From assembly GCA_000317655.1 (NCBI GenBank), contig CP003940.1, positions 1,612,001 to 1,676,000 on the forward strand: a stretch of DNA of 64,000 nucleotides. The letters are read 5' to 3'. This document shows, one piece after another, positions 1-64,000 of this stretch (positions are counted from its first letter, which is position 1; every line of letters starts with the position of its first letter). Below the pieces are notes generated by a model. The model saw nothing but the letters and a program-made list of their open reading frames with translations, was not told the DNA's origin and did not search any database. A program made the translations under genes and the position numbers. The DNA is from Cyanobacterium stanieri PCC 7202 (GTDB taxonomy: Bacteria; Cyanobacteriota; Cyanobacteriia; Cyanobacteriales; Cyanobacteriaceae).

Positions 1-405
1 AGTGGTACCGTTACTGCCCTTATTTATGGTTATGTAGTACGCTTTTTGGCAGTTTCCTTCCATACCGTAGAATCTAGCTTAGGCAAAATTAAACCCCATC
101 TCGATGATGCTTCCCGTAGTTTGGGATTAGGTACCGTTCAAACTCTTTTTAAAGTTCATTTACCCCTCATGTGGGGCGGCATTTTTACCGCCATTATGCT
201 CGTATTTGTGGATGTGATGAAAGAGCTACCCGCTACCCTTGTGATGCGCCCCTTCAACTTCGACACCCTCGCCATCCGAGTTTATCAATACGCCTCCGAT
301 GAAAGATTAATCGAAGCATCTGCCCCCTCCCTCGCCATCATTTTGGCAGGAATTGTACCAGTAATTATTCTTAGTTATGGCATTGCCACATCTCGCCAAC
401 GTTAG
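1..405 (+). CDS. Iron(III) ABC transporter permease, C-terminal part (FutB-like)
   Basis: This is the last 134 codons of an inner-membrane permease; the 5' end lies outside the window, and the frame is open from base 1. It carries the cytoplasmic EAA-type loop of binding-protein-dependent permeases (DDASRSLG followed by HLPLM about 17 residues later), which docks on the ATPase, then hydrophobic segments up to the C-terminus. The loop is typical of Fe3+ permeases of the FutB/SfuB type. A FutA-type binding protein follows 235 bases downstream on the same strand, which supports iron uptake. An internal TTG at 46 could be taken as a start but is not needed, because the frame continues upstream. 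Family assignment is firm; the substrate is inferred from the neighbour. Confidence 0.8.
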   Translation, partial: SGTVTALIYGYVVRFLAVSFHTVESSLGKIKPHLDDASRSLGLGTVQTLFKVHLPLMWGGIFTAIMLVFVDVMKELPATLVMRPFNFDTLAIRVYQYASDERLIEASAPSLAIILAGIVPVIILSYGIATSRQR

Positions 406-447
406 TAACTAACCTTTGTTGGGGATAACGGTTGCGAGTTAGGGAAA

Positions 448-496
448 GGCAATGGGCAATGGGCAATGGGCAATGGGCAATAGGTAATAGGTAATA
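448..496. repeat. Heptamer tandem repeat (GGCAATG/GGTAATA)
   Basis: Seven consecutive 7-base units: GGCAATG four times, then GGCAATA once and GGTAATA twice. It is preceded at 421-447 by a degenerate GGGATAAC...GAGTTAGGG module that also precedes the heptamers near 17830. This is the short tandemly repeated repetitive (STRR) class known in cyanobacteria. It lies between the permease and futA-like genes. Confidence 0.9.
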
Positions 497-561
497 ATTG
501 TGAATTGTTTACGGCTTTACAAGATTATAAATTTTATTCCGAACTCAATTTAATAATTTTA

Positions 562-590
562 TTGAAAATTACTATCAATACAGCTATGAT
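562..590 (+). promoter_or_regulatory. Candidate promoter of the futA-like gene
   Basis: TTGAAA (562-567), a 17-base spacer and TATGAT (585-590) form a good sigma-70-type promoter 50 bases upstream of the ATG at 641. An inverted ATTGA...TCAAT pair (561-579) covers the -35 box and part of the spacer, where an iron repressor such as Fur could bind. The repressor is speculation; the hexamers are seen directly. Confidence 0.45.
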
Positions 591-640
591 ATTAAAGATG
601 ATTAACAATAAAAATTACTATTTAAATCTAATCCAAAGAC

Positions 641-1699
641 ATGACCAACATTAGCAGAAGAAAATTTTTAGGGGTAAGCGCAGGCGCCACAGTAGCCACC
701 ATATCCCTTCGGGAATTGATCAAGGCAGGGGAAGCCTCCGCCCAAGGGCAACAAATCAATCTTTACTCTTCCCGTCACTACAACACCGATCAAAGACTTT
801 ATACAGATTTTGAGCGACAAACAGGCATCAGAGTAAACCTCATCGAAGGTAATGGAGATGAATTGTTTGAAAGAATCCAAAGCGAAGGCAGTAATAGCCC
901 AGCGGATATTTTTATGACCGTCAATGCGGCTAATTTGTGGAGGGCGCAACAGGCGGGATTATTTAGTCCAGTAAATTCATCCACCCTTACTAATCTTATT
1001 CCTAGCTATCTCCGAGATCCTGGTAATAACTGGTTTGCTTTTAGTAAAAGGGCAAGGGTGATTATGTACAACAAGGAAAATGTTAATCCTGATGAGCTTT
1101 CTACCTATCAAGATTTAACCAATCCCAAATGGAGAGGGCGTTTAGTCATGCGTACTTCTAACCATGTGTATAACCAATCTCTCACCGCTGGAATGATTAC
1201 CAATTATGGGGCTGAGGCGGCCGAGGAATGGTGTCGTGGAGTGGTGGCTAATTTCTTACGTCCTCCCCAAGGAAATGATCGCGCTCAAATCGAGGCGGTG
1301 GCTTCTGGGGTTGCCCATGTAACCTGTGCCAATACCTACTATTTAGGACGTTATCAAGAATCTCCTGATCCTAATATTCGAGCGGTGTTAGATCAAGTAG
1401 GAGTATTTTTCCCTGATCAGGATGGACCAGGCACCCATATCAATATCAGTGGTGCAGGGGTTCTCGGAAATGCTCCTAACCGTGCCGGGGCGATCGCCTT
1501 TTTGGAGTATTTACTTAGCGCTCCTGCCCAAAACTATTTTGCCAAAGGTAATACGGAATATCCTGTAGTTGAAGGTGTCGCCATCGATCCCCTTTTACAG
1601 TCCTTTGGTACATTTAAAGAAGATGCTAGTGGAGTGTTTCAACATGGACCAAATTCTGCTGCTGCCATTAGAATGATGGACAGAGCAGGTTGGGCGTAA
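641..1699 (+). CDS. futA: Fe(III) ABC transporter substrate-binding protein, FutA family
   Basis: Periplasmic ferric-iron-binding protein of 352 residues that would deliver iron to the permease encoded just upstream. The N-terminus has a twin-arginine signal (SRRKFLG, residues 5-11) with a hydrophobic stretch and likely cleavage after the Ala-Gln-Gly region near 34-36, so it is probably exported folded by Tat. The mature part begins with the family motif INLYSSRHYNTD. The paired tyrosines Y233/Y234 in ANTYYLGRYQ match the iron-ligand tyrosines of FutA/FbpA proteins. Length is normal for the family. FutA1 and FutA2 types cannot be told apart here. A candidate promoter sits at 562-590, so the gene may be transcribed separately from the permease. 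Confidence 0.92.
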   Translation: MTNISRRKFLGVSAGATVATISLRELIKAGEASAQGQQINLYSSRHYNTDQRLYTDFERQTGIRVNLIEGNGDELFERIQSEGSNSPADIFMTVNAANLWRAQQAGLFSPVNSSTLTNLIPSYLRDPGNNWFAFSKRARVIMYNKENVNPDELSTYQDLTNPKWRGRLVMRTSNHVYNQSLTAGMITNYGAEAAEEWCRGVVANFLRPPQGNDRAQIEAVASGVAHVTCANTYYLGRYQESPDPNIRAVLDQVGVFFPDQDGPGTHINISGAGVLGNAPNRAGAIAFLEYLLSAPAQNYFAKGNTEYPVVEGVAIDPLLQSFGTFKEDASGVFQHGPNSAAAIRMMDRAGWA

Positions 1700-1739
1700 T
1701 TTTTATATATGCTAGAGACTGGGGGGAAAACTTTGATTT

Positions 1740-3377
1740 TTACCACCAGTCATTGCTCTTGTTATTAATACTCTCTCCCCACTCGTCATCATCAAAATAA
1801 ACGGCATTACTTTCCTCTTGATAGTCTTCCTCCTCAAAATTTTCCTCGAGGGTATCCTTTATCGGTTCAATGACTCGGGCGATCGCATCTTGGACAAAAG
1901 CCTTGATAAACTCATCCTTACGACTCAATTTAAATTGTCGTTGCACTACTTCTGTGATACCACCATCTCCCCAATCTTGATCATGGCTAAAATACTCCAC
2001 AAAACTTTTACCCGCAATACGGGTGAGATAAGCCGCACTAACTCCCTGAATAGCTTTGCCTACCACATAGGTAGCCAGGGTTAGCTGCAATGCCCTTGCC
2101 ACCAATTCCACCGCACCTTTGACCACCCCCAAACTAACTAAGGTTTTACCTAAAGATACCGCCAAATCCCTGCCGCGATCGCTATTAATCTCACAACCAT
2201 AAACCTGTCCAATTTCCACCACCATCTGAGCATTTACCGCCGCCGCCGCCAACATATCCACCACTGGCACAGGAGTACAAGCAATTACCCCCGCCCCAAT
2301 CCATTGATAACGACTGATAATTTTATCCGCCTCCCGGGTGCGCTGTTGGGCAATTAACTTTCTCGCCTCCTCTCCCAACCTTTGGGATTGTAATAAAATA
2401 TTATCTGCCAATAAATCATCCCCCTCTGCTCGACAGATGGCCGCCAAACGCTTGATTACATTAGATACCTCCACCTCTGGTTGGATTATTTCATCCGCCG
2501 AAAATTGCACAGGTTGCGGATTAGCACAGGCTTTGATGACATCATTACTGGGGATAAATTTAGCAACCCTTTGTTGCAAATTATTTAAAATAACTTCTTG
2601 TTCTTGTTCTGAGTATAAATCAACTTTATTAAAGATTAATAAAGATCGTTTACCGATAGTAGCCAAAGCCTCTAAAGGTTTAAATTCCGAAGCCCTCAAA
2701 TCATTGTCACAAACAAATAACAATAAATCTGCTTCCGTTGCCAACTCTCGGGCTAATTGTTCTCGAATTTCTCCAGGGGCGCCCATTTCCAGAATACCGG
2801 GGGTATCGGTAATCAAGATTTCTCGGTTGGCAGAGGGAATTTTGAGAGAATGAGTTACCCCTTCGGTGGTGGTGCCAATACTCGCCTGAATTTCCCCCAC
2901 CATTTCCCCCATCAAGGCGTTGACAAGGGAGGTTTTACCCGCGCTACCTGTGCCAAATACGGCTACTTTTAGAGTGCCTGTGCTAAAGTTAACCTCAATT
3001 TGTCGAGATTTTTCCAGTAGGGCTTTTTGGGTGACTTCGTCTTGAATTTGAGCAACTTGTTTTTTTACTGCTTTGATGGTTTCTGAGGCGATTTCGTTTT
3101 TCTGGGCAGGGAGGGCAGGTAAAGGGCGTTTTCTTTTACTTTTTCCTCTATTAGATGGATTGGTTTTATCACTAGGAATAATGCCGAAATAGTAGAGGAA
3201 TATAACAATGAAGAATATTAATAAAAGGATGAGGACGAAGATTAAAAAATTGGCTAATAATGGACTTGTCCAAGAAATCTCGCTATATAGCCGAGACAAG
3301 GCACTAACTAACCACAGCATTAAGCCGAAAATAATACTTAAACCGACAACAATGGTTAGAAGACGAGACAGGCGCAT
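1740..3377 (-). CDS. Membrane-anchored Era-like GTPase with DUF697 C-terminal domain
   Basis: A 545-residue GTPase. Two N-terminal membrane segments (about 8-28 and 39-62) are followed by a basic linker and a complete G domain: G1 GTGSAGKTS (142-150), a G2 threonine in GTTTEG (near 168-173), G3 DTPG (191-194) and G4 NKVD (250-253). The C-terminal half has the hydrophobic DUF697 region (about 350-480) with the CTPVPVVDM motif. The tail is acidic (DDDEWGE). Related proteins are widespread in cyanobacteria and have no settled function; a role at the membrane is inferred from the anchors. ATG start at 3377. It is convergent with the futA-like gene and shows no operon partner. Confidence 0.85.
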   Translation of the reverse strand: MRLSRLLTIVVGLSIIFGLMLWLVSALSRLYSEISWTSPLLANFLIFVLILLLIFFIVIFLYYFGIIPSDKTNPSNRGKSKRKRPLPALPAQKNEIASETIKAVKKQVAQIQDEVTQKALLEKSRQIEVNFSTGTLKVAVFGTGSAGKTSLVNALMGEMVGEIQASIGTTTEGVTHSLKIPSANREILITDTPGILEMGAPGEIREQLARELATEADLLLFVCDNDLRASEFKPLEALATIGKRSLLIFNKVDLYSEQEQEVILNNLQQRVAKFIPSNDVIKACANPQPVQFSADEIIQPEVEVSNVIKRLAAICRAEGDDLLADNILLQSQRLGEEARKLIAQQRTREADKIISRYQWIGAGVIACTPVPVVDMLAAAAVNAQMVVEIGQVYGCEINSDRGRDLAVSLGKTLVSLGVVKGAVELVARALQLTLATYVVGKAIQGVSAAYLTRIAGKSFVEYFSHDQDWGDGGITEVVQRQFKLSRKDEFIKAFVQDAIARVIEPIKDTLEENFEEEDYQEESNAVYFDDDEWGESINNKSNDWW

Positions 3378-3396
3378 GGCTTTGTTAACAGTAATT

Positions 3397-4293
3397 TTAT
3401 CTATAATATTCGATTAACCAAATTACCACGGGTAAAGTAATAAAACTCATCACCGTGGAAGTGATAATTGTTTGGGCGACGATGGTGGCATTACCTCCAA
3501 ACTCTTTCACCATCACAAGGGTATTTATTGCCGTTGGCATTGCTGTTTGTAATACCAATACTTGTAAGTCTAATCCTTCTAATCCTATTATTTTACCAGT
3601 TCCAAGGGCGATCGTCGGGGCAACAATTAATTTAATGAGGGCTAAAAGAAATTCCCGTAACGTAAAAATAAATTTTGTTTGTGCCAACTGCATCCCTAAA
3701 ATAATCAGAGCAATGGGAATCGCCGAAATTCCCAACAACTCCATACTTCTTCCTAAATTAAAAGGTAATTGTATCCTAGAAATATTGAGCATAGCACCAA
3801 AAAACATTGCCCAAATTAGAGGAAGTTGTAAAGTTAAAATAACCCCTCTTTTGATCCCCTTATTGCTCAAAATAGCAGGTAACATACCAAACAAAAAAAT
3901 GCTCGAGCCAATCATATAAATAATCGCCCTATCCAAGCCCTCATTACCCAGAGCAAAAGTCGTTATGGGTAAACCCATATTGCCATTATTAGGGCAAAGA
4001 ATCACCGCAAAAATACTTTGTCGATCATTTTTTTCTATGTCAAAAAAAACACTAAATAACCAAATTAAACCATAGATAAATAAAGAAATTAACCCATAAC
4101 TGATAATAATTAATGATACACTCCTGCCCGATACCGTATTACGATATAAACTATCTGCTACCAAGGCAGGGGCAAGAATGTATATACTCAACTTACAAAG
4201 AGTTAATTGATCTAAATTCAGTTTTTGTCCTGCGATATAACCGATAATGATTATTAAACCTACAGGTAAAACCGCCGACAAAATTATATTCAT
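3397..4293 (-). CDS. AEC family transporter (auxin efflux carrier type)
   Basis: A 298-residue integral membrane protein with about ten hydrophobic segments throughout, starting directly with a membrane helix (MNIILSAVLPVGLIIIIGYI). The motif ICPNNGNMGLP-like stretch (CPNNGNMGLP, in the first third) is characteristic of AEC/PIN-related carriers, and the C-terminal half repeats the fold (QTAMPTAINTLVMVKEFGG). Bacterial members export or import small carboxylates such as malonate; the substrate here is unknown. It lies 19 bases upstream of the DUF697 GTPase on the same strand, so the two may be co-transcribed. Confidence 0.85.
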   Translation of the reverse strand: MNIILSAVLPVGLIIIIGYIAGQKLNLDQLTLCKLSIYILAPALVADSLYRNTVSGRSVSLIIISYGLISLFIYGLIWLFSVFFDIEKNDRQSIFAVILCPNNGNMGLPITTFALGNEGLDRAIIYMIGSSIFLFGMLPAILSNKGIKRGVILTLQLPLIWAMFFGAMLNISRIQLPFNLGRSMELLGISAIPIALIILGMQLAQTKFIFTLREFLLALIKLIVAPTIALGTGKIIGLEGLDLQVLVLQTAMPTAINTLVMVKEFGGNATIVAQTIITSTVMSFITLPVVIWLIEYYR

Positions 4294-4360
4294 AATAAAA
4301 TTATTTAGGGTTTACCAAATAAATCATCAAACCCCAATTATCAATTAGCCTACCCTGATA

Positions 4361-6100
4361 TTACTCATTTTCTAATAAACTATCGCATAACTCACGCTGA
4401 CTATCATTTAAATCATTCATAACCTTCAATTGATAACCCGTTACCCTTGGTTTAGCTAATGTAACCATCAAATTTTTCAACTCATCCTGATGGAAAATCG
4501 TCACCTCAACCTCATCCCCTTCGCCATAGTCAGCCAATCTATCCCCAATGGTATCTGCACCAACTCGAAAGCCATCAATGGCTAACAACTCATCCCCTGC
4601 CTCCATGCCTACTTTGGCCGCAGGAGAATTAGCATCCACAAAACTAATTTTTTCTATAGCTCCCTCTTTTTGAATTAAAATACCTAAATAAGGATGAGCA
4701 TTTTTGTTGGTTTTCTCCTCCAACTTCAATCCAAAAGGCTCTAAAAATTCATTAAAAGGTAACTCCTTCGTACCATTCAAATATAAATCCCAGAACTCCG
4801 TTAAATCTTGTCCTGCTACCTCCTCAATAACAGCTTTTAACTCCTCCTCAGTGTAGCCAATTTCGTCAATGCCAAAACGTTGCCACATTTGCCGCATCAC
4901 ATCATCAAAAGACTTCTGCCCTTGACTATTTTTACGAATAATTAAATCCAAAAATAAAGCAATAAACTGTCCTTTGAGGTAATAAGAAATTTGATTATTA
5001 TTACTATAAGCATCACGACGATATAACTTAATCCAAGCATCAAAGCTAGACTCCCTTAAGGGTTGAATATGTCGGCCCGGAATGGATAGATATTGACTAA
5101 TATCCTTACTCAACAAATCAAACAAAGTCTTACGAGAATAAACCTTGGCACGATAGGGAATAAAAATATCATAGTAGCTAGTTACCCCCTCACAAAACCA
5201 CAGAGAGGCAGTATAATTTTCTTGGCTATAATCAAAATTTTCCAATTCCTTGGGGCGAATTCTTTTTACATTCCAAAGATGGAAAAATTCATGGGCGACT
5301 AACTGCAAAAATCGATTATATTTATCCTCCTTACCAAAACCAAAGCGAGGATAATTTAAAACACAACAATTTTTATGCTCCAAACCCCCAAAACCACTTC
5401 CAGAAAGATGTAAGAGAAAGAAATAATCTTCGTACGGTAAATCCCCAAATAATTCCTCTTCTTTTTCAATAATTGCCTTAGTATCTTTGATCAGTTTTTC
5501 TTTATCAAGATTACCTTTACCCCAAGTTACCCATTGATGAGGTTTATCAGACACCACAAAACTATCAATTTCTTGAGTACCAATTTCAAAAGGGCTATCC
5601 ACAAGGGTATCAAAACAGTCGGCACAGAAGGTATTATGACTAATTTTGAGTAAAGATGTAGTTATTTGCCAATCTTTGTGGGGAGGAATAATGGAAACGG
5701 TATGGGGAATATGTTGATATTCGGGAATATAGAAAAATAAAGCCGCACCATTGAAATAGCCATGGGTACTATCTAAATGATTGGTTCTAACGGTTAATTC
5801 ATTGGCATATATTTTATAACTAATTTTAATGTCTTTGGTGTTTTTTGCTTCTATTTGCCAATGATTTTTAGATTTTTTTTGCCATGAAATTGATTGATTA
5901 GTTTTGGCATCTAATGCAGAAAATTCCTGCAAATTTTTAGAATATTCCCTTACTAAATAAGATCCGGGAGTCCATACGGGCATCATTATATCTAATATAT
6001 CCTCTGTCCAATTGCTGATGGTTAGATTCATCTGAAATAGATGTAATTCAGGATTCTCCATGGATATTTGATAATATATGTCTGGTTGTTGGATATTCAT
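4361..6100 (-). CDS. M61 family metallopeptidase with PDZ domain
   Basis: A 579-residue zinc peptidase of the glycyl aminopeptidase family. An N-terminal beta domain (about 1-180) is followed by a thermolysin-like catalytic domain with HEFFH (270-274) and the third zinc ligand Glu in WFCEG (E304). The GLEHKN motif before the active site is typical of M61. Residues about 470-560 form a PDZ domain (GILIQKEG ... AGDELLAIDG). No signal peptide is seen, so the protein should be cytoplasmic. M61 enzymes release N-terminal Gly or Ala from peptides; the physiological substrate is unknown. ATG start at 6100. Confidence 0.92.
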   Translation of the reverse strand: MNIQQPDIYYQISMENPELHLFQMNLTISNWTEDILDIMMPVWTPGSYLVREYSKNLQEFSALDAKTNQSISWQKKSKNHWQIEAKNTKDIKISYKIYANELTVRTNHLDSTHGYFNGAALFFYIPEYQHIPHTVSIIPPHKDWQITTSLLKISHNTFCADCFDTLVDSPFEIGTQEIDSFVVSDKPHQWVTWGKGNLDKEKLIKDTKAIIEKEEELFGDLPYEDYFFLLHLSGSGFGGLEHKNCCVLNYPRFGFGKEDKYNRFLQLVAHEFFHLWNVKRIRPKELENFDYSQENYTASLWFCEGVTSYYDIFIPYRAKVYSRKTLFDLLSKDISQYLSIPGRHIQPLRESSFDAWIKLYRRDAYSNNNQISYYLKGQFIALFLDLIIRKNSQGQKSFDDVMRQMWQRFGIDEIGYTEEELKAVIEEVAGQDLTEFWDLYLNGTKELPFNEFLEPFGLKLEEKTNKNAHPYLGILIQKEGAIEKISFVDANSPAAKVGMEAGDELLAIDGFRVGADTIGDRLADYGEGDEVEVTIFHQDELKNLMVTLAKPRVTGYQLKVMNDLNDSQRELCDSLLENE

Positions 6101-6179
6101 TATGATGTATAAATGCCAGTTTCTCTTTTACTACATTGAATTAAGTCTTTAATGATTATATTTTAATCAATTTTATTTG

Positions 6180-6872
6180 TTATTCATTACCCAATTGACC
6201 AATAATATGATGCAGTTGTTTGATGTTAGGGAGTAGCATGGTATTAGAGCCGTTATCGATTTTGACTAAATTTTTATGTTCTAGTTTACTGACATTTTGC
6301 ACACATTCTTCGAGGGATAATAAAGCTAAATCTGCCAAATCTTGGAGATGAAAATTATAAATTTCCATACCGTTTTCTATGGCTTGTCCATACTTGTCAG
6401 CAAGGGATAATAAAATAGTAACCAGTCTAACTTTGGTAGCTTGATGATGAAAACGGTAATATTCTTGAGATTCTATTACCTTATTGACCATGGATTTTAG
6501 CAAACGGTTTTGTATTTGAGCATCCCGGAATAATACTTGGATAAATCTTTGGGCGGAAATGGTAAACATCTCCACATCAGAAACACTTAACACTTGACTA
6601 TGAAAATTAGCATTGCCCAAAATGCCGATTTCACCCACAAAACCACCTTTACCGATGATTTCGATGGTTATGGGTTGCCCTCCATAAAAGCGCTGTACTT
6701 TTATCCAGCCTGAAGAAATGAGATAAAAACAGCTACCCCAGTCATCTTGAGAAATAATGGTTTCTCCTCTTTCATAGGTTTTGGTTTCTAATAATTTAAT
6801 TACCGATTCGAGGGTTTCATCACTAAGATTATGAAAAAGGGGAAAAAGTTCGGCAAATTCTTGCGTCTCCAT
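6180..6872 (-). CDS. Crp/Fnr family transcriptional regulator
   Basis: A 230-residue regulator. Residues about 10-125 form a cyclic-nucleotide-binding-type beta roll (GETIISQDDWGSCFYLI ... GKGGFVGEIGILG), followed by a dimerisation helix and a C-terminal winged helix (LQDLADLALLSLEECVQ, about 170-190) for DNA contact. The effector is unknown: the phosphate-binding cassette of CRP is not clearly conserved. The gene is transcribed divergently from sulfate adenylyltransferase, and the shared 167-base region contains a perfect inverted repeat at 6948-6964. A role in sulfur regulation, as for CysR of Synechococcus, is an inference from that arrangement. Confidence 0.85.
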   Translation of the reverse strand: METQEFAELFPLFHNLSDETLESVIKLLETKTYERGETIISQDDWGSCFYLISSGWIKVQRFYGGQPITIEIIGKGGFVGEIGILGNANFHSQVLSVSDVEMFTISAQRFIQVLFRDAQIQNRLLKSMVNKVIESQEYYRFHHQATKVRLVTILLSLADKYGQAIENGMEIYNFHLQDLADLALLSLEECVQNVSKLEHKNLVKIDNGSNTMLLPNIKQLHHIIGQLGNE

Positions 6873-6947
6873 GGAGTATTGATTAAAGAATAGTTTTTTC
6901 TTTAAGAGTTTAGGATTACTGCATTTTACTTGATTTTTTCCTTTTCG

Positions 6948-6964
6948 GTCAACTCTTGGTTGAC
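6948..6964. promoter_or_regulatory. Perfect inverted repeat, candidate operator
   Basis: GTCAAC-N5-GTTGAC is an exact inverted repeat of 17 bases between the divergent Crp-family gene and sat. Its right arm shares five bases with a TTGACA hexamer (6960-6965), so a protein bound here could block or reposition transcription towards sat. The size and symmetry suit a dimeric Crp-type regulator, but the half-sites differ from the NtcA (GTA-N8-TAC) consensus. Confidence 0.45.
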
Positions 6965-7039
6965 ATTACAGGGTTAGGAAAAATGCTCATTGCTTGATAG
7001 GATAAAACGTGGCTAATTTTTAACTTTTATTAAAATTTT

Positions 7040-8206
7040 ATGACTAAAATTGAAGAAACCATCCCTGCCCATGGTGGTAAATTAATAAATAGATTGGCAA
7101 CTACTGCCGAAAGAGATGAATTTATGGCTCAGGCAGATAAATTGCCTAGGGTACAATTGGATGAAAGAGCCACCTCTGATTTGGTGATGATTGCTATCGG
7201 TGGTTTTAGTCCTTTGCAAGGATTTATGGCACAGGATGACTACGAGAATGTCGTGGACAATATGCGCCTTAAAAATGGTTTACCTTGGTCTGTACCCGTT
7301 ACTCTTTCTGTTACCGAAGAAGTGGCAGAGCCTTTAAAAGAAGGCGGTTGGGTACGTTTGGATGACTCCAATGGTAGATTTGTAGGGGTTTTGGAACTTA
7401 CCCAAAAATATCGCTACAATAAAACCCATGAAGCGGTGAAGGTTTATGGTACTGATGAGGATAAACACCCTGGGGTAAAGGTGGTTTATGAACAGGGAGA
7501 AATCAATTTGGCTGGTCCTATTTGGTTGTTGCAAAGGGATGATCATCCTCTTTTCCCCAAATATCAAATTGATCCTGCCCAGTCTCGTAAGTTGTTTTTG
7601 GAAAGGGGTTGGAAAACTGTGGTTGGTTTCCAGACTCGTAACCCTATCCACCGCGCCCATGAGTATATCCAAAAGTGTGCTTTGGAAACCGTTGATGGTT
7701 TATTTCTTCATCCTTTGGTGGGTGCAACCAAGAGTGATGATGTGCCTGCGGATGTGAGAATGCGTTGTTACGAGATTATGATGGATAAGTATTTCCCCCA
7801 AAACAGGGTGATTCTTGCCATTAATCCTTCGGCGATGCGTTATGCTGGTCCTCGTGAGGCGATTTTCCATGCTTTGATTCGTAAGAATTATGGCTGTACT
7901 CATTTTATCGTGGGTCGTGATCATGCTGGGGTTGGTGATTATTATGGTACTTATGATGCCCAGTTAATTTTTGATGAGTTTGAACCTGCGGAGTTGGGTA
8001 TCACGCCCATGAAGTTTGAACATGCTTTTTATTGTAAGCGCACTGAGCAGATGGCGACTTCCAAAACCAGTCCTTCTAGTCCAGAAGAAAGGGTACACCT
8101 TTCGGGTACTAAGGTAAGAGAGATGTTGAGACGTGGTGAGTTACCCCCTCCTCAGTTTTCTCGTCCTGAAGTGGCGGCTGAGTTGGCTAAGGCTATGCAC
8201 CGTTAA
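7040..8206 (+). CDS. sat: Sulfate adenylyltransferase (ATP sulfurylase)
   Basis: A 388-residue enzyme that makes adenosine 5'-phosphosulfate from ATP and sulfate, the first step of assimilatory sulfate reduction. The PUA-like N-terminal domain is followed by the catalytic domain with [11 protein letters not shown] (198-208), which holds the HxxH nucleotide-binding motif, and by VGRDHAG further on. It has no fused APS kinase domain; this is the single-domain type common in cyanobacteria. The ATG at 7040 is preceded by an AT-rich leader without a strong ribosome-binding site. A Crp-family regulator is divergent upstream, with a candidate operator between them. Confidence 0.96.
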
Positions 8207-8227
8207 TTTTTGATTTACCCTCTAAAT

Positions 8228-8243
8228 CCCCCTATTCTGGGGG
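8228..8243. repeat. CCCCC/GGGGG hairpin of a dispersed repeat
   Basis: CCCCC-TATTCT-GGGGG, flanked by AAATC on the left and ACTTTC on the right. The same module occurs in the opposite sense at 43915-43942 (AAAGTCCCCC...GGGGGATTTA) and in an expanded form at 33452-33524. It lies at the junction of convergent sat and radA, overlaps the radA stop, and could act as a weak bidirectional terminator. Confidence 0.7.
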
Positions 8244-9803
8244 ACTTTCATTATATATTTGTTCTTCTTGCTCTTCGTCAGGATTGGCATTATTAGGAAT
8301 GGCAACAACGATCGCATCTATAACCCGATTGACACTAATAATATCTAATCCTAGATCACTGGGATAGGTTTGCCCTTTGGGTACGATCGCCCTTTTAAAG
8401 CCTAATTTAGCGGCTTCTTTGAGTCTTAATTCCATCTGGGATACAAGGCGCACTTGCCCTCCCAAGCCGATTTCACCGATTAACACCGTGCGCGGATCAA
8501 CGATACGATCTCGAAAACTAGCGACAATGGCGATCGCCATGCCCAAATCCGCCGCAGGTTCTTCTACTCCCAAACCACCCGCCGAAGCGACATAGGCATC
8601 TAGTTTGGAAAGGGGAATGCCCACTCTTTTTTCTAATACCGCCAAAATTTGTTGTAGGCGGTTGTAGTCTACCCCTGTGGTCGAACGGCGGGGGGAAGTA
8701 TAACTGGTGGGACTGACCAGGGCTTGTAACTCCACCACAATGGAGCGTGTACCCTCACAGGAGACGATGGTGGCGGTGCCGGGGGCTAGTTCATCCCGAC
8801 TACTCATAAACAACTCCGAAGGGTTCAAAACCTCCACCAAACCATGATCCACCATTTCAAAAATCCCAATTTCGTGGGTAGCCCCAAATCTGTTTTTCAC
8901 CGAGCGTAACAGGCGATGGGAGGCGTAGCGATCGCCCTCAAAATATAACACAGTATCCACCAGATGTTCCAATACACGGGGCCCGGCGATCGCCCCTTCC
9001 TTGGTCACATGACCCACAATAAATAAAGTAATACTTTCGCGCTTTGCCACCTGCATCAGGGCCGAAGTACATTCCCTCACTTGAGAAACCGAACCGGGGG
9101 CAGAATTAAGGCTCGAAAAATGGAGGGTTTGAATACTATCAATAATAGCGACTTGAGGCTTAAGAGACTCCAACTCCTTTAAAATTTCCTCTAAATCCGT
9201 CTCAGGCATCACATAAAGATTAGGAGAAGAAGCCAAACTCACCGCCCCCTTTTCCTGTGCATCTTTCTTTTTGGGCTTTTTACCATTACCATTGTGATTA
9301 TTCTGTTCCTCCATTTCCAAAGCCTCCTGCGCCCCCACATGAAGGCGAGTCGCCCGTAACTTGATCTGTTGCCCCGACTCCTCCGCCGACACATACAAAA
9401 TGCGAGGAAGACGCAAAGATAACTGGTTCGCAGTTTGTAATAACAAAGTAGATTTACCAATGCCCGGATCACCCCCAATCAACACCAACGAACCGGGAAC
9501 AATACCACCCCCCAAAACCCGATCCAATTCCCGATAACCCGACTCAATGCGAGGTTGTTCCTCCTCCGTAATATCTGAAAATTTCACCGAAGCCCTCGGC
9601 TTTGCCTCTGTATTCCCCGTATGCACTTGACGGGTTTGGGATTGCCAACCAGCCCGACTAAAACTTGCTCCTCCATTGGTGGCAGGGTTAATAATTTGTT
9701 CCTCGAGAGTACCGTATGTATCGCAATTAGGACATTTACCAAACCACTGGATAGACTCAGCCCCACAGGCACTACAGATATAGATCGTTTTAGTCTTAGG
9801 CAT
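8232..9803 (-). CDS. radA: DNA repair protein RadA
   Basis: A 523-residue RecA-like ATPase/helicase that promotes branch migration in recombinational repair. It has an N-terminal C4 zinc finger (C10, C13, C24, C27), Walker A GGDPGIGKST (110-119), the RadA-specific KNRFG motif (303-307) and a C-terminal Lon-protease-like domain. Relative to the usual RadA of about 450-460 residues it carries a hydrophilic Lys/Asn-rich insertion around 160-190 (GNGKKPKKK) and an acidic Glu-rich tail. ATG start at 9803. It lies downstream of a terminated gene and appears monocistronic. Confidence 0.96.
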   Translation of the reverse strand: MPKTKTIYICSACGAESIQWFGKCPNCDTYGTLEEQIINPATNGGASFSRAGWQSQTRQVHTGNTEAKPRASVKFSDITEEEQPRIESGYRELDRVLGGGIVPGSLVLIGGDPGIGKSTLLLQTANQLSLRLPRILYVSAEESGQQIKLRATRLHVGAQEALEMEEQNNHNGNGKKPKKKDAQEKGAVSLASSPNLYVMPETDLEEILKELESLKPQVAIIDSIQTLHFSSLNSAPGSVSQVRECTSALMQVAKRESITLFIVGHVTKEGAIAGPRVLEHLVDTVLYFEGDRYASHRLLRSVKNRFGATHEIGIFEMVDHGLVEVLNPSELFMSSRDELAPGTATIVSCEGTRSIVVELQALVSPTSYTSPRRSTTGVDYNRLQQILAVLEKRVGIPLSKLDAYVASAGGLGVEEPAADLGMAIAIVASFRDRIVDPRTVLIGEIGLGGQVRLVSQMELRLKEAAKLGFKRAIVPKGQTYPSDLGLDIISVNRVIDAIVVAIPNNANPDEEQEEQIYNESPPE

Positions 9804-9936
9804 CTGTCTTTATTAACTATCGTTTATTTCTCATTATTTCGATTATGCGATCAAAAAAAATGTTTGTTGATAATAATTTAAAAAAGTTAACAACTACAAT
9901 ATTTATCCGAATTTCAATCCATGACTTAAAACTCAC

Positions 9937-9965
9937 AAAAAAAACCCCCTAAACTATTTAAGGGG
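9937..9965 (-). terminator. Rho-independent terminator of the secreted-protein gene
   Basis: Read on the minus strand, CCCCTTAAA-TAG-TTTAGGGG forms a GC-capped hairpin (one unpaired A) followed by a run of eight T. It lies 38 bases past the stop of the gene at 10004-10627 and before radA, so it should separate the two transcription units. Confidence 0.8.
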
Positions 9966-10003
9966 CGAAAGAATCTTTTAAGGAAATAAGAGCTTAAATG
10001 TCA

Positions 10004-10627
10004 TTAGAAAGGACTTCCAGGGGTATTATTATCCATAGGAGAAGAAGGATTTACAGGTTCTACGGAAGGTGAAATGCCGGGTTGATCATCCATGGGAGTC
10101 TGCTCACTAGCAGGGGGTACAGGAGTAGTGGGGCTAGTAGGATTTTCGGTGGGTGTAACGGGGCTGAAGATGTCATTTTCGGGTGTTGCACCTGACTCGG
10201 TATGTTCATCGCAACTACCACCGACACAATATTCGGCGGATAACGCTTCTCCTTCTTCTTCACAACCTTCACAACTGGTAACGGTCATATTTTCTACGGT
10301 AAAGTTGATACCTTCACCAGTGTAGTTACCATCGGCAAGGGGTACTGCGGTACCATCTTCAAAGATACCAACGGCTCTATTATCTTCGATTACAATGCGC
10401 TCGGCTCCTGATTGTTCGATCAATAAATCAAGGGGGACAATATCTGGTTGTTGGGGAACTGGGGCTGGAGATGGGGATGTCTGGGCTTGAGCGGAGGAAA
10501 CTGCTACACTATCGAAAACTCTGGCTAAATGGTCGGATGCACCATTGTTACTGACGAGGGTTAGTCCTGCTAAAGATGCAAGGGCAATCGCCATTTTTCC
10601 TTTGTTGTTGATATTTAGTTTAGACAT
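10004..10627 (-). CDS. Secreted acidic, Pro/Ser/Thr-rich protein of unknown function
   Basis: A 207-residue protein I do not recognise. An N-terminal signal-like segment (basic start, then MAIALASLAGLTLV) ends in SSAQAQ, a likely signal peptidase site. The mature part is acidic, with a conserved-looking core (RIVIEDNRAVGIFEDGTAVPL) and a four-cysteine cluster, C-x2-C ... C-x4-C, that could form disulfides in the periplasm. The last 60 residues are a Pro/Thr/Ser-rich low-complexity tail. I start at the ATG at 10627; the frame also has a TTG two codons earlier. A strong terminator follows the gene. It is followed upstream by a repeat-filled intergenic region. Confidence 0.7.
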   Translation of the reverse strand: MSKLNINNKGKMAIALASLAGLTLVSNNGASDHLARVFDSVAVSSAQAQTSPSPAPVPQQPDIVPLDLLIEQSGAERIVIEDNRAVGIFEDGTAVPLADGNYTGEGINFTVENMTVTSCEGCEEEGEALSAEYCVGGSCDEHTESGATPENDIFSPVTPTENPTSPTTPVPPASEQTPMDDQPGISPSVEPVNPSSPMDNNTPGSPF

Positions 10628-10921
10628 TCTCAATTTTTGCTTACAACACTGCTACCAATAGATCTTGCGAAATTAAAATTTTTCGTTTGTTTGGTCGCAT
10701 TACACCTATAGACACTCAAAATAGATCAAAGGTTCATTTTCATTACGAAAAATTTTGAAATTGATTATTTAAAATCTATGGTTAGTAAACTTTTTTTTGC
10801 TCAAATTGCTTATTTATAAACCTTTTAGCCATAATTCTAAACGAATAATTAAAAAGTACGAAACAAGGCAGAAAACTTATTATTTCATCATCAGAAAAAT
10901 TCAGATCACAGTTAAATAAAT

Positions 10922-11295
10922 CTGAGTTCGGGATAAAATTTATAGTAAAGGTGCCAGGTATCGGGTGTCAGGTATCAGGTTAAGAAATTTACAAAAACTG
11001 TAATGTTATACTAAATCCTGTTTGAATAATATACTAATTAGGGCGGGGAACAGGGAACGGGGAACAGGCAAAAGATAACAATTGTTTATTGTCAATTGTT
11101 ACACAGTGAATAATAGTAAACTTTACTAATCGGATTTGGTGTTAATTAATTTTCTGATACTTAGTTCCATCAAGGAACTAACAAAGGCTGGTCGTATTTT
11201 AAACCTGTAACCTGCAACCTGCAACCTGTAACCTGTACGGACGTAGCATGCTACGTCCCCTACCATACTGACAACTGTTATCCCGAACTGAGGTT
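10922..11295. repeat. Composite repeat region bounded by AGTTCGGGATAA inverted repeats
   Basis: Most of the 773-base gap between the secreted protein gene and sppA is filled by repeats. CTGAGTTCGGGATAA at 10922-10936 faces TTATCCCGAACTGAG at 11278-11292. Between them lie a GTGCCAGGTATCGGGTGTCA-type module (10948-11005, matched at 20604-20660), a TTAGGGCGGGGAACAGGG module (11035-11068, matched at 22386 and 44015) and a CCTGTAACCTGCAACCTG tandem (11199-11237). No open frame or transposase is present. Bases 10628-10921 are AT-rich and show nothing I can name. Confidence 0.75.
11239..11258. repeat. Perfect 20-base palindrome
   Basis: GGACGTAGCATGCTACGTCC is an exact palindrome inside the composite repeat region. 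A near-identical copy, GGACGTACCATGATACGTCC, lies at 22619-22638, also next to CCTGTAACCT/AGGTTACAGG tandems. Confidence 0.9.
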
Positions 11296-11346
11296 AAATA
11301 AAATACTTTTTGCCTAAACATAGGCTGATCCCACCCTTAACCTTGC

Positions 11347-11352
11347 TATAAT
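11347..11352 (+). promoter_or_regulatory. Extended -10 element upstream of sppA
   Basis: TGCTATAAT (TG at 11344-11345, TATAAT at 11347-11352) is an extended -10 box with no clear -35 hexamer. It would give a leader of about 40 bases before the ATG at 11401. It sits just outside the right end of the repeat region. Confidence 0.5.
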
Positions 11353-11400
11353 CAGGAAAGTTTTTATGTCACCATCAAAAAATCAGCTAACAAAATAAGA

Positions 11401-12222
11401 ATGATCTGGCCTTTTAAACCCAACACAAAAAAGAAAATTGCCAAAATTGAAATTAACGGAGCAATCGGCTCACAAACCCGTGTACAGGTTTTAGAAGCCT
11501 TGAAAACTATAGAAGAAAGGAAATATCCAGCCCTACTATTACGTATCGACTCCCCTGGGGGTACTGTGGCTGATTCTCAGGAAATATATTCAGCCCTGAG
11601 AAGACTGGGAGAAAAAATAAAAATTGTGGCTAGTTTTGGTAATATTTCCGCATCAGGGGGGGTTTACATCGGTGTCGGGGCCAATCATATCGTTTCTAAT
11701 CCTGGCACTATTACAGGCAGTGTGGGGGTAATTATTCGGGGTAATAATCTCGAAAAACTTTTGGATAAGGTGGGGGTATCGTTTCAGGTGATCAAATCTG
11801 GCCCTTATAAGGATATACTATCTTTTGATCGCAACTTAACCCCAGAAGAAACAGAAATTTTGCAACAACTTATTGACAGTAGTTATGAACAATTTGTGCA
11901 AACTGTCGCCCAAGGACGAAATTTATCAGTGGAAACGGTGAAAAGTTTTGCTGATGGTCGTATTTTTAGCGGTGAACAGGCTTTAAAGTTGGGATTGGTA
12001 GATCGACTCGGTAGCGAAGAAGATGCCCGTCGTTGGGCTTGTGAGTTGGTAAAATTGGATCCTGAAAAAACAGAGTGCGATACTATTGAGGAACCAAAAC
12101 CACTAATTAATCGTTTGCTTAATGGTCGTAGTCGGGTAAAATCAGGGGTAGGTTCAGCTATTAATTGGTTAGAATTTGAAATGGCAACCAGTGGACAACC
12201 TTTATGGTTATATCGTCCTTAA
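11401..12222 (+). CDS. sppA: Signal peptide peptidase SppA, S49 family (short form)
   Basis: A 273-residue serine peptidase with a Ser/Lys dyad that degrades cleaved signal peptides. The catalytic serine is in SASGG (S85) and the lysine in SGPYKD (K137). RIDSPGGTV before the serine is the other family signature. Length fits the single-domain short type. There is no clear N-terminal membrane anchor (MIWPFKPNTKKK is only a short hydrophobic and basic start), so membrane association may be peripheral. aroH follows 45 bases downstream and then a LysE-type exporter, suggesting one transcription unit. Confidence 0.92.
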   Translation: MIWPFKPNTKKKIAKIEINGAIGSQTRVQVLEALKTIEERKYPALLLRIDSPGGTVADSQEIYSALRRLGEKIKIVASFGNISASGGVYIGVGANHIVSNPGTITGSVGVIIRGNNLEKLLDKVGVSFQVIKSGPYKDILSFDRNLTPEETEILQQLIDSSYEQFVQTVAQGRNLSVETVKSFADGRIFSGEQALKLGLVDRLGSEEDARRWACELVKLDPEKTECDTIEEPKPLINRLLNGRSRVKSGVGSAINWLEFEMATSGQPLWLYRP

Positions 12223-12267
12223 GTTTATGATCATTTGCATTTAGTCGGGAAAGGAGTAATGTCACCC

Positions 12268-12654
12268 ATGTGGAAAGTTCGGGCAATTAGAGGGGCAACT
12301 ACAGCAGAAAATAATTCTCTTGAAGCCATGAGAGAGGCGGTTAGTGAGTTGATGATTGAAATTGAAACTCGCAATCAGCTTGATTATGATGATGTCATTA
12401 GTGTTATTTTTACTGCAACCCCTGATTTGGATGCGGCTTTCCCGGCTGCGATCGCACGAGAGCGCCCCCATTGGGCAAATGTACCCCTCCTCGACTTACA
12501 ACAAATGAAGGTAGAGGGCAGTTTAGAGCGTTGTATTCGGGTTTTAATTTACTTTAATACAACTAAACCCGCCAATGAAATTTATCACCCCTATTTACGT
12601 AAAGCCCAAAATTTACGTCCTGATTGGAGTCTGGCTCAATTTTCCCGATATTAG
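12268..12654 (+). CDS. aroH: Chorismate mutase, AroH type
   Basis: A 128-residue monofunctional chorismate mutase that converts chorismate to prephenate for Phe/Tyr synthesis. The sequence follows the Bacillus AroH pattern: VRAIRGATT at the start, FTATPDLDAAFPA, then CIRVLIYFNT and LRPDW near the C-terminus. I choose the ATG at 12268 because AGGAG (12252-12256) lies 11 bases upstream and family proteins start next to VRAIRGAT; the ATG at 12259 would leave only two bases, and a TTG at 12235 only adds unrelated residues. It lies between sppA and a LysE-type exporter on the same strand. Confidence 0.93.
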   Translation: MWKVRAIRGATTAENNSLEAMREAVSELMIEIETRNQLDYDDVISVIFTATPDLDAAFPAAIARERPHWANVPLLDLQQMKVEGSLERCIRVLIYFNTTKPANEIYHPYLRKAQNLRPDWSLAQFSRY

Positions 12655-12665
12655 AATCTGTTAAT

Positions 12666-13277
12666 ATGAGTTGGGCTAATATTGTTAGTTTATTTGGGGC
12701 GATGGTAATACTAGCATCTATTCCCAGTTTGAGTGTATTAACGGTATCGGCAAAGAGTGCTAGTGGTGGTTTTATCCATGGTTTTTTCACCACCTTGGGC
12801 ATTGTTCTAGGAGATATTATTTTTATCATTGTTGCCCTATGGGGATTATCTTTTTTGCAGGATGCCATGGGCAGTTTTTTTGTATTGATAAAATATATTG
12901 GGGCTGGTTATTTAATCTTTTTAGGGATTAGTATTCTTAGGGCAAAAATTAAAGATCCTAGTTTACAAAAAGTTGATGTAAAATCTCTTTTGTCTAGTTT
13001 TTTAACAGGTTTATTTATTACTTTAGGAGATCAAAAAGCTACTATTTTTTATTTAGGTTTCTTACCTGCTTTTGTAGATATAGGCAATATTTCTTATGTT
13101 GATACTTTTATTGTGATAATCATTGCAATGTTAGCGGTGGGAGGGGTAAAGTTAATTTATGCTTTTATTGCTAATAAATCTAGGCTATTTTTTACTAAAA
13201 AAATTCATAAAATCATCAATATTTTTGCAGGTTGTTTAATGATATTTATCGGTGTTTTTTTAATCGTTATGCCATGA
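12666..13277 (+). CDS. LysE family transporter
   Basis: A 203-residue membrane protein with about six hydrophobic helices. The N-terminal half has the LysE/RhtB arrangement (SIPSLSVLTVSAKSASGG, then GIVLGDIIFIIVALWGL), where G-rich helices precede a cytoplasmic loop, and the middle has a GDQKATIFYLGFLPAF stretch like the family's PK(A)xxFF segment. Such proteins export amino acids or homoserine lactones; the substrate is unknown. The ATG at 12666 follows the aroH stop by 11 bases; an upstream TTG inside aroH would add an unlikely extension. Linkage to aroH hints at aromatic amino acid export, which is inference only. Confidence 0.83.
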   Translation: MSWANIVSLFGAMVILASIPSLSVLTVSAKSASGGFIHGFFTTLGIVLGDIIFIIVALWGLSFLQDAMGSFFVLIKYIGAGYLIFLGISILRAKIKDPSLQKVDVKSLLSSFLTGLFITLGDQKATIFYLGFLPAFVDIGNISYVDTFIVIIIAMLAVGGVKLIYAFIANKSRLFFTKKIHKIINIFAGCLMIFIGVFLIVMP

Positions 13278-13296
13278 TAGGTAGAAATTTTTAGAC

Positions 13297-13320
13297 AAAA
13301 AAAGGTGGGCAATGCCCACC
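13297..13320 (-). terminator. Rho-independent terminator of rnj made by a dispersed palindrome
   Basis: On the minus strand the exact palindrome GGTGGGCATTGCCCACC is followed by seven T, eleven bases past the rnj stop. On the plus strand the same hairpin lies after the LysE-type gene but without a T run. The identical palindrome recurs at 29709-29725. Confidence 0.8.
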
Positions 13321-13331
13321 CTACTTAAAGA

Positions 13332-15236
13332 TTAATGGGTTGTTACCACTGAACGGCGACGGCGAGTAAATTTACCATCACTGTCTCTTTCATTGTCTTC
13401 GTCATTACTATCATTAATATCTGGTTGAACCTGTAACATGAAGATGACGAGGGGGTTACTTCTTAATTCCCTTTGAATGAGTCGATCTAAACTAGCTTCC
13501 ACATCAAGGCGAATACTTGACCAGTTGATGTCTTCATTACCATTTAACAATAACGCACTCTTGATGCGATCGCCTATAGTCTTATCTACATTACGGGTAA
13601 TCAAACGTTTGAGCATGGAAATTTCAATCTTACTAACCACCCCACGGAGATTAATCTGGGGTTCTTCTAAAAGCCTACCCTGATAATTAACCGCCGCTAC
13701 CACAGTAATCACCCCATCTTGGGCGATTTGGGTTCTTTCTTCCATTACGTGGGTACCATGGACAATACCAGAATTATCCACCAACTCAATACCAGAAGGA
13801 ACTTTAGGCCCTTTGGCAATAGAATCAGGGGTTAACTCCACTGTGTCTCCATTATCGACAATAATAATGTTTTCCGCAGGAATACCCACACTTTGGGCTG
13901 TTTGACTATGTTTAACTAACATTCGATGTTCTCCGTGGACAGGAACAACAAATTTAGGTTTCGTCAATGCCAACATCAATTTTTGATCTTCTTGGCAACC
14001 ATGACCAGATACATGAATCCCTAAACTTCTACCGTACAGTACATTGGCACCCTGCATAATTAACCTATCAATGGTATTAACCACTGGAATGGTGTTACCG
14101 GGGATGGGATTGGCGGAGAAAATAACGGTGTCTCCTTGACGGATTTTTACTTGGCGATGTTCTCCCCGAGAAATTCTTGTCATGGCGGCAAATTTTTCTC
14201 CCTGAGAACCTGTGCAAAGGATTAACACTTGGTCATCGGGAAGGCTATTAAGCGCCCGAAGGGGTACAAATACATTTTCTGGACATTTTATATATCCTAG
14301 GTTACGGGCATGGGCAATGACGTTCAACATCGATCGCCCGACGACGGCCACTTTACGGTTATATTTCTGAGCCAATTCTAGTACCATATTCACCCGATGG
14401 ACGGAGGTGGCAAAGGTGGTAAGTAATAGGCGCCCGTTGGTTTGTAGGAATATTTTTTCGAGGTTGGGATAAACTGACCTTTCCGAAGGGGTAAAACCGG
14501 GTACCTCGGAGTTGGTGGAGTCACCCAATACACATAAAACCCCTTGTTCTCCCAATTCGGCGAGGCGGTGTAGGTCAAAATATTCGCCATCTACGGGGGT
14601 ATGGTCAATTTTGTAGTCCCCTGTGTGGATTAAAACGCCCACGGGGGTATGAATGGCAAGGGTGAAACTGTCGGCGATGGAGTGGGTATTACGGATAAAT
14701 TCTACTTTGAAGTGTTTACCGATTTTTACTACTTCTCGAGGGGTAACGCTTTTTATGATGGTGCGATCGCTCAATCCTGCTTCTTCTAGTTTATCTCTGA
14801 GTAAAGACATGGCAAGACGAGGCCCATAAATGATGGGGGTGTCAATCTGTCTGAGGTGATAGGGAATACCGCCGATATGATCTTCATGACCATGGGTAGC
14901 GACAAAGGCTTTAATTTTGTCGTTATTTTCCCTTAAATAGGTCATGTCGGGCAGAACTACGTTGATGCCGTGCATTCCATCGGTGGGGAAACCGATTCCT
15001 GCATCCACGACAATTATTTCATCTCCATATTCATAGATGCAGGTATTTTTACCGATTTCATGGAGTCCACCGAGGGGAATTACTCTGAGTAGATTTCTAT
15101 CGTCTCTGGTTTCCTGAGAGTTCTTGTCTATGGTTTTAGGCTTGATTTTAGGGGTATCTTTCAAATTATTACTAGGTTTAGTGGTTTTATTACTTGTCTT
15201 TCTTTTTCTTCCTTGAATTTTATAAACTTTGTTCAT
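13332..15236 (-). CDS. rnj: Ribonuclease J
   Basis: A 634-residue metallo-beta-lactamase/beta-CASP ribonuclease acting in mRNA decay and rRNA maturation, with endo- and 5'-exonuclease activity in characterised relatives. The zinc motif HGHEDH is at 115-120, with further ligands in the NTHSIADS and HTGDYKID regions and the beta-CASP motif GHGCQED. A basic, disordered N-terminal extension of about 45 residues (KGRKRKTSNK-like, Lys/Thr rich) precedes the core and is longer than in Bacillus. The C-terminal tail is Asp-rich and then basic (RRRR). It is the last gene of an asd-dapA-rnj series, separated from dapA by a 330-base leader. Confidence 0.96.
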   Translation of the reverse strand: MNKVYKIQGRKRKTSNKTTKPSNNLKDTPKIKPKTIDKNSQETRDDRNLLRVIPLGGLHEIGKNTCIYEYGDEIIVVDAGIGFPTDGMHGINVVLPDMTYLRENNDKIKAFVATHGHEDHIGGIPYHLRQIDTPIIYGPRLAMSLLRDKLEEAGLSDRTIIKSVTPREVVKIGKHFKVEFIRNTHSIADSFTLAIHTPVGVLIHTGDYKIDHTPVDGEYFDLHRLAELGEQGVLCVLGDSTNSEVPGFTPSERSVYPNLEKIFLQTNGRLLLTTFATSVHRVNMVLELAQKYNRKVAVVGRSMLNVIAHARNLGYIKCPENVFVPLRALNSLPDDQVLILCTGSQGEKFAAMTRISRGEHRQVKIRQGDTVIFSANPIPGNTIPVVNTIDRLIMQGANVLYGRSLGIHVSGHGCQEDQKLMLALTKPKFVVPVHGEHRMLVKHSQTAQSVGIPAENIIIVDNGDTVELTPDSIAKGPKVPSGIELVDNSGIVHGTHVMEERTQIAQDGVITVVAAVNYQGRLLEEPQINLRGVVSKIEISMLKRLITRNVDKTIGDRIKSALLLNGNEDINWSSIRLDVEASLDRLIQRELRSNPLVIFMLQVQPDINDSNDEDNERDSDGKFTRRRRSVVTTH

Positions 15237-15566
15237 AAATTATCTATTTTTCTCTTGTTTTTGATTATGTTTTTCTTGATTAATTAAGTATTTAATTAAT
15301 CTTTGTTAATGATTAAGATTGAGCATTTTTGATGAAAACATACTTTCTAAACAGATGTTTTCTATAAAAAAACAGTTATAACACTTAAAAAAATATAATA
15401 AGTGTCTTTACTAGCTACTGATGAGCTAATTTTGATAATAATATTTGTTTGCTTTTTGTTGTTAATAAACCTCCTTTTGTTTGTAACCGAAAACTTTTTT
15501 CTTGCTAGAAAAACTCTGAAATGCTTTTAATAAATATTTGAGTAAATAATTCTTTGTCCAATTTTT
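15237..15566. other. Gap between dapA and rnj; likely rnj leader
   Basis: This 330-base AT-rich stretch holds no open frame of note. The only structure I see is a perfect 7-base inverted repeat, ACACTTA (15381-15387) and TAAGTGT (15399-15405), with an 11-base loop. It may be part of the rnj 5' untranslated region. Confidence 0.4.
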
Positions 15567-16460
15567 TTATAATAAATTTAATTCTTGAAGAACTGATTTT
15601 ACTTCAAGTTCATGATGATTAGAAATTGGAGATAGGGGTAATCTGACGCTACCGACATTCCATCCTAATAATTGTAAAGCTGCTTTTAAAGGAATAGGAT
15701 TGGTGTCACAGAATAATACTTTAAATATGGAGTGTAATTTTTGTTGAATATCTTGAGCAATTTTGTTTTGTCCTGATTCGTAGGCTTGGATCATGGATTG
15801 AATTTCGTTCCCCACCAGATGACTGGCTACACTAACTACACCCACACCGCCTACGGTCATCATTGGTAAGGTTAAAAAGTCTTCTCCTGAATAGATTAAC
15901 ATATTATTCGCCGTAAGGGCATTAATTTGAGCGGCCTGTTCTAAATTGCCACTGGCTTCTTTTACTGCCACTATGTTATCAAATTCTTTATATAATTGGG
16001 CGATGGTTTCAGGTTCGAGGTTTTTTCCTGTTCTACCAGGTATATTATATAACATGATTGGCACATCAGGACAGGCAGAGGCGATCGCCCCAAAATGTCT
16101 ATATAGTCCTTCTTGGGGGGGTTTGTTGTAATAGGGTACTACTTGCAATGAGCCGTCGATACCTATTTTTTCTGCTTCACGGGTAAGGGCGATCGCACTT
16201 GAGGTAGAATTAGAACCAGTACCCATAATAATCTTACCCCGATTACCCACTGCCGACTTAACCACCCTTAAAAGTTCATTCTTTTCGTCATGCTCAAGGG
16301 CTGGAGATTCCCCAGTGGTACCACATACCACAATGCCATCACTACCATTCTCCACCAAATAACTAGCCAACTTTTCCGCCACACCATAATTAATAGAGCC
16401 ATCCTCATTAAAAGGTGTCACCATTGCCGTTAAAACTCGACCAAAAATATAATCACTCAT
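15567..16460 (-). CDS. dapA: 4-hydroxy-tetrahydrodipicolinate synthase
   Basis: A 297-residue enzyme that condenses pyruvate with aspartate semialdehyde, the first committed step of the lysine/diaminopimelate route. The Schiff-base lysine is K167 (VAVKEASGN), the catalytic tyrosine lies in YNIPGRT (Y138), and GTTGES binds the substrate carboxylate. Length is standard. asd, which makes its substrate, is the next gene upstream on the same strand, about 229 bases away with an inverted-repeat element between; rnj follows. ATG start at 16460. Confidence 0.97.
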   Translation of the reverse strand: MSDYIFGRVLTAMVTPFNEDGSINYGVAEKLASYLVENGSDGIVVCGTTGESPALEHDEKNELLRVVKSAVGNRGKIIMGTGSNSTSSAIALTREAEKIGIDGSLQVVPYYNKPPQEGLYRHFGAIASACPDVPIMLYNIPGRTGKNLEPETIAQLYKEFDNIVAVKEASGNLEQAAQINALTANNMLIYSGEDFLTLPMMTVGGVGVVSVASHLVGNEIQSMIQAYESGQNKIAQDIQQKLHSIFKVLFCDTNPIPLKAALQLLGWNVGSVRLPLSPISNHHELEVKSVLQELNLL

Positions 16461-16571
16461 CGCTATTAATTTAATATCTCTTGGGGATAGTCCAACCCTG
16501 AGCCAACAATTTTACATTTACATTACGTAGTTTACCAAGAACTTACCACCGATGGAAACAACATTATTTAA

Positions 16572-16691
16572 CTTGAGTTCGGGATAACATTTTCTGGTTA
16601 AGATGGGCAATAGTTTTCATATTTTGATTGATCACGCCATATAAAAAAATTAAACCTACCATACCAACAACCATTATCCCGAACTAAGGTT
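16572..16691. repeat. Small inverted-repeat element between asd and dapA
   Basis: CTTGAGTTCGGGATAAC (16572-16588) and TTATCCCGAACTAAGGTT (16674-16691) are inverted copies of the same sequence that bounds the element at 10922-11295. The inner 85 bases have no open frame. The right end reaches the asd stop codon, whose TAA (complement of 16690-16692) is formed at the element boundary. Confidence 0.8.
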
Positions 16692-17709
16692 ATTTAAGCC
16701 AATTTTTCTCCACCAACAATTCTGCAATTTGCACCGCATTTAAAGCCGCACCCTTGCGAATTTGATCACCACACAGCCACACCTCAAGGTTATTATCACT
16801 AGATATGTCTTGGCGAATTCTGCCCACCAACACATCATCCTTACCCGTAGCATCTATGGGCATGGGGAAATAATTGTTAGCCCAATCATCCACCACCGTA
16901 ACTCCCTCTGCCTGACTAATGGCTTCCTTAGCTTCATTTACCTCAAAAGGTTGATCAAACTCCAAATTAATCGCCTCCGAATGCGCCCTTAAAACAGGAA
17001 CACGAACACAAGTGGCACTAATGCGAATGCCATCATCCCCAAAAATCTTTCTAGTTTCATTAACCATCTTCATCTCCTCCTCACAATAATGATTGTCAAG
17101 AATAGGAGAATTATGGGGAAATAAATTAAACGCAAGGGGATAGGGTAATATTTCAGGTTGGGGAGTTTCACCATTTAAAATCCCTTGAGCTTGAACTTTT
17201 ACTTCTTCCATCGCCCTTGCCCCTGCGCCACTAGCCGATTGGTAGGTAGAAACAATAATACGTTTAATAGGTTTAATGAGATGGAGAGGATAGATAGCCA
17301 CCCCCATTAAGATGGTTGTACAGTTAGGATTCGCAATGATGCCCTGATGTTTTTGGGCATCTTGGGGATTAATTTCGGGTACCACCAGAGGAACATTCTC
17401 ATCCATCCGAAAAGCGCTGGAGTTATCAATCATCACAGCCCCTGCTTCAATAATTGTCTTTGCCCATTTTTTAGAAGTAGAACCACCTGCGGAAGCTAAA
17501 ACAATATCCACATCATCAAAGGAGTTTTCAGTGACTTCTTCTATGGTTAAGGATTGATTTTTGAATGGGATTGTTTTTCCTGCAGAACGACTAGACGCAA
17601 GGAGTTTTAGTTGAGAGAGGGGAAAATCACGCTCGATTAATAGATTGATAATTTCTGTTCCTACCGCTCCTGTAGCTCCTAAAATGGCAACTCGAATATT
17701 GTTAGACAA
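16690..17709 (-). CDS. asd: Aspartate-semialdehyde dehydrogenase
   Basis: A 339-residue NADP-dependent enzyme that reduces aspartyl phosphate to aspartate semialdehyde for Lys, Thr and Met synthesis. It has the nucleotide-binding GATGAVG (11-17) and the catalytic cysteine C130 in NPNCTTI. The start is a TTG at 17709: no ATG exists near the N-terminus, an AGGAGG lies eight bases upstream, and the encoded start SNNIRVAILGATG matches the family. dapA follows on the same strand. The stop codon coincides with the end of an inverted-repeat element. Confidence 0.96.
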   Translation of the reverse strand: MSNNIRVAILGATGAVGTEIINLLIERDFPLSQLKLLASSRSAGKTIPFKNQSLTIEEVTENSFDDVDIVLASAGGSTSKKWAKTIIEAGAVMIDNSSAFRMDENVPLVVPEINPQDAQKHQGIIANPNCTTILMGVAIYPLHLIKPIKRIIVSTYQSASGAGARAMEEVKVQAQGILNGETPQPEILPYPLAFNLFPHNSPILDNHYCEEEMKMVNETRKIFGDDGIRISATCVRVPVLRAHSEAINLEFDQPFEVNEAKEAISQAEGVTVVDDWANNYFPMPIDATGKDDVLVGRIRQDISSDNNLEVWLCGDQIRKGAALNAVQIAELLVEKNWLK

Positions 17710-17811
17710 TTATTTTTCCTCCTTGATGATTATTTTTTGTGCTGTACCGAAAAAAGTGTGTTATTTTTAACCATATTATAGTTATTCTGGATCACTGTGT
17801 CCAAAATTTTG

Positions 17812-17832
17812 ATAACCTGAGTTCGGGATAAC
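17812..17832. repeat. Copy of the AGTTCGGGATAA inverted-repeat end
   Basis: ATAACCTGAGTTCGGGATAAC is a single end of the dispersed element. It is followed by ATTTTCTAGTTAAGGC and a heptamer tract, the same order seen in degenerate form at 421-496. Confidence 0.75.
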
Positions 17833-17856
17833 ATTTTCTAGTTAAGGCAGGGAATA

Positions 17857-17877
17857 GGCAATGGGCAATGGGCAATA
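17857..17877. repeat. Short heptamer tandem (GGCAATG x2, GGCAATA)
   Basis: Three 7-base units of the STRR class, sandwiched between the AGTTCGGGATAA module on the left and the TGATGAAAAAGTGGGG module on the right. Confidence 0.8.
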
Positions 17878-17901
17878 GTGAAGTGAATATTTTTCAATTA
17901 A

Positions 17902-17934
17902 CTGCCACAATTACCCCACTTTTTCATCAGCCTC
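17902..17934 (-). repeat. GGCTGATGAAAAAGTGGGG dispersed repeat, copy 1
   Basis: On the minus strand this reads GGCTGATGAAAAAGTGGGGT followed by AATTGTGGCAGT. Further copies lie at 20663-20688, 58464-58500 and 58642-58680. It is non-coding and sits just downstream of the nucleotidyltransferase gene. Confidence 0.85.
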
Positions 17935-17949
17935 CAAGTAGTAAACTGT

Positions 17950-20466
17950 CTAATCATTCACCTGTTGAGTAATAATAAATTTTTGAATCTTAGAGCGGTA
18001 AATTTGGGCATACTTATCGGCCCACTCCTTACTATCACTGTTGGTGTAAATATGTACCAAAGATTCCCCTGCATCGGGCAAAATCAACACCCAGTTATCG
18101 GAATGGGGTTCAATAATTTTTACTCCATCAATTAATTCTAACTTTTCAGGAGACTCCGTTTCCACCAAATAACGCATTAGCGCCCCCTTAGTTTTCCATG
18201 GACAACGAAGAGATTGAGCCTTATGGCACACCTTGGGTAATTCTGCCCTCACCTGAGTTAAAGAACGTTCTTGCACCGTCAACATCTCAATTAACTTAGC
18301 AATGGAAAACATAGCATCAAAACCGGGGTGAAGATGGGGAAAAATAAAGCCCATATCTCCACTTCCTCCCAAAACCACATTAGGATTATTTTGGGTTGCT
18401 TCCATCAAAGCTGTGGGATTAGCTTTGGTACGAATTACCGTGCCATCATGGCGCCGAGCGATTTGTTCCACGGCGCTAGATGTATTTACAGGTACTACCA
18501 CCGTCCCCCTCGGATTAGCTGTCAAAATAGTATTCACCATCAGGGCAGTTAATTCTTCTCCCCGAATTTGTAGCCCTGATTCATCCACCAAAATAAATAA
18601 TTCTCCGTTGGCAGAAACTTGTACTCCAAAATTGGCTTTCAGGGCTTCGACTACATGACCTAGTTGGATTAATAAAACCTCCCTTTCTTCGGTAGAAATA
18701 GCTCTTTGTCGCAAACTAGCATTTAACACCACCGCATCACAGCCAAATCTTCCGAGGATTTGGGGTAAGATAGCTCCAGAGACAGAATAAACATAGTCAA
18801 TGACTATTTTGGCGTTGCTGTTGTGGATAGCCTCCACATCCAATTGTGTCTCAAAGGTTTTGCGATAGGTTTCAATGATTTGGGAAGGATAAGACATATC
18901 ACCGATGTCGATGCTATGTACCCGCCTTAAATCTTCTTTAAAATAAGCCCCTTCAACTTTTTTCTCTTTGGGCTTGGTAATATTAATACCTTTTTCGTCA
19001 AAAAATTCGATTAACATATCTTCATGACGTTCGGGATGGAGCCGCACATGGACTCCTCCCTGTACTCCTAGTTTGGGTGTCATGGTGCGGGAGATGGGTA
19101 TGGCGGTGGATTCGAGGTTTTGAATATCTATGCCCACAGACATCAATCCTGCAATCAAAGAACGACTTACCATTCGGGAGACACTTCTTTGATCCCTTGA
19201 TACTACCACTGATGAACCGTGTTTGAGAGTTGAACCGTAGGCGGCACCCAATTTGACGGCAAATTCTGGGGTAATGTCGATGTTGGCGAGTCCTGTTACT
19301 CCTCTCTGGCTAAAGAGGTTGCGGTGGGCTATATTTCCCCAAATAAGGTTGATATTGAGGGTGGCACCAGATTCAATTCTTTTTTGGGGCCAGACTCTCA
19401 CTCCGATGTTGATTTGGGATTCTTCGCCGATGTTGCACAATGCCCCTACGACAACCCCTTCGGATATTTGCACTCGTCGATCCATTCTGGTACCCCTTGC
19501 TACTACACAGGCAGAAAGGGAACATTCATCACCGATGGTAACACCGTTACCAATGATTGGTCGATTTAATTCTACGTCGTTACCGATGGTGACGTTATCA
19601 CCGATGACGGTACCTCCTTCTATTTTGGTACGGGCGCCGATACGGCAGTTGTTGCCAATTAAGACGGGTGCCTCGATAATGGCGGTGGGATCAATATAAG
19701 TGTTTTCTCCCATCCAAATCCCATATTCAATTTCACGGTAAGCAAAGTCGACAAATACTTTTTTGTCGATCGCATCATACTGGGATTCTCGATAGGCTTC
19801 GAGGTGTCCGACATCGCACCAGTAACCTTCGGCAATATAGCCATACATGGGGGCGCCGATGTCGAGGAGGAGGGGGAATAGGTGCTGGGAAAAATCGGCT
19901 TCTTCGTTTTTGGGCAGGTATTTTAATACTTCAGGCTCGAGGATATAGGTGCCTGTGTTGACGGTGTCGGAAAAAATTTCACTGCTGGAAGGTTTTTCGA
20001 GAAATCTTTGAATTTTGCCTTCTTTGTCGGTAATGACGACACCGAATTCGATGGGGTTGGGTACACGGGTTAATACTAGGGTGGCTTTGGATTGTTTTTC
20101 TCGGTGAAAGGCGATCGCCTTTTGGAGGTCAAAATCAGTTATACTGTCTCCACTAATGACCAGAAAGGTGTCTTGCAACAATTCTTCTAGGTTTTTGACG
20201 CATCCTGCGGTGCCTAGGGGTTGCTCTTCTTCTACCGCATAGGTCATTTCTACTCCAAATTCACTACCATCTTGGAAATAGTCGCGCATGACATCAGGGA
20301 GATAATGGAGGGTGGCAATGACTTCGGTAATGTCATTACGCTTGAGTAGATTTAAAATATGCTCGGCAATGGGACGGTTTAACACTGGTACCATAGGTTT
20401 AGGTAAATCACAGGTTAAAGGACGTAATCGAGTACCTGAGCCTCCCGCCATTAAAACCGCTCGCAT
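17950..20466 (-). CDS. Mannose-1-phosphate guanylyltransferase-type protein fused to a degenerate phosphomannomutase domain
   Basis: An 838-residue fusion. Residues 1-235 are a nucleotidyltransferase with GGSGTRLRP (8-16), VISGDSITD and FLEKPSS, expected to make a GDP- or other NDP-sugar. Residues 250-365 form a left-handed beta-helix of hexapeptide repeats. Residues about 375-838 have the phosphohexomutase fold (RDQRSVS, then SVGIDIQNLES), but the catalytic TASHNP loop is replaced by VRLHPERHED (near 474-483) and the metal loop DGDGDR by VDESGLQIR (near 627-635), so mutase activity is doubtful. A sugar-loop remnant GGSGDMGFIFP remains. The same architecture occurs in other cyanobacteria, so this is a lineage, not a local mutation. 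ATG start at 20466. Confidence 0.88.
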   Translation of the reverse strand: MRAVLMAGGSGTRLRPLTCDLPKPMVPVLNRPIAEHILNLLKRNDITEVIATLHYLPDVMRDYFQDGSEFGVEMTYAVEEEQPLGTAGCVKNLEELLQDTFLVISGDSITDFDLQKAIAFHREKQSKATLVLTRVPNPIEFGVVITDKEGKIQRFLEKPSSSEIFSDTVNTGTYILEPEVLKYLPKNEEADFSQHLFPLLLDIGAPMYGYIAEGYWCDVGHLEAYRESQYDAIDKKVFVDFAYREIEYGIWMGENTYIDPTAIIEAPVLIGNNCRIGARTKIEGGTVIGDNVTIGNDVELNRPIIGNGVTIGDECSLSACVVARGTRMDRRVQISEGVVVGALCNIGEESQINIGVRVWPQKRIESGATLNINLIWGNIAHRNLFSQRGVTGLANIDITPEFAVKLGAAYGSTLKHGSSVVVSRDQRSVSRMVSRSLIAGLMSVGIDIQNLESTAIPISRTMTPKLGVQGGVHVRLHPERHEDMLIEFFDEKGINITKPKEKKVEGAYFKEDLRRVHSIDIGDMSYPSQIIETYRKTFETQLDVEAIHNSNAKIVIDYVYSVSGAILPQILGRFGCDAVVLNASLRQRAISTEEREVLLIQLGHVVEALKANFGVQVSANGELFILVDESGLQIRGEELTALMVNTILTANPRGTVVVPVNTSSAVEQIARRHDGTVIRTKANPTALMEATQNNPNVVLGGSGDMGFIFPHLHPGFDAMFSIAKLIEMLTVQERSLTQVRAELPKVCHKAQSLRCPWKTKGALMRYLVETESPEKLELIDGVKIIEPHSDNWVLILPDAGESLVHIYTNSDSKEWADKYAQIYRSKIQKFIITQQVND

Positions 20467-20571
20467 AAGTTCTCCCTTTTATTTTCTCAAAGTAATGTTG
20501 CTAATTTTCAGCCTAACACTCATTATAAGTAAAAAGTAATAAGTGAGAACTAATCACCATAATATAACTCG

Positions 20572-20660
20572 AGTTCGGGATAACATTTTTAGTCTTTACA
20601 AATAAAGGTGTCAGGTATCGGGTATCAGGTGTTAGGTTAAAGAATTTACAAAAAGTCTAT
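20572..20660. repeat. Composite repeat upstream of purH
   Basis: CGAGTTCGGGATAACATTTT (20574-20593) is followed by AAAGGTGTCAGGTATCGGGT (20604-20623), ATCAGGTGTTAGGTT and AGAATTTACAAAAA. The second module matches 10948-11005 almost base for base. No open frame is present in the 341-base gap, which otherwise shows only the repeat at 20663-20688. Confidence 0.8.
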
Positions 20661-20662
20661 GT

Positions 20663-20688
20663 TAGGGGTTGATGAAAAAGTGGGGTTT
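20663..20688 (+). repeat. GGTTGATGAAAAAGTGGGG dispersed repeat, copy 2
   Basis: TAGGGGTTGATGAAAAAGTG followed by GGGTTTAG is a slightly diverged copy of the module at 17902, 58464 and 58642. Confidence 0.8.
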
Positions 20689-20807
20689 AGAAATAGTGTA
20701 TCTACACAGTTACATCAATTAGCCACTCCTCGTTTTGTGCTACTATCCATTAACTCAGGTATGGTAAGCTATTGGATGATCATATTGGATATTTTTATAG
20801 TAAATTA

Positions 20808-22343
20808 ATGACAGGTTTAGCTTTATTAAGCGTTTCAGATAAAACAGGTATTGTAGAGTTAGCTCAAACATTAGTAAATGAATTTGGCTTTGAAATTGTC
20901 AGTAGCGGTGGCACTGCCAAAACTTTACAATCTGCGGGAATCCCTGTAACCAAGGTGAGTGACTACACAGGCTCTCCTGAAATTTTGGGTGGTAGGGTCA
21001 AAACCTTACATCCTCGCATCCATGGAGGTATTCTTGCCCGTGATACGGTGGAGGATTTGGCTGATTTAGAAGCCAATGATATTCGTGCTTTTGATGTGGT
21101 GGTGGTTAATCTATATCCTTTTGAGCAAACCATCGCTGATCCTAATTGTACTTTAGCAGAGGCGATCGAAAAAATCGATATTGGTGGCCCTGCCATGGTA
21201 CGGGCAACGGCAAAAAATTATCACCATCTGGCAGTGTTAACTAATCCTGCTATGTATGGTCAATATCTTGAGGAGTTGAGAGCCAATGGTGGTAAAACTA
21301 CCCTAGAATTTCGTCAGGCTCGTTCGGCAGAAGCCTTTGCCATGACTGCTAGTTATGATCAGGCTATCTGTCGCTATTTTGGGGAGGTTGCCCCGGATTC
21401 TCAGGGGTATTATGGCATTGGTGGACAAAAAATTGCTACCCTACGTTATGGAGAAAATCCCCATCAACAGGCAAGTTGGTATCAAAGCGGTAGCCAAAAA
21501 ACGGGTTGGGCTGGTGCCGAGCAGTTGCAGGGTAAGGAGTTAAGCTATAACAATCTGGTGGACTTGGAAGCCACTAGACGCATTATTGCGGAGTTTCCTA
21601 GTGATGAACCTGCGGCGGTAATTGTAAAACATACCAATCCTTGTGGGGTGGCTGTGGGTTCTAGTTTGATCGATGCTTATAATAAAGCCTATGAAGCTGA
21701 TTCTGTGTCGGCTTTTGGGGGTATTGTGGCTCTTAATCGCCCCATTGATGCTCCTACGGCTACGGCCATGAGTAAAATCTTTTTGGAGTGTATTGTGGCA
21801 CCTGATTGCACTGATGAGGCTAAGGAGATTTTGGCGAAGAAGCCTAATTTAAGGGTTTTGATTTTGTCGGATTTATATGCTGGTAGTCAGGATAATATAA
21901 AGGCGATCGCCGGGGGCTTTTTGGTACAGGATAATGATGTACAAATCGAAAGCCCTGATCAATGGGAAATTGTCACCGAGAAAAAACCTACCCCTGAGCA
22001 GTTGAAGGAGTTATTTTTTGCTTGGAAAATCGTTAAACACGTAAAATCAAATGCGATCGCCATTAGCAAAAATCGTACGACCCTCGGCATTGGAGCAGGG
22101 CAAATGAACCGAGTCGGTTCTGTGAAAATCGCCCTAGAACAGGCGGGAGATAAAGCCCAAGGGGCTTATTTAGCCAGTGATGCCTTTTTCCCCTTTGATG
22201 ACTCTGTCCGCACTGCGGCCGCCGCAGGTATCACTGCCATCATCCAACCGGGAGGCTCGATCAAGGATAAAGACTCCATCAAAGCTGCCGATGAGTTGGG
22301 CTTGGTGATGGTATTTACGGGAGTAAGACATTTCTTACACTAA
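20808..22343 (+). CDS. purH: Bifunctional AICAR transformylase / IMP cyclohydrolase
   Basis: A 511-residue bifunctional enzyme for the last two steps of IMP synthesis. The N-terminal 200 residues are the MGS-like cyclohydrolase domain (LLSVSDKTGIVELA, SSGGTAKTL, GGRVKTLHP); the C-terminal part is the folate-dependent formyltransferase with KHTNPCG and the late FFPFDDS segment. I start at the ATG at 20808, where family proteins begin (MTGLALLSVSDK); a TTG at 20772 would add twelve unrelated residues. The upstream gap is made of dispersed repeats, and no neighbour is a purine gene. Confidence 0.96.
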   Translation: MTGLALLSVSDKTGIVELAQTLVNEFGFEIVSSGGTAKTLQSAGIPVTKVSDYTGSPEILGGRVKTLHPRIHGGILARDTVEDLADLEANDIRAFDVVVVNLYPFEQTIADPNCTLAEAIEKIDIGGPAMVRATAKNYHHLAVLTNPAMYGQYLEELRANGGKTTLEFRQARSAEAFAMTASYDQAICRYFGEVAPDSQGYYGIGGQKIATLRYGENPHQQASWYQSGSQKTGWAGAEQLQGKELSYNNLVDLEATRRIIAEFPSDEPAAVIVKHTNPCGVAVGSSLIDAYNKAYEADSVSAFGGIVALNRPIDAPTATAMSKIFLECIVAPDCTDEAKEILAKKPNLRVLILSDLYAGSQDNIKAIAGGFLVQDNDVQIESPDQWEIVTEKKPTPEQLKELFFAWKIVKHVKSNAIAISKNRTTLGIGAGQMNRVGSVKIALEQAGDKAQGAYLASDAFFPFDDSVRTAAAAGITAIIQPGGSIKDKDSIKAADELGLVMVFTGVRHFLH

Positions 22344-22358
22344 ACTAACCTCTATTAA

Positions 22359-22562
22359 GCAGGGTGATTCATTCTAAAATTTTTTAGTTAGGGCGGGGAA
22401 AAGGGAACCAGGAATAGGGAACAGTTTTCGATGGTTTATTGTTATAAATTAATAATCGAAACATTTTTAACTACTTCTTACTTCTAAAATTCCCAAAACG
22501 CTGTATTGCTTTTTTGCTAAAGATTTGAGCTTTTTTGCCTTCCTACTTTGAATCACCCCTGC
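22359..22562. repeat. Candidate miniature element with GCAGGGTGATTCA ends
   Basis: GCAGGGTGATTCA (22359-22371) faces TGAATCACCCCTGC (22549-22562), giving 13/14-base terminal inverted repeats around about 177 bases. The left part matches 43984-44085 closely (ATTCTAAAATTTT, TTAGGGCGGGGA, AATAGGGAACAGTTTT, GGTTTATTGTTATAAATT). There is no open frame. It begins 15 bases after the purH stop. Confidence 0.75.
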
Positions 22563-22618
22563 CTCTATTCGGGACAATAGTCGTCAATATATTTAAGTTT
22601 GCTGGTGACAGGTTACAG

Positions 22619-22675
22619 GGACGTACCATGATACGTCCGTACAGGTTTGAGGTGTTAGGTTGCAGGTGGCAGGTT
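22619..22675. repeat. GGACGTA palindrome copy with AGGTT tandem
   Basis: GGACGTACCATGATACGTCC (22619-22638) is a two-mismatch version of the exact palindrome at 11239. It is followed by GTTTGAGGTGTTAGGTTGCA and GGTGGCAGGTT, related to the AGGTGTTAGGTT module at 20625. It lies 25 bases past the end of the STAS gene. Confidence 0.8.
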
Positions 22676-22699
22676 ATAAATTGTTAATTGTCCATTAAC

Positions 22700-23023
22700 T
22701 TAAGGATTGGCAAATTTGCTGTCTAATTCAGATTTATCTTTGATGATTTCAAATACTTGTCCCATGTTAGTTAACTCAAATAACATACTGATTTGATCAC
22801 TCAAGGACATGAGAAATAAACGCCCTCGGGCGGCACGTATTGTTTTTAAGGCCTGTACTAAACCCCCTAAACCAGAGCTATCCATGAAGGTTACCCGTTT
22901 AAAGTCCACGAGGATATAAATAACCCCTTGATTAACTAATTGATTAATTTCTTGGCGAAATTCACTGGCTTTGACACCATCGAAAATACCTTCAGGTTTT
23001 AATACTTTGATTTTAGGTAGCAT
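22700..23023 (-). CDS. STAS domain protein (anti-sigma factor antagonist type)
   Basis: A 107-residue single STAS domain of the SpoIIAA/RsbV type. The phosphorylatable serine would be S49 or S50 in FMDSSGLGGLV, the expected position at the start of the second helix. The N-terminus LPKIKVLKPEGIFDG and length fit stand-alone antagonists that bind an anti-sigma factor or a switch kinase in partner-switching pathways. No kinase or sigma factor is adjacent, so its partner is unknown. It is separated by 56 bases from the ABC permease gene upstream on the same strand. Confidence 0.88.
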   Translation of the reverse strand: MLPKIKVLKPEGIFDGVKASEFRQEINQLVNQGVIYILVDFKRVTFMDSSGLGGLVQALKTIRAARGRLFLMSLSDQISMLFELTNMGQVFEIIKDKSELDSKFANP

Positions 23024-23079
23024 CTTTAATTTAGAGACAGTCTTTATTCATATTTTAACGAAATTAAACCCAAAAATCC

Positions 23080-23883
23080 CTAATTTTTTAGTCCTGTGGT
23101 GCCAATCCCTTCTATAAATTGTTTTTGCCCCAAAATAAATAAAAGAATTACTGGTATGGTGGCAATTACCACCGCTGCCATTAGTAATGACCAGTTACTG
23201 GTAAATTGTTCTTGAAAAGAGGCAAGGGCTAATTGAACAGTAATTAATTGAGGATTGCTGGTGAATACGAGGGGTTTAAATAAATCGTTCCATTCGCCAA
23301 TGAAGGTGAATAAAAAGAGGGTAATTACGGCGGGTTTGGCGAGGGGTAAAAGGATATGCCAGATAATTTGTAATTGATTGGCACCGTCTAATTCTGCGGC
23401 TTGTTCTAGTTCAATGGGAATAGTTTTAAAATATTGTCTCATTAAAAATATCCCAAATCCATTGGCGGCACTGGGTAAAATTAAGGCCCAATAAGTGTTA
23501 ATTAAATGAGCATTTCTAAGGATTAAAAATATGGGAATTACTAATAGTTGAATGGGAATTACTAAGGTAGCAATTATTAATAAAAGGATAAAATTTTTTC
23601 CTCGAAATTCTAGTCTGGCTAGGGCATATCCTGCTAATGCTGAGGTAATTATTTGGGATAGGGTAACGGCGATCGCCACTAGAGCAGAGTTAAAAAAAGC
23701 GAGGATAAAATTGCCCATTTCCCAAGCCTGTTGATAATAATCAAGGGTGAAACTATTTCTTCCTGTAGGTGTAAAGGAAGTATATAAAACCACAAATAGG
23801 GGAGATAAAATAATTAAAGCTCCCAAAAATAAAACAATAAAACTAATAATTTTAGGAATTATATTAATAAAAAATCTAAGCAT
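23080..23883 (-). CDS. Carbohydrate ABC transporter permease, MalG family
   Basis: A 267-residue inner-membrane permease with six hydrophobic segments. The cytoplasmic docking loop EAAELDGANQLQIIWHILLP is the canonical EAA motif of MalG-type sugar permeases, and the protein ends with the typical short C-terminus. No second permease, binding protein or ATPase is found in the window, so the remaining subunits must be encoded elsewhere. The substrate is unknown; sugars and compatible solutes such as glucosylglycerol are handled by this family in cyanobacteria. ATG start at 23881-23883. Confidence 0.88.
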   Translation of the reverse strand: MLRFFINIIPKIISFIVLFLGALIILSPLFVVLYTSFTPTGRNSFTLDYYQQAWEMGNFILAFFNSALVAIAVTLSQIITSALAGYALARLEFRGKNFILLLIIATLVIPIQLLVIPIFLILRNAHLINTYWALILPSAANGFGIFLMRQYFKTIPIELEQAAELDGANQLQIIWHILLPLAKPAVITLFLFTFIGEWNDLFKPLVFTSNPQLITVQLALASFQEQFTSNWSLLMAAVVIATIPVILLFILGQKQFIEGIGTTGLKN

Positions 23884-23924
23884 TTAATAATTAATAAAAA
23901 ATAATTAACGAAAATAAATTATTG

Positions 23925-23962
23925 AACCTAATACCTGATACCCGATACCCAACATCTCAAAC
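23925..23962 (-). repeat. AGGTATCGGGTATC module, minus orientation
   Basis: AACCTAATACCTGATACCCG followed by ATACCCAACATCTCAAACC is the reverse complement of the module at 20604-20640 and 10948-10980. It lies between the divergent sugar permease and TolC-family genes. Confidence 0.75.
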
Positions 23963-24095
23963 CAACCACTAATTATCTTTTTGCGTAATATCAGTGAATT
24001 AATACCTTTAACTGAGGTTTATTCTGATTCTAACCCTTCACAGAGGATCGAACCAGTTAAAATAACATATAATCTCTATGGAAAGTCATTTTTAG

Positions 24096-25529
24096 ATGGT
24101 AATGTTTTATAAAAAGGGTTTAAATCTTGTTCTGAGTTGTTTAATATTAGGCTTTGGATGGGGTGGCAGTGTCCAAGCCCAAGAATCTGATTCCCCATTA
24201 AATAACAGTAATATATCCCCCATGGAATCATCCAATGGTGATAGATCAAATCGTAATCAACTCTTACGTCCTAGCGAACCTCAAGATGTACGTATAGAAG
24301 GATTAACCGCCATAACCCTTGAGGAAGCCATAGACATCGCCCTCGATAACAATAGAGACTTACAAAGGGCAAAACTGGAATTACAAAGATCAAGAGAATC
24401 TTTGAGGGCTGCGGAAGCACAAAAAAGAGTATTTGTAGATGGAAGTGCCAATGTCACAGAAACAGGCAATCAAAGCTCTGGATTTTTGGGCAATACCAAC
24501 ACCTTTGGGGCAGGGGCAGGGGTAGAAGTGGGTTATCGACTCTCTAGCGGAGGACGTATTTCTGCCACCATCAATAGAGCAAGAGAGGAAATCAAAGTAA
24601 GTGATTTGGAAGTGGATAAAATCACTCAGGATACTGTCTTCAGAGTGTCTACTGCCTATTATCAATTGCAAAATAGCGATGCTCAGGTAAATATTGCCGA
24701 GGCAGCAGTGGAGGATTTTACCCAAACTCTTCGGGATGCACAATTATTAGAAAGGGCAGGTTTAGGAACTCGTTTTGATGTATTACAGGCAGAGGTTGAC
24801 CTTGCCAACGCTAACCAAGCCCTAACTAGAGCCGTGGCAGATCAAAGAAATGCCCGTCGGGAATTAGCTAGAGTTATTGGTGTGCCTGAGAATGTGGAAT
24901 ATTCATCTGCTGATGAGGTGGAGGAGAGGGGAGAGTGGAATCTTCCTCTTGAGGAAAGTATTGTTTTAGCCTATAGCAATAGAGAGGAGTTAGACCAAAT
25001 TTTGGCTTTGAGGGAAATTAATCGACAAAACAGGGAAATTGCTTTATCGGAAAGAAGACCTCAAGTTAATTTATTTGCTAATTATAATTTTAATACTACC
25101 TTTGCAGATAGTCGTCCTCTCAGTTCTACAGGTTATAGTGATGGTTATGCCATTGGTGCTAGACTACAATGGCGTTTTGTGGATGGTGGAGAGAGTGCGG
25201 CTAGGGCGGAACAAGAAGAGATTTCCATTGCCATTGATGAAAATAATTTTGATGATCAAAAGAGTGAGATTCGCCTAGAGGTAGAAACTGCTTATAATGA
25301 TTTGATAGCAAATAGGGATAATATTGCTACCACCGAACAGGCTGCCGTCACTGCCACGGAGAGTTTGAGGTTGGCGAGGTTACGTTTTCAGGCGGGGGTA
25401 GGTACTCAAACTGATGTTATTAATGCTCAAAGGGCATTGACGGAAGCAAGGGGGAATTTTTTACAGGCAATTATTGGTTATAACCAATCTCTCAATCGTC
25501 TACAAAGGGCTGTCGGGCAGTATGAATAA
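24096..25529 (+). CDS. TolC family outer membrane protein
   Basis: A 477-residue outer-membrane channel component for type I secretion or efflux. A signal peptide (residues 1-30, ending in SVQAQ) is followed by an acidic linker and two tandem OEP repeats that are rich in coiled-coil heptads: the first contains LEEAIDIALDNNRDLQRAK, the second ends with TDVINAQRALTEARGN and SLNRLQRAVG. The length fits TolC. No membrane-fusion protein or ATPase is adjacent. The ATG at 24096 is used; another in-frame ATG lies at 24102. It is convergent with the pentapeptide gene, only three bases apart. Confidence 0.92.
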   Translation: MVMFYKKGLNLVLSCLILGFGWGGSVQAQESDSPLNNSNISPMESSNGDRSNRNQLLRPSEPQDVRIEGLTAITLEEAIDIALDNNRDLQRAKLELQRSRESLRAAEAQKRVFVDGSANVTETGNQSSGFLGNTNTFGAGAGVEVGYRLSSGGRISATINRAREEIKVSDLEVDKITQDTVFRVSTAYYQLQNSDAQVNIAEAAVEDFTQTLRDAQLLERAGLGTRFDVLQAEVDLANANQALTRAVADQRNARRELARVIGVPENVEYSSADEVEERGEWNLPLEESIVLAYSNREELDQILALREINRQNREIALSERRPQVNLFANYNFNTTFADSRPLSSTGYSDGYAIGARLQWRFVDGGESAARAEQEEISIAIDENNFDDQKSEIRLEVETAYNDLIANRDNIATTEQAAVTATESLRLARLRFQAGVGTQTDVINAQRALTEARGNFLQAIIGYNQSLNRLQRAVGQYE

Positions 25530-25532
25530 GAA

Positions 25533-26033
25533 TTAATCTTTGCAACCAAGACTATCTCGGGTGGCTACTCCTGTTACAGGGTTGACTCCATCGGCTCTTT
25601 CACACATCAAGGAAACTTGATAACGATCTATGACTGCGTCGGTAAAGTCGGCTCCTGTAATATCGGTGTCATAAAATCTGGTTCTAGTGGCGATCGCACC
25701 GATTAAAATAGCATCACTAAGATCGGAAAAATCAAAGGTAACTCGATCAATTAAAGCCCCTGAAAAATTGACTCCGTGCAAATCGGCATCTAATAAAACA
25801 CTTTCGGTCATCATGGCATTGGTTAAATCGGAATTGCGCATGGATACCCGTCGCATACTAGAAGCGGCAAACACAGCACCTACCAAATCTTGATTGGAAA
25901 AATCTTGATCATCCAATTGGGCATAGGTCAAATTGACGACTTCCTGAGCATGGACAGGGGTAGCACTACCAAGGACGAAACCCACCGCCAATAATAAAAT
26001 TACAACTATTCTTAATAAATGATTCATAAACAT
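25533..26033 (-). CDS. Secreted pentapeptide-repeat protein
   Basis: A 166-residue protein with a signal peptide (hydrophobic IVVILLLAVGFVLG, cleavage near PVHAQ) followed by about twelve A(D/N)Lxx-type pentapeptides, for example LDDQDFSNQDLVGAVF and LLDADLHGVNFSGALI, which should fold as a right-handed quadrilateral beta-helix. The C-terminus leaves the repeat and has two cysteines (SLMCERADG, LGCKD). Start at the ATG at 26033 or the one two codons later; an upstream open extension overlaps the neighbouring gene in another frame and is rejected. Function unknown; periplasmic or thylakoid-lumen location is inferred from the signal. Confidence 0.82.
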   Translation of the reverse strand: MFMNHLLRIVVILLLAVGFVLGSATPVHAQEVVNLTYAQLDDQDFSNQDLVGAVFAASSMRRVSMRNSDLTNAMMTESVLLDADLHGVNFSGALIDRVTFDFSDLSDAILIGAIATRTRFYDTDITGADFTDAVIDRYQVSLMCERADGVNPVTGVATRDSLGCKD

Positions 26034-26064
26034 TAAAATTGCTAACTTTTCTTTATGATAAACT

Positions 26065-27174
26065 CTAAAGTTGCTCCAAGGAACGAACATCTCCCTGATA
26101 ACCAAATCGATTGAGGGTAATGGCGGCCTCTTCCATGGTGACGGTTTTTTGGGGTTGAAAAAGAGTCGTAAAGCCAAAGGTGCGGCGTATGTTGGCATTA
26201 TCGCCATTTTGCCAGTCAATATAAAGTTTTTGCCATAATTCAGGACTCATCTGGTTTGCATCCTGAAAACCCCATGTTTCTCTGATATTATCAAGGGTGG
26301 TGGTGGGGAAACTCTGACGAAAATCAAAGGGGACTTTCCATAATATTAAATCTTCCCTCGTTAATGGTTGATCAGGGTTAAAGGCGATCGCATCAGGATT
26401 ATTAGTTAAACGGGAAGGGATCAAACCAGCATTTGCCAATCCCTGAATATAGGGAAAATCGGGATCATCATTGGCTACATCACGAAAAACAGCCTCACTG
26501 TTGGCACTAGCGAGACGAATCGACTTACCATCATTACTACCAAAAATGACATTATTGGTTTTTACCAACCAACGGGCATATTGACGGCGAGTAATTTCCT
26601 GACTACCATTAACCGACTCTCTTCCTTCCTCAATTACCCCTACTTGCACCAACTGCTCCAAAGGTTCAGAACTTGTCACCTCTGGGGTTTCTTGTTCCTC
26701 TTCATCATCCCCTGACGGAGATTCTTCTTGATTGGTGGTATCAGAAGCCAAACGACTATCGGTTAAACTAAAAATAGTTTCCTCACCTCTTATCTCAAAA
26801 TTCATCGTCACTGTTACGGCTTCATCCTCCTTCACACCCACCAAGGAATCATCCTCACCCCTTTCCACCTGCCAATCAAAAGCCCTTAAACCTCGTTCAT
26901 AAGCATCTATAATTAAATTAGCTGGATCTGTAGAAGTCCATGTGAAAGTATTACCATCAATACTCGTCAACTGCGCCCCTTCATAGATGGGAATATCGTC
27001 AGGAAAATCATCAGGTAATGTCAAGGTAACATTATTTTCCCCCTGTCCATTGGTTTGCTCTTCCGTTGTTAAACTAGGATCAGCAGCAAATCTTGACTGT
27101 AGGGCTTCGTTGCCACTGCAACCGTAGATAAATATGGGTAATACTAAAAATAATAGATAGCGAGAAATAGACAT
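26065..27174 (-). CDS. Lipoprotein with S-layer homology (SLH) domain
   Basis: A 369-residue envelope protein. The N-terminus is a lipoprotein signal with a lipobox-like end (FIYGCSGN, Cys19), then an acidic linker and a beta-rich domain (about 50-135, DFPDDIPIYEGAQL). A Glu/Ser-rich spacer precedes an SLH-like C-terminal half: FRDVANDDPDFPYIQGLANAGLI and FNPDQPLTREDLILW are recognisable SLH units. SLH domains bind cell-wall polymers, so the protein probably links membrane and peptidoglycan. The pentapeptide gene follows 31 bases downstream on the same strand, and may be co-expressed. Function beyond anchoring is unknown. Confidence 0.82.
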   Translation of the reverse strand: MSISRYLLFLVLPIFIYGCSGNEALQSRFAADPSLTTEEQTNGQGENNVTLTLPDDFPDDIPIYEGAQLTSIDGNTFTWTSTDPANLIIDAYERGLRAFDWQVERGEDDSLVGVKEDEAVTVTMNFEIRGEETIFSLTDSRLASDTTNQEESPSGDDEEEQETPEVTSSEPLEQLVQVGVIEEGRESVNGSQEITRRQYARWLVKTNNVIFGSNDGKSIRLASANSEAVFRDVANDDPDFPYIQGLANAGLIPSRLTNNPDAIAFNPDQPLTREDLILWKVPFDFRQSFPTTTLDNIRETWGFQDANQMSPELWQKLYIDWQNGDNANIRRTFGFTTLFQPQKTVTMEEAAITLNRFGYQGDVRSLEQL

Positions 27175-27323
27175 ATATATTTAAAATAACTCCTCATTTC
27201 ATTATAGTGAAATTGATTCTTGGCTCTCATCACCAAGGTAGTTGGTTCCAATATCTGAGATGCAAAAATTTGATAACTGATTTACGATTGCTATATGCAC
27301 TCAAATTCGATTATCAAAAATTT

Positions 27324-28235
27324 ATGTTTAAATCCCTCGGATTCATCGAAAATATTGCCCATACTAGCTTAGGAGATATGATTTACTACACCTCTGATAG
27401 TGTATTTTGGCAATCATTACAAAATTTGGATCAATCCTCCTCTAGGGAGCAAAAACCGCCAAATTTAATATTTTTGCATGGTTTTGGGGGTGGTTCTTCC
27501 GCCTATGAATGGTCGCAGGTATATCCTGCTTTTGCGGGGGAATATCGTATAATTGCTCCTGATTTGATTGGTTGGGGTAAGTCAGCCCATCCTCAAAAAG
27601 ACTATACCATTGATGACTATCTCACCACCATTACTGAGTTTTTAGAACAGGTATGTCCAGAGCCGACTACCGTTGTAGCTTCCTCCCTTACCGCTGCCTT
27701 TTTAGTGCGCGTTGCGATCGCCCATCCCCACCTATTCAAAAAATTAATCCTCTTCACCCCCGCAGGACTATCAGACTTTGAAGAAAACTATACCAAAAGC
27801 CTCTTTGCCCAGATAATTAGTACCCCTGTGGTCGATAAATTTTTCTATAACGTTGGAGTTGCCAGTGAATCAGGCATTAAAAGTTTTCTCGAAAAAAGAC
27901 AATTTGCCAATCCCCAAAAAATTTACCCCGAACTAATCGCCTCCTACCTAAAAAGTGCCTCCCAACGCAACGCCGAATATGCAGCCCTTTCCTTCGTCAG
28001 GGGAGACTTATGTTTTGACCTATCCAAATATATCGAAAAATTAACCACTCCCACCGCCATAGTATGGGGTAGAGAATCCCAGTTTACTAGCCCCGAAATC
28101 GGTAAACGCCTTGCCGAGATGAACCCCCAAACCATCAAATATTTTCAAGTGATCGAAGAAGTTGGTTTAACCCCCCATCTCGAACTCCCTGCCGTTGCCA
28201 TCAGTCTCATTCACAAATACATTGAGTTGTTATAA
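27324..28235 (+). CDS. Alpha/beta-fold hydrolase
   Basis: A 303-residue hydrolase. The oxyanion region LHGFGGGSSAYEW, the strand RIIAPDLIGWGKS and the late HLELP histidine region are typical of the fold. The nucleophile elbow reads VASSLTAA instead of the usual GxSxG; the second serine is the probable nucleophile, and this variant occurs in related cyanobacterial proteins as far as I recall. I choose the ATG at 27324 (MFKSLGFIENIAHTSLGDM); a GTG at 27207 keeps the frame open for another 39 codons but adds sequence unlike the family. Substrate unknown. Confidence 0.82.
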   Translation: MFKSLGFIENIAHTSLGDMIYYTSDSVFWQSLQNLDQSSSREQKPPNLIFLHGFGGGSSAYEWSQVYPAFAGEYRIIAPDLIGWGKSAHPQKDYTIDDYLTTITEFLEQVCPEPTTVVASSLTAAFLVRVAIAHPHLFKKLILFTPAGLSDFEENYTKSLFAQIISTPVVDKFFYNVGVASESGIKSFLEKRQFANPQKIYPELIASYLKSASQRNAEYAALSFVRGDLCFDLSKYIEKLTTPTAIVWGRESQFTSPEIGKRLAEMNPQTIKYFQVIEEVGLTPHLELPAVAISLIHKYIELL

Positions 28236-28381
28236 AAATAACTGACTTGGCAAAAATAACAACATATTTATCCCTTTATTTTCTAGTAATAAAACTTAAG
28301 TAATCATGGTTAAAATTATCCTAAAAATAAAACAAAACCAATTAATATATAATAGAAAAAAAGAATAAATAAAATAAAAAA

Positions 28382-28711
28382 ATGAATACTAGCAGAAATA
28401 TTATTAAGCTATTAACCATTAGTAGCCTTGTTATAATTCCTGCCCAAGCAGTGAAAGCCATGCCAGAATGCTACGTCATAGATACCATGGGAAAAATCGT
28501 TAATTTAGGGTTTATGTGTAATATTCAAATTACCACCAATGAAAGACCAACCCCTGCAACGAATCAAACCCCACCACCATCCCAACCAGTCAATGGTGTA
28601 GAAATACCCCAATCCATACCAGAAAATAACCAACTCATTACTCCTACCCCTCCTCCTAGCAATACCAGCACCCCCCCCACCAACAACAGAGGTACAGTAC
28701 CAACTTTTTAA
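28382..28711 (+). CDS. Small secreted proline-rich protein, unknown
   Basis: A 109-residue protein with a signal peptide (basic N-terminus, ITISSLVIIPAQAVKA-like hydrophobic core ending at VKAM). The first mature segment MPECYVIDTMGKIVNLGFMC has two cysteines that could pair. The rest is a low-complexity Pro/Thr/Asn tail. I do not recognise a family. It stands 16 bases upstream of a glycosyltransferase gene on the same strand, so the two may share a transcript. Confidence 0.68.
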   Translation: MNTSRNIIKLLTISSLVIIPAQAVKAMPECYVIDTMGKIVNLGFMCNIQITTNERPTPATNQTPPPSQPVNGVEIPQSIPENNQLITPTPPPSNTSTPPTNNRGTVPTF

Positions 28712-28727
28712 AATCTCATAAACAAAG

Positions 28728-29705
28728 ATGGCAAATCAATCTGTCCAAAATATCAACAAAACTATGATCCCATTCGAGCCATTTGTATCTGTAATTATTC
28801 CTATATATAATGGAGAAAAAGATCTCAAAGATTTAATAGAATGTTTAAGCAAACAAAGCTATGATTTTGATAAAGTAGAGTTTATTTTAGTTGATAATAA
28901 CAGTAATGATAACACCGAAAAAACTATCAAAAATATCAGTAAAAACTTAAACAATATTAATCTTAAATATCTCCAAGAAAATAACATTCAAAGCTCTTAT
29001 GCCGCCCGTAATTTGGGTATCAAAAATGCCCAAGGAGAAATAATGGCTTTTACAGATGTTGATTGTCGTCCCCAAGCAGACTGGTTAGAAAAATTAATAC
29101 AGCCATTTTCCGACCCTCAAACAATGATTGTGGCAGGGGAAATAAAAGGAATTGAAGGAGATAATTTGTTAGAAAAATATGCTACTAAAAGAGAAATATT
29201 ATCTCAAAAATACACCCTCGCCAATGAGTTTTTTCCCTATGGACAAACCGCCAATCTTGCTGTTAGAAAACAAGCCTTAAAAGTAGTGGGGTTATTTCGT
29301 CCTTATCTAACTACAGGAGGAGATGCTGATATTTGTTGGCGCATTCTCAAAGAAGTTGAAGCAGAAATAAAATTTGCCCCTGATGCCTTAGTGTTTCATC
29401 GTCATCGAGATAATTTAAAAGATTTTACCAATCAATGGAGACGTTATGGTCAATCTGCCAAATATCTCCACCAACTCCACGGCTCAAAATTAATGCCAGA
29501 GTACCCTGTTTCTAAATATATTTATCGCTTATTGGTTTGGTTAATTAAAGAATTTCCCAAAAGTGCTATTAAGTTATTATTAGGGAAAGCCACCCTTGTG
29601 GATTTTATTCAGACTCCCCTAGATATTATGGTGGGTAAAGCTAGAAGTAATGGGCAAAAACAGGCTGATTTACCAGAAGAAGCGAAAAAGATAGATCAGT
29701 TATAA
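28728..29705 (+). CDS. Glycosyltransferase family 2
   Basis: A 325-residue GT-A enzyme with the opening VSVIIPIYNGEKDL, the acidic pair LVDNNSNDNT, a DxD-type motif in FTDVDCRPQADW and the acceptor-side segment TTGGDADICWRI, followed by FHRHRDNLKDFTNQW. The C-terminal 60 residues contain one or two amphipathic segments that could touch the membrane. It would transfer a sugar from a nucleotide donor to an unknown acceptor, probably for envelope polysaccharide. It follows a small secreted protein gene by 16 bases and is convergent with the TPP-enzyme gene. Confidence 0.88.
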   Translation: MANQSVQNINKTMIPFEPFVSVIIPIYNGEKDLKDLIECLSKQSYDFDKVEFILVDNNSNDNTEKTIKNISKNLNNINLKYLQENNIQSSYAARNLGIKNAQGEIMAFTDVDCRPQADWLEKLIQPFSDPQTMIVAGEIKGIEGDNLLEKYATKREILSQKYTLANEFFPYGQTANLAVRKQALKVVGLFRPYLTTGGDADICWRILKEVEAEIKFAPDALVFHRHRDNLKDFTNQWRRYGQSAKYLHQLHGSKLMPEYPVSKYIYRLLVWLIKEFPKSAIKLLLGKATLVDFIQTPLDIMVGKARSNGQKQADLPEEAKKIDQL

Positions 29706-29708
29706 TAT

Positions 29709-29725
29709 GGTGGGCAATGCCCACC
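29709..29725. repeat. GGTGGGCAATGCCCACC hairpin, second copy
   Basis: Exact copy of the palindrome at 13304-13320, again followed by CTAC. It lies between the stops of two convergent genes. Neither strand has a T run after it here, so it is at best a weak terminator. Confidence 0.85.
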
Positions 29726-29734
29726 CTACATGAT

Positions 29735-31918
29735 TTACAATAAACCTTTCGCCCTAGTAGTCAGAGCATCGGCGGTTAAACCGTTAAACGCCATCAACTC
29801 TCCAGCGCTGGCGGTGGTTTCTCCCCGTTTCCAAGCAAAAGTATCCCGTTTAACGTTACTGCGTAACATGATAGGCTCTAACATTCCGCTAGTGCCACCC
29901 GTTACACCTACTAAAGCATCTCCACCAAAGAGAGCCTCAAAACCAGCATCATCAAGGAAATTACCATCCTTAGCGGTACAGGTTTCCCATGCCACATCCG
30001 TAGGACGATACAAGCGACGGGGATTGATAATTGAAACAATACGCACCCCGATTCCTTCAGACTCTAAGGCTTTGGCGGCCTCAAACACGGGAATTAAAGT
30101 CATATCACCAATAACAGCAAAAACTACCTTTTTACTGCCCTCGGATTCATGGAGAATTACTCCGCCTTTTTCAAGGGCTTCTTTTGTTTGATCAAAGGTG
30201 GTGAGAATGGGTAAAGGAGACTTACTAACAGTGATGGTAATACCCTTATTTTTGGTATTTAACGCCCATTCATAACAGGCTTGGGTACTGTTGGCATCAC
30301 AGGGAAAGAGGGGAAATACGTTACCGTTACGCATCATTCCTGCGAAGTAATTTTCAATCTCAGGGCGTTGGTGTGTCCAACCGTTACGCCCTTGTTCCAA
30401 TGCTCCTGCGGTAAAGAGGGTGATGGTGGAGGGGGTTTCTCGTCTCAATTCTGCCATGGCTTGGGTGACGGTTTGCCAGATGGGTAAGCCATTGATGGCA
30501 AAGGATTCATAGGAACACCAAAGGCTACGAGCGCCGAATAGAGCCTGTCCGACAGCTAAACCTGCACAGGCATCCTCACTCAAAGGCTCATAAACCTGTC
30601 CTTGGGGTTGTTGGAAGTAGGTTTCGTCGGTGGTGGGGTGGAGGATTTTTAAACCGATGTTGATGTTATTAATACCCGATGCTGCGTTACCGTCGGCGTT
30701 GGTAACGATGAAATTAGGATCTTGTTTACCCACATGGACAACTAATTCACCCATGGCGGTGGTGGATACTATTTTATCTCCCCCTACGGCATACTCGGTA
30801 AGGGGTAATGTGCCTAAGTCGGGTAGGGGTAATTCTTTCTCGGTAACTGCCACCTCAACGTTAGGGCCTCCGTTGGCACGGGAGAAGTTGGTGCGCACTA
30901 ATTCCCACGCCTCTTTGGATAAGGCTCTTTCTTGGAGGGCTGAGACGATATAGTCTTTATCTAGGCTATCCCCTGGGTAGAGGTTATGGGATTTTGATCC
31001 TGTTTTGTGGACTCCTGCACCCTTTAGCTGTTTGACGATGAGGACTGTTAGTTTACCACCGAGGGCGGATTTGGCGGCTTTATCGGTGGCTTCTAAGACG
31101 GCTTGGGTAAATTCGAGCCTTTTGGCAAAGGAGAATTTGGTGCTATCTACATATTCCCCTGCTTGGTTGCTGTCGTCGTAGTCTTTGGCGTTGACGAGGA
31201 TGATTTCTTGGAAGCCGTTGCCTTGCCAGTAGGCGATCATTTCTTCGTTGGTTTTGGTGGATACCATACTATGATGCTCTTGGGAGTATCCATTCCAAAC
31301 GAGGATGGGTAGGAAGTTGGTGGCTTGGGGATAAGCGGTGTTGAAGTGTCCAAAACTACTCATGATATAAGGTTCTCCTAATCCGCCATCACCGATGGTA
31401 ACGGGGAAAAGGGTGCCGGGATGGAGTTTTGCTCCTGCCATGGCGAAGTGTTGTCCTTGTCCGAGGGGGCCTGCGGGGTTGAGGAGTCCGGGGATTTGTC
31501 CTGAAAGGTGTCCGAGAAGTCCGTGCATTTCCCTAAATCTTTTACCCATATCTTCCACGGTGTAGATGCCCATTTTTTCGAGGGATTGGTCAAGAAAGAC
31601 GGTGCTGTAAAACCCGGGGGCGTGGTGTCCTACTTCGGTAATTAGGTTTTTGTGTCCTAACATGACTAAAGCTGCGATCGCATCGGCGATACTAGCAAAA
31701 CCCCCTGGGTGTCCTGATTGTTTGGTGGCGGTGATGTGTAGGGTTAGGTAACGTAAGGCATCAGCGGCGAGGAGGGTTTGATATACTGCTTTTTTGTCGG
31801 TGGCAGAGGCGATGGCGGTTTGACCCTGTGCGATCGCACTTTCTGTGCCATATTCAGCAAAATGGGGTAAGTCTTCTTTAAAGTATTGTATTCCTTGATA
31901 GAACGGGGAATTTGTCAT
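29735..31918 (-). CDS. Transketolase/phosphoketolase-like TPP-dependent enzyme
   Basis: A 727-residue thiamine-diphosphate enzyme. The N-terminal domain has a transketolase-like KQSGHPGGFAS and a TPP/Mg motif IGDGGLGEPY. The following LPILVWNGYSQEHHSM parallels the phosphoketolase segment LPILHLNGYKI. The central domain has LSEDACAGLAVG with SYESFAI, close in pattern to phosphoketolase LSEHTCEG and SYEAF, and later EQGRNGWTHQRPE, close to QDHNGFSHQDPG. It is shorter than standard phosphoketolases (about 800). The reaction is therefore uncertain: cleavage of xylulose or fructose phosphate to acetyl phosphate is possible. I recall a similar second, poorly characterised Synechocystis protein (sll0529), from memory only. 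Confidence 0.72.
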   Translation of the reverse strand: MTNSPFYQGIQYFKEDLPHFAEYGTESAIAQGQTAIASATDKKAVYQTLLAADALRYLTLHITATKQSGHPGGFASIADAIAALVMLGHKNLITEVGHHAPGFYSTVFLDQSLEKMGIYTVEDMGKRFREMHGLLGHLSGQIPGLLNPAGPLGQGQHFAMAGAKLHPGTLFPVTIGDGGLGEPYIMSSFGHFNTAYPQATNFLPILVWNGYSQEHHSMVSTKTNEEMIAYWQGNGFQEIILVNAKDYDDSNQAGEYVDSTKFSFAKRLEFTQAVLEATDKAAKSALGGKLTVLIVKQLKGAGVHKTGSKSHNLYPGDSLDKDYIVSALQERALSKEAWELVRTNFSRANGGPNVEVAVTEKELPLPDLGTLPLTEYAVGGDKIVSTTAMGELVVHVGKQDPNFIVTNADGNAASGINNINIGLKILHPTTDETYFQQPQGQVYEPLSEDACAGLAVGQALFGARSLWCSYESFAINGLPIWQTVTQAMAELRRETPSTITLFTAGALEQGRNGWTHQRPEIENYFAGMMRNGNVFPLFPCDANSTQACYEWALNTKNKGITITVSKSPLPILTTFDQTKEALEKGGVILHESEGSKKVVFAVIGDMTLIPVFEAAKALESEGIGVRIVSIINPRRLYRPTDVAWETCTAKDGNFLDDAGFEALFGGDALVGVTGGTSGMLEPIMLRSNVKRDTFAWKRGETTASAGELMAFNGLTADALTTRAKGLL

Positions 31919-31990
31919 GATTTCCGTTGATCCCTCTTAATTAATGCAATTGATTATTAGCTCAATTTTACCTTAGTTTCAAACGGAAAA

Positions 31991-32032
31991 GGCAAGAGGC
32001 AAGAGGCAATAGGCAAAAGGCAATAGGCAATA
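31991..32032. repeat. Heptamer tandem repeat (GGCAAGA/GGCAATA)
   Basis: Six 7-base units: GGCAAGA twice, GGCAATA, GGCAAAA, GGCAATA twice. It lies in the 310-base gap between the divergent TPP-enzyme gene and sqdB; the rest of that gap is AT-rich with no further feature I can support. Confidence 0.85.
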
Positions 32033-32213
32033 AATAATTATCAATTATCCATTATCAATTATTCTCTGTTCCCTTTTAAATGTATTGGAAAACACATCTA
32101 CAATAATAGAAACGAAGATTTAGTGATAATGTGGACTTTAAGCAAAAAAAAGTCATGTTAAATGATCTTTTGAGTACCAATAATTGGTAAATTAACCTAA
32201 ATATTGATATTAA

Positions 32214-33380
<1,167 letters not shown>

Positions 33381-33451
33381 TTGCGATGGAGAAGGGGCAT
33401 TCCTCCCAACTCATTTTATATCGAGTTAAGGCTTATTGTAAAAAAGGTGGA

Positions 33452-33524
33452 TTTGCCCCCTAAATCCTTACCCCTCTGCCTTCGGCATCTCCCCTTTCAA
33501 GGGGAGAGGAAGAGGGGGACTTTC
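33452..33524. repeat. Dispersed GC-rich hairpin repeat plus AGTTCGGGATAA-type end
   Basis: GCCCCCTAAATCC...TCCCCTTTCAAGGGGA...AGGGGGACTTTC is an expanded version of the hairpin modules at 8216-8248 and 43915-43975; TCCCCTT-TC-AAGGGGA (33490-33505) is a perfect internal stem. A diverged element end, TTATCCCGAATTGAGGTTAA, follows at 33537-33556 next to the htpG stop. The whole lies between convergent sqdB and htpG. Confidence 0.75.
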
Positions 33525-33562
33525 TATTGTAATTATTTATCCCGAATTGAGGTTAAATAATA

Positions 33563-35521
33563 TTAACGCTTAGTTAACTTAGTTAAAACATTGTTGGAAC
33601 GTTCTACAAAAGCAGTCATCCCTTCAGCATCAAAAGCCCTTTGTGCCATCAAAGCTAAATCATAGACGTGTTGACACATCATATTAACCATCTCTTTGGT
33701 GGTGGATTCTCCGCTACCTTGGATAATAGTGCCTTTATTGAGTTGATAGATATTTTCGATGAGGGGATGGGAGGTATTAATCACCAACATATGCTCATCA
33801 GGGAATTTCATTTCCCTTTGTTGCATCATAGCTGTCATCTCTTGGAGACGGCGCATGGCTTCGGGTAATAATACCATGGCGGGGGGCGTTTCTTCTTGGG
33901 ATTCAGCTTTCAGGGATTGAGTTTTGATGTTTACTTTGGGCTTATTGATAGCCGTTTCAAACATTTCTTTGATTTCTTCTGAGCGAGTTTTATTGGTGCT
34001 GGGGTTGACAATATCACTGGCTTTATCTTCTTCGACGAGGTTAGAGTCTAATTCGGAGTCAACCCGAGAGAATTTCACTTCGTTGTATTCTCTTTCGAGG
34101 AAGGGGATAAAGTAGTTGGTATCGATAAAGGAATCCATGAATAACACTTCGATGCCTTGGTTTTTGTACAAGTCAACGTAGGTGCTTTGGGTTTGGGGAT
34201 TGGTGCAATAAAAGACGTTGTTTTCGTGCTTGGTTTTATTTCTTTCGAGGTATTCCTTGAGGGTGGTAAAGGGTTGATTGTCATCTTCCTTAACTTCTGC
34301 CCATGCGTCATCCCCTGAGTCGACTTCTACTTTGGGTTTTTCGGCGTTTTTATCGGCTTGGTAGGTGGTGCGATAGATGATTAAGTCTTCTACTTGTTTT
34401 TTGAATTTCTCGTCTCTCAAGGCACCATATTTAACGAATGTGCCAACATCTTCCCAAGAGCGGATATATTCTGATTTATTATCATTGTATAACGACTTGA
34501 GGCGATCGCCCACCTTCTTGGTAATAAAATCAGCAATTCTTCTCACGGTGCGATGGTTAGTCAAAGCACTACGAGACACATTAAGGGGAATATCAGGGCT
34601 ATCAATCACCCCCCGTAAAGGCATCAAAAACTCAGGGATAACTTCTTCGCAATGATCACTAACAAATACCTGATTACAAAATAACTTAATTTGCCCCTTA
34701 GTCACATCCACATCAGGTCGTAATTTAGGGAAATATAGAATACCATTGAGCAAAAAAGGATAATCAGTATTTAGATGTACCCATAATAAAGGATCTTCTT
34801 GAAAAGGATAAAGATAACGATAAAATTCTAAATAATCCTCATCCGTCAGATTTTGGGGAGACTCCTTCCAAAGGGCTTTTTGACGGTTAACAGTTTCCCC
34901 ATTCATCTTAATCGCCACGGGGACAAAATCAGAATACTTTTTAACCAGATTTTTTACTCTTGCTTCCTCTAAATATTCTGTCTCCTCATCCAACACCGTC
35001 AAAGTAATGGTAGTGCCGGGGGTAGTGCGAGAAGATTCGCTCAATTCAAACTCAGGTGAACCATCACAACTCCAATGGACAGGGGTTGCACCATCACGGT
35101 ATGATAAGGTATCGATTTCCACCTGCTTGGCTACCATAAAAGCAGAATAAAAACCCAAACCAAAATGCCCGATTAAATCATTAGCAGTTTTTCCATATTT
35201 AGTAATAAAATCCTCAGCGCTGGAAAAAGCTACTTGGTTAATGTATTTTTTCACTTCCTCCACCGTCATCCCAATACCATTATCGCTAATGGAGAGGGTT
35301 TTTTTCTCCTTATTGATAGCGAGGGTAATTTCAGGCTCTGGTAAACTTGTACTAAATTCCCCCGCCAGAGATGCCATTTTTGCCTTAGAAATAGCATCCA
35401 CGGAGTTAGAGATTAATTCCCTTAAGAAAATTTCATGGTCAGTGTAGAGGGATTTTTTGATAATAGGAAATATATTCTCGGTATGGATGGAAATATTACC
35501 TTTTTCTACTACGTTACTCAT
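33563..35521 (-). CDS. htpG: Molecular chaperone HtpG (Hsp90)
   Basis: A 652-residue Hsp90 chaperone. The N-terminal GHKL ATPase domain has LRELISNSVDAI, the metal/ATP-binding DNGIGM and GHFGLGFYSAF; the middle domain contains SRSALTNHRTVRRI; the C-terminal dimerisation domain follows an acidic linker (about 490-530). The protein has no eukaryotic MEEVD end. In cyanobacteria HtpG is heat-induced and protects phycobilisomes and other clients. ATG start at 35521. The four-gene vWA/tubulin/motor block lies upstream on the same strand, with 136 bases between. Confidence 0.96.
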   Translation of the reverse strand: MSNVVEKGNISIHTENIFPIIKKSLYTDHEIFLRELISNSVDAISKAKMASLAGEFSTSLPEPEITLAINKEKKTLSISDNGIGMTVEEVKKYINQVAFSSAEDFITKYGKTANDLIGHFGLGFYSAFMVAKQVEIDTLSYRDGATPVHWSCDGSPEFELSESSRTTPGTTITLTVLDEETEYLEEARVKNLVKKYSDFVPVAIKMNGETVNRQKALWKESPQNLTDEDYLEFYRYLYPFQEDPLLWVHLNTDYPFLLNGILYFPKLRPDVDVTKGQIKLFCNQVFVSDHCEEVIPEFLMPLRGVIDSPDIPLNVSRSALTNHRTVRRIADFITKKVGDRLKSLYNDNKSEYIRSWEDVGTFVKYGALRDEKFKKQVEDLIIYRTTYQADKNAEKPKVEVDSGDDAWAEVKEDDNQPFTTLKEYLERNKTKHENNVFYCTNPQTQSTYVDLYKNQGIEVLFMDSFIDTNYFIPFLEREYNEVKFSRVDSELDSNLVEEDKASDIVNPSTNKTRSEEIKEMFETAINKPKVNIKTQSLKAESQEETPPAMVLLPEAMRRLQEMTAMMQQREMKFPDEHMLVINTSHPLIENIYQLNKGTIIQGSGESTTKEMVNMMCQHVYDLALMAQRAFDAEGMTAFVERSNNVLTKLTKR

Positions 35522-35657
35522 AGGTGATTTTTGTTTAATTTTTTATCCGATAACTATAACAGCCTGTTGATTGTGGCTAGTTTTTATCATGTCACAACTT
35601 ATCTATCCCTTTCAAGATGTGGTTTACCGTATCAGGTTTACTCCTTTTCCATCCAAC

Positions 35658-36404
35658 TTAATTACTTCTGCCTGGAGGAATAAAACGAATTTCCATCCGT
35701 CTTCTAGTGTCATCCTGACTACGATTAACAGGTGCGAAACCCCCCGATGGTAAATATAACTGAGCACCTGAATATGCCCTAAATTGAATATCTCTAAATT
35801 CTCCTTGTCGCTGTAACTCTTGCACTACAGCTAACGCCCTCATCAAAGCTAAATCAGCATTGGAACCAGCGGTTAACTGTGTAACACTGATTTGATTTTT
35901 GGCTACTCGTTCAAGATTTTGATCTAAATTACCTGTAACATTACCCAAAACTTGTCCATCAGTATGTCCTATGACTTGGATAAAATCAATATCCTGTGAG
36001 TTAATAATTTGATTAATTTGTGGAGTAACAGTATTAGTAATATGGTTTCTTAATTCTGAGGTTAATTCGGCACTACCCGAGGGAAACTGAAAATTACCCG
36101 ATTTTTCGTCAATAATGATAGGGGAAGCATTATAAAGATTGTCGTTTTGCGCCCTTAATTCTCGATTTAGACTTGCTAACTGTTGATTTTCTTCTCTGAG
36201 ATTATTTAATTCTTCTAGCAATTTTGACATATTTTCCGTTCTGCTAATAAGTTCCAAATTTTCTTTATTGCCCTGCCATATTTGCATGGTTGCCAGAATG
36301 AGGAAAAAACTAAGGATCATAAAAGCATTAGACATTAAATCTGTAAATGCGTTAGTGATGTTTAAATCCTCTGTTTCATCTTGATTTCTTCTTTTTCTAT
36401 ACAT
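35658..36404 (-). CDS. MotB/ZorB-like stator protein with OmpA peptidoglycan-binding domain
   Basis: A 248-residue protein with a short cytoplasmic N-terminus, one membrane helix (about 23-43), a periplasmic coiled coil (about 50-95) and a C-terminal OmpA/MotB domain. Asp22 in AFTDLMSNAFMI, at the start of the helix, is placed like the ion-carrying Asp of MotB and ZorB. The OmpA domain keeps the peptidoglycan signature IGHTDG (145-150), LALMRALAVV and the terminal RRRMEIRF (234-241). It follows the MotA/TolQ-like gene by eight bases and is last of four genes, so the two should form one ion-driven complex anchored to the cell wall. What it drives is unknown. Confidence 0.85.
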   Translation of the reverse strand: MYRKRRNQDETEDLNITNAFTDLMSNAFMILSFFLILATMQIWQGNKENLELISRTENMSKLLEELNNLREENQQLASLNRELRAQNDNLYNASPIIIDEKSGNFQFPSGSAELTSELRNHITNTVTPQINQIINSQDIDFIQVIGHTDGQVLGNVTGNLDQNLERVAKNQISVTQLTAGSNADLALMRALAVVQELQRQGEFRDIQFRAYSGAQLYLPSGGFAPVNRSQDDTRRRMEIRFIPPGRSN

Positions 36405-36412
36405 AATTATTC

Positions 36413-38056
36413 TTAAGATCTAAATTTAACTTTTGGGGCTAATAAACGAAAAGAAATGCTTTTTTCTTCTAAGGTATTAAAAGTTTTTAGCTCTTCTCTT
36501 ATATCCCTTAAAATTTCGGTAAATAGGGCTAACTTATAGTTAATTTCTTGGATATTTTCTAAGTTACTGCTTGATATTTCATTATTACTACTAGATGGAT
36601 AATGATTTAAAATTTCTTTGTTTTTGACTTGCCAAGAGTCAAGATAAGATTCTAGTTTTCTAATTTCTTGAGTAATTTTTTGATCTAGTTGTAAAAACTG
36701 AGCTAAATTATCATTTAAACTACTAATATCTGATAAGGATTCAGGTAATTTATTAATAGTATTATCTATCAAATTTATTTTAGTTTCTAACAATTGGTTT
36801 AATTCTATAAATTGTTCTTTACTACTTACTAAAGTATCAGTTATTTCCCTTAATATGATGCTTAAATTTTCATCTTTTATACCATCAGTTAAGTTAGTAA
36901 ATCCTGTCAAAGTTTTACCCAGTTGCTCAACCAATATTCCTAATTCTAAATAAATATTTTCATTCAGGTTTTGTGTTAATTTATTTTGGAATACAAATTC
37001 TTGAACATTATCAGCAATATTTATCGTGGATTGATTAAACTTCTCTTGTACATTGAGCAAACTATGGGTTAAATCTCCTAAATTATCAGCAAATTTACTG
37101 TTTTCAATTTTTATGGCACTATCTTGAATTTTTGTCGCACTCAATTCTAATGCGTTAATACTATCCGTAAATTTTTGTAATAAAGTATCCATTTTATCTG
37201 TGGATTCTTTAAAAATATTTGCTCCGTTATTAAGGGTACTAGATGAACCTAATAAGTTTTGATAAACATCTACACTTAATTCATGACTTCTTTTATTTTG
37301 TTCTATTAGTTGATCTGTTGCTTGTTTAAATGTTCTTTCTAAAACTTGTCCCACATTTTCATGAAATCGAAGTAAAAAATCTTCCTGCTGTTTAACCATT
37401 CTATTCACGGCTTTATCAAGTCTAGTTTCTCCTTGTTGACTTAGTTGATGGTGATTATCAAAATAATTTTCTAAGTTATTTATCAAAGCTCTTTTTTCGA
37501 GACTTACATTCCAAAAAATATTAACTACTATCAATAATGAACTAAAAAATAAAGCAGATAAACTACTAACAAAAGCAATACTCATGCTTTCTAAGGGTAT
37601 CTGTAGTTGATCAAGAAGATTATTTATATCTTGACCAGAATTACCACCAATAACATCGTAAATGCTACCTAAATTAAGGGTAATGCCAATAAAAGTACCC
37701 AATAAACCAAAACCTAGCAGTAAATTGGGTAAAACTTTTGTTATGTATTCTGCTTGATCACAACGTACTTTTTTGCCTAAAAAGATAAAGGTTTGCTCAT
37801 AAAATAAACCATCAATTAAAGCAATGGTATTAACATTTTCTAATTTGTTATTGAGTCGTTCAAACTTTTCTCTTAAGTGTTTATTAAAGGGAGTTTCTTT
37901 TTCCATTCTGATGGTTGCATATAAATCATTAGTATTTTTTTTGAGATTAACTAAATGATTGTGTAGTTTAATGCGTAAACCAAGGGTTAGTATGGCTGGA
38001 ATAATAATGAAAATAACTATACTTACCCATAAATATAGTGGTAATGTTTGTAACAT
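36413..38056 (-). CDS. MotA/TolQ/ExbB-type channel protein with long coiled-coil tail (ZorA-like)
   Basis: A 547-residue protein. An N-terminal helix (about 7-28) and two later helices (about 108-130 and 158-182) flank the family core; GLLGTFIGITLNL (117-129) is the MotA/TolQ/ExbB signature in the helix that lines the channel. After the last helix comes a cytoplasmic region of about 360 residues, almost entirely helical with heptad-like Leu/Ile and Asn/Gln-rich spacing. A tail of that size is absent from ExbB and TolQ and recalls ZorA. Partner is the MotB-like gene eight bases downstream. The tubulin-like GTPase gene is 68 bases upstream. Family assignment is firm, function inferred. Confidence 0.85.
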   Translation of the reverse strand: MLQTLPLYLWVSIVIFIIIPAILTLGLRIKLHNHLVNLKKNTNDLYATIRMEKETPFNKHLREKFERLNNKLENVNTIALIDGLFYEQTFIFLGKKVRCDQAEYITKVLPNLLLGFGLLGTFIGITLNLGSIYDVIGGNSGQDINNLLDQLQIPLESMSIAFVSSLSALFFSSLLIVVNIFWNVSLEKRALINNLENYFDNHHQLSQQGETRLDKAVNRMVKQQEDFLLRFHENVGQVLERTFKQATDQLIEQNKRSHELSVDVYQNLLGSSSTLNNGANIFKESTDKMDTLLQKFTDSINALELSATKIQDSAIKIENSKFADNLGDLTHSLLNVQEKFNQSTINIADNVQEFVFQNKLTQNLNENIYLELGILVEQLGKTLTGFTNLTDGIKDENLSIILREITDTLVSSKEQFIELNQLLETKINLIDNTINKLPESLSDISSLNDNLAQFLQLDQKITQEIRKLESYLDSWQVKNKEILNHYPSSSNNEISSSNLENIQEINYKLALFTEILRDIREELKTFNTLEEKSISFRLLAPKVKFRS

Positions 38057-38124
38057 TGATTATTTGTTTTGAAATAAATATGTAACGATTGTGGTAATGA
38101 TTTTGATTAAGAATATGGTAAAAA

Positions 38125-41100
38125 TTAGGTTGTTTCTACATCAATAATATCCTCATCATTATCATTATTTGTAATGTTACTTGATGAATAATTTATATTT
38201 TCAAAGAATGCTTTAAATTCTTTATAAATTTTAGCTAAAATTCCATCAGATGTAGGGGAAGAATTATCTCCCATTAATAAGTCTTTTTGATTGAAATTAT
38301 CATCATAATCGGTTAATTGATTGACTTTTGCCACAAAAGATTTAAAATTATTTTCGTAAATTTGCCAGAGAGATGGATTATTGCTGATGTCTTCTATTAA
38401 TTTTTCTTTGTTCTGTTTTAAACTTTGATATAGGAAGGGCTTTTGCCAAATTTCTTCCAAGGCTTCTGCCCAAATAGGGCTTAATGATATATCCTGATGA
38501 TGGTTAAAAATATCATCATATTTTTGGATGACAATGGCTGTTTCATCTTGATTTTCTGTAAACATACCGTTATGTTTTGGAACTGAAACGGTTTTGGTAA
38601 TGACTCCGAAGGCTAAGCAAGTATAGAAAACATTTTGTAACTCCCTCATTTCTTTTTCTGGGGGCGGAATTATATCTAAAAAGTTTTTGGTGTAATCATT
38701 ATGTAAATAAAAGGATTTTTTTTGGGCTTCGTATTGTTTTCGTAAATCTTCGATACCGTTAATAATTCTGAGGGGAAAACCACCTATTTCTTGGAGGAAA
38801 ATAATTTCATTTTTGGACTGAATTGATAATAGTTTATCTGCACTGACACCTATTTTATCTAGTAATATATTTTTGAAATTTTGATTTTCTGGTTCGTCTG
38901 TTTGTCTAAAAGCTATGGTTTCTTGGGTTAGGGGTGCTGTGGGAAAATTAACGAGATAAGGATCATTTATATTGAGAGGTAATAACCATTCTGCTTCTTG
39001 GCGTATTTGTTGTAATCTTGTTTGTGCGTTCGTGAAAGGATATTTATCCATAAATCGACTGACAACAGATTTTGTTAAGTCAATGGTTTTTGAGCTAAAT
39101 GTAATTTCTACGGTGGAGGTAATAACTTGATTTAATTCTTCTTTACTGATAATTCTTTCGCTGGTGAAAAAGTGCGATATGGATTGAGAAATAATGGTTT
39201 TTTGGGTTATGGATTTGGTGGTTTCTATGAGTAGGTTATATTTTTCTAGTTCGGGTAATAAAAACTGATAATAGTAATGGTTATCTTCAATACTGAAAAT
39301 GGCTTCTCCGTTAATTTCTTGGGAGTTAATTTGGGTTAGTTGTTCTTCTCTTCTTCGATAGAAACTATTTAAGTCATCTAGGAGGTTGTAAAAGCTATTG
39401 ATTTTGGCTCTTAAATCTTGTACTTGTCGCAGAAGATGGTTAACAATGTTAATACTTTCGTCTAGTAATGCGAGGTCAAAGTTACGAATAATTAGATTAT
39501 AAAGACGGAGAATTTCCTGACGAGATTCATCTTTAAATTTCTCCATTTTCGCTTTGTTAGAAAGAAATCCTAATCCTAAACAGCCCATTTTTTCTGTTTC
39601 GATGGATTGTAAATCTTCGACGATACTTTTGGTTTCTTTTTCTATTATTTCTAAGGTAATTATGAATTGAGAGTTTTGTTTTTCTTCTTGTAATTCTCTG
39701 AGACACTCGTTTAATTTTGTTACCATGGCTTCTAACCATGAACGAGCATTTTCGATGGAAAAGTTGTTATTAAATGGATCCAATAATTCTTCTAGGTGAG
39801 AATTAATATCTGATTTAAGTTGTCTTGTGATACCTACACTATTTTCTTTGATGATGGTTAACCATTTTCCTCTAATCTTTTCGGTTTCTCCTGTTTGAAT
39901 GTCTTTAAATTCTCCTTTGACTTCTTGCCATAGTTTACTGGTAAATTGTTGTCTTTCCTCTGGGGTGCGATATGATTCGACTTCATTCATCAGTCGATTT
40001 TGCCATCTTTTAACTTTTTGCTTGAAGGTTTGGTTATTTTCGAGGCTAATTTCTTCTAGTTTGGTGGAGAAAATTTGATAGTCTTGTTCGTTTCTGGTTT
40101 TCCATTGGAGTAAAAATGTTTTAAGTAAGTCTTCGGCGTAAATTACTTTTTCTTCGCCTCTTAACCAAAAGGAAATTACGTTTTGTCTTAATTTATTGAG
40201 GCAGTTAGCAATAATTAAGTCTCGGGGAAAATATATTTTGGCTAAACCAAAGGTAATATATCTTTGAACGTTGGGGCGAGAGTGGCGATCGCACAGTTCC
40301 ATTGCTTGACGATTATTGTCTCTGATGCCTTTAAATCTGTTACTGATGGAGTTTTCTTCGGCAAATTCAGCAAAGATACGATGGGCAATGAGATAGGATA
40401 AATTTTCTTTGTTGGGTATTTTGTGACCGTTAAAAGTGCGATCGCCCATAAGATAACAAAAATCAAAAGGGGAACGAGGTTCATTGACGGAAAAAATCCC
40501 TTGAGCGTCATAATCACACTTAAATCTATTTTTTTCAGAACTATAATAATCTAATTCCTTGAGCGCCGCATAGGTATTGGCTTGACAGATATTATTATTA
40601 CCATATAATTCAGGGGCGATGACAAAATAACCAATGAAATCTGTTCCTGCTTGATGCTGATACATTCTTCTTAGGGTATAAGCCATATCAATAAACGTAC
40701 CGCTTCCCGTTCCACCGCAAAGAGAACCGACTACAATGATATTTAACCCTTGCTCTACGGCAATATTTTTTCTCATCAAAGTTTCTGCATGTCCGTTGGT
40801 GCGGTTGTCAGCGTTTTCAATGCTTTGTCGAATGTCTTTATGATTATGAAAAAATCCTAATCGCCCAATAGAACGAACTGCACCAGCTCCATTTTCGATA
40901 GATTGTAAATTTTTCAACAGTTTCGGGTGAAACCATTGAGCAATATGATCATAAGGGGATGATTCTTGATTGTTGTGCGTCAGATGTTGACTTAATTGGT
41001 TGATGTCCTGCTTATTCATTGTCGCCGTAACCACTTCAGAGGGTTTTAACAACAGATTTTCTCCCCTATGGCTATCACCGCTTTTTAACCCGGTGGTTGT

Positions 41101-41265
41101 ATGTTCGTATTGATTAGTGTCAATGTGGAGAAAGGTAACAATGGGTAAATTTTCTAGTTTCTCGTGGCGATCAACGATTAAACGTCTAATTTGCATTAAA
41201 ATTTCTTTTCCCGTACCACCCAAACCGATACAGATAGTACGTTTTATGTTTTGAATTTCTGGCAT
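38125..41265 (-). CDS. Large tubulin-like GTPase
   Basis: A 1046-residue protein of the bacterial tubulin-like (Tubulin_2) type. The N-terminal third has a FtsZ/tubulin GTP-binding fold: IGLGGTGKE (13-21) at the first phosphate loop and the signature CGGTGSGTFIDMAY (183-196), equivalent to GGGTGSG of tubulin and FtsZ. GAGAVRSIGRLGF (126-138) is another probable nucleotide-side loop. Residues about 370-800 are long charged helices, then mixed alpha/beta sequence and a disordered acidic tail ending DDEDIIDVETT. No membrane segment is seen, so it is cytoplasmic. It is encoded between a vWA membrane protein and an ion-driven motor pair. Whether it polymerises is unknown. Confidence 0.83.
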   Translation of the reverse strand: MPEIQNIKRTICIGLGGTGKEILMQIRRLIVDRHEKLENLPIVTFLHIDTNQYEHTTTGLKSGDSHRGENLLLKPSEVVTATMNKQDINQLSQHLTHNNQESSPYDHIAQWFHPKLLKNLQSIENGAGAVRSIGRLGFFHNHKDIRQSIENADNRTNGHAETLMRKNIAVEQGLNIIVVGSLCGGTGSGTFIDMAYTLRRMYQHQAGTDFIGYFVIAPELYGNNNICQANTYAALKELDYYSSEKNRFKCDYDAQGIFSVNEPRSPFDFCYLMGDRTFNGHKIPNKENLSYLIAHRIFAEFAEENSISNRFKGIRDNNRQAMELCDRHSRPNVQRYITFGLAKIYFPRDLIIANCLNKLRQNVISFWLRGEEKVIYAEDLLKTFLLQWKTRNEQDYQIFSTKLEEISLENNQTFKQKVKRWQNRLMNEVESYRTPEERQQFTSKLWQEVKGEFKDIQTGETEKIRGKWLTIIKENSVGITRQLKSDINSHLEELLDPFNNNFSIENARSWLEAMVTKLNECLRELQEEKQNSQFIITLEIIEKETKSIVEDLQSIETEKMGCLGLGFLSNKAKMEKFKDESRQEILRLYNLIIRNFDLALLDESINIVNHLLRQVQDLRAKINSFYNLLDDLNSFYRRREEQLTQINSQEINGEAIFSIEDNHYYYQFLLPELEKYNLLIETTKSITQKTIISQSISHFFTSERIISKEELNQVITSTVEITFSSKTIDLTKSVVSRFMDKYPFTNAQTRLQQIRQEAEWLLPLNINDPYLVNFPTAPLTQETIAFRQTDEPENQNFKNILLDKIGVSADKLLSIQSKNEIIFLQEIGGFPLRIINGIEDLRKQYEAQKKSFYLHNDYTKNFLDIIPPPEKEMRELQNVFYTCLAFGVITKTVSVPKHNGMFTENQDETAIVIQKYDDIFNHHQDISLSPIWAEALEEIWQKPFLYQSLKQNKEKLIEDISNNPSLWQIYENNFKSFVAKVNQLTDYDDNFNQKDLLMGDNSSPTSDGILAKIYKEFKAFFENINYSSSNITNNDNDEDIIDVETT

Positions 41266-41380
41266 AACAACAAAGAGAGATAAAGCGAATAATTAATGAT
41301 CAGTAACAATCAAACTAACGATTGAGATAAAAATCTAATTTCTTGACTGGGCGATCTGCAATAGTTAAGCTAATTTAATT

Positions 41381-42511
41381 CTAATTACTTATTTTGATAT
41401 TAATACTTAAATCTTGTTTTTCATCAGGAAGATTTAAAAATATTGACTGATTTCGTTTCATGGGCAAAACTATTTTTTCAGTTATTTGTCGATGGCGATA
41501 TTCGAGGGGTAAGCTATGGGCTTGAGGTTGGATGATTAATTGTGTGCCTTTTCTTTTCAAATATCCCCTAATTTCTCCCCCTGCACATTGTATATCTTCT
41601 CCAATGGATAGGGTTTGATTATTTTTGAGGTAAATAATCTGGCTATTATATTCATCATTATCTAATGTAATTTCTAATTTCCAGATATTTTTTACCGCCA
41701 GATAATATTTGGCACCGTAGGTAGTGGTACCTATAACCCCACATAAACCTAACAAAATAATGCTAAAAGGTAGCCATAGCTGATTAAAAAGATAAGGATT
41801 AACTAAACAGGTTTGCCTACCACCCGGTGCTGGGGTACAAAATTCTTGGACTGTGGGGGCAATATCCACCACAGTTAACTGATAGTTGCCGATGGTGCGA
41901 CTGTTAGTGGTGAGGGGAAGATTGTCTAACCAGTTTTGACGATCAATACTTACGGTGGTGGTAGCATCACGATAAGGACTATGGGCGGGGGTTTCTATCC
42001 ACACATCGGAGGTTATACCTGGCTCAGTTTTTAATGGGGCATCAGTTAGCCACACCACTGATTGATGCTTGATGGCTTCTCTTTCACAAAGTCGATTTTG
42101 GTTAACTTGAGCCAGATTTTGATAGATGAAATGTTCTGCTTTTTGTATGTCGGTATTGCTTTCGTTTAAGTCAGCTTGAAGGGGTATTCTGTTTAAGATG
42201 GCTTCGATGCTTTCTTGACGATTACGAACTTTGATGGCTTCGGAAACAGTTAAGGGGTTGTTATCGTTTCCAGGGTTTACTTCAGAGGAAAAAGGTACTA
42301 TATAAACGGTGTCACCTGATTGAAGGCTATCGTCAACAATTTGCCTAAGACGTAATCTCCCTTCGTCGTCTAAACTGACGCTTTCGGTTAAGTCGATGGC
42401 AAAAACTACATCTCTGCCTCGAAACCATGAAACGATTTCTAAGCCTCTTATTTGCCATGGTGTGAGGGTTTCACCGACGGTAATTTGGGAGCAATTATCT
42501 ATTACTGACAT
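41381..42511 (-). CDS. vWA-domain membrane protein
   Basis: A 376-residue protein. The N-terminal vWA domain has a complete metal-ion-dependent adhesion site: DLTES (D40, T42, S44), T120 in SNTDIQKAE and D157 in VVWLTDAP. One membrane helix lies at about 247-266, followed by a basic segment and a beta-rich domain to the C-terminus. Two cysteines (EFCTPAPGGRQTC) stand just before the helix. No signal peptide is visible, yet the positive charge after the helix favours the C-terminus inside, so topology is unresolved. I start at the ATG at 42511; an upstream TTG would translate repeat DNA. It is the first of four genes, with a candidate promoter at 42580. Confidence 0.8.
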   Translation of the reverse strand: MSVIDNCSQITVGETLTPWQIRGLEIVSWFRGRDVVFAIDLTESVSLDDEGRLRLRQIVDDSLQSGDTVYIVPFSSEVNPGNDNNPLTVSEAIKVRNRQESIEAILNRIPLQADLNESNTDIQKAEHFIYQNLAQVNQNRLCEREAIKHQSVVWLTDAPLKTEPGITSDVWIETPAHSPYRDATTTVSIDRQNWLDNLPLTTNSRTIGNYQLTVVDIAPTVQEFCTPAPGGRQTCLVNPYLFNQLWLPFSIILLGLCGVIGTTTYGAKYYLAVKNIWKLEITLDNDEYNSQIIYLKNNQTLSIGEDIQCAGGEIRGYLKRKGTQLIIQPQAHSLPLEYRHRQITEKIVLPMKRNQSIFLNLPDEKQDLSINIKISN

Positions 42512-42579
42512 GGGGAATGGAAAATACGGAATGGGCAATGGTGATAATATTTTGAAATCTCAATTTTTAATGTCATTTC

Positions 42580-42585
42580 ATTATA
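42580..42585 (-). promoter_or_regulatory. Candidate -10 box of the vWA/tubulin/motor operon
   Basis: TATAAT on the minus strand, 69 bases before the vWA ATG and just past the stop of the amidohydrolase gene. There is no good -35 hexamer, so it would be an activator-dependent or type-2 promoter. A GGGCAATGG repeat fragment lies between it and the start codon. Confidence 0.35.
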
Positions 42586-42606
42586 TTCCACCCTCTAAAT
42601 GCTAAT

Positions 42607-43893
42607 TTAATTTACTTCAATAAATGGATCTAATTCTTCATAATCAGGCAGTTGAGCATCTACTATTTTACCATTTCTGATTAAGCTGCGATCGCACTGA
42701 TTTCGTGACAATAGCTCACTAAAATAACGACCTTTAAAAAGGATTAAATCTGCGGTACTTCCTACGCCTATTTTGCCGAGGTGAGGTAATTTGATCATTT
42801 TTGCTGGAGTTTTGGTTACAGAGGTGATCCAGTCGCCATAAGGGGTGTCTAGGTGAGCAATGCGCACGGACTGGGTAAATACTTCTAACATATCATGGTC
42901 GCCAAAACCATAAAAAGGATCTCGACAATTATCACTGGCAAAAGCCACGTCAACCCCCGCCTGTTTCAATTCTTTTACCCTTGTCACCCCACGCCAAAAG
43001 GGGGTAGTGTCTTCCTGTCTATCTTGCAAATAGAGGTTACACATGGGCAAACTAACGATACTTATATTAGCTTCTTTTACTAACTCGATGGTTTTTTTGA
43101 CCACTTCTGGGGGTTGTACTGCTAAACTGCAACAATGCCCACAGATTATGTTACCTTGATAATTCATTTTAATAGCAGTTTCGGCTATTTTTTGTAAGCA
43201 AATGGAATCAATTTCATTATTTTCGTCGGCATGAAAATCTAAGTCTAAATTGCGCTCGATGGCGAGTTGAAATACTTTTTCGATCTGTTGATCTATATCT
43301 TTATTCATATAGGCAACTCCCCCCAAAATACCTTCTTTTTCTGCCATTTTATTGGCTAATCTTGCTCCATCAGGGGTGAGAAAATAATCTAAACTAACGA
43401 GGGATACTGCTTGAATAGTTAGTTTATTTTGCCATTCTTTTTGTAGTTGTTTCCAAATATCGACACTGATAAAATCATCATAACTATAACAGTCTAAATG
43501 GGTTCTAAGGGCGATCGCACCGTGAGCATAACTACATTTTAAACCAAAATTCATCCTCTGATAAATTTCTTCTTCTGTCCAATATTGAGCATCACTTCTC
43601 GCCATTTTTAAAGCCGTTTCAAAATCACCTTTTAAATTAGGAGAACGTTGATAAATATGTCCTTTATCTAAATGAGTATGAATATCCACAAAACAAGGTA
43701 AAACAATACCTTTTTTTAAATCTTTACCCTCAGTTTTATCACTAGCTCGAATAATTTGTTTAATCTTTTCCCCTTCAATTTCAATATCACAAAGCACTAA
43801 ACCTTCTCGTGTTTGTTGCTCAAATTTAACTGTATTATTTTCAATTAAATCTAAAGGAATATGAGCATTTTTTAACCAATATTTATTATTCAT
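42607..43893 (-). CDS. Cytosine deaminase-like amidohydrolase
   Basis: A 428-residue metal-dependent hydrolase of the amidohydrolase superfamily. The metal ligands are visible in order: FVDIHTHLDKGH (HxH), DFHADEN, GHCCSL and the catalytic Asp in FASDNCRDPFYGFGDHD. This pattern matches CodA, which deaminates cytosine to uracil, but related enzymes act on other heterocycles, so the substrate is inferred. The start is the ATG at 43893 (MNNKYWLKNA); the open frame upstream to 43959 is dispersed-repeat DNA. No transporter or pyrimidine gene is adjacent. Confidence 0.85.
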   Translation of the reverse strand: MNNKYWLKNAHIPLDLIENNTVKFEQQTREGLVLCDIEIEGEKIKQIIRASDKTEGKDLKKGIVLPCFVDIHTHLDKGHIYQRSPNLKGDFETALKMARSDAQYWTEEEIYQRMNFGLKCSYAHGAIALRTHLDCYSYDDFISVDIWKQLQKEWQNKLTIQAVSLVSLDYFLTPDGARLANKMAEKEGILGGVAYMNKDIDQQIEKVFQLAIERNLDLDFHADENNEIDSICLQKIAETAIKMNYQGNIICGHCCSLAVQPPEVVKKTIELVKEANISIVSLPMCNLYLQDRQEDTTPFWRGVTRVKELKQAGVDVAFASDNCRDPFYGFGDHDMLEVFTQSVRIAHLDTPYGDWITSVTKTPAKMIKLPHLGKIGVGSTADLILFKGRYFSELLSRNQCDRSLIRNGKIVDAQLPDYEELDPFIEVN

Positions 43894-43914
43894 TTTTTTA
43901 TCATAATAGTAATT

Positions 43915-43942
43915 AAAGTCCCCCAGAATTGGGGGATTTAGG
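43915..43942. repeat. AAAGTCCCCC...GGGGGATTTA hairpin module
   Basis: CCCCC-AGAATT-GGGGG (43920-43935) flanked by AAAGT and ATTTAGGG. It is the inverted form of the copy at 8216-8248. It lies just upstream of the amidohydrolase gene and is followed by CTCCCCTTTCAAGGG (43969-43983), which also occurs at 33489. Confidence 0.75.
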
Positions 43943-43983
43943 GAGCTGGGGCTTATCATTCAATTTTCTCTCCCCTTTCAAGG

Positions 43984-44085
43984 GCAGGGGTGATTCATTC
44001 TAAAATTTTCTAATTAGGGGAGGGAACTGGGAATAGGGAACAGTTTTTAATGGTTCATGGTTATAAATTGATCATCTAAACTACT
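43984..44085. repeat. One-ended copy of the GCAGGGGTGATTCA element
   Basis: GCAGGGGTGATTCATTC (43984-44000) begins a copy of the 22359-22562 element, matching it through AATAGGGAACAGTTTT and TGGTTATAAATT before diverging at the TrpD2 stop codon (44090). The right terminal repeat is missing, so this copy appears truncated. Confidence 0.75.
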
Positions 44086-44089
44086 ATCT

Positions 44090-45142
44090 TTAACTATTTA
44101 AAACCGTTTTTATTTCCTCTAATTTAGTTAATAATTTATCAGTATTCAATAAATCTCTAACCGTATCAATCCCATCCTTTAAAGAAGAAGAAAAACCGCA
44201 ACGCCAGAGATAAAAACCCCCATTTAAAATCACACTATCAGATAAAGTTGATTGCTGTCCTTGTAACAGTTTATGTAACTCTTGATAATAACTTTCATAA
44301 TCCTTTAACTCCACATCTTCACGACTCAAATTAAACTCTTCTGCATGGATTTTAAGATACTCATAACCCTCTTCTTTCTCAGCATTATTGACGCAAATAA
44401 TGGTAGTTTGACCTAATTTTAAATCAGGACTACCTTCTAAACCTTTAATAAGGGTAAATTTTTCTATGCCCCTTAACTGTAGAGCTTCCCTAATCATTTT
44501 TTCCGTGGGAGGGTGGACAAAACCTGCCATCAAATGACTATCTCCTTGATAGGGTTGCCACATTAATTCGAGGGTAGCAAGGGGAGGACGCTTACCAATT
44601 TCTTCTCGGTATTGTACCAGTTTATTTGCGAGGGGAAAATGTTGGGGTAAATAGAGGAAAGAAAAGTTAGTTTCGTTTAATAATTTTTGGGCTTTTTCGA
44701 TGGTTAATTTAGTTAAATTTACACCCAGTTGTTTCCAAATTTCGATGAGGGGCAATCCATATTTGGTGGGCATGGTTTTCCCCCCGTGCATCAATACGGG
44801 AATGTCATGATACGCTAAAATAAGGGCTGTAATGGGTGATATGGGAGCAGTGCGCGATCGCCCATCGTAGGGTATTCCGAGAATCGTTAAAGGATAAGAA
44901 GTATGGGGGATAGTATTTAATTTGGCACCCAAATCAGCATAAGCATCCAACATACCAGCCAATTCTGTGCCTGTGGGGCGTTTAATACGATGAGCAATCA
45001 GAAAAGCCCCTATCTGGGCAGGAGTTGCTACCCCTGTTAACATCATTGTAGCTGCCTGACGAGCTTGTTCTCTGGTTAAATCTTTGTGAGTATGGGTGCC
45101 ACTACCAACTTTTTTTAATAATTCTCTGAATTCTGCGCTCAT
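44090..45142 (-). CDS. TrpD2-like protein (anthranilate phosphoribosyltransferase family)
   Basis: A 350-residue member of the glycosyltransferase family 3 fold. The helical N-terminal domain (LTREQARQAATMMLTG, IGAFLIAHRIKRPT) is typical. The PRPP-binding loop of true TrpD (GTGGD) is replaced by GIPYDGRSR, and KHGN...SSKSGSAD by MHGGKTMPTKYGLP. These are features of TrpD2/YbiB-type proteins, of which some bind nucleic acid and lack anthranilate transferase activity. A tryptophan role is therefore doubtful. It stands alone, with a repeat directly after its stop. Confidence 0.82.
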   Translation of the reverse strand: MSAEFRELLKKVGSGTHTHKDLTREQARQAATMMLTGVATPAQIGAFLIAHRIKRPTGTELAGMLDAYADLGAKLNTIPHTSYPLTILGIPYDGRSRTAPISPITALILAYHDIPVLMHGGKTMPTKYGLPLIEIWKQLGVNLTKLTIEKAQKLLNETNFSFLYLPQHFPLANKLVQYREEIGKRPPLATLELMWQPYQGDSHLMAGFVHPPTEKMIREALQLRGIEKFTLIKGLEGSPDLKLGQTTIICVNNAEKEEGYEYLKIHAEEFNLSREDVELKDYESYYQELHKLLQGQQSTLSDSVILNGGFYLWRCGFSSSLKDGIDTVRDLLNTDKLLTKLEEIKTVLNS

Positions 45143-45209
45143 TATGATGGACTTAAATTAAAATTAGGGCTTATCTTGTGCATAAGACAATAACAATATT
45201 TTAATCTAT

Positions 45210-46349
45210 TTAGGGATTTTTATTTAATTGTTTAAGGGCTGATTGGGCATAAATTTTACTTTTTTCCTTTCCTTTACTGATAATCTCCTTGAGGATTTCT
45301 TTACTTTCTTTTGCACCTATTTTCTGCCATGTATAACACAAATTTTGGCTAATTTTTTCTGATTTTTTTGCTAGGTTATGATTATAATAAAATTTAATAG
45401 TAATATCAATTAGCTGTTGCTTGATTTGGGGTTTATTTATTCTACTAAAACTGCTGATTATATCACAGACAATCTCTTCAGATAGTAGATATAATGCTTT
45501 GGCAAGGGCGTAAATACTATGGTTGGTTTCCTGCCATGCTAAAGCCTTAACGATGCTAGTTTGTAGGGGAATGGGTGTGTATTTTTGAATGAGAATATCA
45601 AAAAGAATATCTGTGGCGAGGGTGTCTTGCAGACGACTGAGGGAAGTAGCTGCCTGTTGACATACTGTCAAATCAACGTCTTCGAGAAGGGGGCAGATGA
45701 GGGCAATTAATTGGGAGGAAGCATAGTATTTACTTTTAAGAGACAATCCAATTAAGGCTTCTTTTCTGATGGTCGAGTTATAATCTTTTAGGGCTTTTTC
45801 GAGGATACTATTAATCCTTTGATCATCAAAATGGGTTAAAGAAGCGATCGCACTTTGTCTAATTTCTACATTATCATCATCCACCACAGACATCAAAGGA
45901 GTAATAACTGAAGGATGGGGAATTTGTGCTAATGCCCTAGTGGCCGATAAACGAGATTCGGAGGAATGCAAAAGAGGGGTTAATACCGAAACCGCATTTT
46001 CCCCCTGACTAGCTAAAGTTTGAGTAGCTAAATTAATTAAATCCTCATCCTCCGTCATCATTAATAACTGAGTAATAATTAAAACAATGCGAGGATTTTG
46101 TAATTGACTCAAAATTCTGAGGGCAAACCAACGATGTTCACTATCTCCCCCCTCATCTAAAATTACACCTTTTAAGGGTTCAATAACATCATTTCCATAT
46201 CTTACCAGAACCTTGGCGATCGCCCATCTTTCCTCAAAACTACCATATTCCAAAGTTTTCAGGGCGGAATGTAAAGATAAAGACTCGAGATTATCCAAAG
46301 AAGTTGTGCGCTCTTGGGGTAAATACATTATATGCTTGGGCAATACCAT
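45210..46349 (-). CDS. HEAT-repeat protein
   Basis: A 379-residue alpha-solenoid. Repeating units of about 30 residues are clear from residue 40 to 300: ALIGLSLKSKY, SRLSATRALAQIPHPSVITPL, EIRQSAIASLTHFDDQRI and SATSLSRLQDTLATD-like units, each with the conserved D/R turn. Such solenoids act as scaffolds, and some in cyanobacteria are phycobilin lyases (CpcE/F, NblB); I see no specific motif to choose between these. The ATG at 46349 is used; another in frame at 46328 is equally possible and neither has a good ribosome-binding site. Confidence 0.78.
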   Translation of the reverse strand: MVLPKHIMYLPQERTTSLDNLESLSLHSALKTLEYGSFEERWAIAKVLVRYGNDVIEPLKGVILDEGGDSEHRWFALRILSQLQNPRIVLIITQLLMMTEDEDLINLATQTLASQGENAVSVLTPLLHSSESRLSATRALAQIPHPSVITPLMSVVDDDNVEIRQSAIASLTHFDDQRINSILEKALKDYNSTIRKEALIGLSLKSKYYASSQLIALICPLLEDVDLTVCQQAATSLSRLQDTLATDILFDILIQKYTPIPLQTSIVKALAWQETNHSIYALAKALYLLSEEIVCDIISSFSRINKPQIKQQLIDITIKFYYNHNLAKKSEKISQNLCYTWQKIGAKESKEILKEIISKGKEKSKIYAQSALKQLNKNP

Positions 46350-46533
46350 CTATACAAGTGATGATCAATAGTTTAAAGCAACTAATTATTCTATTTTCGT
46401 CATCATTAATACATTTTATTAGCTACCATGCAATAGTTGCATTTATAAACACCATAAACCTCATAAATAAAAGAAGGTATGAAATTTTATCCCAAACTTA
46501 AATTCAGTATACCCTCTTTTAATCTTCCCTAGA

Positions 46534-46740
46534 CTAACTCAATTTAAGAGCATTAACAGGCACATCATCCCAACTATTCACAGTACGCAAAACAGCCCTC
46601 CAGCCTTGTTTTTGTTGATCATCAGTCAACTTTTCTTGCCAATCACGATGACAATCATTAGCCGCCTCCTGATTTACACCAGCAATACAGGCTTGAACAA
46701 TTCCACAACCGTCAATTTGTTCATTTACCCAAATAGTCAT
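46534..46740 (-). CDS. Small conserved-looking hypothetical protein (68 aa)
   Basis: A 68-residue soluble protein with three cysteines (C12, C18, C30) in QIDGCGIVQACIAGVNQEAANDCHRDW and a Trp-rich second half (DWQEKL, GWRAVLRTVNSWDDVP). The ATG at 46740 is preceded by GAGGTTTTATTT on the minus strand, giving a plausible ribosome-binding site. I do not recognise the family. Its codon use looks like that of its neighbours. Confidence 0.6.
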   Translation of the reverse strand: MTIWVNEQIDGCGIVQACIAGVNQEAANDCHRDWQEKLTDDQQKQGWRAVLRTVNSWDDVPVNALKLS

Positions 46741-46880
46741 AAATAAAACCTCATTATTTCATCTGTCATACCTATATTGTAGATCTCAACTCAAAACTGA
46801 AACGATAAGTTAATTTTTTGTAAATTTTTTATGGCATTGTGGCAATGTTACCTTAGACAAAACAAAATAGTTAAGACACT

Positions 46881-48296
46881 ATGCAAAAAAATAATAACTT
46901 TCCCTTTACCCCTGCCCATGAATTAGAAAAACTAATTCGCCAAAAAGAAATCTCCCCCCTTGAGTTAACCGAACTATATTTACAACGTATTGAAGATATT
47001 GATACCCACCTAGGAAGTTTTGCCCATATTGCCGCCGATAGTGCCATCAAAGATGCCCACCTAAAGACAGAAATCCTCAGCAATACCAAAGACACCCAAG
47101 AGTTACCCCCTTTTTTTGGCATTCCCACCGCCATCAAAGACTTATATTCTGTCAAAGGAATGCCCACAGCTTATGGAAATGGGTTTATTCAAAACAATAT
47201 TGCCGACTTTGACAGTGGCATTGTCACCAAAATAAAAAAAGCAGGGATGATCATTTTAGGAAAAACAACCACCTCCGAATTAGGCTCATTACCCTACATT
47301 GACGAATCCCCAAATCTGCGTGCCTCTCGTAATCCCTATAACCTAGAATACACCTCTGGAGGTTCTAGTGGAGGTGCCGCTGCTGCCGTGGCGGGGGGAT
47401 TAATACCTGTAGTACATGGGTCAGACGGTGGTGGTTCAGTACGAGGCCCTGCTTTTTGTTGTGGTTTGGTGGGCTTAAAACCCTCTCGAGGTCGAATTTC
47501 TAATGCTCCTGTGGGGGATTATTTGGCAGGGATGGCAACCCATGGTTGTCTGAGTCGTAGTGTCATGGATTCGGCTATTTTACTAGATATTTTATCGGGT
47601 TATACGATAGGAGATCCCTACTGGCTAGAAAGTCCTCCCGAAGGTTTTGCCCATTTGGTAACAAAAAATCCTCCATCTCTCAAAATTGCTTTTGCTAGGG
47701 AAATAGTACCTTTTGGTAAGGCTGATGATTGTTTACAACAACAGGTAAGGGATACTGTGGATATTTTTGCAGATATGGGTCATCAAGTTACAGAAACTTG
47801 TCCTGATTTTTCTGGTATTGTAGAACCTTTTAAAATTATTTGGCAAGGGAGTATGGCACAGGGAGATTTTCCCAATACTATTCTTAACCCGATGAATCGC
47901 TGGTTACGAGAAACTGCACCTAGTTTGAGGGAATATTTAGACGCTATCCACCGAATGCAGGTTATTTCTCGTCAAATAGTGGCGTTTTTTGCTGATTTTG
48001 ATGTGTTAATTTTGCCTACTTATCTTCAACCTCCCATTAAAGTAGGGGAGTGGGCTAGTTTATCATCTGAAATTACTTTAAATAATATCATTAATTGGAT
48101 TGCTCCCTGTCCACCCTTTAATGCGACAGGACAACCTGCGATCGCCCTTCCCACTTCATTCACCGATTCAGGTTTACCCATTGGTATCCAAATTGTAGGT
48201 AAACCAAAGGACGAAATAACCTTACTTCAACTTGCTTACCAATTAGAACAAATAAAACAATGGCAAAAATATCGCCCTGCCATGGTGGGAATATAA
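46881..48296 (+). CDS. Amidase (amidase-signature family)
   Basis: A 471-residue amidase. The signature TSGGSSGGAAAAVAGG holds the cis-serine and catalytic serine, with the catalytic lysine in TAIKDLY upstream, completing the Ser-cisSer-Lys triad. The C-terminal ATGQPAIALPTSFTDSGLPIGIQIVG is also conserved. This family includes GatA, but here no gatB/gatC lies nearby and the sequence lacks clear GatA-specific segments, so a small-molecule amidase is more likely. ATG start at 46881; its neighbours are unrelated. Confidence 0.88.
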   Translation: MQKNNNFPFTPAHELEKLIRQKEISPLELTELYLQRIEDIDTHLGSFAHIAADSAIKDAHLKTEILSNTKDTQELPPFFGIPTAIKDLYSVKGMPTAYGNGFIQNNIADFDSGIVTKIKKAGMIILGKTTTSELGSLPYIDESPNLRASRNPYNLEYTSGGSSGGAAAAVAGGLIPVVHGSDGGGSVRGPAFCCGLVGLKPSRGRISNAPVGDYLAGMATHGCLSRSVMDSAILLDILSGYTIGDPYWLESPPEGFAHLVTKNPPSLKIAFAREIVPFGKADDCLQQQVRDTVDIFADMGHQVTETCPDFSGIVEPFKIIWQGSMAQGDFPNTILNPMNRWLRETAPSLREYLDAIHRMQVISRQIVAFFADFDVLILPTYLQPPIKVGEWASLSSEITLNNIINWIAPCPPFNATGQPAIALPTSFTDSGLPIGIQIVGKPKDEITLLQLAYQLEQIKQWQKYRPAMVGI

Positions 48297-48304
48297 AAAC
48301 AAAA

Positions 48305-50062
48305 TTAGTCGTTTCTTAAACTAACCAAATCAATAAGTTGATCAAAAGCAATGGGGCGACTAAATAAATAACCCTGAAAAGCATCACAATCATTACTTGC
48401 CAAGAAATTCAATTCTCCGGGGGTTTCTACCCCTTCGGCCACCACCTTTAAATTTAGTTGATGGGCCATCTGAATTAAACACCTAACAATACTGGCATTT
48501 TTATAATTAGCATCAATATTTTTAATAAAATCTCGATCAATTTTCAGAGTATCAAAACTAAAATGTTGTAAATATCCCAAAGAAGAGTAACCCTTACCAA
48601 AGTCATCAATGGCAATTTTTAACCCTGCTGACTTGAGTTTATTTAACTTTTTGATGGCGAGGGAAGGATTTTTGATTAACAAACTTTCCGTTAACTCAAT
48701 CTCTATAAACTCAGGATTAAAATAATGTTCAGCTAGTATCTTAAAAATCTTTTGTTCCAATAAATTATTGTTAAATTGACGGGAAGAAAAATTGATAGAA
48801 ATTTCTAACTGTTTATTACACTTTTGCTCAAGCATTTTAAAATGCTCACAGGCTTTATTTAAAACCCAATCCCCAATACGATCAATTAAACCAATTTCCT
48901 CGGCAATGGGAATAAAAATACCGGGAGAAATATTTTTATTATCAGGATCATTCCAGCGCAAAAGAGCCTCCACACCGATAATTTTATTACTAACAATATT
49001 TACTTTTGGCTGATAAAATAACTCAAATTCTTCATTATTTAATGCGTCATGTAATCCTGCTTCGATGGAAACCTCATCCTTATGATGGGTATGAAATGCA
49101 GGAGAATAAACTTCATATTGATTCAATCCTAGCTTTCTATTATCACTTACTACGGCTTTAGCATTATTTAATAAGTCATTAATATGATCTCCTTGTATGG
49201 GATAAAAACTAATACCTATATTAAAATCAATGTAAACTTTACGATTTTTATAAATTAAGGGAGGGGTAATTTTTTCTAATAAATCTTCTGCTAAATCAAT
49301 GGCGGCTTGTCGATGTCTGATGGGTAAACTAATGACGCAAAATTCATAATGTTCTAATCTGGCAATAATAGCATCATCTCCAAGGTTGGCTTTTAGTCTT
49401 TTGACGATGGCTTTAAATAATGAATTGGCAACATCAATGCCCATTTCATCTCTGATTAAATTAAAACGACTAAAATCGAGATAAAGGATAGGTATTAAGG
49501 AGGGAATTGTTTCTTCATAACTCTCTGCTTGAGCATTGATTTGCTGATAAAAAACTTCTAAAATAGCGTTAAAATTTTCTACTAATGAGAGTTGGTTGGG
49601 TAGTTGGGTTAGGTTATCATATTTACTAATTGCGTCTAGTTTTTCCTGTTGTTTTTGTAGTTTTATTTGTTTTTCTGTGATTTCTTGATGTTTGTTGAGG
49701 GCGATACTGATGCCTGTCTCCAAAAGCTCGATTTTATAAGGTTTGGCGATGAATCCGTAGGGAGAACTTTTGATGGCTCTTTTGATGGTTTCTTTATCTG
49801 TATAGGCGGTTAAATAAACAATGGGGATAGAATTTGAGCTTCTTCTATTTAATTCTTTTGCTAGGGTAATACCATCTTCATCTTTTATTTTTATGTCCAT
49901 TAAAATCAGGTCAGGTTTTGTTTTATAAATACCTGAGACGGCCTGTTTTTTATTATCTGCTAATCCGACTACTTGATAACCTAATTGTTCTAAATCTAAT
50001 TTTAGGCTTTCTGCTGCGATCGCCTCATCTTCTACAATAAAGATACTGATGGGATTACTCAT
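48305..50062 (-). CDS. Response regulator with degenerate GGDEF and active-type EAL domains
   Basis: A 585-residue regulator. The REC domain (1-120) has the acidic pocket E11-D12-E13, phospho-acceptor D56 (ILMDIKI), T in YLTAY and the K in IAKPY. A coiled linker leads to a GGDEF-fold domain whose active-site motif reads RLEHYEF, so cyclase activity is unlikely. The C-terminal EAL domain keeps EALLRW, the metal-site DDFGKGYSSLG and the late EGVET, consistent with c-di-GMP hydrolysis. It is divergent from a sensor kinase gene across a 417-base gap, making that kinase a possible phosphodonor. ATG start at 50062. Confidence 0.9.
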   Translation of the reverse strand: MSNPISIFIVEDEAIAAESLKLDLEQLGYQVVGLADNKKQAVSGIYKTKPDLILMDIKIKDEDGITLAKELNRRSSNSIPIVYLTAYTDKETIKRAIKSSPYGFIAKPYKIELLETGISIALNKHQEITEKQIKLQKQQEKLDAISKYDNLTQLPNQLSLVENFNAILEVFYQQINAQAESYEETIPSLIPILYLDFSRFNLIRDEMGIDVANSLFKAIVKRLKANLGDDAIIARLEHYEFCVISLPIRHRQAAIDLAEDLLEKITPPLIYKNRKVYIDFNIGISFYPIQGDHINDLLNNAKAVVSDNRKLGLNQYEVYSPAFHTHHKDEVSIEAGLHDALNNEEFELFYQPKVNIVSNKIIGVEALLRWNDPDNKNISPGIFIPIAEEIGLIDRIGDWVLNKACEHFKMLEQKCNKQLEISINFSSRQFNNNLLEQKIFKILAEHYFNPEFIEIELTESLLIKNPSLAIKKLNKLKSAGLKIAIDDFGKGYSSLGYLQHFSFDTLKIDRDFIKNIDANYKNASIVRCLIQMAHQLNLKVVAEGVETPGELNFLASNDCDAFQGYLFSRPIAFDQLIDLVSLRND

Positions 50063-50479
50063 AGTGTTTTAGGTTAAGGACAGATTTGAGAATGTCTATT
50101 TAAATATTCAAATATTCAAATTAAACGATGAAGAAGACCAAGCAATTTACTTGATAATTGTATTAGTTTTAAGTGAATACAAAGAAAAAATCTTTTTCTA
50201 TTATAACTTAATATCAACTTTTTTTGATAAAAAATCAACTAACTTAATTATAATTTAATTTCACCTATATTCTAATATAAAACCTCGTGGTATTAAACAA
50301 CAGAATGAAACTCAAATTAAATCTCGGGGCAGCAAAACGAAACAAAGGATTGACTAATTATCTTAAACGAAATTTGACAAAATAGATCAACATTTATACT
50401 AATTGCTCCAAGAGGTAAAACCTCCACATCTTTTCTGAAAAGCTAGAATTAAAAAAGATTGTCATAACATATCATCTTA
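50063..50479. other. Gap between divergent response regulator and histidine kinase genes
   Basis: This 417-base AT-rich stretch contains no gene I can support. Two small items are visible: TTGACA (50374-50379) followed after 15 bases by TATACT, a weak promoter towards the kinase gene, and a GAGGT-AAA-ACCTC hairpin near 50409-50422. Confidence 0.4.
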
Positions 50480-51601
50480 ATGAAACAAAAAATCACCCTA
50501 GGTACAAGACTCTTTTTATCCCATTTAGCCGTGATGATAGTTGGTTTAAGTACCTTTATTTTCATTGCGAAAGTGTCCTCACCTCAGTTTTTTGTCCTCA
50601 GACTAGAACAACTAGAAAGAAAAGGTTTTTTGACGGTAAGATCAGCTAAAACCTATCTTATTGATGGTTTTGAGATGGCATGGAATCGTAGCGCCATCTG
50701 GTCATTAATTTTGGGTGGTGTCACCGCAGGGGGATTGAGTTACTATCTCAGTTTACGAATCATGAAACCTTTGCAACAAATGAAGGACATTACCCATAAT
50801 TTTGCGGCAGGACATTGGGAACAAAGAATGCCAGAGAGTGAGATTCCCGAGTTAAATCAACTCAGTGTGAGTTTTAATCGTATGGCGAGTAGTTTGGAGG
50901 ATGTGGAAAGAAGGAGGAGGGATTTGGTAGGAGATTTAACCCATGAATTGCGCACTCCTTTGACGGTGGTTAGGGGTTATTTAGAGGAATTAGCTTCGGG
51001 GGATATGGAGGCTTCTCCTCAGTTGTATCTTAATTTGGTGAGGGAAACTAGGCGTTTAGAAAATTTGACCCGTGATTTGCAGGAGTTGTCAAAGGCGGAG
51101 GCAGGTTATCTTTCCATTGATGTTCAACCCCTTAATCTTTTACCTTTGTTACAAGGATTGGTGGCTAGATTTAGGGATCAGCTTTTGGATGATGGTCCTG
51201 TATTAAAGTTATCTTGTGCTGATAGTCTACCATTGGTAATGGCTGATTGCGATCGCACCGAGCAAATTTTAGTTAATTTATTGGGCAATGCCATTCGCTA
51301 CACTGAGATTGGTTCCATTGAAATCTCCACCGAGGTAGTAAATAAATATTTGTGGATAGGGGTAGAGGATACAGGCACAGGTATCGCCCCCGAAGATTTA
51401 CCCCATGTATTTGAGAGATTTTGGCGTGCAGATCCTTCCCGCAACAGTTATTCTGGTGGTAGTGGTATCGGTTTGGCCATCACCAAAAAGCTGGTAGAAT
51501 TACACGGCGGTGCGATCGAGGTTTCCAGTGAAATCAATCAGGGAACTAAGTTTTGTTTTTCCCTACCCCTTGCCAAAAATTATAACCTCAGTTCGGGATA
51601 A
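50480..51601 (+). CDS. Membrane sensor histidine kinase (HAMP-HisKA-HATPase)
   Basis: A 373-residue sensor kinase. Two membrane helices (about 11-31 and 70-92) enclose a short periplasmic segment of about 40 residues, too small for a classical sensor domain. A HAMP domain (about 93-145) precedes the H-box LTHELRTPL with phospho-acceptor H155. The HATPase domain has N box NLLGNAIRYTE, G1 EDTGTGI, F-box FERFWRAD and G2 GGSGIGLAI. The last residues NYNLSSG and the stop TAA are encoded by a dispersed inverted repeat (51584-51601). A response regulator is divergent upstream. Confidence 0.92.
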   Translation: MKQKITLGTRLFLSHLAVMIVGLSTFIFIAKVSSPQFFVLRLEQLERKGFLTVRSAKTYLIDGFEMAWNRSAIWSLILGGVTAGGLSYYLSLRIMKPLQQMKDITHNFAAGHWEQRMPESEIPELNQLSVSFNRMASSLEDVERRRRDLVGDLTHELRTPLTVVRGYLEELASGDMEASPQLYLNLVRETRRLENLTRDLQELSKAEAGYLSIDVQPLNLLPLLQGLVARFRDQLLDDGPVLKLSCADSLPLVMADCDRTEQILVNLLGNAIRYTEIGSIEISTEVVNKYLWIGVEDTGTGIAPEDLPHVFERFWRADPSRNSYSGGSGIGLAITKKLVELHGGAIEVSSEINQGTKFCFSLPLAKNYNLSSG

Positions 51602-51636
51602 TGGTTGTCAGTAATGTTATCCGGAACTCGAGTTAA
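51584..51636. repeat. Inverted repeat at the end of the histidine kinase gene
   Basis: AACCTCAGTTCGGGATAA (51584-51601) pairs with TTATCCGGAACTCGAGTT (51619-51636), 14 of 18 positions, around a 17-base loop. Sequence and loop (TGGTTGTCAGTA) match the right end of the 10922-11295 region. The left arm encodes the kinase C-terminus and its stop, and the hairpin may act as a 3' stabiliser or terminator. Confidence 0.8.
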
Positions 51637-51726
51637 TTATTGTCAATTGTTCATTTCCCCTTACCTCTAAACCTGATATGATATAGAAACCCCTCAAACT
51701 ATAGTTTTTCTTGCAGACATAAATTC

Positions 51727-52554
51727 ATGAATCAAATGATTAATAGACAGTGGTGGGTAGAAAAATGGCTCGAATTATTAGATTCTTACCGCTTTAAAAA
51801 AAGACTCGAAAGGGCGCGTAACTATGCCAGAGAAGGTAATGTTTTAAACATTGAATTTAAACAAAATCATCTCATCTCCGAGGTACAAGGCAGTGAATCT
51901 CAACCCTATCGAGTAACCCTTTCCCTAGAAGCATTTTCCGATGAGGATTGGGGATATGTCATTGAAACTATGTCAGAAAAAGCTCTCTTGGCAGCGCAGT
52001 TGTTGGTGGGGGAAATGCCTTCAGAAATTGAACAAGTATTTATTAAAAATGGTCTGAGTTTATTCCCTTTTAATTTAACCGATGTCAAATCCCGTTGTAC
52101 TTGTCCAGATAAGGCTAATCCTTGTAAGCACATTGGCGCAGTTTATTATCAACTAGCAGATCGTTTTAGTGAAGATCCTTTTATCATATTCCAACTCAGG
52201 GGCAGAAGCAAAGAACAAATTTTAGAAGCCTTGAGGGTTTGTCGTGGTCTTAAATTATCAGGAAAAGAGCCACAGCCTGAAATGTTGGGCAAAATTAAAT
52301 CGTTACCCAAGCGAAAGGCTAAAACCAACAAAACTTCTGTGCCTTTGAGCATCGACAGTTTTTGGGAATATAACGAGCCTTTGGATTCTTCTTTGGTGGT
52401 GATTACTCCCCCCACGGACAATAAAAACATTCTCGATGTTTTGGGGGCAATTCCTCTCCCTTACAATGACTCTCAGGCTGTGATGCAGTATTTACAGCAG
52501 GTTTACAACACTGTGCCCATGAAGGTGATGGAAATTGCCCTGACGAACGATTAA
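51727..52554 (+). CDS. SWIM zinc-finger protein
   Basis: A 275-residue protein with one SWIM zinc finger: C124 and C126 (RCTCPDK) and C133-x-H135 (CKHIGA), the CxCx6CxH pattern. The N-terminal 120 residues have the usual SWIM-associated beta domain (ARNYAREGNVLNIEF). Related proteins act with SNF2-type helicases; none is in the window. The stop TAA at 52552-52554 overlaps on the opposite strand with the rodA stop (complement of 52551-52553), so the two genes end on the same four bases. ATG start at 51727. Confidence 0.86.
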   Translation: MNQMINRQWWVEKWLELLDSYRFKKRLERARNYAREGNVLNIEFKQNHLISEVQGSESQPYRVTLSLEAFSDEDWGYVIETMSEKALLAAQLLVGEMPSEIEQVFIKNGLSLFPFNLTDVKSRCTCPDKANPCKHIGAVYYQLADRFSEDPFIIFQLRGRSKEQILEALRVCRGLKLSGKEPQPEMLGKIKSLPKRKAKTNKTSVPLSIDSFWEYNEPLDSSLVVITPPTDNKNILDVLGAIPLPYNDSQAVMQYLQQVYNTVPMKVMEIALTND

Positions 52555-53811
52555 TCCTTAATCATTAGTCGTGGGAAACTATAGCTAGTGGTTTTTTTCT
52601 TTTTGTGGGAAATCCGATAATTGGCAATGGATTCAACGATGCCAAAGGCGAGAAAATTGGTCAATAAAGAAGATCGCCCGTAGCTGAGGAAAGGTAAGGG
52701 AATTCCTGTAATGGGAGCTAGTCCAACGGTCATGGCAATATTAATGATAGCTTGGAAGGCAATCATCGCCAAAACACCGATGGCTATCAAAGAACCAAAA
52801 TTATCTTTGGCACCCATAGCGATAACTACTAAACGCCAACATACTAGCCAGATTAAAACTAATACTACCACAGAACCCACGAAACCGAATTGATCGGCGA
52901 TCGCACTGAAAATAAAATCAGTATGTTGTTCAGGAACAAAATTTAATTGAGTTTGAGAACCATTCATAAAACCATTGCCCCATAGCCCTCCAGAACCGAT
53001 GGCAATGCGGGATTGAATCAAATGGTATCCCCCCCCCCAAGGGATCTTGTTCGGGGTTAAGGAAAAGGGTAATTCGGGCTTTCTGATAATCTTTGAGCAA
53101 GTCCCACAAAAATCCTCCCAACTTACCAGCACTGTAGTTCACAAATAATACTAAAATGCTCCATAGGGCGCGATCGGGTAAAGTAAACCAAGCAATTAAG
53201 ACCATCAAAGCCGTAAATATTACCCAACCGGGTAAAAACAAATTGAACAAAAAAGCAGAGAAGAGAGGGGATAACATCAAAATAATCCAACCAAAATTAG
53301 CATTTGCCCAGTAAAGCATCGCCAAAGTTACCACCCCAAAAACCAACGATGTTCCCAAATCAGGCTGAATAAAAATTAATGCCCAAGGTACAATGACAAC
53401 CCCCAAGGCTTTGAAAATACTAGAAATCTTGGAAGCATCCTGATGATGCAATATGGCAGCCAGACTGATGATAATACCCAATTTGGCAAACTCCGAAGGC
53501 TGTACATTAAAACCTGCAATATTAATCCAGCGAGGCGCTCCATTAACCGTAATTCCTGCAAAAATTACGACCAATAATGAAATATTAGTCAAAGCATAAA
53601 GTAGCCAATGAAATTTGAGAAGAGAATCATAGCGCCATCTACTTAGCCCAATCAAACAGGCCAATCCAATCACACCCATAATTAACTGTTGTTGCCAGTT
53701 ATCTACCTGTTCGTAAATTTGGGTGGTGTAGATGGTAACACAGCCAATGGCGGTTAAAATTACCGCTAAGATGATTAAAAACCAATCTTTATTATTCTGA
53801 GAAGTTATCAT
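52551..53811 (-). pseudogene. rodA: rodA, split by a frameshift in a G10 run
   Basis: Two overlapping frames together encode one SEDS-family peptidoglycan glycosyltransferase. The upstream frame (53811 to 52930) gives the N-terminal two-thirds up to LNPEQDPLGGG, then wrong residues to a stop. The downstream frame (53132 to 52551) gives GGGYHLIQSRIAIGSGGLWG, LNFVPEQHTDFIF and the last helices. The junction is a run of ten C on the plus strand (53029-53038); nine would restore LGGGYHLIQ and a continuous protein of about 415 residues. RodA polymerises glycan for lateral wall growth. A homopolymer sequencing error, true mutation or reversible slippage are all possible. Confidence 0.88.
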
Positions 53812-54003
53812 TTTGTCATTAATAGGCCATAGAACATTGCAGCCTAGTATTTTTTAGTGGATTATTAACTAGCTCAATGGTAGCGAATAATTAAATTTGT
53901 TGTGGTTTTTATCTTTTCCCTTCCCTTGTTAATTGCTCTAAAGACACAAAAACTGGTATCTTAACGAAAGAAAAATAATCAAAAAGAAAAGGCACGACTA
54001 GAA

Positions 54004-54726
54004 ATGATTTACCAACGGGTTTTACTGAAGTTAAGCGGTGAAGCATTAATGGGTAATTTAGGTTATGGTATAGACCCTAAAGTGGTTGCCGATATTGCCC
54101 AAGACATTGCACAGGTTGTACAAGAAAAAGTCGAGGTCGCTATTGTCGTTGGTGGGGGTAATATTTTTAGGGGTGTCAAAGCATCCGCCGCAGGGATGGA
54201 TAGAGCAACGGCTGACTATGTCGGCATGATTGCCACTGTGATGAATGCCATGACATTACAAGATGCTTTAGAAAGAATTAATATTCCTACTAGAGTCCAA
54301 ACTGCGATCGCAATGCAAGAAGTAGCCGAACCTTATATTCGCAGACGTGCCATTCGTCACCTAGAATTAGGAAGAGTCGTTATATTTGGTGCTGGTTCAG
54401 GAAATCCCTTTTTTACCACCGATACCACCGCAGCATTACGGGCGGCGGAAATAGATGCCCAAGTCATTTTTAAGGCGACGAAAGTTGATGGTGTCTATGA
54501 TAGTGATCCCGTGAAAAACCCTGATGCCCGTCTTTATAAAAGTTTGAACTACAACCATGTTTTAACTGAAGATTTGAGAGTGATGGATGGAACGGCGATC
54601 GCCCTTTGCAAAGAAAACAATATCCCCATTGTGGTGTTCAACCTTGCCGAACGTGGTAATATCATTCGTGCAATCAAAGGTGAATCCATAGGTACAATTA
54701 TAGGAGGTTCTTATGACGTTAATTGA
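54004..54726 (+). CDS. pyrH: UMP kinase
   Basis: A 240-residue bacterial-type UMP kinase of the amino acid kinase fold, making UDP from UMP. It has [11 protein letters not shown] at the start, [10 protein letters not shown], the ATP-site [15 protein letters not shown] and the [18 protein letters not shown] segment. Length is standard. Its last 14 bases overlap frr, whose ribosome-binding site GGAGG lies inside pyrH, so the two genes are translationally coupled, as in many bacteria. Confidence 0.97.
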
Positions 54727-55264
54727 TGATTTAAAAGCCAATATGCAAAAAAGTGTCGAAAGGACACAACAAGACTTTAATACTATTCGCACAGGTAGGG
54801 CTAACGCCAGTTTACTCGACAAAATTATGGTGGACTACTATGGGGCAGACACCCCCCTAAAAACCATCGCTGGTATCAGCACCCCCGATGCTACTACCAT
54901 CTTAATTCAACCTTTTGACCGTGGTAGTATGGCTCAAATTGAAAAAGCCATTTCCCTATCTGATATTGGTTTAACCCCCAACAATGACGGGCAAGTAATT
55001 CGTCTCAACATCCCCCCCCTCACGGCCGAACGTCGTCAGGAATTTGTTAAACTAGCAGGGAAATATGCCGAGGATGGTAAAGTTTCTGTACGTAATCACC
55101 GTCGAGATGCCATCGATAAAGTAAGAAAACAAGAAAAAAATAGTGATATTTCCGAAGATGAATCCCGAGATTTACAAGACGAAATTCAAAAAGTAACTGA
55201 TATGTTTACAGGTAAAATTGATGAACTTCTTGCAGTTAAAGAAAAAGAATTAACCAGCATTTAA
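54713..55264 (+). CDS. frr: Ribosome recycling factor
   Basis: A 183-residue factor that with EF-G splits post-termination ribosomes. The sequence is collinear with RRF throughout: [15 protein letters not shown] near the start, then the short beta domain [31 protein letters not shown] and the C-terminal helix. The ATG at 54713 has GGAGG seven bases upstream (54703-54707), a strong site, and overlaps the pyrH 3' end. Confidence 0.97.
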
Positions 55265-55380
55265 GTTGCTTGGGGTGTTAGGGAAGTATTAGGTGTTAGG
55301 TGAATTGATAATGGAGAATTGATAATGCATAATAATTATTTACCATTGCATTTCGCTTATTTTATATTATAAATATTTTT

Positions 55381-56391
55381 ATGATTAATATTGCTATTTT
55401 GGGGGCAGGACGTTGGGGAAATCACTTTATTAGGATTTTTCTTAATGATCCTGATGTTAAATTAGTAGCAATTTGTGAACAAAGACAAGAACAATTAATT
55501 TTAATTCAAGATAAATACAAGATTAATTCTAGCGAAATAAAACTACTAAAAGATTATCAAGAAATTAAAAAAATAAATAATTTAGATGCTGTAATAATAA
55601 CCACTCCAGCTATTTATCACTATGATTTAATAAAAGATTTACTAGAGCATCAATATCAAATATTATCAGAAAAACCTCTTACCACAAATTCATTTCAAGC
55701 AAAAGAATTAACAGAATTAGCTAATAGCAAAAATTTAACTTTATTTGTTGATCATACTTATTTATTTAATCCTCTCATCCAAAGATTAAAAAAAGAAATT
55801 ACAGAGGAAAAAATCGGCTCTCTCAAATACGGTTATGCTTCCCGTACCCATGCCGATGCCATTAGAAAAGATGTTAACGTCATTTGGGATTTAGCCATCC
55901 ACGACATTTCGATTTTTAATTATGTTTTGGGGCAAAAACCTACTCATGTGAAAGCAGAAGGACAAAATTTCCTCTCCCATGATTTGATTGATATGGCATG
56001 GTTAAAATTATTTTATCCCAGTGGTTTTGTGGCAACCATTCACGTTAGTTGGTTAAATGCTGATAAACAAAGAAGATTAACCATGGTGGGGGAAAAAGGT
56101 AGTTTTGTTTTTGATGAAATGATGCCCCAATCACCTTTGACTCTCTATCAGGCAAATATTAACCAAAATTCATCACCCATGAGCGTAGATGGTTATAATA
56201 CAGAAAAAATCGATTTTGCTTCTTTTAATACTTTACAGATAATGGGCGATCGCTTTTTATCCGCTATCAAAACAAATAAGCAAGAAAAAATATCCACAGG
56301 AGAATTTGCCACCGAATTAATTCAAATCCTCGAAGCCTTGGATTTATCTTTACAAAGTAATAACTCTATGGTGACAGTTAATTACAAATAG
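55381..56391 (+). CDS. Gfo/Idh/MocA family oxidoreductase
   Basis: A 336-residue NAD(P)-dependent oxidoreductase. The Rossmann motif GAGRWGNHF (7-15) opens the protein, and LSEKPLTTN carries the family EKP motif with the catalytic lysine; HVIWDLAIHDISIFNY-like sequence holds the probable catalytic histidine. Members reduce or oxidise sugar carbons, often on nucleotide sugars or inositol. The substrate is unknown. Its 3' end overlaps the convergent sfsA by 14 bases (56378-56391). A gap with AGGTGTTAGGTG-type repeat (near 55285-55303) separates it from frr. Confidence 0.88.
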   Translation: MINIAILGAGRWGNHFIRIFLNDPDVKLVAICEQRQEQLILIQDKYKINSSEIKLLKDYQEIKKINNLDAVIITTPAIYHYDLIKDLLEHQYQILSEKPLTTNSFQAKELTELANSKNLTLFVDHTYLFNPLIQRLKKEITEEKIGSLKYGYASRTHADAIRKDVNVIWDLAIHDISIFNYVLGQKPTHVKAEGQNFLSHDLIDMAWLKLFYPSGFVATIHVSWLNADKQRRLTMVGEKGSFVFDEMMPQSPLTLYQANINQNSSPMSVDGYNTEKIDFASFNTLQIMGDRFLSAIKTNKQEKISTGEFATELIQILEALDLSLQSNNSMVTVNYK

Positions 56392-57109
56392 TAGCCAATC
56401 CCAAATATTTAACCCCCTCTGGAGATACATCAAAACGACAGGGCAAAATTTTCACCCCCTTCTCCCTCGCCTCATCAAACAATTCCCCATATTTAGGATC
56501 ATACTTTCTCCCAGGGGCAAAAAAATCGCAGTCACTACGATTGATAAAATAAAGCATTACAGGAATCGCCTCATCCGTAAGGGCAATTAATTCCTTGAGA
56601 TGTTTTTGTCCTCTGGTGGTTTCTGTATCAGGAAACAGAGCGACATTATCATGGGTAAGGGTAGTATTTTTGACTTCCAAATAAATGGGTTTTTGATGGT
56701 CATTTCCTGTCAAAACAAAATCAATACGACTTTTTTGGTCATGCCCAAATTTTACCTCACTTTTAACCGTGTCATATTGACCTGCCAATTCCGCAATTAA
56801 ATTATTTTCGAGGGCAATTTTGACAATCTTATTGGGTAAACCTGTATTAATGCCCACCCATACTTTTTGTTTTTCTCCCAACTCAATCATTTCCCAACTG
56901 TGGGCGAGTTTTCTTTTGGGGTTATCACTGTGGGATACCTGTACCCGACTGCCCACTTCACACACCCCTATCATCGGGCCTGTGTTGGCACAATGGGCAG
57001 TTATTACCTCTCCTGTATCTAATTGAATATCAGCTAAAAATCTTTTGTATCTTTTTAGAAGTATTCCTGATTTTAGGGGAGGATATTTATAAAGATAGGA
57101 ATCATTCAC
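56378..57109 (-). CDS. sfsA: DNA/RNA nuclease SfsA family protein
   Basis: A 243-residue protein. The family pattern is clear from the start (LLKRYKRFLADIQLDTGE, then HCANTGPMIG) to the PD-(D/E)xK-like core: SRIDFVLTG followed by YLEVKNTTL, and the late MLYFINRSDCDFFAPG. SfsA was first described as a sugar fermentation stimulation protein and has nuclease-like motifs; its physiological role is unclear. The start is a GTG at 57109, since no ATG is present near the N-terminus. It ends inside the convergent oxidoreductase gene by 14 bases. Confidence 0.9.
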   Translation of the reverse strand: MNDSYLYKYPPLKSGILLKRYKRFLADIQLDTGEVITAHCANTGPMIGVCEVGSRVQVSHSDNPKRKLAHSWEMIELGEKQKVWVGINTGLPNKIVKIALENNLIAELAGQYDTVKSEVKFGHDQKSRIDFVLTGNDHQKPIYLEVKNTTLTHDNVALFPDTETTRGQKHLKELIALTDEAIPVMLYFINRSDCDFFAPGRKYDPKYGELFDEAREKGVKILPCRFDVSPEGVKYLGLATICN

Positions 57110-57185
57110 AGCAATGTTTGTTTAAGGAACAAGAAAATATTAATTTATCGTAATTGTCCATTGTTCATTGTCAATTGTCAATTGT

Positions 57186-57680
57186 TTAAGGTTCATTGAT
57201 CATATCCAACAAAGATTGACCAAGATGGATATTAATAACTTCTTCATTGGCACTAGCAGGTAAATCAATTAAAGGCTCATTGAGAGCAATCATTAAACTT
57301 TCTTCCTCTGGGGTATTTTGTTGTGCCATTTGCCAAATGGGGTTACGATTTCCCGTGAATAGTCCACCAATGGTAGCTAAAACGGTAATGGCGATCGCAC
57401 TGCCCCCAATCACTAAACGCTTCTTATGCTTTTCTTCCTTATCTAATTGAGAAAATACACCATCACACACCTGTTTAGAGGTATATTCAGGCTTAGGAAT
57501 AGGTAAACTATTAATTTCTTGTCGTAGGGCGAGTAAACGACGATAAAGCCCTTGAGCTTCAGGATCTTGGGCTAGTAATTCTTGTACTTCTTTTCTTTGT
57601 GCCGAGGTCACCTCCCCATCTAAATAAGCGCTGAGGAGTTCAAAAGTACATTTATCGATAGGGTAAGAGTGATTAGACAT
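57186..57680 (-). CDS. Anti-sigma factor, membrane-anchored, partner of the adjacent sigma factor
   Basis: A 164-residue protein. The N-terminal helical domain (CTFELLSAYLDGEVTSAQRK) has the anti-sigma fold seen in RsiW/ChrR-type proteins but lacks the HxxxCxxC zinc motif. One membrane helix lies at about 89-108 (LVIGGSAIAITVLATIGGLF), leaving a short C-terminal part outside. It follows sigG by 39 bases on the same strand. Synechocystis has an equivalent pair (slr1545/slr1546) as I recall. It probably holds SigG at the membrane until a stress signal arrives. Confidence 0.82.
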   Translation of the reverse strand: MSNHSYPIDKCTFELLSAYLDGEVTSAQRKEVQELLAQDPEAQGLYRRLLALRQEINSLPIPKPEYTSKQVCDGVFSQLDKEEKHKKRLVIGGSAIAITVLATIGGLFTGNRNPIWQMAQQNTPEEESLMIALNEPLIDLPASANEEVINIHLGQSLLDMINEP

Positions 57681-57719
57681 GATATTTACAATATATAAGT
57701 TTGAGGAGTTCAGATAAAA

Positions 57720-58385
57720 TTAATTTTGATTCTCTAAATATGGTTTTAACAAAAGCTGTAATCGGTTTCTCGCTCTAGCGATTCTCGATTTTACAGTTCC
57801 CAGAGACACTTGGGTAATTTCGGCGATTTCTTCATAGCTCAAGCCTTGAATTTCCCTTAAAATAATAGTGACTCGGAAGGTTTCAGGAAGATCGGCGATC
57901 GCACGGTTCAACAAATCATAAAATTCAACGGTACTTAAATTATCTTCAGGTAAAGGAACATCAGAAGGAATTTCCCATTTTAAATCATCATCATCACCAC
58001 GGCTAATAGAAGCATCCAAAGATAGAGGGGGAGCATGGCGTTTTCGTTTCCGTAATTGATCATAAAACAAATTGGTCGTAATTCTACTCAACCAGCCTTT
58101 AAATTTACTAGGTTCTTGGAGACGTTGAATATTTTTATAGACTCTAATCCATACCTCCTGAGCAAGATCGGGGCGATCGTGCCAGTCAGGAGCTAAATTA
58201 TAGAGAATCTTATCAACATAAGGTTGATAGCGGTTAAGTAGCTCTGTAAACGCCACCCGATCAGGTTTATTGCCCTCTTGGCAACGCAATATTAGGTCTG
58301 TGTTTGAGAGTTGGTCGATTTTCACTCTTTGTTTTGGTAAAGCAATTGATAAACTAGACCATGATAACGAAATAGAGGATACCAT
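57720..58385 (-). CDS. sigG: ECF-type RNA polymerase sigma factor SigG
   Basis: A 221-residue group 3 sigma factor. Region 2 includes DLAQEVWIRVYKNIQRL and FKGWLSRITTNLFYDQLRKRKR (the -10 recognition helix), and region 4 has LPETFRVTIILREIQGLSYEEIA with the helix-turn-helix SLGTVKSRIARARNRLQ. Between them an acidic linker of about 40 residues (DDDDLKWEIPSDVPLPED) is present. An anti-sigma gene follows 39 bases downstream. SigG of Synechocystis handles envelope or light stress and is essential there, to my knowledge. ATG start at 58385. Confidence 0.92.
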   Translation of the reverse strand: MVSSISLSWSSLSIALPKQRVKIDQLSNTDLILRCQEGNKPDRVAFTELLNRYQPYVDKILYNLAPDWHDRPDLAQEVWIRVYKNIQRLQEPSKFKGWLSRITTNLFYDQLRKRKRHAPPLSLDASISRGDDDDLKWEIPSDVPLPEDNLSTVEFYDLLNRAIADLPETFRVTIILREIQGLSYEEIAEITQVSLGTVKSRIARARNRLQLLLKPYLENQN

Positions 58386-58463
58386 AACTTATTCTATACC
58401 CATGTTGATTATAAGTACTTCTATATCAGAAGACTACATGATCGGGTTTTATGTTCCGTATTC

Positions 58464-58500
58464 ATTAGGGGCTGATGAAAAAGTGGGGTAATTGTGACAG
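58464..58500 (+). repeat. GGCTGATGAAAAAGTGGGG repeat, copy 3
   Basis: ATTAGGGGCTGATGAAAAAG followed by TGGGGTAATTGTGACAG. An almost identical direct copy begins 178 bases later. The heptamer tract at 58500 follows at once. Confidence 0.9.
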
Positions 58501-58527
58501 GCAATGGGCAATAGGCAATAGGCAATG
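58500..58527. repeat. Heptamer tandem (GGCAATG/GGCAATA, four units)
   Basis: Units GGCAATG, GGCAATA, GGCAATA, GGCAATG directly abut copy 3 of the TGATGAAAAAGTGGGG module, the same association as at 17857-17934 in the opposite orientation. Confidence 0.85.
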
Positions 58528-58641
58528 GTTTCAACTTTTTAAATTTTTGTCAAAAAAGCGTTATTTTTCAATCTTTTTTAATGTTTCTGGGATCTTAAAA
58601 TCCTTGTAAGTCAATGTTTATAATTTATTCGGCAGACCCTA

Positions 58642-58680
58642 ATTAGGGGCTGATGAAAAAGTGGGGTAATTGTGGCAGGG
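58642..58680 (+). repeat. GGCTGATGAAAAAGTGGGG repeat, copy 4
   Basis: ATTAGGGGCTGATGAAAAAG followed by TGGGGTAATTGTGGCAGGG. With copy 3 it forms a long direct repeat in the 370-base gap between sigG and ffh; the rest of that gap is AT-rich with no gene I can support. Confidence 0.9.
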
Positions 58681-58755
58681 AATAGGGAATGATTTTATTC
58701 ATTTTCTTATTAGCCCTTAAAACATTACACAAAACATCCCTATTGTTTTAGCAAC

Positions 58756-60207
58756 TTACAAATCGGCAAAACCGCGCTTTTTCTTTTTCTTCTTGGGTTT
58801 ACCGCCGCCTTTGGCACGGGAACCCGGCATAGGGGCATTTCCGCCAAACATTCCCCCCAAACCGCCCATACCGGGCATACCACCCATACCGGGCATACCA
58901 GGGAAACCTCCCCCCGTGGTCATTTGCTGCATCATCGAGCGCATCCTAGTAAAATCACTAATCAATCGAGAAACTTCCTTTTCCTGATGTCCAGAACCTT
59001 GGGCAATACGACGACGACGACTGGGGGATTTTGCCAAGAGTTCAGGGTTTTCCCTTTCCTGCTTGGTCATAGAATTAATGATCGACTCAGTAATTTTTAA
59101 TTGGCTCTCTCCTTTTTCCAAAGCCCCTGCCCCGATTTTGTTCATCCCAGGGATTAATTTCATCACCCCTGCAAAAGAACCCATATTTTTGAGCAGACGC
59201 ATTTGTTTGAGAAAGTCATTAAAATCAAACTTCGCCTCCATCATCTTGCGTTGCATTTTTTCCACATCGCCGATGTCAAGCTCCTCTTGAGCTTTTTCCA
59301 CCAAGCTGACGATGTCACCCATATTAAGGATACGGGAAGCCATGCGATCGGGATAAAAAGGTTCTAAGGCTTCTACCTTCTCCCCAACCCCGATAAATTT
59401 AATGGGTTTTCCAGAAATAGTCCTTACCGAAAGAGCTGCACCCCCTCGACTATCCCCATCCATCTTCGTGAGAATCGCTCCAGTAATGCCGATTTCCTCG
59501 TGGAAAGTACGGGTCAAATTTGCCGCTTCTTGCCCTGTCATGGCATCTACCACCAACAAGACTTCATCAGGATTAACCGTGGATTTGATTTGAGATAACT
59601 CCCCCATCATTTCCTGATCAATTTGCAATCGTCCTGCCGTATCGATAATCACCGTATCGATGCCCTGCTCTTGGGCGCTTACTACCCCCTGACGAGCAAT
59701 TTCCACAGGGTTAGCATCGCTTCCAAGCTCGAATACGGGAATTTTTATCTGTTCCCCTAGGGTAATCAACTGGTCGATGGCCGCAGGGCGATATACGTCT
59801 GTGGCGACCATTAAGCAGGAGCGTTTTTGCTTCTGAAGATAGAGGGCAAGTTTAGCAGTGGCCGTGGTTTTACCCGTACCCTGCAGCCCTGCCATAAGGA
59901 TAACGGTGGGGGCTTTTTCTGCCTTGGCAAGGGGGACATTACTTTCTCCCATCACCTTCACTAACTCATCGTAAACAATTTTGATGAACTGCTGTTGGGG
60001 GTTAACTCCTGAAATTACTTCGGCACCAAGGGCGTTTTTTTCCACCTCCGCCACAAAACTTTTGACAACCTGAAAGTTTACGTCGGCTTCTAATAATGCT
60101 CTTCTAACCTCTTGTAGTGCGTCTTGAATATTTGATTGCGAGATTTTTCCCTGACCACGCAATTTTTTCCATGTATCTTCTAAACGCTCTGCTAGTGCAT
60201 CAAACAT
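58756..60207 (-). CDS. ffh: Signal recognition particle GTPase Ffh
   Basis: A 483-residue SRP54-type GTPase that targets nascent membrane proteins. The N domain (helical, 1-85) is followed by the G domain with GLQGTGKTT (107-115), DTAGR and TKMDGDSRGG, then the M domain with RMRSMMQQM, which binds signal sequences and SRP RNA. The C-terminal tail is a Gly/Met/Pro repeat (GMPGMGGMPGMGG) ending in a Lys-rich stretch, a common cyanobacterial feature. ATG start at 60207. Confidence 0.97.
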   Translation of the reverse strand: MFDALAERLEDTWKKLRGQGKISQSNIQDALQEVRRALLEADVNFQVVKSFVAEVEKNALGAEVISGVNPQQQFIKIVYDELVKVMGESNVPLAKAEKAPTVILMAGLQGTGKTTATAKLALYLQKQKRSCLMVATDVYRPAAIDQLITLGEQIKIPVFELGSDANPVEIARQGVVSAQEQGIDTVIIDTAGRLQIDQEMMGELSQIKSTVNPDEVLLVVDAMTGQEAANLTRTFHEEIGITGAILTKMDGDSRGGAALSVRTISGKPIKFIGVGEKVEALEPFYPDRMASRILNMGDIVSLVEKAQEELDIGDVEKMQRKMMEAKFDFNDFLKQMRLLKNMGSFAGVMKLIPGMNKIGAGALEKGESQLKITESIINSMTKQERENPELLAKSPSRRRRIAQGSGHQEKEVSRLISDFTRMRSMMQQMTTGGGFPGMPGMGGMPGMGGLGGMFGGNAPMPGSRAKGGGKPKKKKKKRGFADL

Positions 60208-60314
60208 AATTGAATTAATTAATAGTGATTAATATTTCGAGAGAAAGTACGGATTATCAATTATAACAATTCTTGAGCTAGAGCATAGTTAATTGTTGAT
60301 AATACCTTTCCCAT

Positions 60315-61733
60315 CTAGGATGCTAATTCGAGATTCTCGTCGGCATCGCCTTCGTGCACAGTTTTAACCCATTTGAGGCGTTTTTGACGCACAGACATTC
60401 TCGCTGTGGTCAGGGGCATGACGATAAACCAATGCACCATATAAATCATACCTAAGAAACTTTGGGCAATGATGGTAAGGTGTTCACCGATGGTGAATGA
60501 TGATGGTTTATTTTGACTACGTTTTAAGCCCGTGTACATTCCCCAAAAGGCAAGAAAGAGGGTAAGACTACTAAGGGGGGCAACCAAGGGTAAACGATGG
60601 CGTGTCAATACCATTACGAGGTCAGGAATGGCGGCGGTAGGGAAGATATATTGCACCACAAAAAAGAAAATGAGGTCGAATTTTTTGCGCCACCCAAGGC
60701 GGTTACTGAGGATAAAACGCCAATAATCGAAATAGCGTTGATAACCACCCTCTGCCCAACGGCTTCTCTGGTGCCAAAGGGCGATCGCACTTTTTACCCC
60801 TTCTTCACCCACGGGGGGATATTCTAAAATGTCAATATCCCAATTATCAAGGTGTAGACGGATGGTAAGATCAAGGTCATCGGTGATAGTTTCTTCATTC
60901 CAACCACCACAACTATTGAGAGCATCACGGCGCACAAACTGCCCATTACCCCTTAATTCCCCAATGCCGCCGCAATTAATTCTTTGCTTTTGAAAATAAC
61001 TGTCCAGAGACATTTCCACCCATTGCCCCCTAGTCCAAAAATTTTCCCGAGCATTGGAGATGGCTTTTCTCACCTGCACAGCACCTATGTTTTCCCTCAC
61101 AAAGAGGGGAACCACTTTTTGTAATAAATTCTCAGGAATCACCGCATCGGCATCAAATACACCGATAATATCCCCCTTACATTGAGAAAAAGCAAGATTC
61201 AAGGCTCCCGATTTTCCTCCCTTCGCTAATCCATCTCGGTGGATAACGTTTAATTGGGCATATTCTTGAGCTAACCCGTCTAATATTTTACCAGTGCGAT
61301 CGCCACTATTATCATCCACAATCCATAATTCATATAAATGACGGGGATAATCAATATTAAGTAACATCGTCACCAACTTTTTAATCACCGCCTCCTCATT
61401 TTTGGCAGACACCAATAAAGAGACAGAAGGCAAAGTCTTCATATCAGAAAAAGCAGGAAGATTATTATCTTGAGGATTGCTAAAAACTAATCTAAAAGTT
61501 TGAAAAACAATCAATAATCCTAAAAATGCAATGATGCCAATATTCCAAGGAATAAGGTGTAAACCAATGGTTACACCCCAAATAAGAGTCAAAGCAAAAG
61601 CAGCCTTTTTTCTTCTACCTGACAACCCCTGAAAGAAATCATTTCTAAACTCTTCTTCTTCCATTTCAGGATCACTAAATTCCGCTAACAATGAGGGAAT
61701 AGGGTCAATTTCTGGGTTTTTCTTGTCTGGCAT
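60315..61733 (-). CDS. mgdA: Family 2 glycosyltransferase, MgdA-like (monoglucosyldiacylglycerol synthase type)
   Basis: A 472-residue membrane glycosyltransferase. Two N-terminal helices (about 40-80) precede a processive-type GT2 domain: WIVDDNSGDRT, FDADAVIPE (DxD), ETITDDLDLTIRLH (catalytic base) and HQRSRWAEGG (QxxRW-type). At least three C-terminal helices follow. Overall pattern and length match Synechocystis Sll1377, which transfers glucose to diacylglycerol as the first step to galactolipids; this identification rests on memory of the family. GT2 enzymes of cellulose-synthase type look similar, so substrate is not certain. ATG start at 61733; it is divergent from dxs. Confidence 0.78.
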   Translation of the reverse strand: MPDKKNPEIDPIPSLLAEFSDPEMEEEEFRNDFFQGLSGRRKKAAFALTLIWGVTIGLHLIPWNIGIIAFLGLLIVFQTFRLVFSNPQDNNLPAFSDMKTLPSVSLLVSAKNEEAVIKKLVTMLLNIDYPRHLYELWIVDDNSGDRTGKILDGLAQEYAQLNVIHRDGLAKGGKSGALNLAFSQCKGDIIGVFDADAVIPENLLQKVVPLFVRENIGAVQVRKAISNARENFWTRGQWVEMSLDSYFQKQRINCGGIGELRGNGQFVRRDALNSCGGWNEETITDDLDLTIRLHLDNWDIDILEYPPVGEEGVKSAIALWHQRSRWAEGGYQRYFDYWRFILSNRLGWRKKFDLIFFFVVQYIFPTAAIPDLVMVLTRHRLPLVAPLSSLTLFLAFWGMYTGLKRSQNKPSSFTIGEHLTIIAQSFLGMIYMVHWFIVMPLTTARMSVRQKRLKWVKTVHEGDADENLELAS

Positions 61734-61940
61734 AGTTAAATATCAGCTCCTTTTCTTCTATTTAGCTAAAATCTTCTATATTCTAACGTGAGTGATGCAC
61801 TAAATTTTAAGTCACCAACGCTACAATACTTAATCTCGTATTTTTAAGCATAATTACAAAAATTAAGACAAAATAAAGAAAAGAACTATTTATCTGAGAT
61901 AGTAAAGGCAGATAGAAAAAAATAGGGGAATAAAAATATA

Positions 61941-63860
61941 ATGCACATAAGCGAACTTACTCACCCAAATCAACTACATGGCTTATCCATACGCCAATTA
62001 GAAGACATTGCCCAACAAATACGAGAAAAACACCTAGAAACCATTGCCGCCACAGGAGGGCATTTAGGCCCGGGGCTCGGAGTCGTAGAATTAACCATTG
62101 CCCTCTACAATACCCTTGATTTAGAACAGGATAAAGTAATTTGGGATGTAGGACATCAAGCCTATCCCCATAAAATGTTAACAGGACGTTACCATGATTT
62201 CCATACCCTCAGACAAAAAGATGGCATTGCGGGGTATCTAAAACGTTCGGAGAACAAATTTGACCATTTTGGAGCAGGACACGCCTCCACGAGCATCTCA
62301 GCAGGGTTAGGGATGGCTTTGGCAAGGGATGCCAAGGGCGAAAATTTTAAGGTTGTGTCGGTAATTGGCGATGGTGCCTTGACTGGGGGCATGGCCTTAG
62401 AAGCCATTAACCACGCTGGACATTTGCCCAATACTAATTTAATGGTGGTGTTGAATGACAATGAAATGTCCATTTCTCCCAATGTAGGTGCCATTTCCCG
62501 TTATCTGAATAAAGTACGTTTATCAGATCCTATTCAATTTTTAACAGGTAATATTGAGGAACAGTTTAAGCATTTCCCATTCTTTGGCGATGGTGAAAAT
62601 CTTTCTCCTGAAATGAGAAACCTCAAAGAGGCGATGAAACGCCTTGCTATGCCCAAGGTAGGGGCGGTAATTGAGGAGTTAGGATTTACTTATTTTGGCC
62701 CGGTGGATGGTCATAACATTGACGAGTTAATTAATACTTTCCAAAAAGCGCACAAGGTGAAAGGCCCTGTATTTGTCCATGTGGTAACGGTGAAAGGTAA
62801 GGGTTATTCCATGGCGGAAAAGGATCAAGTGGGGTATCATGCCCAAAGTCCTTTTAATTTAACTACGGGTAAACCCATCCCTTCCAATAAGCCTAAGCCT
62901 CCTAGTTATTCTAAGGTATTTGCCCATACCCTAACTACTTTGGCGGAAAATGACCCCAAAATTATCGGGATTACGGCAGCTATGGCGACGGGTACAGGAT
63001 TGGATAAGTTACAGCAAAAGTTACCTAAACAATATATTGATGTGGGTATTGCCGAACAACACGCTGTGACTTTGGCGGCTGGTTTGGCCTGTGAGGGTAT
63101 GACTCCCGTGGCGGCGATTTATTCTACTTTCTTACAAAGGGCTTATGATCAGATTATCCATGATGTTTGTATTCAAAAAATTCCTGTGTTTTTCTGTTTA
63201 GACAGGGCGGGAATTGTGGGTGCAGATGGCCCTACCCACCAAGGGATGTATGATATTGCTTATCTTCGTTGTATTCCTAATTTGGTGATTATGGCACCCA
63301 AGGATGAGGCGGAGTTACAACGGATGACAGTGACTGGTATTAAGCACAAAGAAAGTGCGATCGCCATGCGTTACCCCCGTGGCAATGGTTTAGGAGTACC
63401 TTTAGCCGAAGAAGGTTGGGAAGAAATTCCCATCGGTAAGGGGGAAATTTTACGCAATGGGGATGATGTTTTATTAGTCGGTTATGGTTCAATGGTTAAT
63501 AATGCCATGCAAACCGCCGAGATTTTGAGTGAGCATGGAGTGGAAGCCACGGTAATTAATGCTCGTTTTGTCAAACCCCTTGACACTGAGTTAATCGTAC
63601 CTTTAGCGGAGAAAATAGGTAAGGTTGTTACCCTTGAGGAAGGTTGTATTATGGGCGGTTTTGGTTCTGCTGTAGCAGAGGCTTTAATTGACCATAATGT
63701 TAATGTGCCTGTTAAACGTATCGGTGTACCTGATATTTTGGTAGACCATGCTACCCCTGCGCAATCCTTTGCGGATTTGGGTTTAACTAGCCCCCAAATT
63801 GCTGAACGGGTTTTAAATACTTTTTTCAGTGATAAACCTGAAATGGCAGTTAAGAGTTAG
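61941..63860 (+). CDS. dxs: 1-deoxy-D-xylulose-5-phosphate synthase
   Basis: A 639-residue TPP enzyme that condenses pyruvate with glyceraldehyde 3-phosphate, the entry to the MEP isoprenoid pathway feeding carotenoid and chlorophyll side chains. It has [14 protein letters not shown] near the N-terminus, the TPP/Mg motif [30 protein letters not shown]-like sequence with the catalytic glutamate (GIAEQHAVT) and [14 protein letters not shown]. Length is standard. ATG start at 61941. It is divergent from the MgdA-like gene. Confidence 0.97.
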
Positions 63861-63874
63861 TTAGTTTTTTTTGG

Positions 63875-63913
63875 TTCCCACGTTGTTTTTATATAATCTA
63901 TTTCAGCGTGGGA
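63875..63913. other. Stem-loop downstream of dxs
   Basis: TCCCACGTTG and CAGCGTGGGA can pair (one G-T pair) around an 18-base AT-rich loop, starting about 17 bases past the dxs stop. No T run follows, so it is not a classical terminator; a 3' mRNA-stabilising hairpin is possible. Confidence 0.4.
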
Positions 63914-64000
63914 TTTGCCTCTCGCTACATGGGCAAAAAAAATCTTCACAACTTTAATAGGTTGATTATGATATAACCTATATAGCAAATATAAATAAAT

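Follow-up and report, generated by a model that had tools for sequence, protein, structure and literature searches.

What could a ZorAB-like motor pair be doing beside a tubulin-like GTPase, and do the genes encoding them belong to a single system? The locus raising this question lies in Cyanobacterium stanieri PCC 7202, whose genome is a single contig of 3.16 Mb, and was analysed within a stretch of 64,000 nt (CP003940.1, bases 1,612,001-1,676,000), referred to below as the window. All four ORFs of the block are present as an earlier note on this DNA had described them: co-directional, on the minus strand, and separated by gaps of 115, 68, and 8 bases. They encode a vWA membrane protein (41381..42511), a Tubulin_2/FtsZl1 GTPase of 1046 aa (38125..41265), a ZorA-like motor subunit of 547 aa (36413..38056), and a ZorB-like motor subunit of 248 aa (35658..36404). 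The first of these genes starts either at TTG 42538 or at ATG 42511, with its stop side at 41381.

The four-gene block is a real unit, as indicated by its recurrent order, the correlated divergence of its proteins, and its recurrence at another position within the genus. Among 386 cyanobacterial genomes, 71 contain a match above the cut-off of the Tubulin_2 family (PF13809), and 61 cyanobacterial tubulin loci, including the window, were examined. The tubulin, ZorA-like, and ZorB-like genes occur together in 33 of them, from 23 genera and eight families; the vWA gene stands in front in 32 of these 33 (window included), and the remaining locus is cut by a contig end. Gene order is fixed in the 32 complete loci, i.e., the window and 31 others, and was found again in loci of named genomes, which is the conserved co-occurrence that the earlier note had proposed to look for. 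The flanks differ among the loci carrying the block; in a few motor loci, small additional ORFs separate the genes or the tubulin gene is split. When the pairwise divergences of the four proteins were compared across 52 loci, they correlated with r of 0.72-0.93, against a permutation maximum of 0.28.

Neither part strictly needs the other, since motors occur without tubulin and tubulin loci occur without a motor. About 27 cyanobacterial tubulin loci (more than a third) lack a recognised motor; one of these (L036) encodes a periplasmic-binding-fold protein and a different, vWA-like protein bearing DxSxS. Conversely, ZorA/ZorB-like pairs of the same family are also found without tubulin or vWA genes, some of them nested among the tubulin-linked pairs. 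In a quick tree of ZorB-like proteins, in which many forks are open, the starred branches require the label 'with tubulin' to have changed at least five times. Stand-alone ZorA/ZorB-like pairs of cyanobacteria were seen at L131-L146; in some of them, ZorA is short, with a total length of 368-384 aa. A further arrangement, found mostly in Nostocales (L164-L186, L205, L207, L219, and L083), has two tandem tubulin-like genes, the second of which is very divergent, after a gene of ~610 aa (vWA in L083).

Comparison within the genus shows that the block moves between genomes as a unit, being present, absent, or differently positioned among species. In the same-genus genome G388, the HtpG and amidohydrolase genes are 98% and 94% identical, respectively, to the genes flanking the block in the window and lie 985 bases apart. 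Window bases at about 35639-42616, comprising the four genes and almost no extra DNA, have no counterpart there, and no block-type tubulin was found in a search across the G388 genome. The difference represents either a loss in G388 or a gain in the lineage of the window. Two genes occupy the G388 interval (L232:2494-3137), one encoding a PIN_3 domain and the other matching the MazE antitoxin weakly; the site next to htpG is possibly variable, with the block in the window and a PIN_3/MazE-like pair in G388. In another genome of the genus, G056, the block occupies a different position, and its DNA is 82% identical over 35658-42502, an interval bounded by the stop of the ZorB gene and the start of the vWA gene, and no further. 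Several relatives carry broken or split tubulin genes. Splitting or shortening of the block's tubulin gene is seen in G109, G187, and G005, which would fit frequent decay of the system.

Judged by its sequence, the motor pair is ZorAB-like. Neither protein has a Pfam match above cut-off, and PF01618 (MotA_ExbB) gives no match in the ZorA-like protein at E<=1, the three PF01618 matches of the genome lying elsewhere. The PADLOC models ZorA1 and ZorB1 match the ZorA-like and ZorB-like proteins at 1.6e-8 and 4e-9, respectively. Profiles built from 20 ZorA-like and 23 ZorB-like homologues matched the PDB chains 8qyd_A (1.4e-9), 8vvn_C (6.7e-9), and 8vvn_B (9.5e-6); 8vvn_C is labelled simply as a MotA/TolQ/ExbB-domain protein, and we take it to be a Zorya entry. 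Among the 60 matches listed for the ZorA profile, the channel-type chains are exclusively those of Zorya. Since many PDB matches of this profile are coiled-coil artefacts, and its score is partly due to coiled coil, the identity of ZorA rests on the channel region shared with 8qyd and 8vvn and on PADLOC; that region of the ZorA-like protein itself aligns to the Zorya chains (PNLL..GLLGTF..., AF..S).

The residues expected to matter most in such a motor are conserved. The ZorA-like protein carries the channel motifs PNLL..GLLGTFIG and AF..S followed by a long, predicted coiled-coil cytoplasmic tail; the GLLGTFIG signature had already been read from the window, and G117, G120, T121, F122, and G124 within it are invariant in 20 homologues. 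The ZorB-like protein has a single TM helix with Asp22 (FTDLMSNAFMIL), invariant in 23 homologues, and an OmpA-like domain with invariant H-T-D and R-R-R residues. The earlier note had described a stator with Asp22 and an OmpA domain: the aspartate holds, while the OmpA domain of the window protein stays below the Pfam cut-off (21 bits vs 27.2) and is matched through the ZorB model. In Zorya, defence requires D24 of ZorB, the counterpart of Asp22 (PMC11890865). Neither of the findings that the earlier note had named as fatal to its reading, namely genes that are rarely neighbours or a standard flagellar-, Tol-, or Exb-type motor, was made; the pair is ZorAB-like rather than Mot/Tol/Exb, in agreement with the matching Zorya models and chains and with the missing PF01618 match.

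The product of 38125..41265 matches Tubulin_2 (PF13809) over residues 11-364 with E=1.1e-109. Its T1 loop GxGGTG and the GGTGSG loop (184-189), the latter correctly recognised beforehand as a tubulin signature, are invariant in 18 homologues. A sequence-profile search of the PDB with the tubulin alignment returned nothing, whereas a fold search of the AlphaFold model (mean pLDDT 80, 18 sequences) succeeded: the nearest folds are CetZ, tubulin, and FtsZ, with Z of 20-23.5 over about 280-350 residues (CetZ, Z 23). The protein comprises a GTP-binding domain (about 1-345), a long helical/coiled-coil segment (about 348-757), and strands (780-930). Since the range of the structural alignment reaches about residue 850-870, the model suggests that the segment of about 348-757 is inserted inside the tubulin fold and that this fold is completed in part by the strands beyond 780, as read from alignment ranges and not from residues. 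In the 2010 study of the FtsZl1 family (PMC2875224), later tubulin elements could not be identified. The window protein and its operon show all the features checked for FtsZl1 membership, i.e., a Tubulin_2 domain, a GGTG(S/T)G loop, a long coiled-coil/helical part after the GTP-binding domain, and a vWA operon partner.

For the vWA protein, neither a Pfam search nor a sequence-profile search of the PDB with its alignment found a match. Its fold is supported by a fold search of the AlphaFold model (pLDDT 84.6), which retrieved the vWA domain of CLCA1 with Z 9.6. The MIDAS residues noted earlier are conserved in the alignment of homologues: D40, T42, and S44 (D40xT42xS44) are invariant, and T120 and D157 occur in at least 90%. 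A single TM helix (about residues 245-263) is followed by a C-terminal domain (276-376) with an FHA fold, to which Rad53, EmbR, and other FHA domains align with Z of about 10 over 91-97 residues in the fold search of the model. The canonical phosphopeptide-binding GR and SxxH of FHA domains are absent from the protein; judged by eye, the alignment shows G-E and no conserved His there. Judged from the charges flanking the TM helix, the FHA-like domain would be inside, while two invariant cysteines would lie outside. Although no signal peptide was found ahead of the vWA domain, the charges and the cysteines suggest that this domain may lie outside the membrane.

The combination is not confined to cyanobacteria. 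A tubulin with a ZorAB-like pair recurs in Deinococcota, Armatimonadota, and Poribacteria. ZorA-like and OmpA/ZorB-like genes come after the tubulin gene at three loci, which belong to a Deinococcus plasmid (L151), an Armatimonadota MAG of the genus Chthonomonas (L153), and a MAG without classification (L155); in two Poribacteria loci (L169 and L199), the motor pair lies upstream of the tubulin with three genes between. At these five loci, the vWA partner either differs or was not recognised. Outside cyanobacteria, tubulins of the family adjoin defence-type genes on Thermus/Meiothermus plasmids and in Deinococcus. On the plasmid of Deinococcus sp. QL22 (L151:343-16530), an AAA ATPase gene (PDC-M26A model, 2e-48) and a PDDEXK_7/DUF2357 gene lie a few kb before the tubulin, ZorA-like, and OmpA/ZorB-like genes. 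The Meiothermus and Thermus plasmids (L097 and L152) carry tubulin-like and vWA genes beside brxL, with DUF1156 and HEPN_Swt1/DUF499 also present in Meiothermus, forming a BREX-like island with a tubulin. The related tubulin there adjoins a vWA protein, as in the block, but these islands lack a ZorAB-like pair. On an Azospirillum plasmid (L096), a tubulin-like gene is close to two caspase-family and several OmpA-family genes. ZorB-like proteins (E about 1e-36 to 1e-41) are also encoded on Rhizobium, Microvirga, and Tistrella plasmids (L094, L095, and L099), where the TM helix reads LTMAE and not FTD; the clusters consist mostly of unannotated genes without tubulin, possibly representing a different motor. 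A phage match (MT836542) is an unverified faecal scaffold and was left out of the evidence.

Part of this arrangement has been described before. Operons of FtsZl1 tubulins with vWA and OmpA-type proteins were reported by Makarova and Koonin in 2010, with the cyanobacterial members forming a clade and a function that was predicted only; the OmpA-type partners were treated as peptidoglycan-binding or porin-like (PMC2875224). The block is therefore not an undescribed system, contrary to the earlier note, which knew of none with this composition; its statement may still hold for the motor, as the main text of that paper mentions neither MotA, ExbB, TolQ, nor a motor. The block shares with the FtsZl1 operons the tubulin family and the vWA and OmpA-type partners, but its OmpA-type protein is ZorB-like and is paired with a ZorA-like subunit, and its four genes include no protein kinase or P-loop GTPase. 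New here are the link to the motor, the mobility of the block, and the recognition of an FHA-like fold in the vWA protein. No paper treating ZorAB and tubulin together was found in a search that left out most subscription journals, and an earlier description is possible; no later functional study of FtsZl1 tubulins was found in the literature searched. With MotAB, TolQR, and ExbBD stators, the motor shares the general A/B subunit plan, but the block lacks a Pfam MotA_ExbB match and their usual partners, and its profile prefers ZorA. With Zorya types I-III, the block shares the features of both motor subunits: a ZorA with channel motifs in a MotA-like core and a long cytoplasmic tail, and a ZorB with a TM Asp and a peptidoglycan-binding domain. 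However, its similarity to the Zorya models is weak (E about 1e-8), and tubulin-like and vWA/FHA-fold proteins are found nearby instead of ZorC/D, ZorE, or ZorF/G.

With a probability of roughly 0.5, the block constitutes one accessory envelope-sensing machine with a Zorya-like front end and a cytoskeletal back end, most likely serving in defence. The ZorA-like and ZorB-like proteins would form a 5:2 rotary motor anchored to peptidoglycan, which a disturbance of the envelope, e.g., phage entry, might open. Ion flow through the pair would then control the tubulin-like GTPase, rotation of the ZorA tail being passed on to it, perhaps via the vWA protein; the GTPase would assemble or change its state at the membrane, limiting damage or infection. 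The more specific form of this proposal, in which the block is a mobile immune module whose ZorAB-type rotary ion motor powers or gates a GTPase of the tubulin superfamily at the inner membrane, is put forward as a tentative possibility. By analogy with Zorya, the mobility and the Zorya-like front end suggest defence. The block contains no nuclease or other obvious killing effector, and we know of no phage or envelope phenotype for it. The proximity to defence islands raised in the earlier note was not borne out in cyanobacteria: a PADLOC scan of 139 flanking proteins (18 loci) against 139 from random stretches of block-carrying genomes gave 33 vs 263 families at E 1e-10, i.e., no enrichment, in a test that is crude because TnpB (transposon) and RT relatives inflate the control count.

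That lack of enrichment would also be expected of a machine for membrane remodelling or vesicle formation, in which the tubulin-like protein bends or organises the inner membrane while the motor pushes against peptidoglycan, without a role in defence. Membrane remodelling was proposed for FtsZl1 in 2010 from gene context (PMC2875224), and the similarity of the tubulin fold to CetZ and the membrane nature of both the vWA protein and the motor agree with it. Nevertheless, the patchy presence, the presence or absence of the exact unit within one genus, and the toxin-antitoxin-like pair at the site fit an accessory conflict module better, and the motor is of the Zorya type; this alternative is somewhat unlikely. 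A response to stress or envelope damage not aimed at phage (osmotic, predator, or competitor attack), with the same coupling of motor to GTPase, would have the same anatomy and would likewise require no tie to defence genes in cyanobacteria; it appears improbable, as the differing flanks reveal no recurring stress-gene context.

The best matches of the motor pair, the ZorA/ZorB models and structures, might instead indicate a true Zorya with effectors elsewhere or diverged. The block is not Zorya because no known Zorya effector gene lies nearby: none of the eight flanking proteins searched matched a model of ZorC, ZorD, ZorE, ZorF, or ZorG at E<=0.001, and neither the tubulin-like nor the vWA protein matched Zorya models. 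As these two are the constant partners, standing where Zorya has its effectors just as the earlier note had suggested, a hidden Zorya is very improbable. Least credible of all is a chance neighbourhood with an ordinary stator; stand-alone ZorAB-like pairs do exist, but the fixed order in 32 complete loci, the correlated divergence, and the recurrent adjacency in unrelated flanks speak against chance, as does the missing PF01618 match against an ordinary stator.

The accessory envelope-sensing machine proposed here is open to experiment. A ZorAB-type motor constantly accompanies the tubulin in a large share of the cyanobacterial loci and is also found with it in three other phyla, which gives this family a testable functional hypothesis and, in Asp22, a residue to mutate whose Zorya counterpart is known to be essential; species of the genus that naturally carry or lack the block can readily be compared. 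Beyond this family, the findings suggest that ZorAB-like motors may serve generally as sensor modules to which different outputs can be coupled.
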